Source: a virus
Length of the DNA: 30,643 nucleotides
Reading direction: 5' to 3' (one strand)
IMG/VR virus record: IMGVR_UViG_3300021091_000279
Location: 1-30,643 of that record
The notes below the pieces were generated by a model, which was given only the letters and a program-made list of their open reading frames with translations, was not told where the DNA came from and did no database searches. The position numbers were made by a program, and so were the translations under genes. Shown one piece after another: positions 1 through 30,643 of the stretch. Position 1 is the first letter of the stretch. Each line of letters begins with the position of its first letter.

Positions 1-416
1 TGATATGCCGGAGTAGTGATGTATTTTCCCAATGTTGGAAAATCTAAATTGTCGCCAACACAAACAATTGAAGCGGGTCTTAAATCACGCACCATTGAAA
101 GCATAATTTCAATTGCTTTTTCATCGTGGGTTGGCTCTAACTTGCCATCACGACCCCTGTAATAACCAATTTGCGCGTCTGGCACAATTACACATTTTTT
201 ATATTTTTCTGTTTTTCTTGTAACAATTCTTTGCTTTGGTAAACGTATCGGCGGTCCTTGTTTAATCACGGGCCACTGTGGACCACGAGATTCGCGGCGG
301 ATTCTGCAAACTCCGTCTTTATCAAGAGTTTTTCTGCAACTATTGTCAGCATATTTTTGATTAGCTGTTTTGGGTTCAAATTGATGGCTGCACCCTGCAC
401 CTTCACAAATTTTCAT
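1..416 (-). CDS. Metallophosphoesterase-like protein (5' part; runs off the left edge)
   Basis: The gene begins at ATG 416 and is open to the window edge, about 138 codons. Residues 1-40 hold four cysteines (C4, C9, C27, C37) that resemble a small zinc-finger knuckle. From about residue 75 the sequence reads IVPDAQIGYY, then VCVGDNLDFP near residue 120. This matches the first two metal-binding blocks of the calcineurin-like phosphoesterase fold (DxH, then GDxxD), except that the first block here is DxQ. Phage members of this superfamily are usually grouped with nucleases or phosphatases of nucleic acid metabolism. The GNHD block and later histidines would lie outside the window. No Shine-Dalgarno precedes the ATG, but a TATAAT sits 7 nt upstream, which suggests a leaderless message and a new transcription unit after the tail genes. 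The family call is fairly good; substrate is unknown. Confidence 0.6.
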   Translation of the reverse strand, partial: MKICEGAGCSHQFEPKTANQKYADNSCRKTLDKDGVCRIRRESRGPQWPVIKQGPPIRLPKQRIVTRKTEKYKKCVIVPDAQIGYYRGRDGKLEPTHDEKAIEIMLSMVRDLRPASIVCVGDNLDFPTLGKYITTPAY

Positions 417-423
417 AAGGTTG

Positions 424-429
424 ATTATA
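424..429 (-). promoter_or_regulatory. TATAAT -10 box, leaderless start for the phosphoesterase gene
   Basis: A perfect TATAAT on the minus strand is followed by 7 nt and then the ATG at 416. Transcription would begin at or next to the A of the start codon. No convincing -35 lies 16-18 nt upstream and no Shine-Dalgarno is present. Confidence 0.55.
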
Positions 430-463
430 CACCGATTTTCGCTTAATGTTGTTAAAAAACAAT

Positions 464-877
464 TTATTTTTTTAAATTTTTTTGCCTATTTTCTCTTGTT
501 GCCTGGTTGCGTTTATGCATATTTTCTCGCATTTTTTTGCGATGACTATCGGTTGGCTTCTTGCCTTCACGATGAATTGCACTATGCTCAGGCACCGTGC
601 ATAGGAACAAATTTTGCACTCTGTTATCTGTTTTAATTTCATTAATATGGTGCACCGTTTCCCACGGCTGTAAATGGCGATTAAGATAAATTTCAAACAC
701 GCTTCTGTGTTCATAAACATATCCTTTAATACCAAAAGGGTGATCTTGGTCCAGTATCCTTACATACCCCTTATCATCTATATATTTGCCACCATTATAA
801 TTTGGATTATATTCTCCTGATGTATTTCTAAGAGTCCATGCTACATCTTTTCTTTTTGAAGCCAACACTTCTTCCAT
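464..877 (-). CDS. HNH homing-type endonuclease
   Basis: A 137-residue protein (counting from ATG 877) with the HNH_3-like core: KGYVRILDQDHPF, then YEHR (H57), the catalytic VHHINE (H76, H77), the DNRVQNL asparagines (N85, N89), and a trailing PEHSAIH (H98, H102). The C-terminal 35 residues are very basic, fitting non-specific DNA contact. Such genes are usually free-standing mobile endonucleases in phage genomes, though some act in packaging. ATG 877 lies 4 bases after the upstream stop; ATG 901 and TTG 907 are in-frame alternatives overlapping the upstream gene. None has a strong ribosome binding site, so the start is uncertain. It is the last gene before the phosphoesterase promoter. Confidence 0.8.
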   Translation of the reverse strand: MEEVLASKRKDVAWTLRNTSGEYNPNYNGGKYIDDKGYVRILDQDHPFGIKGYVYEHRSVFEIYLNRHLQPWETVHHINEIKTDNRVQNLFLCTVPEHSAIHREGKKPTDSHRKKMRENMHKRNQATRENRQKNLKK

Positions 878-881
878 TATT

Positions 882-1547
882 TTACAAACTTGCCCCAACA
901 TCTTCAACTATAAGTTGTAATTTTTCTGTTGCAGTTGGATTAACAGATATTTGAGGAGCATTTGTTGAACCAGATGTCCCAAAAGTTCGTTTAACCGCAG
1001 CAGAAAACGACGCAGCATTCAAACCGCCACCGCTTTCTAAATAAATACTGTAGGTTCCAGCACCAAGCCGGCCAGGTTCTGATTTAAAAGTTTGCCCAGA
1101 AGCAGCAATATTGGCATTAGATGCTGTGTTATGAAATACATGAGGAGATTGGGAAAATTTCCATTCCATTAGAGGGCTTGTTGCATTATAACCGTCAGAA
1201 ACTGCCTGCCATGCTTGTAGTGTTAATACAGAATCTTCGGCTCCTTTTGCGTTGACCGTAAATCCTGGGAAAACAATTGTTACTTTATAGTAGCGGTTAT
1301 CACCAAGCGTGACTCTTTGATCAGAACCGCCGTTTGGGTTTGTTAAAGCCAACATTGATGTTGAAGAACTTCCCACGTTTGCAACAATATTAGCCGTAGT
1401 TACTTCAATAAATTGCAAAACTCCAGCCGGTTTAGAATCATTAAAATCTCTAACCTGTTCTATATTCATAGACATTTGAGCCATTCTGTCTGAAGAAATC
1501 GGCGTTCCGTCTGTCCACGACACAAAGGAATAATTTTCGTAAGCCAT
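882..1547 (-). CDS. Minor tail / tail-tip protein
   Basis: A 221-residue protein. Its first 35 residues (SWTDGTPISSDRMAQM... NIEQVRD) match the N-terminal segment seen in many actinophage and marine phage tail-tip proteins, which look like xSWxxGTPLTxxxLNxMxxNI. The rest is Gly/Ser/Thr-rich and probably beta-sandwich, ending in SVNPTATEKLQLIVEDVGASL. A beta-rich outer domain after a short virion-anchoring N-terminus is the usual plan of a minor tail or fibre protein, and it follows the other tail genes. The start is supported by a TATAAT 6 nt before the ATG. The upstream GAGG lies 12 nt from the ATG, too far for an ideal ribosome binding site. The receptor or ligand is unknown. Confidence 0.6.
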   Translation of the reverse strand: MAYENYSFVSWTDGTPISSDRMAQMSMNIEQVRDFNDSKPAGVLQFIEVTTANIVANVGSSSTSMLALTNPNGGSDQRVTLGDNRYYKVTIVFPGFTVNAKGAEDSVLTLQAWQAVSDGYNATSPLMEWKFSQSPHVFHNTASNANIAASGQTFKSEPGRLGAGTYSIYLESGGGLNAASFSAAVKRTFGTSGSTNAPQISVNPTATEKLQLIVEDVGASL

Positions 1548-1553
1548 TTATCT

Positions 1554-1559
1554 ATTATA
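1554..1559 (-). promoter_or_regulatory. TATAAT -10 box, possible leaderless start
   Basis: A perfect TATAAT lies between the stop of the oxygenase gene (1566) and ATG 1547, with a 6-nt spacer to the ATG. No matching -35 was found at the usual distance. It has the same geometry as the boxes at 424 and 24898. Confidence 0.45.
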
Positions 1560-1565
1560 CCTCAC

Positions 1566-2162
1566 TTAGACATATCTATACCAATTAACAGCCGCATACC
1601 TGGCTCCATTGGTAATTTTTTTGACACGGTGCATATAAGGAAAAGCTGAGCAAAACACAACGCAATCACCTGGCTCTGGAGAGTATTCAATATTAAAGTG
1701 CTTAAACCCCAACTCCCCGCCTTCATAATCGTTATTAAAATACATTACAGCAGAAACAGTTCTAGGAATTGATGGGCAGTCGTCATTATGATAATTGAAA
1801 AACTCACCTTCAGCATATCGCATCATAATAAGATCATGGTTGGGAATTACATTATGATATTCATATTTTTTGCAAAATTGATTAACAATATCAGTCATTT
1901 CTTCTTGCACTTCGCTCATCAATGTTCTTAATGGGTCTGATTCATGGCATTGTTTTAATTCACCTGTAGAAAAAATTTTACAATTTCTTACATGCTCATC
2001 AATTTGTGAATAATATCCACCATTTTCATTTTTTTTAATTACAGACCCTAATGTTAAAAACGGATCAGAATAAGTTTTAAGTATATCATAGTAATATTCA
2101 GTTTTATCAATTCCAACAGAATAAACATCTATACCTGGAGCTAGGGATTTTTTAATTACCAT
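1566..2162 (-). CDS. 2-oxoglutarate/Fe(II)-dependent oxygenase (prolyl-4-hydroxylase-like)
   Basis: A 198-residue protein with the complete catalytic set of the 2OG-Fe(II) oxygenase superfamily: HxD at H125-N-D127 (in FFNYHNDD), distal histidine H178 (PYMHRVKKI), and R188 (GARYAAVNWYR) for the 2-oxoglutarate carboxylate. The GGELGF strand and EPGDCVVF strand between them match the P4Hc double-stranded beta-helix. These enzymes couple 2-oxoglutarate decarboxylation to hydroxylation of protein or nucleic acid targets. They recur among structural genes of marine and freshwater phages, usually with unknown substrate. It overlaps the upstream zinc-binding gene by 7 bp, which suggests coupled translation. 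A role in modifying a virion protein is possible but is inference. Confidence 0.85.
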   Translation of the reverse strand: MVIKKSLAPGIDVYSVGIDKTEYYYDILKTYSDPFLTLGSVIKKNENGGYYSQIDEHVRNCKIFSTGELKQCHESDPLRTLMSEVQEEMTDIVNQFCKKYEYHNVIPNHDLIMMRYAEGEFFNYHNDDCPSIPRTVSAVMYFNNDYEGGELGFKHFNIEYSPEPGDCVVFCSAFPYMHRVKKITNGARYAAVNWYRYV

Positions 2163-2383
2163 TTCTCTAAGGGGCAGGATGCTCTATTTAATTTAGTTTT
2201 CATTGTCATAATACAACCACACTGTTTACATTGTTTTGTTAAATCAATTAACTCTGGACAAGATTTGCATATCTCATATCTTGAAGAAGATATTTCATCA
2301 TCCACATAATTATTAGAATTTAATAAATGCCAAGGCCGAGAATCGCCTATTTTTTTTTTATATTCTTGCCATGCACTTGGCAT
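2156..2383 (-). CDS. Small cysteine-rich, zinc-ribbon-like phage protein
   Basis: A 75-residue protein whose C-terminal half carries CKSCPELIDLTKQCKQCGC and a late CPLEKW cysteine, a rubredoxin or zinc-ribbon-like CxxC...CxxCxC...C arrangement. I recognise this pattern from small conserved phage proteins that often neighbour 2OG-Fe(II) oxygenases and tail genes; no biochemical role is known to me. The N-terminal half (AWQEYKKKIGDSRPWHLL) is helical and amphipathic. The start ATG overlaps the upstream gene's TAA by one base (TAATG), and the gene overlaps the oxygenase start by 7 bp, so the three small genes look translationally coupled. Confidence 0.7.
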   Translation of the reverse strand: MPSAWQEYKKKIGDSRPWHLLNSNNYVDDEISSSRYEICKSCPELIDLTKQCKQCGCIMTMKTKLNRASCPLEKW

Positions 2384-2580
2384 TATGGAGCAATAAAGTT
2401 AGTGCCATCCCAAGTCCAACCCGGAACAACATTTGGCTGATCAGTCACTTCAATTACAATAGGGTTGCTTGATAAACCTGCAGCCCATGCTGCAGATTTT
2501 GGACCACTAATTGAATCATCAAATTGAATTTGCATAAAGACATCGCCTTCTGTAACGCAAACAAATCTTCTAATAGACAT
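2383..2580 (-). CDS. Small conserved phage protein in the tail module
   Basis: A 65-residue protein, MSIRRFVCVTEGDVF..., ending in PGWTWDGTNFIAP. I recall similar short proteins next to tail genes of other environmental phages, but know no function. The WTWDGTNF ending resembles short beta-turn motifs seen near the ends of tail fibre and chaperone-type proteins. The start is firm: an AAGGAGG Shine-Dalgarno at 2587-2593 sits 6 nt before ATG 2580. It heads the group with the zinc-ribbon protein and the oxygenase. Confidence 0.6.
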   Translation of the reverse strand: MSIRRFVCVTEGDVFMQIQFDDSISGPKSAAWAAGLSSNPIVIEVTDQPNVVPGWTWDGTNFIAP

Positions 2581-2608
2581 TTTATTCCTCCTTCAACACA
2601 GTATATCA

Positions 2609-3730
2609 CTAACCAATGCAATAACTATTATCAATACAGAAAAAGCCATCTGGACATGGGGGGACGCAGCCTGATGGCGGCGGTGGTTCCCCAACTACCA
2701 CAACAACAACTCCACCTACACCGCCCACTCCACCTACACCGCCTACACCGCCTACTGCATCTACACCGCCTACACCGCCTACTCCACCTACACCGCCTAC
2801 ACCACCTCCGCCTACAGGTGGCGGAGAAGCAGCGCACTTTTGTATGCAGTATGGCACATCATCTATATACGCCCATAACTGGTCTGCCCCAGCATCATAG
2901 TAAAATTCAAATCTTTGAGCACCCCGTCTGTAAATAACTCCTTTAGATCCATAAGTTGCAGTAGCGTCATCTCCGATAGTAGTTGATAAAATCAATTCAC
3001 CGCCAATAAGTTTTGAAGTTCCAAAATCATTATTCCCATCCGCTGCGCCCTCAATAAACACACCGGCTCCACCATCAGTTTCTGCAAACTCTCCTAGTTC
3101 CATTGAACCAGCAAAATTGCCACCAGTAACAAGATTGTCTCCAGAAATTGCCCACCCAGCAATTTGACCAGCTGTTGCAGTAACTGTTCCTGTTAATTCC
3201 AAATTTGTGCCATTGTAGAACATAATATTATTTGCAGAGCCAACAGAAAATGTTCCATTTGAATTCCAATAATTTAAGGCATTTATATAAATTGAATTAG
3301 CGGTAATTTGTCCTCTAATTACAGCAATATCAAATTCAGCAAAACCGTTACCATGAATAGCCCACCCAGAAGTATTGGCAACGTAATTATTACTTTGAAT
3401 TATATTATTAACTAAAACAATGTTAGCTGACAATTCTTCTGCGGTTACAGCACCAGCGGCAATGTTGACAGATTGGACTGAGTTTGGACCAAGACGCACT
3501 CCGGCTGGTCCTAAAATGTCTGTTGTTATAAAATTAGATATTACTGTTTTAAGATTATCAAAATTTCTTTGCTGCGTTATTTGGCGCTGGGAACTGCCTA
3601 TTTTGCCAACAACAAAATCATAAATTGAATATTTATCTACATCTATTAAAGAAGATGATACGCCATCATGATTATGACCGCCCTGAAAGAATAAAATTGT
3701 GTTTTCAGATGTTCCTTTTGAAAACGGCAT
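2609..3730 (-). CDS. Minor tail / fibre protein with Gly-Val repeats and a Cys-rich C-terminus
   Basis: A 373-residue protein. Residues 1-60 (FFQGGHNHDGVSSSLID) contain the GHNHDG motif common near the base of tail fibre and tip proteins. Residues 75-290 are Asn/Gly/Thr-rich beta repeats (GWAIHGNGFAEF, GWAISGDNL) like those of trimeric tail-tip proteins. Residues about 308-345 are low-complexity GGV repeats, then a valine run and a proline run. The last 21 residues form a small Cys-rich cap with four cysteines (CVPPC, FFC, SYC). The ATG overlaps the upstream gene's TAA by one base. Its place after the 1331-aa tail protein suggests a distal, surface-exposed role. Whether the Cys-rich cap is a binding module is inference. 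Confidence 0.65.
   Translation of the reverse strand: MPFSKGTSENTILFFQGGHNHDGVSSSLIDVDKYSIYDFVVGKIGSSQRQITQQRNFDNLKTVISNFITTDILGPAGVRLGPNSVQSVNIAAGAVTAEELSANIVLVNNIIQSNNYVANTSGWAIHGNGFAEFDIAVIRGQITANSIYINALNYWNSNGTFSVGSANNIMFYNGTNLELTGTVTATAGQIAGWAISGDNLVTGGNFAGSMELGEFAETDGGAGVFIEGAADGNNDFGTSKLIGGELILSTTIGDDATATYGSKGVIYRRGAQRFEFYYDAGADQLWAYIDDVPYCIQKCAASPPPVGGGGVGGVGGVGGVGGVDAVGGVGGVGGVGGVGGVVVVVVGEPPPPSGCVPPCPDGFFCIDNSYCIG
2697..2815 (-). repeat. 9-bp tandem repeat tract encoding Gly-Gly-Val units
   Basis: Imperfect tandem copies of ACACCGCCT / CCACCTACA (plus strand), interrupted once near 2755 by a copy encoding VDAV. On the coding strand it is a long series of GG pairs. The unit is a multiple of three, so copy-number change would keep the frame of the tail protein. 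Confidence 0.85.
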
Positions 3731-6700
3731 TAAATTACCTTCCTTATTACTAATGATTGAGATACAGTCGAATCATATGTAAAATCTGTACTAATAACCC
3801 AATAATCTCCATTAATTATATCAAAAGAATTTAAAGAAGCAATTCTTATTCTATCTCCAAGTTGCAATTTTGGTATTGGCAATATATTTAAATTTATAAT
3901 AGGCACAGGATCTGACATTTTATTAATAATAAAATTGGCTAAATTTTGAGCATGTGTTAAATCAGTAATAAATTCATTTTCTATTATTATCTCTTTAAGA
4001 CCATATTTTCTTATATTGTCATCCAATACCGCCTTTTGCTCTTTAACATCACCTGTTTTATCAGTTACAACAACTGGAATCCCAGCAATGCCAGCAAAAT
4101 GTTTTTCTCCGGTTAGTGGGTTTTCTCCCTCAATATAAACAATATCCCCATTGACTGTGTTATTGGAGGCAGCTAATATCAATTTAGCACCAAACGATGT
4201 TGGATTGTATTTAATCAATTCTATTTTTGGAGGATAAACATTACTCATATTTGTAATTAGCGGGTTTTCAACCTTAAAAGCCGGAGCTTTGTCATACAAT
4301 AAATCATAGTTCTTTACTTCTCTAACTAAAGTATTAGCATTATGCGAAGCAACGGCTGTATCAAACATGCCGCGCTCTAAAGTTAAAAATGAATTACTCG
4401 TTGTATTGCCATATTTAATGATTTCATTATTAATTTTAAGATAACCAGATTTTGCAAAATAAGGGTTATCTGTTGACAAAACATTTATAGATGTATCGCT
4501 ATTGGAAAATAAACTTGATAATTGTGTAACCCCAAGTGTTGTTGGATCTTCAGCTCTCCAAAGACTTTGTTTACTAATTAAGTTATTAGCAACACCATTA
4601 ATTTTTACAACAACTTTATTTGTTTGTAATTGCACATTGTAACTTGCATCAATAATGTTTTCTGTGCCCGACAATTGATACTGAACATTTGCATGTTGAT
4701 CTATTGAAGACTCAAAGAGTCTATTAAAGTGCTCATACTGAGCTATATTATTTTCGTCTATATAAAATCTGCCCAAATCGGCTAAACTTATATTGTCAAT
4801 TATTGCTTGAATAGAAGAATCATTCCCGTATATAAATGGCATAATTCTTACTTCCCTCATTTGAGTTTCAATATAATTATTTTTAACTTCACTAGAAGTA
4901 AATTCTTTATTATGAATTACAAACTCATCAATATAAAAACTTCTTTTTACTGCCGGCGCAACTTCAACACCGCTTGAAAAACCGGCTCCCCTTCCACCAA
5001 AAGTTAAATCTTTGTTTGCAAAAGAAACTAAATTACCCGATGTTGTAACAGTGTTAGATAAATTACCATTAATATAATATTTTAAAACATTATTTTTATA
5101 TGTGACAACAAGATGATTAAAAATTGAACTAGACAGGGCAGTGTTGCTGCTTATGGTTTGAATTCCAGAACTTGATACAAACTTAAACCCATTAGATGAA
5201 TTAGAATTAAAAAACTCAAAACCAGAATTTGGAGCAGCGTTACTCCAATTGCTAATATACTCACCATCGTTAGCAAAACTTCCGTTATGAAATTTTGAAA
5301 ATATTTGAATAGTAAATTCGCCAGTATACAAAGACGACCCTGTATCAAAAATATTATAAGATATATGATACGGAGTTCTTAAATATGAGTTGGATGACAA
5401 TAAAATACTTTTACTATTGCTGTCCGAAACAACGCCACTGGGCTCAGATATAGCAACATTCCCTAAATATATTGCATCATTTCTTCTAGCGGATCTTTCA
5501 ATTATATTGACATTGGCTGTGGGGGTCCATGAATTTGATGCAAATGTTAGATATGTATGATCATTTTTAACACCAATTTTATCATTAACCACCATTGTAT
5601 AGCATTCATTTGCATATATGTCGTCTTGATTCCCATTAAATGTTCTACCAAGAGATATTTGAAACGGCTCCCCAGCAACATAATTTTGTGTAAAAAACTC
5701 AATTCTTAACTCATAGGCTCTACCAGCAGTTAATGCAAATTCACTTGAAGTAAAAGTAACTGTTGAATTTGAACCAGAATCAACCAGTCTCCATTCATTT
5801 ATAATTAATATTTTATTTAAAAAAACTCGGCACCCGCCTTTATTAATTGATAATAATATTTCGTAATCACCGGTTGCGCTGGGGACATAATACCCATCAA
5901 ATACGCCATTGAAATATTCATTTACTACTACTGAATTTTTATCAGTAAATTGACCAGATACAAAATCAAGAGCGAGTTGATTATTGGAAGATATAGCAGA
6001 TGTTGTAGTGGTTAATGAAGGACTAATATAAGCTTTAACATCAAGAGCTTTTTCATATATAGTTAACTCTCTATCATTTGCATCTAATTGAATATCGTGA
6101 ACCGAATACAAATTAGAAGATGGTGCTTGAACAAATCTTGCTCGCAAAGATGTTGAAACAATTTTTTGAGAATTGGCTCTGTCTATGCTATTTTCATCAA
6201 ATCCATAATGCAAAATAGCATTGTTCTTTTTATAACTTTTTGAAGGATAGCATAAATATTTAATATCTTTTTTAGGGAAATTTGTCATTAACAATAAATG
6301 CTCAACAGCCTCTGCAACAGTAGAGTCCTGAAGCAAAAACCCTTTTGTCAACATTTTTTCATTATTAAATTTACTTCTATCTGTTAGATTTGCGGTAACA
6401 TTCATGCTTGACGATGCCGCCTGCCATTCATCAATATAAAAAACACCATACGGCACATATTCATAAATATCAAATTTAATTATAGAATTGGAACTATGGG
6501 CTCTTGCGAGAGTATTCCCGACCCCTCTTTCTATAATGTTAAAAGAATTATTATTACCTTTACTTGCAATAACTATTTCTTGATTAACACTATCTGGCTC
6601 TATTGTAAGTAAATAATAGTCCCCGCTTCCGCCGGTTGGAAAATCATTTACACTATTTACTGTCCAAACATTAGCATTGGCGGCAACATTGGCAGAAAGA

Positions 6701-7725
6701 GTAGCTTGTACAAATTGAGTGTTATGGTAATGTATTTGCCATCCGGCGTGAACATGCACGGCAAGATCTTTTTTCATATATTTACCAAAAAGAGAACTTG
6801 AACTAAATAAATTAAATTCTTTTCCAGTGTTGTCAAATGTAATTGAAGATGTATTACTCCCACTGCCGGCAATTGGTAAACTTGTTTCGTGTACATCTCT
6901 TACTTTTGACACACCAAAGTTCATTACATAGTCAGTCATGTCAAGACGATAAATTGGAGCAACTTCATTAATTCTTGCATAATCTAATGGATTTTTTGTT
7001 GTATAAATTGTTAAAACAATTTTATTAATATCATTTGTGTTTATATTATAAAGATAATGTTGAAAAAAATAATTATTTTCTGGAATTACGCCATTTTCAT
7101 CATGTACAAGATTAACCGTATTATTATATGCTTTGATATTATAACTTTTTATTTGACCATTATATTCTGAAGTTATTACTTTAATTATATTAATTTTTCT
7201 TTCTGTAAAAACATATGTTAAAACAACTGGGGTTGTAAATTCATAGCCACTAAATGTTGCATGCAAGGAGTTTGTGCTTTTAACAGATGATTGATATCCA
7301 AATTCATAGTTTTCTTCTTTGGTTGGGGGTAGACAATGCCATTGGCCATTGGCTGTAATTACATCGCCATTTATGTCTTTTGCATCGCACACAGCCCAAG
7401 TAAATGACTGTCGTTCTACGCCATTTATTGATTCATTTGGAGTAAAGTAAAAATCAGCCCCTCTAGATCTATTGATTAATATTTCATTGGCAGACAATGT
7501 TCTGCCGTTAGCCAACATCCCGGTTACATTAAGATTTACTGTATTTTCTGTAATTTGAGAATTGGTATAATTGCTTGTTGCAATATCAGTATTATTAAAT
7601 TTATCAACATGACGACTATCTAACCAATCAATTAATATAAGAGGCTTAACGCTTTGAGCAATGCCATTAATAGCATTATTAAAAGATGTTGATATTTGTT
7701 TATTATATAAGCCGTATTGAAGCAT
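3730..7725 (-). CDS. Large tail-tip / baseplate protein with PA14-like and LamG-like domains
   Basis: A 1331-residue protein following the two distal-tail paralogues, the usual place of the tail hub or tip protein. Residues about 250-480 include a copy of a recurrent tail module (FPTGGSGDYY..., IIERGVGNTLARAHSSNS). A second copy lies around 1090-1140 (KSGYLKINNEIIKYG..., LERGMFDTAVASHNANT). Residues about 585-685 look like a PA14 carbohydrate-binding beta-barrel (GYYVPSATGDYEILLS, CRVFLNKILIINEW). Residues about 775-955 look like a LamG/concanavalin domain (EFTIQIFSKF, FNHLVVTYKNNVLKYYINGN, FYIDEFVIHNKEFT). The C-terminal 150 residues (ILPIPKLQLGDRIRI) resemble the closing domain of phage hub proteins. 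The start sits directly after the upstream TAA, with GAAGAGG as ribosome binding site. No lytic domain was seen. Confidence 0.75.
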   Translation of the reverse strand: MLQYGLYNKQISTSFNNAINGIAQSVKPLILIDWLDSRHVDKFNNTDIATSNYTNSQITENTVNLNVTGMLANGRTLSANEILINRSRGADFYFTPNESINGVERQSFTWAVCDAKDINGDVITANGQWHCLPPTKEENYEFGYQSSVKSTNSLHATFSGYEFTTPVVLTYVFTERKINIIKVITSEYNGQIKSYNIKAYNNTVNLVHDENGVIPENNYFFQHYLYNINTNDINKIVLTIYTTKNPLDYARINEVAPIYRLDMTDYVMNFGVSKVRDVHETSLPIAGSGSNTSSITFDNTGKEFNLFSSSSLFGKYMKKDLAVHVHAGWQIHYHNTQFVQATLSANVAANANVWTVNSVNDFPTGGSGDYYLLTIEPDSVNQEIVIASKGNNNSFNIIERGVGNTLARAHSSNSIIKFDIYEYVPYGVFYIDEWQAASSSMNVTANLTDRSKFNNEKMLTKGFLLQDSTVAEAVEHLLLMTNFPKKDIKYLCYPSKSYKKNNAILHYGFDENSIDRANSQKIVSTSLRARFVQAPSSNLYSVHDIQLDANDRELTIYEKALDVKAYISPSLTTTTSAISSNNQLALDFVSGQFTDKNSVVVNEYFNGVFDGYYVPSATGDYEILLSINKGGCRVFLNKILIINEWRLVDSGSNSTVTFTSSEFALTAGRAYELRIEFFTQNYVAGEPFQISLGRTFNGNQDDIYANECYTMVVNDKIGVKNDHTYLTFASNSWTPTANVNIIERSARRNDAIYLGNVAISEPSGVVSDSNSKSILLSSNSYLRTPYHISYNIFDTGSSLYTGEFTIQIFSKFHNGSFANDGEYISNWSNAAPNSGFEFFNSNSSNGFKFVSSSGIQTISSNTALSSSIFNHLVVTYKNNVLKYYINGNLSNTVTTSGNLVSFANKDLTFGGRGAGFSSGVEVAPAVKRSFYIDEFVIHNKEFTSSEVKNNYIETQMREVRIMPFIYGNDSSIQAIIDNISLADLGRFYIDENNIAQYEHFNRLFESSIDQHANVQYQLSGTENIIDASYNVQLQTNKVVVKINGVANNLISKQSLWRAEDPTTLGVTQLSSLFSNSDTSINVLSTDNPYFAKSGYLKINNEIIKYGNTTSNSFLTLERGMFDTAVASHNANTLVREVKNYDLLYDKAPAFKVENPLITNMSNVYPPKIELIKYNPTSFGAKLILAASNNTVNGDIVYIEGENPLTGEKHFAGIAGIPVVVTDKTGDVKEQKAVLDDNIRKYGLKEIIIENEFITDLTHAQNLANFIINKMSDPVPIINLNILPIPKLQLGDRIRIASLNSFDIINGDYWVISTDFTYDSTVSQSLVIRKVI

Positions 7726-8565
7726 TTAAACCTCTTCTAAGCTCATTGAGCAGTCCCAGAAATACACATCATTATTTAAATCTCTCCTAATTAGTGTTTC
7801 ATTATAATTTTTTACCAATACATTATAACTTGTTTCTGTATATGGGGTTGTGCCAGATTCATCTAAATTAATAATTTTTAACACATGCCCTCTTGGGTCA
7901 GATGCTATTTGATGAATAAAATCGCGCCCACGTTGATTATCTACAGTATAATTTATTGAATTTGGCAACCAAGACCAAGACAAATTAAATGTTCTTCGCC
8001 CAGATCTATTTTGGGATTTATAATACCTATTTTTTCTATTATTCCAATTTGTATTTTCAACAAAAATTGGTTCTACGCTCATGTCTAATTGCCTATTATG
8101 ATTTGTTAATGGCTTGCCATCAATCATAATTAATGTCCTAAATACTGAAGAAGCAGTTGCTGCATTAATATTTTGAAACACAATAAACGGCTGAACAGAC
8201 ATGGCTCCAAAATTTTGAAGCACAATATTAATATTTGTAAGAATTATCTTACTACCCGTAGTCATTGACACTGTGGCAGAAAGCGATGCAGAAGCAGTTA
8301 CTACTCTAAATGTTATTGCAACAACATCTGTTGACGCTGTAGCGCTTAAATTAATTGTAGCAAATGTTGTCTTGGTAGCGGAAACAACAACACCGCTTTC
8401 AATGTTTTGATTTGACCCAGCAAATGCAGTTTTTAAAGCATTTACTGTTACATTTGATTCAATTAATAAATTTGATTCAATGAGAATGACAGCATCTGAG
8501 GTATTAAAATCAATACCTGAATTTAATGGCTCTGAAAATGAATAGTAGCTAAATTGACCCGGCAT
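7726..8565 (-). CDS. Distal tail protein-like, long paralogue
   Basis: A 279-residue protein. The C-terminal 125 residues (NHNRQLDMSVEPIF... TFNLSWSWLPN... TVDNQRGRDFI... ETLIRRDLNNDVYFWDCSMSLEEV) align along their length with the upstream 132-aa protein, so the two are paralogues. The first 150 residues are a different Ala/Ser/Thr/Ile/Val-rich extension with repeated strand-like segments (ILIESNLLIESN, ATASTDVVAITFRVVTASASLSATVS), probably a stacked beta domain. Distal tail (Dit-like) proteins form the ring between tube and tip; position directly after the tape measure and fold-like features fit that. The start follows the upstream TAA by one base with GGAG as ribosome binding site. Confidence 0.6.
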   Translation of the reverse strand: MPGQFSYYSFSEPLNSGIDFNTSDAVILIESNLLIESNVTVNALKTAFAGSNQNIESGVVVSATKTTFATINLSATASTDVVAITFRVVTASASLSATVSMTTGSKIILTNINIVLQNFGAMSVQPFIVFQNINAATASSVFRTLIMIDGKPLTNHNRQLDMSVEPIFVENTNWNNRKNRYYKSQNRSGRRTFNLSWSWLPNSINYTVDNQRGRDFIHQIASDPRGHVLKIINLDESGTTPYTETSYNVLVKNYNETLIRRDLNNDVYFWDCSMSLEEV

Positions 8566-8566
8566 A

Positions 8567-8965
8567 TTATCGCTCCGTCAATGTCACAGAGACATCGTAA
8601 TAAACACAGTTAGTTGTTAAATCCCGTCTTAACAAGGCTTCACTGTATGAATCAAGATAGCAATCATAATTAATAAAACCGCCGTCTGGTTCTAACTCAA
8701 TTGCAACAGAAACATAGTTAGAGGTATTTGCAATACTAAATAGAAAATCACGAGCAGCTCTGTTGTCTACAGTTTTGTTTGCTAAATTTGGCAAATATGA
8801 CCATGTTAAATTAAATTTTTTTTTATTTTTTGTATAAAATCTTCTTCTATGACCAGAAGCCAAATCTACATCGTTTGCAGATATTTCTTCGTCAATGCTA
8901 AGTTTTCTATTGTGGGCAGTTATTTCTGTATTATTAATTGTTAATAAATTAACTATTGTCATCAC
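8567..8965 (-). CDS. Distal tail protein-like, short paralogue
   Basis: A 132-residue protein with only the shared domain: AHNRKLSIDEEI, KKFNLTWSYLPN, KTVDNRAARDFLF, EALLRRDLTTNCVYYDVSVTLTER. It overlaps the end of the tape measure gene by 4 bp (ATGA), so it is translated right after it. In siphoviruses the gene after the tape measure is normally the distal tail protein, and this small all-beta protein fits. Having two copies suggests a two-tiered ring or specialisation of the longer copy. Confidence 0.65.
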   Translation of the reverse strand: MMTIVNLLTINNTEITAHNRKLSIDEEISANDVDLASGHRRRFYTKNKKKFNLTWSYLPNLANKTVDNRAARDFLFSIANTSNYVSVAIELEPDGGFINYDCYLDSYSEALLRRDLTTNCVYYDVSVTLTER

Positions 8966-11900
8966 AGACCCCTGTTAATCCCATTATAAGAATTTATTAC
9001 ACGATTTTCAAGACCAGCAGTTTTTTGATTTCTTGGTAAAATCTTGGTGTTGTAAGTTTTCATCATTGAATTAAACCACTCTGGTTCTCCAATAAAGTTA
9101 TCAACATAAATATTTACATTTTGTGTAGAAGAAGTAGTTCCACTTGGGGAAACGGCGTTGCTAATTCTCATATTTGGCATATTAATATTAGGCACACTAG
9201 GCATTGTTGGCATATTTGGTTTTGACAATCGCATTGCATTCAAACGATCTAGAACATCTGTTCCAATTCTTTGAACCGCTTTATGATTAATTACATACTC
9301 TCCACCGTGTAAGATCGCTGGAATCCCCTGTTGAGCCGGTCCATATGTCATACCGCCAGCACCGTACATCATTCCACCCTTCATGTATGCCATTCCACCA
9401 CTCATATACGAACCAACTTTTCCACCACTGTAGAGTGTTGGGAGATATGGAAGTTTAATAAAATCAGAAACTTTCTTACCACCAATCACTGGCACAGGTA
9501 TATTTAATATTGTTTTTGGAAATGCAAAATTACCAAGAAGACCCACTACTCTGTTAAACAAACCTGCTATGCTATTTAAAATTGTCTTAAATACATTTGG
9601 AATTGCACTTATTGCTGCAGAAATAAAGTCAATTGCACCGCCAATTATAGTTCTAATAAAGCCGCCAATATTTTCAATAATAGGCTTTACGAAATCATAT
9701 ACATTTTGGAAAGCATTTTTTAATCCATTCCAAACATCTATAACTTTTTCAATAGCAAACTGAATCCCGGTTTTTATGAATTCACCTAATTTCTGTAATA
9801 TTGGGTACACATTTTCCCACATTGATTTAATTCCGTCCCAAACTTTTTTCACCGCTGTGGCAATAGCATCCCATGCAAACTTAATACCGGTCCACAACCA
9901 ATCCCACAGTTGGCTTAAAATGGGCAGTAACCAACTCCACACTCTCTTAAAAAGTTCCCAGTAAAAAACTAGACCTTCAGTTATTTCATCCCATGCAAAT
10001 TTAATACCAGTCCACAACCAATCCCACAGTTGACTTAATACTGGCTCCAGGAATCTCCACCAATTTTGAGTTGCATTCCACAAAGTCTCTACAGCAATTT
10101 TTATGCCTTCCCATGCTAGTTTAATTCCATTCCATAACCACTCCCACAATTGACTTAATATAGGACCAACAATACCCCAGCCAAATGTAATTACATCCCA
10201 TACAAACCCAATAGCAGCTGTAATAGCATTCCATGCATTAACAAATGATGTTGCAATCCAATCGGCTAATACTTTTAGACCTTCCCATATTATAGGAACA
10301 ATATTTTGCAAATAGTCCCAACAGGTACTAGCGGCTGTTTTTATTACATCCCAAACAAAAGTAAATACAGTACCTAACCAACCCGCAACTGTTTTAATTG
10401 TATTCCACCATATATTGACATACGATTTAATAGCATCCCAGCAAAAACCAGCTGCTTTTTGTATTACATCCCAAATAACTGTGAATACAGTGCCTAACCA
10501 GCCAGCAACTGTTTTAATTATGGTCCACCATGTATCAACATAAGCCTTAATAGCATCCCAACAAAGAGCGGCTGCTTTTTTTATTACATCCCAAATTACA
10601 ACAAAAGCATTGGAAAGAAACGACCACACTATTTTTATTGCTTTATATGCAACAACAGCGCCTGCTATTAACAATAACCACAAAGATCCAACATTCTCAT
10701 GCCACCAATCAACAAATTTCTTAACTATACTATAAATTGTATCCCATACAGCAACAAGTAAATCTTTCATAAATGTAAATGCTTTGACAACAACATTGTA
10801 AATAAAGACCGCTAAATCTGCCAAAGCACCAGCAACTTTTTTAATCACATACCAAGTTGATTCAAGAGCAATCTTAACACCCCATGTAGCAATAATTGCC
10901 GCAACCAACCCTAACATAGCAGCTAATCTTAAGAACCAATTAACAACTGGATTTTCAGCAATTTTCTTAATTACTTCAAAGAATAATTTAAAGGGCGCTA
11001 ACACAAGTGTAAGAATAAAAGATCCTATTGTGGAAAACACCCCAAGTACAGGTTCAAATGCTTGTTTAATAAAATCAAATACATTTGAAACAACATCTTT
11101 AATATTTCCAAATACTTTAGATATTGGTTCTAAAATTTTAGGGACATTAATTGACAGCCAATCAAACGGACCTTTTGCAAAACCCAATATAGCACCAAAA
11201 ACAGATTTGAATATATTAAACAGCACCACAAAGATAGCGCCAATAATTTTTATGGTTCCACCAATAACTCCATAGAAAGTATCAAAAGTTGTAGTGATAA
11301 TGGCAGTTATTATTTTGACTACTGATGTAGCTAGATTAATTATAAATTCAATAACACCAAAGACCGGTTTTTTAATTTTATCAAGAACAGTCGCAACAAC
11401 AGCCAGCGCACCCATGAAAGCCCAAATAATGCCAGCAATAATTCCACCGATTGCTTTAACAATTGGACCAAACACCGAAATAGCAATAGATTTTATTCCA
11501 TCAAAAATTGCAAAACCAAGATCCATTACTGGTTTTTTAAGGGCATTAAAACCGTCTTTAAGGAAATTAAATAATTTTTTGAATGTATCATTAACCATGT
11601 TTCTAAATGATTCAAATTTCAAATACATGTAAATGAAAACTCCAGCAATAATACCAATTATTCCAGTGACCATGGCTCCAGTTGAAGTACCAAGAAGGAA
11701 AATAGCAATTCTTGCAGTTTGAATCGCACTGCCAATCTTGGAAAACCCAGATGCAATTGCTCCAAAAATTAATTTAAGAACACCAAGTCCGGCAATAACA
11801 CCAACGGCTCCGAGGATTGCTGTTTTAACAGGACCCAAGGCTTCGGCTAGTTTTTTTGCACCATCTATCATGCTTCCAAAAAATGAAGAATCTTTTTCAT

Positions 11901-14900
11901 CAGCCTTCAGGGATGCTGTTATGCCTGTAAGCGGTCTTCTAGCAAGATGCTCTCCAGATTTTGGATCAACCAAATATTTATCAGCTGCACTGCCAACGTT
12001 AGGTTTTGGCTTTTCTTTATCCGCACCGCCGCCGCTATCAGCGTTCGATCTGATTGCTTCAATCCTTGAAATTTGTTTTGCAAGTTTTTCAAGTTCTGGG
12101 AATAAATTATTATAATCAGCACCCATGCCAGCAAAAAGTTTTTTAAATTCGTCATACAAAGTTCCTTTAAGACCAACAAGTTGGCGTTTCATTTCGTTAA
12201 TCATTGCTTCTATTGCTGACCTACCAGCTTCAATCCAAACTGCATCAACATTAACCGCTCCAATAATGCTTGTTACTTTTGAAACAAATGGTGTAACTGA
12301 TTGATTAATTACTCCATCGCTAAATGCTGTTTTAAACGCATCCGGCATTCCATTAGCCATTGCATACGCTGCGCCAAGAATTGATTCAGCGTTAGCCGTA
12401 CCAATCGTGGCGCCAAAGCTTTGCTTGGCTTGATCAACAAGAGTTTTCATTGTCATACTAAACATTCCAATTGATGGGTCGGTAGACGCTCTAATTGCAG
12501 ACGGTAATCCATTCATTGTTTTAACAAACACATCGTTAAGTTCTGACGAGAAACCCTCGCCGGCTTTAGCAATTTCTTTCAATAATGCGTTAAATTCTTC
12601 TTTTGTTGAAAAACCTTTATTAAGAATTTTTTCAATATTAATATCAAATTGTTTTTGCATTTCATTAAATGTTTTTTCAAGAACTTCTTTTTCACGATTA
12701 ATTACTGCAATTGCATTAGATCTTTGTTTCTCTTGCAAAGTTTTTGTTCTATCTGTATCTAAATCTTTAATTTCTTTTTCAGCATCTTTATCTGTTTTTC
12801 TAAACGCAAGATCTAATGATCGGACATCCTCAGATCTCCCTTCGTATTTAGCAATAGCCCTTTCTCTTAAATAATTTTCTTTATTAAGAGTTTTTGCCAA
12901 AATCATTTCACGGCGCTTTTGCTCGTATTCCATTTTTGCAGTTAATTCTTCTTCGGCTTGTGCCAGCGCTTCAATTGCTGCTATTTGAGTATCCAGGGCT
13001 TTTAATGCCTCTTCTTTTTGTATATCAATAGCTTCTTTGTATTTGTCTACAATTCTATTAATTTCTTCATCAGCTTTTCCAAAGAAAGCTGATGTGAAAT
13101 TTTCTTTAACTTCAAGCATTTTATTTTTTATACCCTTGGCAATCGCTGAGCCCAAGGTTTCACCAGCAGAAGTACCTGCCGTGGGAGGTTTAACACTGCC
13201 ACGAAGGGCTTTATCTAAAGATTGTTTAACATCATCTGGATCGTCTAATTGCTTTACCAAAGCTGCATTTACATCCGCCCCTATTTCTTCTCCGTATTTT
13301 TTAGCAATACTGCTCTTAATGCTCCCAAGGAATTCTTTTTCCATATATCTAGCCCCACGAGCCATTCCTTGAGCCATTCCTATTCCAATGAATGTTGATG
13401 CTTCGCCCACTTTTTCTTTAATTTTGCCTACTTTACTTTCCAACAGTGTTGCTGCTCCAGCAGCGGCAAGTAACCCTGTGCCAATTCCAACTATCGGAAG
13501 ACCGGCCCCGCCAAGAAGTGTAGTAACGCCACCTACGCCAACAAGTATTGAACCAAAAAACAATGCAACTTCTTTGCCAAAATTCATAATGTACATAAAT
13601 GCGTCAATTGTTGCATTTGCAACAGCTTCTATCATCTTTACAAGAACTGGACCAAGTGCAGCTGATACAACAGCAAGAAAAGCAAATATTTTTTGCATTA
13701 TACTTACGACTTCATAACCAATAGACAATAAAAACCCTTTGAAATTTGAAGCGGCTGTGCCATCCATTTTAAATGCACCTTTAATTGCTCGCCCTAGTAA
13801 TATAAATCTATTTATAACTCTTGTTAATATTGGCACCATTACATTGTTTATATATCGCAAACCAGTGCTACGAGCAAAATTGTTAAATCCAGTTGCAACA
13901 AACTTTACTGCTCTTGAAATATTGTATAAAGCACCTGAAGCTTCTTCGGCTCCACTTGCTGCTTTACCAATATTTCCAAATTTATTTATTAAAGCCATAA
14001 ATGGTTGTGAAAGTTTTACAACTGCTTCTTTAATCAAAACCCATGCTTCTTTAAAGTTTTTCAGAGCAGGAGCGCTATTCCCAAGACCTGTTCTCATAGT
14101 CATTATTAATCCAGCAATCAAAAGAAATATTGGAGCAATAAGCATCAATGCAGCATTTATTTTTATTCCAACCGCTAGAACACTAACCATTGTTTTCGCT
14201 AGTGCTTGGAAAGCCCCTCTTAACCCTCTTACCAATCCTAAGTACGAAGTAATTCTAATAATTAATTCTTGAATCAATGGAATTGTTGAAGACAACCCAG
14301 CCGCTGCTCTCATTTTAGATACTGCTTCTAAAGATGTTGTAACAGCAGCCATTCTTGCTCCATGACTGCTAAATAAACTCATTGAAACTAAAGTGGTTTT
14401 TAAAATTTTATAAAATTTATTCATTCCCGTAAACAGCAAAAACGACCAAATTTTAATAACTCTGCTATTGGCTAATGATGCCATTAATTGAGCCAAAGCA
14501 GCTCCAACATCTTGCCTTATAGCAGTGCCAAGCATTTTCATTAAGAATATTGATTCAACCAAACCTGCCTTTAAGTTTTTACCAGCATATTCACTTACTT
14601 TTGTTAAAAATTTGTAGGCAGATGCTAATTTGCCAGTAGCGGCTGTTGTGGCGACTGTTTTGCCAAAAATTTTACCCATCGCTAATACGACTTCAGACAT
14701 GGCATCAACACCGAGTTTTGTAACTGGTGTTGATAAAATTTGAATTATTTTTGCTAAGGCTTTATTTTTTGCCATTCTTTCTATAACTTTTGCTCCAAGT
14801 TTAGAACCACCCTCAAAGCCCTTAGATATACCTAATTTAATTAAATCAGTAATTTTACTCGTTGCTGTTTTTGTTACAGAAACAGCCGATGTTACTGCTG

Positions 14901-17900
14901 TTGTAACAGGACCGACAGGTGCTACTGGAGCATGTGCAGTCGGTAATGTATAACCTACTGACTTGGCTAACCGCTCTCTGCTTTCAAGAGAAAGAGGGGC
15001 TCCCCCCTCTGCCTCCATTTTCTTTTTTAATTCTAAAAATTTAGCCCTAGCCTTTGCTCTTTCCACAAGTGGATCATCTGATGGAATCAACGATGCTCTT
15101 GCTTTCGCCAATCTTGACGCATCACGGGCTCTATCGGTCATTGTTATTTTTAACTTGTCAGCCGATATTATTTTGCCTTGGAAAATATTTGGACCTTGAA
15201 AGAAGTTTGGTCCTTTAAAGAAATTAGCAAGTGATTTGTCAAAACTAATTGCGACTTCATCAAGTTTTTTAATAACATCACCCATTCCGCTTCCGGCAGC
15301 AGCGGCAGCAACAGCGGCGCCTCTTCCTTTGGGAGTCACTATGGTTTTAGGAGATCTTGGGGTACGAGAAGGTTTTTCAGGCGCTGGATCAGTGGGAACA
15401 ACCGCAGGAACTGCTTTACTTGGCTTTTTTGGAGCCGGCTCCGATCCTTTCTTCATTGAGTCAGCTAAAGCCTTAGCTTTTTCTGCTAACTTTTTTGTTT
15501 CATCTCTTGCATTGTCTAATTTCTTTTTTAAATTTGCCTGTGCTTCATTCAATAGCGTTGTGCGTTTTCGGCCAGCCGCCTCAGCACCGGCTTTAGCGGA
15601 TATAACCTTAGCTTGTGCTTCTTCTAAACTATTTAACTTTGTAGTTACTTCATTTCTTTGAGCAATTAACGCTTGCCCAGCTTCGCTACTTATTTGTTCC
15701 GCTGTCAGTGATGCTATTTGAGCGTCAATAGATGCAAGTTGTTTAACCTTAGCTGCGCCCAGCATTTCTGTAATTTTTGCATCATAAGTTGTAGCCTTTA
15801 AAGACTCTAATGTTTTAGCAGTCTTTGCTTTTGAAGCTACAGTTTGTTCTTTTTCGGCAACACCTCCCTCAACCTGAGCTTTAGTATTTGTAGTGGTTGC
15901 TGTAGTGTTTCCTTTAGTAGCGTTAGTATTTAGAGATTCAGCTTCTGCATTTGCAGTGGTTGCTGTAGTGCTTGCTTGAGTAGCAACAGTATTTTCATCA
16001 ACAGCGGCTGTATTCGTCTTAACTGAAGGTGACGTACTTGGTTTTGATTCTGAGTCATAGGATATAGCGGGGGCTAGTAATCCTTTTTCACCACCCCTCG
16101 CTCGCGTTAGCCTGCTAATCAATCCATCTTCACCAAGCAACGCAGCCTTTACTTTAGGTGCTTTATTACCGGCCTTTAAAACTCCCTTTTGCTCCAAATC
16201 ATTTATACCAACAGAAGATGCTGCAATCATGTCCACAACTACTGCTTGAAGAACTTTACTTAAATTATCGCCATTTTGAACAAATTTACTTAACGCTCCT
16301 TTGAACATTGAAATCGCAGTTTTGCCTGCCTGTCTTGTAACCTTTTGCCCTTCCATTGTTGCATATGTAGCTCCCTGAGTTAGGGCCGAATTATAATCTT
16401 GAATAATTGTATTAGTTATGGCAGCCAAAGCTGTCTCAACTCTTCTAATAGTTATTGGATCAATTGGCATCTGAAGTAATTTCAGAGCTTGTTGACTTGC
16501 TTTACCAGCACCTAATGGTTGGGTTTTTAATAAAGCGTTTGATATCTCATTAATCAACATTTTTTTGTGAGCACCAAGACTAGATGGGAGCTGCTTTGAT
16601 ATCTTTTCAATTGTCTCTTTTACTAAATCTTCATAAGTTTTTATTGCTGACGCAACAACGGCACCACTACCTTTTTTAGCAAAAGCAACTCTTTGAGAAA
16701 TTATTTGTGGAATTTTAAGACCAGCACGACCGCCTACTTCTTTTGGATACGGATCCATTGATGGAAGACCACCCATCATTGGTGTTACCGATGCTGGTGT
16801 TGGAGCAACTGGTCCTCTAGGTAATAATGTTGATTTTAATACTCTTGATTGCCGAGCCGCTGCTTGTTGAGCAGCTTGTTCTGTCTTTGCGGCAGCTTGA
16901 GCCATATTATTAGCCGCGAGCTCAGCAGCTTGTTCTGTTTTTAATATTTGAAACCCAGCCCTACGATATGCTTCAACAGCCTTTTTTCTTTTTGATATTT
17001 TCTCTGGAGAATACTCCGCTTGCATCTTGCTTAGTGTTTTAAGAAGATCTTTATCTCCCGTGTCTTGCGCCCCGTATGTTGCTTGAAGAGATTTAACAAG
17101 TTTTTTATTAGTTAAAAGCGATTGCTCTTTCTCTTCTATAAACTTCTCAGACAGTGGATTTAATTGTCCTATATCAGTTCGTCTTGCAGCTAATCTTCTG
17201 ATAGCCCGACTTGTTGCTTTTTGTCTTTCAATTTTTAATTCATTTGCATCTAAACCGCCAAGGGATCTAGTTGACAATATGTTTCTAACTTCTTCATCAA
17301 TTTGTTTTTTAACAGCTGCGTCTGTTGCAGACATAATGTTTTGAACATTTTCTTCTAACAATAAATCGTACAAAACTCTTGCTGACGCATCTTTACTTGT
17401 TCCACCCAACCTAGATACTCTTTTTGTTAATATTTCTCTAAAGTTTTTTTGATTGAATGGACCCCCTGTATCTTGTGAAACAGCTTTGTTCCGCAGGACT
17501 TCATCGTTGGACTGTAAATTCAACAGGCCTCTTCTGCCCATTGTCGAACCAGTAATCTGTGGGTCTTGGCTTCTGTAAAAAAGCTCCACATCTTTTGGCG
17601 GCATTTTTAATTTGTCACTACGCAAACCTTCGTCTACTAGTCTTGCTATCCGTTCTGCTCGTAGCTTGTTTTTTGCAACCTGAAGTGCTCTTTGCGCCCT
17701 TTGTGAAACGACAGGTCTGCCGGATTTAGAACCGCCGTCACCTTTTACAATTAAATCTTTCGCTATACCAGCGATAGCATTTTGTAATGAGCGTTCAAGG
17801 CCTTTTATATCTTGATTTGCCGCATCTCTAAAAATATTTTTAAATATTTGTAGATATGGAGAATCTTTAGTAATATTTCGACCTCTATTAAAAATTTGAA

Positions 17901-20900
17901 ATTGAGATTTGTCGCCCCTTCGTATTATTTTTCCAAATGGATTTTGAGGATTTTTTGCAAATTGTTTCTTAAGTTCATTAAAAAAATTGTTTTTAGTTCT
18001 TTCAGTTACTTCTATTTCTCTTGATAAAGTTCTTATAAATTCAAATTCTTGTGGTATTGCAACTTTTGCATTATCAAAAAAAGTTCTAATCTCTTTGTAT
18101 GAAATTTTTGCTAAACTTTTTTGAGGCGGGGCTCTTGGAGCCTTTGTTGCCCCTTTACTTGCTTTTTTAACATTTGTTGATACAGCTTCACCTAAAGATT
18201 GGGTGCCTTGTGAAAGTTGTTGTATTATATTTTCGTTATTTTTTACTACATCAGCAATGCTAGCCAATATTGCGCCTTTATAAGTACCAAAATTAATTTT
18301 TGGAGTTCTTCGAACTCTTGTAGTTTTTGGTGCTGGTGCGCCTGGTGCTGGTGCGCCTGGTGCTGGTGCGCTAGGTGCTGTTGATGCTCCACCCATACCG
18401 GCTATTCCAGCAGCAATAGCAGCCAATATTGATGCTACTTGTGCACCAGCCGAACCAGTCGGTGCGGATTTAGGAAGTTTAGCAAGATCTGCAAAAGTTA
18501 CGCCTTTGGAAGGAACAAGGGGAATGACTGGTCGAGCCCTTGGAGCTCTTGGAGTTCTTGGTGCTGGTGCGCCTGGTGCTGGTGCGCCTGGTGCTGGTGC
18601 GCCTGGTGCTGGTGCGCCTGGTGCTGGTGTTCCGCCAGACCCTGGAGTTTTTGGAGTACGCGACCCAGAACCAGACCCGCCCGGTCCAGCAGCATTACCG
18701 CCAAATTTATTTCCCAAAAAAGTATTATTATAAAATACAGAACCTTTTAAGCCTTTTACTATTTTTTCTGCTGCTGCACTAGATGTTTTATCAACAGCCT
18801 TTACAGCCGCTTCAGCAGTTTTGGCTGTAGCCTTTGCAGCCTTTTTCCCCTCGTCGGTCCAACCTAATAATGATTTTACAAATGATGTTGTATCTGTTAA
18901 GCCTGTCTTTGCGGTTTTATCAACAACGCTTTTTACAAATTTTGGATCTGTCGGACTAGTCGCCGTCGCAGTAAGTCGATTATTCAATAACTCCTGTATT
19001 GGTTGCGACAATCTAATTGCGGATGGATCTGGCATCATCCTGCGTCTGCCAAAAAGACTACTTCTGTAATTGGGGCTACGTTTGTCTTGTTCTAACAAAA
19101 CATTGTCGCCATATTGAGTTACTTTATTAAACCCCCTAACTGCTCGTGGGTTATCAACAAGTTCTTGAATAGTAATTATTTTACTAGCGACTCCCGATAA
19201 TTTTTTTATAGCAGAATTTGAGCCAAGAACTATTTTATGGAAAAATGATACAGTGCCACCAAACAGCATTTTAAATATTGCAGTGAATAATTTTATTTGA
19301 GGAATCAGGGCAACAAGAAACAAAATTGCGCCAATAATTTTTTTCGTTGCTGGCGACAAATTTTTTACAAAATCTTCAATTTTTTGTATAATTGGCAATA
19401 TAGCTTTTATTACATCACCAATAACTGGAACAAATTGGCGACTGATGCTCATCAAACTTTCTCTCAATCTATTAAAATTAGTTGCAGTTGTTTTAATCGC
19501 CATTGACAATTCGGCTTCCATAATTCTGTTAGCTTCTTCTACACCACCAATTGCTTGCATAAAAATTTCTCGCCCAGACTCTGTTCCAACTTTTGCCAAG
19601 TAATCGGAAGTGCCTAAAAATTCTTTTTTAAGCATTTCATTAGTCTCAGCCCCGGCTTGTTGAATAACTTTTGCCCTATCTGTGTACTGTCCGTTTGCTT
19701 TCTCTATAGCCGCTCTATGCAAATCTGTTAAATCTATAACTTTTTTAATACTAATTGTTTCCATTCCGGCTTTTTGTAATCTACTATTAACATTTGTTTC
19801 TAATCTTTTTGCAATAATAGATTCAGCACTACCGGTTTGGCGAAGAGCGGTTTGAAAAGCTGCCATTTGTTGTAATGCAACTTCCATTCGTGGACCTTGA
19901 CGAACACCAAAAAGTCTTGCAAAAAATTCTTGAGCGCCCTGTTCACCCTTGGCTTCTTTTAATTTATCATAACCGTCAATAAGTCTTTGAATGCTTCTCA
20001 TACCGACATCGGCAGCCATATTAAAGTCTGGCCCCAGTGTTTGATTTAATTCTTGAATAATGCCTGTATTTTGTTTTGTCATTGCGACAAGCCTTTGCAA
20101 CGAAACTTTAATAGAGTTAGCAGACGCTCCAACTTGGAAACCAGCCGCAACCATTGGTGTTAGCAACGCTGCGGTTTCTGTCATTGATAAACCAAATGTT
20201 GTTGCTGCGGCAGACACTTCTGGGAATGCGTCGGCAATATCTTTTAATGACAGCGCTGTTTTGTTTTCAATTAAGTTAAATAGAGCCAATTGCCCCTGCA
20301 CCTCATCTAATACAGCATTCATTTCATCAACATTGGAAATATCAAAAACTATGCCTTGTTTTTGCGCTGCCTCTCTTCTAACACGAACAACGTTTTGATA
20401 CAAAGATTGAATAAAATTTTGCGATGCAGAAATATCAAGATTGCCAAGTTTTTCTGCAGCTGTTGTAAATTCTGTTAATCTTGCGACTGCATCTGATGAC
20501 ACGCCTAATTCTGCAAAGTCACCAGCGAGGCTTTGCACAAGCACTCTTGAAGTACCAAATTTTCTTGTTATTTGATCAAGATCAGTATTAATTTTTGTAA
20601 GTTCAACTTCTAGAAGCCGTGCTCCATCAGCCATCCCAGTAAAATTGTCACCAATAAGTTTTTTCAACCGAACTTGCTCTTGTTCTAATTTAGTAAAACT
20701 AAAAAAAGCCGACTTCAATGCCAAAACAAATGGCATTGTTGCGGCTGTCATGTAATAAGCAGAACGCTGGGCTGTTTGCCCAGCAACTTTCATTCTTGAA
20801 GCAAATTGTTCAATTGCATTGCTTTTCATTACAGCGGTTAAGCCCTGTACTGAATCATTCATGCCATTAAGATGTTTTCTTGTCTGTTGATAACTGGCTA

Positions 20901-21240
20901 AAACAGCTGGGGGTAAAGCCCCGGCTGTAGAGGCTCTTGCTTGTGCCGCATTAAGTTCGTTTATTGATCTTGTTGTTTCGTCAGTTGTTACTTTGATTAA
21001 ATGTAAATTTCTTCGATATTCATTTAAACTATTGCTAACTACACCAGTATTTCTTTTAGTTTGCTCAAGAGCCTTGTTTAATGATGCTTGAGTATCAAAA
21101 ACTTTTTTAGCAGAAGCAGAAAGGTCGGCTAAATGTTTTGCTAATGAAGAAACGCCAGCACTTAACCCAGTTACCTCACCGGTACCGGTGACAGTAGCAT
21201 CAATGGTTATCTTAGTTGTTGAATCTCCAGTATCAGACAT
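8962..21240 (-). CDS. Tape measure protein, 4092 residues
   Basis: A very large protein. Residues about 180-610 match the TP901/PhageMin_Tail core ([34 protein letters not shown]-type helices, [16 protein letters not shown]). A hydrophobic stretch follows at about 623-680 ([22 protein letters not shown]). Residues 867-970 contain two APAPG-repeat linkers. A long charged helical, partly coiled-coil middle follows, then further hydrophobic helices around 2250-2600 and 3050-3450. Tryptophan-rich repeats occupy about 3540-3810. The C-terminus has a Gly/Met repeat ([19 protein letters not shown]) and [16 protein letters not shown], a standard tape measure ending. Such proteins set tail length and pass through the tube during DNA entry. 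At roughly 0.15 nm per residue, the rule from lambda-like phages, the tail would be about 600 nm. The start has AAGG 9 nt before the ATG. No peptidase motif was recognised. Confidence 0.97.
9800..10620 (-). repeat. Tryptophan-rich internal repeats of the tape measure protein
   Basis: Degenerate tandem units of roughly 35-55 residues built around [27 protein letters not shown] and [20 protein letters not shown] similarity is visible between 10320-10440 and 10440-10560, and between 9880-9920 and 10000-10040. These are probably membrane-active amphipathic helices. Confidence 0.8.
18329..18373 (-). repeat. 15-bp tandem repeat encoding APAPG (copy set 1)
   Basis: Two perfect copies and one nearly perfect copy of GGTGCTGGTGCGCCT (plus strand), giving an Ala-Pro-Gly linker inside the tape measure protein. 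The unit is identical to that of the second set about 190 bp away. Confidence 0.9.
18560..18634 (-). repeat. 15-bp tandem repeat encoding APAPG (copy set 2)
   Basis: Four perfect copies and one degenerate copy of GGTGCTGGTGCGCCT (plus strand). Direct-repeat identity with 18329-18373 would allow in-frame deletion or expansion by recombination or slippage. Confidence 0.9.
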
Positions 21241-21286
21241 AATTTAGCCTTAACAATTATCGCATATTGGGTTAATTAAAGCAAAA

Positions 21287-21622
21287 TTATTTTTGTTCTT
21301 TTGGAACAGTTTCATATCCAATACCAAAAGTCATATTGTTCAATATGTCGTAAGATTGTGCTTGTCGTGGCGGTTCTGGGTCATACCAGTCCTCGTCAAA
21401 ATCAACATCTGCGCCTTGTGCGGCGGCAGCAATCTTCATTGATGTGCCTGTTTCATTCATACAAGCACGGTATAGCAAAAATAATTCGTTTAGTGTCAAA
21501 TATTGTTCTAAGGATTCAATATTGACCCAAGCGCCAGTTCTAACAAAAACTTCTGATTCGTATTTTAGAAGAGGGAGATCTTCCCAGTTTTGGGAAGAAG
21601 TTCCCGCCCCCTCTTCTCCTAC
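21287..21622 (-). CDS. Tail assembly chaperone, -1 frame extension (gpT-like part)
   Basis: This is the C-terminal part of the frameshifted chaperone (gpGT type). The frame stays open from the TGA at 21659-21661 to the stop at 21287. It reads VGEEGAGTSSQNWEDLPLL... YLTLNELFLLYRACMNETG... and ends ETVPKEQK. No ATG or good ribosome binding site is found until a TTG at 21499, deep inside the domain, so independent initiation is unlikely. A -1 shift from the upstream gene near 21625-21631 would join about 102 residues to about 113, making a product of about 215 residues. In lambda-like phages the long and short forms together hold the tape measure protein for tube assembly, and the gene lies directly before the tape measure gene here. 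Confidence 0.75.
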   Translation of the reverse strand, partial: VGEEGAGTSSQNWEDLPLLKYESEVFVRTGAWVNIESLEQYLTLNELFLLYRACMNETGTSMKIAAAAQGADVDFDEDWYDPEPPRQAQSYDILNNMTFGIGYETVPKEQK

Positions 21623-21631
21623 AAGGAAGGG
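21567..21631 (-). promoter_or_regulatory. Probable -1 programmed frameshift signal: slip site plus nested stem-loop
   Basis: The near-canonical heptamer C CCT TCC (21631-21625) is followed by a 7-nt spacer containing the zero-frame TAG. Then comes an outer 9-bp stem (AGAAGAGGG at 21617-21609 with CCCTCTTCT at 21575-21567), enclosing a perfect 8-bp inner stem (TCTTCCCA at 21598-21591 with TGGGAAGA at 21586-21579) and an AAAC tetraloop. GGG at 21639-21637 after ATG is a second possible slip position. The sixth base of the heptamer deviates from XXXYYYZ. Confidence 0.65.
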
Positions 21632-21933
21632 TCTGACCCCATCGCTGCCGACATAAGTTCACCAAATGAACGCAAGTCAAGCACATCTTCAAGTTTTTCT
21701 TTGTTACCACCCAATTCAGGATCAACAGCAGCCAAAGCAATTCCCGCTGCTTCAACCATGATGTCAATATCTGCATCATCAAGAGTGTCTTCGCTTTTAA
21801 GGTCTTTAACAACTTTCATAAATTTTCTAAGATTACGAATTGTTAAAGGTTTAATTGTTCTACTTTTACCATCTGCAAACACAATTTCTGTGCCGGCCAG
21901 AATGTCTTTATTTTTATCGCTCAAGTTATCCAT
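21619..21933 (-). CDS. Tail assembly chaperone, zero-frame product (gpG-like)
   Basis: A 104-residue protein: MDNLSDKNKDILAGTEIVFADGKSRTIKPLTIRNLRKFMKVVK..., followed by an acidic helical segment and ending AAMGSDPSL. Small, acidic-to-mixed, with an N-terminal strand pair and the IKPLTIRNLRKF motif typical of actinophage-type tail assembly chaperones. It lies between the major tail and tape measure genes, as expected. Its stop at 21619 lies 2 nt before a strong stem-loop, and the -1 frame is open beyond it. The ribosome binding site is weak (AAAAGG directly before the ATG). Expression is probably lowered further by the hairpin pair upstream at 21942-22006, which would set a low chaperone to tube-protein ratio. 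Confidence 0.8.
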   Translation of the reverse strand: MDNLSDKNKDILAGTEIVFADGKSRTIKPLTIRNLRKFMKVVKDLKSEDTLDDADIDIMVEAAGIALAAVDPELGGNKEKLEDVLDLRSFGELMSAAMGSDPSL

Positions 21934-21941
21934 CCTTTTGT

Positions 21942-22006
21942 ACTAAAAAGGGCTTCGCCCCTTTGGTATTAAGTTTATCACAAAATACAAAGGGGCGAAG
22001 CCTTTT
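21942..22006 (-). terminator. Double hairpin terminator/attenuator between major tail and chaperone genes
   Basis: Two hairpins lie on the minus-strand transcript. First, AAAGG-CTTCGCC-CCTTT (22005-21989). Second, AAAGGG-GCGAAG-CCCTTT (21964-21947), followed directly by a U-run (CCCTTTTTAG). The two arms are also inverted copies of each other (AAAAGGGCTTCGCCCCTTTG at 21946-21965 against CAAAGGGGCGAAGCCTTTT at 21988-22006) and could instead pair as one long stem. The position after the most abundant tail gene fits partial termination. Confidence 0.75.
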
Positions 22007-22029
22007 GGCTAAATTATATTAATTAAATA

Positions 22030-22596
22030 TTACGTTTGATCTACAATCTTGCCATATTCATAGCCAGTGTCGGCTACGGTTGGCAAAATTCTAAAGCCTA
22101 CTGCAAACATTGTTGCCTCTGCTCGCTTCATGCTAATCGTTGAAGACTCCATCGAAATGGCGCGCTTCGCATAAAAAGTACGAGTTTTGCCAAGTGCTGC
22201 TGTTGAGCCAGGTGCTGTACCTATTACAACGAGTGCCCTTTCTGCTGGGATTACTCCCTGAGTACCAAAATTAAAGGTTTGGGTTGATGCACCGTCTTGT
22301 GTTGCAACAACATCGGTACTGTCATAATTCCAAGCCCTTGTAAGATTGAGCAAGGTGCCTTCGGCAAGGGTTGTCTTAACCATTACCTTGACTTTTGATT
22401 GAATAATTTTTGCGGCATCGCCAAATTGGTCAATCTCAATGTCAACCATATCTGGTTCCCATGAAATTTCCAATCCGTTTGAAGTTGCGCCAATGTCGCT
22501 AAAGTTATTCATCGCTGCAATTGTAGTTGCGTTGGCGTTGTCGCCAATTTTAATTGTTGCTTCACCAACAATAATATTAGAAACTGATACTGCCAT
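22030..22596 (-). CDS. Major tail tube protein
   Basis: A 188-residue protein: MAVSVSNIIVGEATIKIG..., GLEISWEPDMVDIEIDQFGDAAKIIQSKVKVMVKTTLAEGTLLNLTRAW, ending SMKRAEATMFAVGFRILPT.... The beta-rich pattern with a TTLAEGTLLNL helix and late SxKRxxAT strand is characteristic of siphovirus tail tube subunits. Size, position before the chaperone pair, and the strongest ribosome binding site nearby (AGGAGG 9 nt before ATG 22596) all fit the most abundant tail protein. No sheath gene accompanies it, so the tail should be non-contractile. The terminator hairpins just downstream would confine most transcripts to this gene and those before it. Confidence 0.85.
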   Translation of the reverse strand: MAVSVSNIIVGEATIKIGDNANATTIAAMNNFSDIGATSNGLEISWEPDMVDIEIDQFGDAAKIIQSKVKVMVKTTLAEGTLLNLTRAWNYDSTDVVATQDGASTQTFNFGTQGVIPAERALVVIGTAPGSTAALGKTRTFYAKRAISMESSTISMKRAEATMFAVGFRILPTVADTGYEYGKIVDQT

Positions 22597-22609
22597 ATCC
22601 TATTTCCTC

Positions 22610-22807
22610 CTATTTATCCAGGCGGAATATTTTCCGACCTTTCTTGTCTCGCCATTTGGCGATCCTTTCTATATCTTTGGTATCGACCTCGCCTGCGCGC
22701 TTGCCTATACCGAGACCTTTATTCCATTCAAACTCATATGTTTTACTGCCGAGTTTAACGACATACCCTGGTGTTTTACCAATGTATGTAATAGTAGTAT
22801 ACTCCAT
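22610..22807 (-). CDS. Small conserved phage protein before the major tail gene
   Basis: A 65-residue protein: MEYTTITYIGKTPGYVVKLGSKTYEFEWNKGLG..., with a basic C-terminus (RIAKWRDKKGRKIFRLDK). Similar short proteins occur next to tail tube genes in phages, but I know no function; the N-terminal half looks like a small beta-barrel. Its composition is less AT-rich than its neighbours. No Shine-Dalgarno is visible. A TAAAAT at 22816-22821, 8 nt before the ATG, might serve as a -10 box of a leaderless transcript, although the AT-rich context makes this a weak call. Confidence 0.6.
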   Translation of the reverse strand: MEYTTITYIGKTPGYVVKLGSKTYEFEWNKGLGIGKRAGEVDTKDIERIAKWRDKKGRKIFRLDK

Positions 22808-22831
22808 ATATTATTATTTTACCATACCCAG

Positions 22832-23242
22832 TTAAACATTGCAGATTTTAAAGTCTAAATTCATTCTAAACCAACCTTCTTTTTCTAATGGAGCTGCTAA
22901 ATCAGACCCGGTTTGATAAGAAGATAAAATTCTTGAATTAGACCCTGTAATACCGCCAGATTGTGCTATTTGATCAGCAATCGCAAGTCTTGCAATAATT
23001 CTCTCTGCTATTAAAAATAAACGATTTACATCAGTATCAAAAATTGAATATCTAATACCGTCTTTTCTCATCCAATAAGATTCAATACTAGGGGCTAGTG
23101 GCTGATAGTAATAAATTACATACGGCGCCGTTTCTCCATTTGTTGCAACAACGGGGAAAAAATTCATCACTTTTCCAGCAATACTGGTAAGTGTTGCATC
23201 TGCTTTTAAAGCAGTATTAATGTCATAAACGCTAAGTGCCAA
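22832..23242 (-). CDS. Tail terminator protein
   Basis: A 136-residue protein: VYDINTALKADATLTSIAGKVMNFFPVVATNGETAPYVIYYYQP..., then ... FDTDVNRLFLIAERIIARLA.... This matches the tail-terminator (gpU/DUF3168-like) pattern: an N-terminal helix with ADAxLTxxxGxKV, a PYVxY strand, and a long central helix. These proteins form the hexameric ring that stops tube growth and joins the head connector. The best start is a TTG at 23242, because AGGAGG lies 5 nt before it. The gene overlaps the upstream one by 11 bp. The position between connectors and the tube gene agrees. Confidence 0.7.
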   Translation of the reverse strand: MALSVYDINTALKADATLTSIAGKVMNFFPVVATNGETAPYVIYYYQPLAPSIESYWMRKDGIRYSIFDTDVNRLFLIAERIIARLAIADQIAQSGGITGSNSRILSSYQTGSDLAAPLEKEGWFRMNLDFKICNV

Positions 23243-23573
23243 GTGAGCCTCCTACATTTTTAGATACATTATTTACAACATTATTTATTATACAATTTAT
23301 AATAGATTCTTGTAAGTTCTCATAAGAATCTCCAGTAATTTTTTCATATTTCCATACTTCAATTGAATCTAAATAAATAGACATACTTAAATCTTCATTA
23401 GTTGTAATTGTATAATTTGTAAAAATTTTATTATATTGATCAAATATACTTTGCCTTATAAACTGCTCACTTCCCATAAATGCTTCTGCAATTGATGATT
23501 GTATTACAATAGGAATTTGATCAATTTTATTAATAAGTGGTTGTAAATTGTGTTGTACTTTAATATTAATCAT
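23232..23573 (-). CDS. Head-tail connector / tail completion protein (HK97 gp10-like)
   Basis: A 113-residue protein: INIKVQHNLQPLINKIDQIPIVIQSSIAEAFMGSEQFIRQSIF..., with a long N-terminal helix and then a short beta region. Small proteins of this layout between the head-closure and tail-terminator genes are usually HK97 gp10-type neck proteins. Sequence identity is too low for certainty, so the call rests mainly on synteny. It starts by one-base overlap with the upstream stop and overlaps the next gene by 11 bp. Confidence 0.5.
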   Translation of the reverse strand: MINIKVQHNLQPLINKIDQIPIVIQSSIAEAFMGSEQFIRQSIFDQYNKIFTNYTITTNEDLSMSIYLDSIEVWKYEKITGDSYENLQESIINCIINNVVNNVSKNVGGSLGT

Positions 23574-23962
23574 TACATTTCAACAACCCTTCTAAGGGAT
23601 ACAACAATATGATGTTTTTTACCACTGATCCCAAATTTTGGTTGTATACCAACTATTTCATATTTATTACTATCAATCACAGCATTATTTCTGTCTTTTA
23701 TATTTTCAAATCTATTGCCATATTCAATATATGTTGAATATTTAATAGGAACAATTGCTTCAAATTTTGGAATACTTTCTTGATACGGAATTAATCTCTT
23801 TTCATCTCCCGTTGATGTATTTGTACTTGGAGTTTGAAATTGAAATTTTATATGTGCAATTTGAGAGTATGAGGCGTATTGTTGACCGGCAGCATTTGTA
23901 GATGTAGTTTTTTGAAAAATATCTCCATTGTGAGAAAATTTAAAATAGGTTTGAGATGACAT
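23573..23962 (-). CDS. Head closure / head-tail joining protein
   Basis: A 129-residue beta-rich protein: TYFKFSHNGDIFQKTTSTN..., YQESIPKFEAIVPIKYSTYIEYGNRF, NKYEIVGIQPKFGISGKKHHIVVSLRRV. The closing pattern (xYEIVGIQPxxG... HHIVVSLRRV) is that of stopper or head-closure proteins, which usually end with a strand reporting on connector geometry. It lies directly after the adaptor gene and before the gp10-like gene, the normal order. It starts immediately after the adaptor's stop. Confidence 0.6.
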   Translation of the reverse strand: MSSQTYFKFSHNGDIFQKTTSTNAAGQQYASYSQIAHIKFQFQTPSTNTSTGDEKRLIPYQESIPKFEAIVPIKYSTYIEYGNRFENIKDRNNAVIDSNKYEIVGIQPKFGISGKKHHIVVSLRRVVEM

Positions 23963-24889
23963 TTAAACCACATAATCCATTACAAATAATGTGTAATCCA
24001 TTAAGAGTACATCTGCATCAATATTGCCGGTTGATTCATAAAAGTTTTGACTAGTTTGAAATTTTAAAACATCCATATCGGCACTATAAATACCATGTCT
24101 GCGGTAGATTGAATCCTCAGTCATCATGTCTTCCAAAATTAGATCTGCGGCTTGCTCTACATTATTTGGAACAAATGTCCATCCAAAATCACCTTCAATT
24201 TTATAATCATCTTCTTTTTCAAACTTATTAGAAACAACAATAGTATTGATGCTATCTAAAAAAGATTTTTTATATTTAATATAATAAGTAGTATTAAAAT
24301 TGTGTGGTTCTTTAATTTTTTCTATATTATTAATAGTAGCGTCTGAATAGTTGTGAATAACAACCTGATCTTGATCTCCAAAATTTACAGTGACAACTCT
24401 CAGCGTTGTAATTGGTATTGGTAGATGCATAATTTTTTTTCCAGAACCAGCAATTTCAATATATTTATTTGGATAAAAGTCAAAAGATTGACCACAAAAA
24501 GTATTTATAATATTCCTAGTTTTTTTTTCTAATTTATCAAACTTATCAAACCAATCAGTTTCTAATTCTGGATGGTCCTCAAAGAACACATCACTACTAA
24601 CATACGGCGTATAAACATTTATATATTGAGATTGAGTATATGATGTGCCACTTATTGTGTAAGTAAAATCAACTCTATGCCTTCCGGCAGAATTTAAAAC
24701 ATAAACACCGGATGCTTGCTGACCGTAGGTAATTGTATATACGCCTGCGCTTGTTCTTGTAGCATTTGTTGGGCCACTTACTTGTGAGCCAAATTCGTGA
24801 TATAAATTTGTGGATACAATATTGGACGTAGGATCGCTTGGTAGGGTAAGGGTTAATGTCTTACTTGTATTGATTTTTACATCATCCAT
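23963..24889 (-). CDS. Head-tail adaptor protein with N-terminal Ig-like domain
   Basis: About 308 residues. The N-terminal 95 residues (KTLTLTLPSDPTSNIVSTNLYHEFG... GRHRVDFTYTISGTSYTQSQYINVY) look like an immunoglobulin-like beta sandwich. The remaining part (FFEDHPELETDWFDKFDKLEKKTRNIINTFCG..., then IEGDFGWTFVPNNVEQAADLILEDMM) matches gp6/gp15-type head-tail adaptors: an N-terminal helix pair, then a GxWGxxxVPxxVxxA helix near the end. Adaptors form the ring under the portal. The usual family length is 100-200 residues, so the Ig-like part is extra and may decorate the neck. ATG 24889 is chosen because an extended -10 (TGTTATAAT) ends 8 nt before it. TTG 24898 is an in-frame alternative but falls inside the -10 box. 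Confidence 0.65.
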   Translation of the reverse strand: MDDVKINTSKTLTLTLPSDPTSNIVSTNLYHEFGSQVSGPTNATRTSAGVYTITYGQQASGVYVLNSAGRHRVDFTYTISGTSYTQSQYINVYTPYVSSDVFFEDHPELETDWFDKFDKLEKKTRNIINTFCGQSFDFYPNKYIEIAGSGKKIMHLPIPITTLRVVTVNFGDQDQVVIHNYSDATINNIEKIKEPHNFNTTYYIKYKKSFLDSINTIVVSNKFEKEDDYKIEGDFGWTFVPNNVEQAADLILEDMMTEDSIYRRHGIYSADMDVLKFQTSQNFYESTGNIDADVLLMDYTLFVMDYVV

Positions 24890-24897
24890 AATAACCA

Positions 24898-24903
24898 ATT
24901 ATA
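24898..24903 (-). promoter_or_regulatory. Extended -10 promoter (TGTTATAAT), leaderless start of the connector operon
   Basis: TATAAT with the TGn extension directly upstream, followed by 8 nt and ATG 24889. It lies in the short gap after the stop of the fibre-like gene at 24925. There is no -35 match, as expected for an extended -10. It would begin a connector and tail transcript independent of the lysis and fibre genes. Confidence 0.6.
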
Positions 24904-24924
24904 ACAGAAAATGCGTTTTAGACC

Positions 24925-25152
24925 TTAAAAGGTTTGCATGGCTACTGATACTTCTAAGTCAGCAACCTCTGTATCAAGATTTGAATTGGCGATTGCATCT
25001 GTTATGTTAAATGAAATAACAGTGTTGCTTGCATCTTTATAAAATAAAATTCCATCAGCATAATTGATTGCCAACTCTCCGTGCTCCAGAGAATTACCAG
25101 CTGGGGCAGCGTTAACAGTCCCCGATCTTTTAAGTTTTACAATGTTAGCCAT
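24925..25152 (-). CDS. Small fibre/tropism-type virion protein, N-terminal domain only
   Basis: A 75-residue protein beginning MANIVKLKRSGTVNAAP... GELAINYADGILFYKD. This is the short N-terminal module (xxIKLKRSxxxxxxPxxxxLxxGELAxNxxDGxLY) that starts many phage tail fibre and tropism-determinant proteins. Here it stands nearly alone, with about 30 residues after it, so it may be a cap, a decoration subunit or a remnant. It has a ribosome binding site (AGGAG, 5 nt before ATG 25152). The start of the preceding gene's product is related in sequence. Confidence 0.6.
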   Translation of the reverse strand: MANIVKLKRSGTVNAAPAGNSLEHGELAINYADGILFYKDASNTVISFNITDAIANSNLDTEVADLEVSVAMQTF

Positions 25153-25164
25153 TGTCTCTCCTAA

Positions 25165-26034
25165 TTAAAAACTACCACCATCTACAGTCACATTATCAAG
25201 GTTTGTTCCGCTTAATACCGTGGTGCCGGCAATTTTAAAAACTTTTCCTGATAAAAGATTTATATGTTCCGATGATGTCCAAGAATCGGTGGCATCAACC
25301 CAGTTAAATGTTTTATCTGTTGCCCCTTTAACTGTAATACCAGCACCATCTGCTGTAACATCTGTTGGGCTGTCAATATTTGCAATAATAACATTTTTAT
25401 CTTCAACAACAAGAGTTGCTGTATTTAAAGTTGTTGTATTGCCCTGAACAGTCAAATCACCGGTTACAGTAAGGTTGTTTGAAATAGTAACATTGGCTGG
25501 CAAACTTAATGTTACTGCGCCAACTCCAGAGTTGGATACTGCAATTTCATTTGCAGTGCCTGTCAAACCAGTTACGAGATTTGTTGTTCTATCACTAATT
25601 TGAGATGCTGTAATTGAAATTGTAGTGTTTGAAGCAGCGGTTAAGCGACCATCTGCCTGAACAGTAAATGTACTAACCGTGCCTGCACCGCCATAAGAGC
25701 CAGCCGTTACTGCTGTATTAGCAATTGTTACACCAGCAACAGCACTATCAACATATGATTTAGTTGCGGCATGAGTTGCCGAAGACGGTGCCGGAACAAT
25801 AACTGCTCCAGAAAATGTTTTAGCGCCAGAAATTGATTGAGCACTCGTTAGTGTAACAAAAGCACCCGGTCCCGCAATCGCCAGAGCCGTACCGGTTCCC
25901 CCAGCCCCAGCAGTGCCTTCACCATAATAAAGGATATCGTCTACTTCGTTGAATGCCAATTCCGCATTTTCTATTGTGGATGGGGCGCCAGCCGCGCCAG
26001 ATGTTCTGCGCTTAATCCTTAGTGTATTTGCCAT
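25165..26034 (-). CDS. Fibre-like virion structural protein
   Basis: A 289-residue protein. Residues 1-40 (MANTLRIKRRTSGAAGAPST... AELAFNEVDDILYYGEG) are the tropism-determinant N-terminal module. A central ATHAATKSYVDSAV motif follows, the linker of many fibre proteins. After it come Thr/Val/Asn-rich beta repeats (ISNNLTVTGDLTVQGNTTTLNT) and an acidic VVEDKNVIIANIDSPT strand region, as in marine phage structural proteins. The end reads GTTVLSGTNLDNVTVDGGSF. Such proteins are trimeric fibres or whiskers. The gene lies near the head connectors instead of the tail tip, so a head fibre or neck whisker is possible. GGAGG within the upstream gene's last codons serves as ribosome binding site. Confidence 0.65.
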   Translation of the reverse strand: MANTLRIKRRTSGAAGAPSTIENAELAFNEVDDILYYGEGTAGAGGTGTALAIAGPGAFVTLTSAQSISGAKTFSGAVIVPAPSSATHAATKSYVDSAVAGVTIANTAVTAGSYGGAGTVSTFTVQADGRLTAASNTTISITASQISDRTTNLVTGLTGTANEIAVSNSGVGAVTLSLPANVTISNNLTVTGDLTVQGNTTTLNTATLVVEDKNVIIANIDSPTDVTADGAGITVKGATDKTFNWVDATDSWTSSEHINLLSGKVFKIAGTTVLSGTNLDNVTVDGGSF

Positions 26035-26273
26035 TAATAATTACCTCCGTCTAACAATAAATCCGCAGCGCTATGTACATGATCAGCTCTGGCGGCTACA
26101 TTACTAGAGCCGACACCTGCTGTTCTTGCAACATCAGCAGGAGCCGTATTGCTTAAACTTAAACTTGCTAAATTAATTGTACCACTACTTTGTGTTAAAA
26201 CGGTAGTCTGTATAATTTGAGATACATTAGAAATGTTACCCGGTTGTATTTGTACGGTGGTTAAATCAGCCAT
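26034..26273 (-). CDS. Small virion-associated protein with DHVH motif
   Basis: A 79-residue protein ending ...ARTAGVGSSNVAARADHVHSAADLLLDGGNY. The ARADHVHS segment is a recurring motif near the tip or base of phage fibre proteins, where histidines can bind metal ions. The last codons (DGGNY then TAATG) double as the ribosome binding site and start of the next gene. Sequence is too short to assign a fold. It is most likely a component or partner of the neighbouring fibre. Confidence 0.5.
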   Translation of the reverse strand: MADLTTVQIQPGNISNVSQIIQTTVLTQSSGTINLASLSLSNTAPADVARTAGVGSSNVAARADHVHSAADLLLDGGNY

Positions 26274-26605
26274 TATCTTGTTACCTCGCCCGTAACTGTT
26301 ACCACTCCGGTTAGCAAAGTTGTTACTACAGCACCGTTAGTTTCTTGAAAATCATACACATAAGTTCCTGCTGTAATATTTGCTGTTGCTGCTGGCAATA
26401 AAGAAAATACAACAACTCCATTAGCACCGTCTGTTATTTCTGTTGTAAATGTACTGGTAATAACAGTAGATGTTCTTTTCTTTCTTATCTGACCGGCATA
26501 TGTACGCGATGTTATATTAATAACAGCATTTGCATTGTTTTTTAATGTCAATTGATGAGAATAATTATCACCTTGATAAATTTCAATATTTCTAGTTCCT
26601 GGCAT
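26273..26605 (-). CDS. Ig/BppU-like virion protein
   Basis: A 110-residue protein: RNIEIYQGDNYSHQLTLKNNANAVINITSRTYAGQIRKK..., ending in YVYDFQETNGAVVTTLLTGVVTVTGEVTR. This is the beta-sandwich pattern of small phage structural proteins (IxxGDxxxxxLTLxxxxxxxxxLxGxxxxxQIR... YxYDxQxT... xxGxxxVxxxVT), related to the N-terminal domain of BppU-type baseplate proteins. It is commonly found near fibre genes in actinophages and environmental phages. AGGAG 5 nt before ATG 26605 supports the start. It is followed by an overlapping start of the DHVH protein. Confidence 0.6.
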   Translation of the reverse strand: MPGTRNIEIYQGDNYSHQLTLKNNANAVINITSRTYAGQIRKKRTSTVITSTFTTEITDGANGVVVFSLLPAATANITAGTYVYDFQETNGAVVTTLLTGVVTVTGEVTR

Positions 26606-26637
26606 AATTACTCCTGTTTAATTTTATATCAAATTAT

Positions 26638-27489
26638 TTAAGAGAGCAAAGCCGCCCATGTTGCTTTATCAACTTCTCCAGTTTCAGCAAGGGATTTGGA
26701 TTTTTGAAATTCTTTTACAATGTTTTGAGTTTTTGGACCAAAATCACCATCTTCTTTACAAACAAACCCATGTTTAGTCAATAGCCTTTGTGCTTCTTTA
26801 GTTAATTTACCTTTATTCCCAGCCCTTATAATTTGTTTTTGATCTAGAACGGATTGCTCTACAACAACGGGGGCACTATCTGCCGCAGCTTTTGCTTCAG
26901 CTGCGGCTTTTTGCTCCGCTGGTGTTCCAAACATACTCGCTGGTTTTGGATTAAGCACAAGCCAATCCTTTACCGCTTGTGGAATTTGATCACCCTCTGT
27001 ATAGCGTATATGCCAGGGTTCTGATGGAACCACTTCCCAGCTCCAGCCAAATTTACGCACATTGGCAATCAACCATTTTAAGCGCTTATTTTCTCCCGCT
27101 GAGTGAATATCTACGGCAATACCTAAATTATGATTAGATTTTCCAGGTGTCGCCATCATAGCCATACCTTTTTTAAGGTACCAAGTTTTACCCTCAAATG
27201 TTTTTGTACTTTGATTTGCAATTGGTTCTAGTTGATATCTAGACAAAAACCCAGCTTTTTGGCTGTCATAACTTCTATAAGTATCTCCAGCACTTGTGGG
27301 TTTTAATTCAACACCGTCTGCTTTGGCAGCATCCACCATCGCATTCCATGCATCTGCCGCAAGATAGTGTAATTGACCGCCTTGTGGGATTTTACGGAGA
27401 AGCGATGGGTGGAGCTTGCCAGGTTCTACATTTTTTAGACTAATTGGTAATTTAATCGGAACAACAATGTCCCATTCGACTTTGCCCAT
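26638..27489 (-). CDS. Endolysin: VanY-type D-alanyl-D-alanine carboxypeptidase plus peptidoglycan-binding domain
   Basis: A 283-residue protein. Residues 40-165 form a VanY (LAS) metallopeptidase with all key residues visible: TYRSYDSQ (R72), the SNHNLGIAVD motif (zinc ligands H120 and D127), and SEPWHIRY (E157 general base, H160 third ligand). These enzymes cut D-Ala-containing peptide bonds of peptidoglycan. After an Ala/Lys-rich linker (about 188-210), residues 215-283 are a PG_binding_1 domain (LTKEAQRLLTKHGF..., DGDFGPKTQNIVKEFQKSKSL... VDKATWAAL). There is no signal peptide, so export depends on a holin, and a holin-like gene lies 19 bp upstream. AGAGG lies 5 nt before the ATG. Confidence 0.9.
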   Translation of the reverse strand: MGKVEWDIVVPIKLPISLKNVEPGKLHPSLLRKIPQGGQLHYLAADAWNAMVDAAKADGVELKPTSAGDTYRSYDSQKAGFLSRYQLEPIANQSTKTFEGKTWYLKKGMAMMATPGKSNHNLGIAVDIHSAGENKRLKWLIANVRKFGWSWEVVPSEPWHIRYTEGDQIPQAVKDWLVLNPKPASMFGTPAEQKAAAEAKAAADSAPVVVEQSVLDQKQIIRAGNKGKLTKEAQRLLTKHGFVCKEDGDFGPKTQNIVKEFQKSKSLAETGEVDKATWAALLS

Positions 27490-27508
27490 GTAGACCTCTT
27501 AATTAATA

Positions 27509-27706
27509 TTATTTACTGCGACCAAAAGCTGAATCATTTGGATTCAACCATCGCATAAGAACTGGGACAAGAGCTGCAAGAGCCGCCGCGCCAATATCTT
27601 TTGGATTTGTGTTCCCCGTCATATATACCGCAAGACCCGCACCAATGCAGGACCGAGCATAAGACGCTAACATCTTCTTATTATTCTCACTTAACAAACT
27701 AGACAT
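27509..27706 (-). CDS. Putative holin
   Basis: A 65-residue protein with two hydrophobic helices (about 15-31, YARSCIGAGLAVYMTG; about 37-52, IGAAALAALVPVLMRWL) and the ending LNPNDSAFGR, which I recognise from small membrane proteins beside endolysins in aquatic and actinobacterial phages. The short polar loop (NTNPKD) and charged ends fit a class II holin with both termini inside. The neighbour downstream is the endolysin. It has the best ribosome binding site of the region (AGGAGG, 7 nt before ATG) and its own promoter at 27743-27771. The function is inferred from topology and position. Confidence 0.65.
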   Translation of the reverse strand: MSSLLSENNKKMLASYARSCIGAGLAVYMTGNTNPKDIGAAALAALVPVLMRWLNPNDSAFGRSK

Positions 27707-27718
27707 GGATCACCCTCC

Positions 27719-27736
27719 TAGCACCCACTGGTGCCA
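27719..27736 (-). promoter_or_regulatory. 5' leader hairpin touching the holin Shine-Dalgarno
   Basis: On the transcript, TGGCACC-AGTG-GGTGCTA forms a stem of 7 pairs (one GU). Its last base is the first base of the AGGAGG at 27714-27719. It could modulate ribosome access to the holin start. It lacks a U-run, so it is not a terminator. Confidence 0.4.
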
Positions 27737-27742
27737 GTTAAT

Positions 27743-27771
27743 AGTATACATTACGCAAGCTTAAATGTAAA
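27743..27771 (-). promoter_or_regulatory. Sigma70-like promoter for the holin/endolysin genes
   Basis: TTTACA (27771-27766), a 17-nt spacer, and TATACT (27748-27743), each one base from consensus. The -35 begins right after the TGA of the upstream ORF. The predicted transcription start is near 27736, giving a leader of about 30 nt with a good Shine-Dalgarno. Confidence 0.6.
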
Positions 27772-27966
27772 TCAATCAGTATCGTTTTTAAATATTTGAT
27801 GAATATAATGAACTACGCAGGCAGTTATGGTTGAAATTAAAGCAATTGTTTGTGTAACGCCAGAAAGAGTATAATACACAACCACACTACCGGCAATCGT
27901 AAATGCAATGCCGGCAGTGATATCCCATAGTTTTTTAACAAAACCCAGCCAATCAAATTTTTTCAT
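27772..27966 (-). CDS. Holin-like protein from an internal in-frame start
   Basis: ATG 27966 lies in frame with the 893-codon ORF and is preceded by AAGGAGG (27981-27975) with an ideal 8-nt spacer. It encodes 64 residues: a basic start (MKKFDWLGFVKKL), two hydrophobic helices (about 16-34 and 39-56) with a short polar turn, and a polar tail (IFKNDTD). This is a class II holin layout. The ORF just before it codes for linker-like acidic and Gly-rich sequence. The simplest reading is a holin gene whose upstream stop codon was lost or never existed, so that the large protein reads through into it. Both products may be made. The second holin-like gene follows after 65 bp. Confidence 0.65.
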   Translation of the reverse strand: MKKFDWLGFVKKLWDITAGIAFTIAGSVVVYYTLSGVTQTIALISTITACVVHYIHQIFKNDTD

Positions 27967-30453
27967 TTCCACACCCTCCTTAATATAATACTCGTAAATG
28001 CTATTTTTAGCATAATCTGTATCGTCATCATCCCCGCCAGATATTTCACCAGCCATCTCTTCCTCTTCTTCTTTTCTTGCAGCGTCATTTGGGCCACTGC
28101 TTGGCCCACCAGAACCCCCACCAGAACCACCAGAAGAAGAACCTCCGGACAAAGCGTTTGCGGCAACAGTCGCTACAGCAGCAGCTGCGGCAATAAGTAA
28201 TCTGCGATCACCAGTATCTATCGTTGAACCAACAGCAACGTAATTATCAAACACGCCTTCAAATATATTTATTTCTTCTTCAAATGCTTCTTTAACTTCT
28301 ACCGGAGCTTCCTGAATTGCTTCTACAATCGCAGCCCCATCTTCTGGAGATACTTCTGATACAGAGATTGAGCTAAATACCTCTGACGCTTGTTCGCCGT
28401 CAATGCTCTGCAACACCTTTGCACTTGTGGCGAGTTCTGTTGCCTGTTCTGAATCAATTCCGCCTTCTTGTTCAATAATTAAAGTAACTACTTCAGCAAC
28501 CTGTTCTTTAGAAATAGTTTCTGATTCAAGGGTGGTTACAACTGCTTCAAACTTTTCAGCATCAAGTTCTGTTTCTAAAACAGCCGTAAATGTCTCAATC
28601 AAAACTTCATCAGTTACTTCTTTGTCAAAAATGGCATCAAGAACGGTTTCTAATTTTTCGGCATCAAGTTCACCCTGCAAGACTTCCTTGGCTAATTCAA
28701 TTGTTTCTTCATCAGATAGATCATCATTGAATACATCATCAAGGACTTCTGCTAATTCCTCTTTGGATAAATCGGTTTCCAAAAGGTCATCTAAAACCTC
28801 TTTTATTTCTTCAATAGAAGCATCTTCTGGCAGTACATTGGATTCATCTGATGGGTTGCTAGAATCAATGTATGTGGTTTCTGGACTTACTTCTTCTTCC
28901 TCTTCGGGTTCTGTGGTCTCTTCTTCAACTGGGGGTAGAGTTGTTTCTACTGGTACCGGCTCTACTGGGATTGTCGTGGACGGCTCTTCAGTTTCAGGTG
29001 ATGTTTCTTCAGGAAGCGTCGTTGTCGTGGATTCTTCTGGAATTGTTGTTGTTGACTCTTGTGGTGGTGTGGTATCTACTGGCTGTGGAGAGGTCCCAGA
29101 GGGGCTTGTAGGGCTTCCTGAGCCATTTTCTACAGGGGGTGTGGGGGTTGGCGGGGTTGTCGTATTTATAAAAACAGTGGTGGTCGTGCTACTCGTGGTG
29201 GTCGTGCTACTTGTGGTGGTTGTGCTGCTTGTGGTGGTCGTGCTACTTGTGGTGGTTGTAGAGGAAGTCGTTGTTGTGGATGAAGTGGAAGTTGTTGAAG
29301 CCCCAGCCGTAGTCGTTGGGGCAACTGTTGGGGCTGTTGAATTATTTGATGGCACTCCTCCAAATGATGAGCAGGTTCCGGATACACATTTTTGGGTTGA
29401 GCCATTTGTATTATCAATAATTAATAGCGGAGACAATGCGGTATCGCCAATATTGAAAACAGCAAATCCTAATTTGTAAATACCAGTAACTGAAACTTCA
29501 TATGTTGATGTCTGCCAGCCAGTCGCGCCATATGAATTTGTTGAATAATCTCCTGTTCCTGGATTTGTAAAACCAAGTAGTGCATATGATCTAACATAAT
29601 TGTTAACTGTAATAACTGGAGTCGGGGCTACAGTTGTTGTAGGAGAAATAGTTGTTGTTGGGGCAAGAGTTGTTGTAGAAGCAACTGTCGTTGTAGAAGC
29701 AACAGTTGTTGTTGACTCAACAGTTGTTGTAGATTCAGGTATTGTTGTGGTAGTTGATGGAAGAGTAGTTGTACTACTTGTGGTAGTAGTTGTTGGGGTA
29801 GTTGCAGAAACAAAAATTAGTGATGTTATTGAACCGTCATTAAAAGGTACATAGTCTGTCCCCAAATAATTCCAAGACATCGTGTATGTAGTATCAGCTG
29901 TTAATTCAACTTCTCTTGTAATCCACGCAGCGTCTGTTGGGTTGGAGCTTCCTCCAAGACCGGCTTGAGCGTCTGCTGTAAGAATTGCTTTGATCGCTGT
30001 TTCATCACTGCTTGAAAGACCAAGAGCAGTTCTTGCTTGAGTAAATGTTTGCTCATTTTTTGGTTGCAAAGCAACAGCGTATCCGCCAGTGTTTGGTTGA
30101 AATGTCCAACTGCCCGCGGCAACAGCTGGGGCGTAATAAGGGTTTGGCGCACCGTTCTTTAGAGGATTCCCGATGGCTTGATGAGAAGGGTGATTGAATG
30201 TTCTTGACCCGCTAAAAATAGTTACACCAGTACCACCACCATTAATAGTTGTAGCATTTAAACTTCCGGTTTGATTGCCTTTTGACCAACCAGTAAAAGC
30301 ATTATCTTCAAAACCGGCATTAGATATTGGGGTTGGTTCTTCGTCTGCTTGGGCTTGTTGTATAGGAATAACAAGTCCCATAAATGCCAATGCAAATGGC
30401 AGCCATGATATTTTTTGCTTAAAAGCAAAACGAATTTTATTTTTAACACTCAT
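27772..30453 (-). CDS. Secreted mucin-like surface protein with helical repeats and a C-terminal two-helix membrane domain
   Basis: An 893-residue ORF. Residues 1-37 form a signal peptide (basic start, hydrophobic core, QAQA-D cleavage). Residues 43-210 look like a beta-sandwich of carbohydrate-binding type (NAGFEDNAFTGW... TADTTYTMSWNYLG). Thr-rich linker 1 (about 212-275) is followed by a second beta domain (about 285-365) and Thr/Ser linker 2 (375-430). A Pro/Thr/Glu-rich stretch follows, then about nine acidic helical repeats of roughly 18 residues (540-735; xLSxEELAEVLDDVF). After DNYVAVGSTIDTGDRRLLIAA come an Ala-rich hydrophobic stretch, a Gly/Ser linker, an acidic cluster, and two membrane helices (about 842-890). 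Similar architectures occur in exported proteins of aquatic Actinobacteria, so capture from a host is likely. Function unknown. The start follows the ferredoxin stop by one base; the ribosome binding site is weak. Confidence 0.7.
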   Translation of the reverse strand: MSVKNKIRFAFKQKISWLPFALAFMGLVIPIQQAQADEEPTPISNAGFEDNAFTGWSKGNQTGSLNATTINGGGTGVTIFSGSRTFNHPSHQAIGNPLKNGAPNPYYAPAVAAGSWTFQPNTGGYAVALQPKNEQTFTQARTALGLSSSDETAIKAILTADAQAGLGGSSNPTDAAWITREVELTADTTYTMSWNYLGTDYVPFNDGSITSLIFVSATTPTTTTTSSTTTLPSTTTTIPESTTTVESTTTVASTTTVASTTTLAPTTTISPTTTVAPTPVITVNNYVRSYALLGFTNPGTGDYSTNSYGATGWQTSTYEVSVTGIYKLGFAVFNIGDTALSPLLIIDNTNGSTQKCVSGTCSSFGGVPSNNSTAPTVAPTTTAGASTTSTSSTTTTSSTTTTSSTTTTSSTTTTSSTTTTSSTTTTVFINTTTPPTPTPPVENGSGSPTSPSGTSPQPVDTTPPQESTTTIPEESTTTTLPEETSPETEEPSTTIPVEPVPVETTLPPVEEETTEPEEEEEVSPETTYIDSSNPSDESNVLPEDASIEEIKEVLDDLLETDLSKEELAEVLDDVFNDDLSDEETIELAKEVLQGELDAEKLETVLDAIFDKEVTDEVLIETFTAVLETELDAEKFEAVVTTLESETISKEQVAEVVTLIIEQEGGIDSEQATELATSAKVLQSIDGEQASEVFSSISVSEVSPEDGAAIVEAIQEAPVEVKEAFEEEINIFEGVFDNYVAVGSTIDTGDRRLLIAAAAAVATVAANALSGGSSSGGSGGGSGGPSSGPNDAARKEEEEEMAGEISGGDDDDTDYAKNSIYEYYIKEGVEMKKFDWLGFVKKLWDITAGIAFTIAGSVVVYYTLSGVTQTIALISTITACVVHYIHQIFKNDTD
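27975..27981 (-). promoter_or_regulatory. Strong internal Shine-Dalgarno (AAGGAGG)
   Basis: A seven-base match to the anti-Shine-Dalgarno, 8 nt before ATG 27966 and inside the 893-codon ORF. It is stronger than the site at that ORF's own start (AGAAGAA), which decides the call of an internal start. Confidence 0.7.
28290..28830 (-). repeat. Degenerate ~18-residue acidic helical repeats
   Basis: Protein-level repeats of the type (L/I/V)(S/D/T)xE(E/K/Q)(L/A)xEV(L/V)xxxxxx(E/D), about nine copies, with visible DNA similarity (TCTAATTTTTCGGCATCAAG near 28650 against CAAACTTTTCAGCATCAAG near 28548). Probably an elongated helical solenoid. Confidence 0.7.
29176..29275 (-). repeat. 18-bp tandem repeats encoding Thr/Ser (TTTSST) units
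   Basis: About five copies of a unit like GTGGTGGTCGTGCTACTT (plus strand), giving a repetitive TTTTSS linker. The unit is divisible by three, so changes in copy number keep the frame. Confidence 0.85.
29640..29790 (-). repeat. Thr-rich linker repeats (STTTVA units)
   Basis: Repeats around GTTGTTGTAGAAGCAAC (plus strand), roughly 18-24 bp, encoding TTTVAS/TTTVES and TTTTLP/TTTTIP units between the two beta domains. Confidence 0.8.
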
Positions 30454-30454
30454 A

Positions 30455-30643
30455 TTATTCTTCTATAAAAATACATTCACCTGGGCAATCTTCTGCCGCT
30501 TCGATTACATCAGCCAGCCTGTCGTCTGCGAAAGAAGCGACTCCATTTCCGCCTTCGGGGTTGCCTCGTGATTTGGAAAATATTTTTCCATTCTCTTGCA
30601 CATATGCCAGACCATCCTCCAGCATTATGAAAACATCTGGGGC
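30455..30643 (-). CDS. Ferredoxin (3' part; runs off the right edge)
   Basis: Sixty-two codons are visible, ending at TAA 30457-30455. The reading is APDVFIMLEDGLAYVQENGK..., then ...DDRLADVIEAAEDCPGECIFIEE. It fits the C-terminal two thirds of small actinobacterial ferredoxins with one 3Fe-4S or 4Fe-4S cluster: an APxVFxxxxDGxAxV strand, then AAxxCPxxCI with the last cluster cysteine. The N-terminal cysteines would lie to the right of the window. Ferredoxins carry electrons to P450s, desaturases or reductases in the cytoplasm. It lies one base before the start of the mucin-like gene, so the two are probably co-transcribed and translationally coupled. A ferredoxin in a late phage operon is unusual. 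Confidence 0.75.
   Translation of the reverse strand, partial: APDVFIMLEDGLAYVQENGKIFSKSRGNPEGGNGVASFADDRLADVIEAAEDCPGECIFIEE

Follow-up and report, generated by a model that had tools for sequence, protein, structure and literature searches.

Dual-start holins, such as S105/S107 of phage lambda and S68/S71 of phage 21, are made from two in-frame starts as pairs of products that differ by 2-3 residues. The locus described here likewise has two in-frame starts and products with a common membrane domain, a helical hairpin that would resemble the two-helix S21 layout. However, its starts lie 829 codons apart rather than a few, the 829 residues by which its products differ include a signal peptide and outer domains, and its hairpin is a holin-like candidate only. 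A lysis-region gene that is nested in frame, has its own ribosome-binding site and gives rise to two products is known from the actinobacteriophage Ms6, where lysA241 is embedded in frame in lysA behind a consensus site (PMC3111421), and internal starts are known for endolysins (PMC12203907). Both Ms6 products are soluble endolysins, whereas the long product here is a secreted surface protein that includes a membrane hairpin. In M13/f1, an internal in-frame start in gene I yields the gene XI product gp11, a short membrane protein without the large domain of the long form, which pairs with gp1 in a complex (PMC5408679); these are, by contrast, assembly proteins with a cytoplasmic large domain and an unrelated sequence. 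The proposed holin-major capsid fusion gp9 of EpicDab (PMC9671378) also combines a two-helix holin-like domain and an unrelated phage protein in a single frame, and an ATG lies close to where they meet. There, the holin-like part is N-terminal, its release by cleavage is proposed and the case is single, whereas here it is C-terminal, apparently initiated separately, and conserved in many phages.

Actinomycetia phage DSL-LC01 carries a fused member of the same family (WJZ48438.1, OQ999401), annotated as a "hypothetical protein". In contrast to the locus described here, its tail start lies 6 codons further downstream and has its own Shine-Dalgarno sequence (-8.3 kcal/mol in the relative L247, which has the same junction), and the endolysin gene does not adjoin. 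The full combination, a hairpin nested at the end of a secreted lectin-type protein, was not found in the open-access literature searched, and the literature on freshwater actinophages yielded nothing relevant on holins or lectins.

The window, that is, the whole stretch of 30,643 bases analysed, is an IMG/VR virus contig in which a 4092-aa ORF encodes the tape measure protein. The initial annotation described an 893-codon ORF with an in-frame ATG at 27966, and both are as stated: no stop occurs before or at this ATG (Met830) and the frame is continuous. The parts of the locus are as follows.

27772..30453, minus strand: long ORF of 893 aa, an exported modular protein with a membrane-hairpin C-terminus; the open frame is kept in all close fused relatives.
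30343..30453, minus strand: predicted signal peptide, residues 1-37, read by eye, as were the N-terminal signal peptides family-wide.
29812..30342, minus strand: N-terminal module, residues 38-214, from alignment; Pfam assigns PA14, L-type lectin or other domains to relatives at the same position.
28864..29811, minus strand: Thr/Ser-rich linkers around a second module, residues 215-530, 47% S+T.
28201..28863, minus strand: acidic helical-repeat region, residues 531-751, ending in a conserved EVKExFEEEIN..FDxY..GS..D.G.RR block.
28144..28200, minus strand: membrane segment 1, residues 752-770, hydropathy 1.85.
27967..28143, minus strand: Gly/Ser linker and acidic segment with the end NSIYEYYIKEGVE, residues 771-829, conserved across the family.
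27975..27981, minus strand: internal Shine-Dalgarno AAGGAGG, with an 8-nt spacer to ATG 27966.
27772..27966, minus strand: nested gene, the 64-aa two-helix tail from Met830 to the end, with helices at residues 6-33 and 37-60; its start is conserved, and it is a separate gene in L066, L128, L222 and L258 and stands alone in L034.

The proposed layout of a large exported protein holds for the predicted signal peptide, the Thr-rich linkers and the helical repeats. The beta structure suggested for the N-terminal module of the window's own ORF was not confirmed by structure prediction (pLDDT 40), although relatives carry PA14 (L003, 7.5e-12) or an L-type lectin (L184, 7e-44) at this position. "Mucin-like" is a loose term, the Thr-rich stretches being linkers between swappable modules of carbohydrate-binding type. 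As for the membrane anchor, hydropathy of the 893-aa ORF places two segments in the tail, as proposed, and adds one at about residues 752-770 that had been missed. The outer modules are swapped among the close relatives L003, L006, L067, L184, L066 and L031 over a conserved C-terminus, a pattern like that of fast-changing recognition proteins.

The AAGGAGG sequence at 27981-27975, with its 8-nt spacer, pairs with the anti-Shine-Dalgarno of a presumed 16S 3' end at -11.6 kcal/mol. The genes of the window contain 151 internal ATGs in frame, and only ATG 27966 pairs at -8 or below. The start of the long ORF itself is weak (-1.5 kcal/mol). A ferredoxin-like gene upstream ends a single base ahead of it, and initiation there may therefore rely on translational coupling. 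The ferredoxin-like gene (30455-30643) is incomplete at the window edge and ends AEDCPGECIFIEE. In L107 (1203-5558) the strengths are reversed relative to the window, with a strong long start (-12.5) and a weak tail start (-5.9).

Searches of viral contigs with the tail yielded 36, then 40 and 254 matching stretches, of which the best 80 of the 254 were used; all but one of the window's close relatives are fused in frame. In 24 dereplicated members, the two Shine-Dalgarno codons are AAG for 20/20 Lys and GAG for 23/23 Glu; over the rest of these genes the shares are 26% and 25%. The Glu in the spacer, by contrast, has 14 GAA and 10 GAG codons. A set of 42 dereplicated close relatives behaves in the same way: Met is found at the tail start in 42/42, G is the last base of the two Shine-Dalgarno codons in 37/40 and 38/38 cases, whereas control codons have it in about 28%, and the spacer Glu is encoded by 28 GAA and 14 GAG. 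A two-state model on the tree, fitted to 18 control columns, gives P values of about 1e-5 and 2e-5 for the two columns, which are rough because codon bias differs by column (control column -9 is 86% G). Mean pairing in close relatives is -11.7, against -6.9 for synonymous-random sequences. The signal persists although the residues that encode it vary (KEG, EEG, REG, EGG), and some relatives have the junctions EEGTMERKF or QEGTMKRTF, where the Shine-Dalgarno is GAGGAGG or CAGGAGG, 5 nt ahead of the ATG.

This comparison confirms, at the level of sequence, that the Shine-Dalgarno and ATG at 27966 are kept by evolution and not by chance. A chance Shine-Dalgarno is ruled out by its rarity among internal ATGs, by the conservation of G-ending codons and by pairing above synonymous expectation. 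As in other in-frame nested genes, the start lies in the frame of the longer ORF with no stop between them and has a ribosome-binding site of its own, conserved beyond protein constraint. The internal start is very probably used.

A profile of the 133 residues preceding the tail finds at least 287 stretches and thus delineates a large family. Among the matches listed there are 110 distinct tails, of which 103 are fused, 6 split and 1 stands alone. The tree of tails, built on 63 columns and with many forks unresolved, separates two clades with full support. The window's clade holds 84 of the distinct tails listed: 76 fused with the start, 6 split with the start, one without a Shine-Dalgarno (L008, the sole member of the clade to have lost it) and one standing alone; 82/84 have a start at -7 or below, including all 6 that are split. 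The 26 tails of the sister clade are all fused, with starts mostly between -5.4 and -6.7, a level (GGAG with ATG or TTG) that about 1 in 10 in-frame ATGs reaches by chance. The tail is therefore an ordinary C-terminal domain as well, given that every sister-clade member is fused and none has more than a weak start. A single contig of 267 kb (IMGVR_UViG_3300042868_009074) contains two copies of the gene, L240 and L241.

In the split relatives (L066/L067, L128, L222/L223/L225 and L258) the outer protein stops at the same position, and a separate gene, preceded by a Shine-Dalgarno of its own, encodes the tail. The separation consists of a TAATG overlap in L066/L067 and of a single in-frame stop in L128 (GAGGAGTAAGTTATG). 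The split state requires at least 2 changes on the tree, of which well-supported branches force only one. In L034, a 58-aa copy of the tail stands alone in another context without a surface protein. Within the window's clade, the start of the tail is, judging from these sequences, the constant element and the stop the variable one. Because the split relatives retain the same start, a free product is supported, and the simplest reading would be that selection in this clade keeps the free tail, with read-through from the outer protein usual but dispensable.

The occurrence of the two parts as separate genes in six relatives might suggest that two adjacent genes were joined here by assembly or sequencing errors. 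The chance of this is negligible: 103/110 distinct loci listed, on independent contigs, are fused with conserved linker sequence, and so many independent open frames refute an error. A read error that removed a stop is likewise excluded, since the frame is open in every close fused relative. Comparison of homologues had been set beforehand as the test of the two-product proposal; the parts are not always separated by a stop, and most relatives are fused.

The same distribution bears on whether the fusion protein alone matters, with the tail as its anchor and AAGGAGG as a pause site or a chance result of codon choice that helps insertion into the membrane. The sister clade, fused with weak start signals, would fit such an arrangement, as would the tail-less, Arg-rich ending of L114, L126 and L138, which indicates that the C-terminus is free to vary. 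In these three (about 5001-5370 in L114) the ending RKSAAKRQRRARQRARVK takes the place of the membrane hairpin. A pause, however, requires no ATG at a fixed distance, yet the Met is invariant in the 42 close relatives; in the six split relatives a true gene begins at this very signal; and the strength of the Shine-Dalgarno is far beyond synonymous expectation. Fusion protein without a functional short product is thus very improbable. Comparative evidence strongly supports the proposal of two products from one frame, and both are very likely made.

AlphaFold2 predicts for the 64-residue tail the two-helix structure that had been proposed, a helical hairpin of residues 6-33 and 37-60 with a tight LSGxTQ turn (mean pLDDT 87.8). 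The sequence has a Lys-rich N-terminus ahead of helix 1 and a short uncharged turn. Like class II holins, the tail is small and has two predicted membrane helices, and to this extent the description as holin-like stands; no holin family matches it significantly (phrog_608 at E = 0.047), Pfam gives none, and separate holin-like genes adjoin. Tails match phrog_29041 (55 positions, function not known) in L128 (4e-8) and L034 (7e-4). A fold search gave no match at E <= 0.001. As a helical hairpin is unspecific, only the top match is informative: a free 58-aa protein of an uncultured phage in BFVD, with 49% identity (E = 0.03). Among named phages, tblastn with the tail found DSL-LC01 alone, the other matches being at chance level. 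In genome_contigs the anchor region has a single match, which lies on a MAG contig; at that sensitivity the family looks specific to phages, and a host origin of the anchor region was rejected on the same count. In L211 the gene lies on a gammaproteobacterial MAG contig, which is probably a phage contig binned to the wrong organism. The hosts of the family are most likely actinobacteria, a link drawn from DSL-LC01, whose own host was predicted.

Two genes follow the tail in the window.

27509..27706, minus strand: small membrane-type gene of 65 aa, a holin candidate with a good Shine-Dalgarno, downstream of the tail.
26638..27489, minus strand: endolysin with a VanY peptidase and a peptidoglycan-binding domain (PG_binding), from domain matches.

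An endolysin gene lies within 1.5 kb downstream in 33/38 members of the window's subclade, so that there, as in the window, the tail has the neighbour expected of a class II holin, and within 1.5 kb in 23/26 of the sister clade. In subclade IIb, a VanY endolysin was found within 1.5 kb in 0/45 testable rows, and many members have a phrog_443-like holin gene immediately downstream. Gene order supports a lysis region for the window's subclade and the sister clade, as far as sequence comparison goes. The hairpin need not be the holin, since a separate holin-like gene (phrog_443 match) adjoins in many relatives. In L029 (8475-8726) an 84-aa membrane-type protein matches both phrog_26427 (3e-23), whose nuclease label looks wrong, and the phrog_443 holin (5e-7). 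In L066 (6182-6400) a third small membrane-type gene, of 73 aa and without a family match, overlaps the split tail gene at its end.

The reading we prefer, with reasonable though limited confidence, is that one cistron gives two membrane proteins, the hairpin likely being a small class II holin-like protein and the long form its surface-anchored partner. From the start at 30453, ribosomes would produce the modular surface protein, exported and with an anchor consisting, in this order, of the membrane segment, an acidic stretch in the cytoplasm and the helical hairpin. Ribosomes that start at 27966, behind a much stronger Shine-Dalgarno, would yield just the 64-residue hairpin, and probably more of it than of the long form. 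As one membrane segment, placed by hydropathy, separates the exported part from the hairpin, the hairpin would have the same orientation in both products, presumably N-in and C-in, and the two could therefore co-assemble; the Arg-Arg ahead of membrane segment 1 is awkward for a side that faces outwards. Within the lysis region the free hairpin would be a candidate holin-like protein of class II, paired with the surface-anchored long form, and the odds lean slightly towards a role of its own in lysis.

The neighbourhood data also bear on the main alternative, a less likely one, in which both products are made and the short one has a structural role alongside the surface protein instead of acting in lysis, its free hairpins packing with that of the long form and building or spreading the anchor, as in M13 gp1/gp11. 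The absence of an adjoining VanY endolysin from subclade IIb would agree with it, as would the family-wide role of the tail as a normal C-terminal domain, also where the internal start is not conserved, and gp1/gp11 is a real precedent (PMC5408679). Against it stand the copy in L034, in a context without a surface protein, and the position next to the endolysin gene, which holds for most members of both the window's subclade and the sister clade.

That the long form restrains the free hairpin, as the initial annotation had suggested, we consider rather unlikely. In its fuller version, which seems less likely again, the long form would be a surface-sensing antiholin, its lectin-like outer modules binding outside and its shared hairpin delaying hole formation by the free hairpin or by a neighbouring holin. 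The hairpin is identical in both products, the outer modules are exchanged between relatives, the longer product of classic dual-start holins is the antiholin (PMC13056207) and T4 RI senses superinfection from the periplasm (PMC8385771). The argument is, however, purely one of analogy, and the outer protein of the split relatives, having lost the hairpin, could not act through it. That the outer part, through the nested hairpin that it shares, might either advance or delay lysis according to what its lectin-type modules bind outside is more speculative still.

Returning to the preferred reading of two membrane proteins from one cistron, in-frame nested genes and dual-start holins are already known, and each ingredient has a precedent. 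What is not described in the papers searched is a large secreted surface protein of lectin type that ends in a nested membrane hairpin, an arrangement conserved at no fewer than 76 distinct fused loci and known also in split and stand-alone forms. The naturally split versions allow a test by comparison. Gene callers tend to report the long ORF alone, as happened in DSL-LC01, and would thus miss the small product across a family of abundant aquatic phages. Control by the outer part, if true, would be an extreme form of dual-start lysis control, exerted by a surface protein with lectin-type modules. From their sequences, many uncultured aquatic phages appear to make two proteins from one frame, a surface protein and its free two-helix tail.
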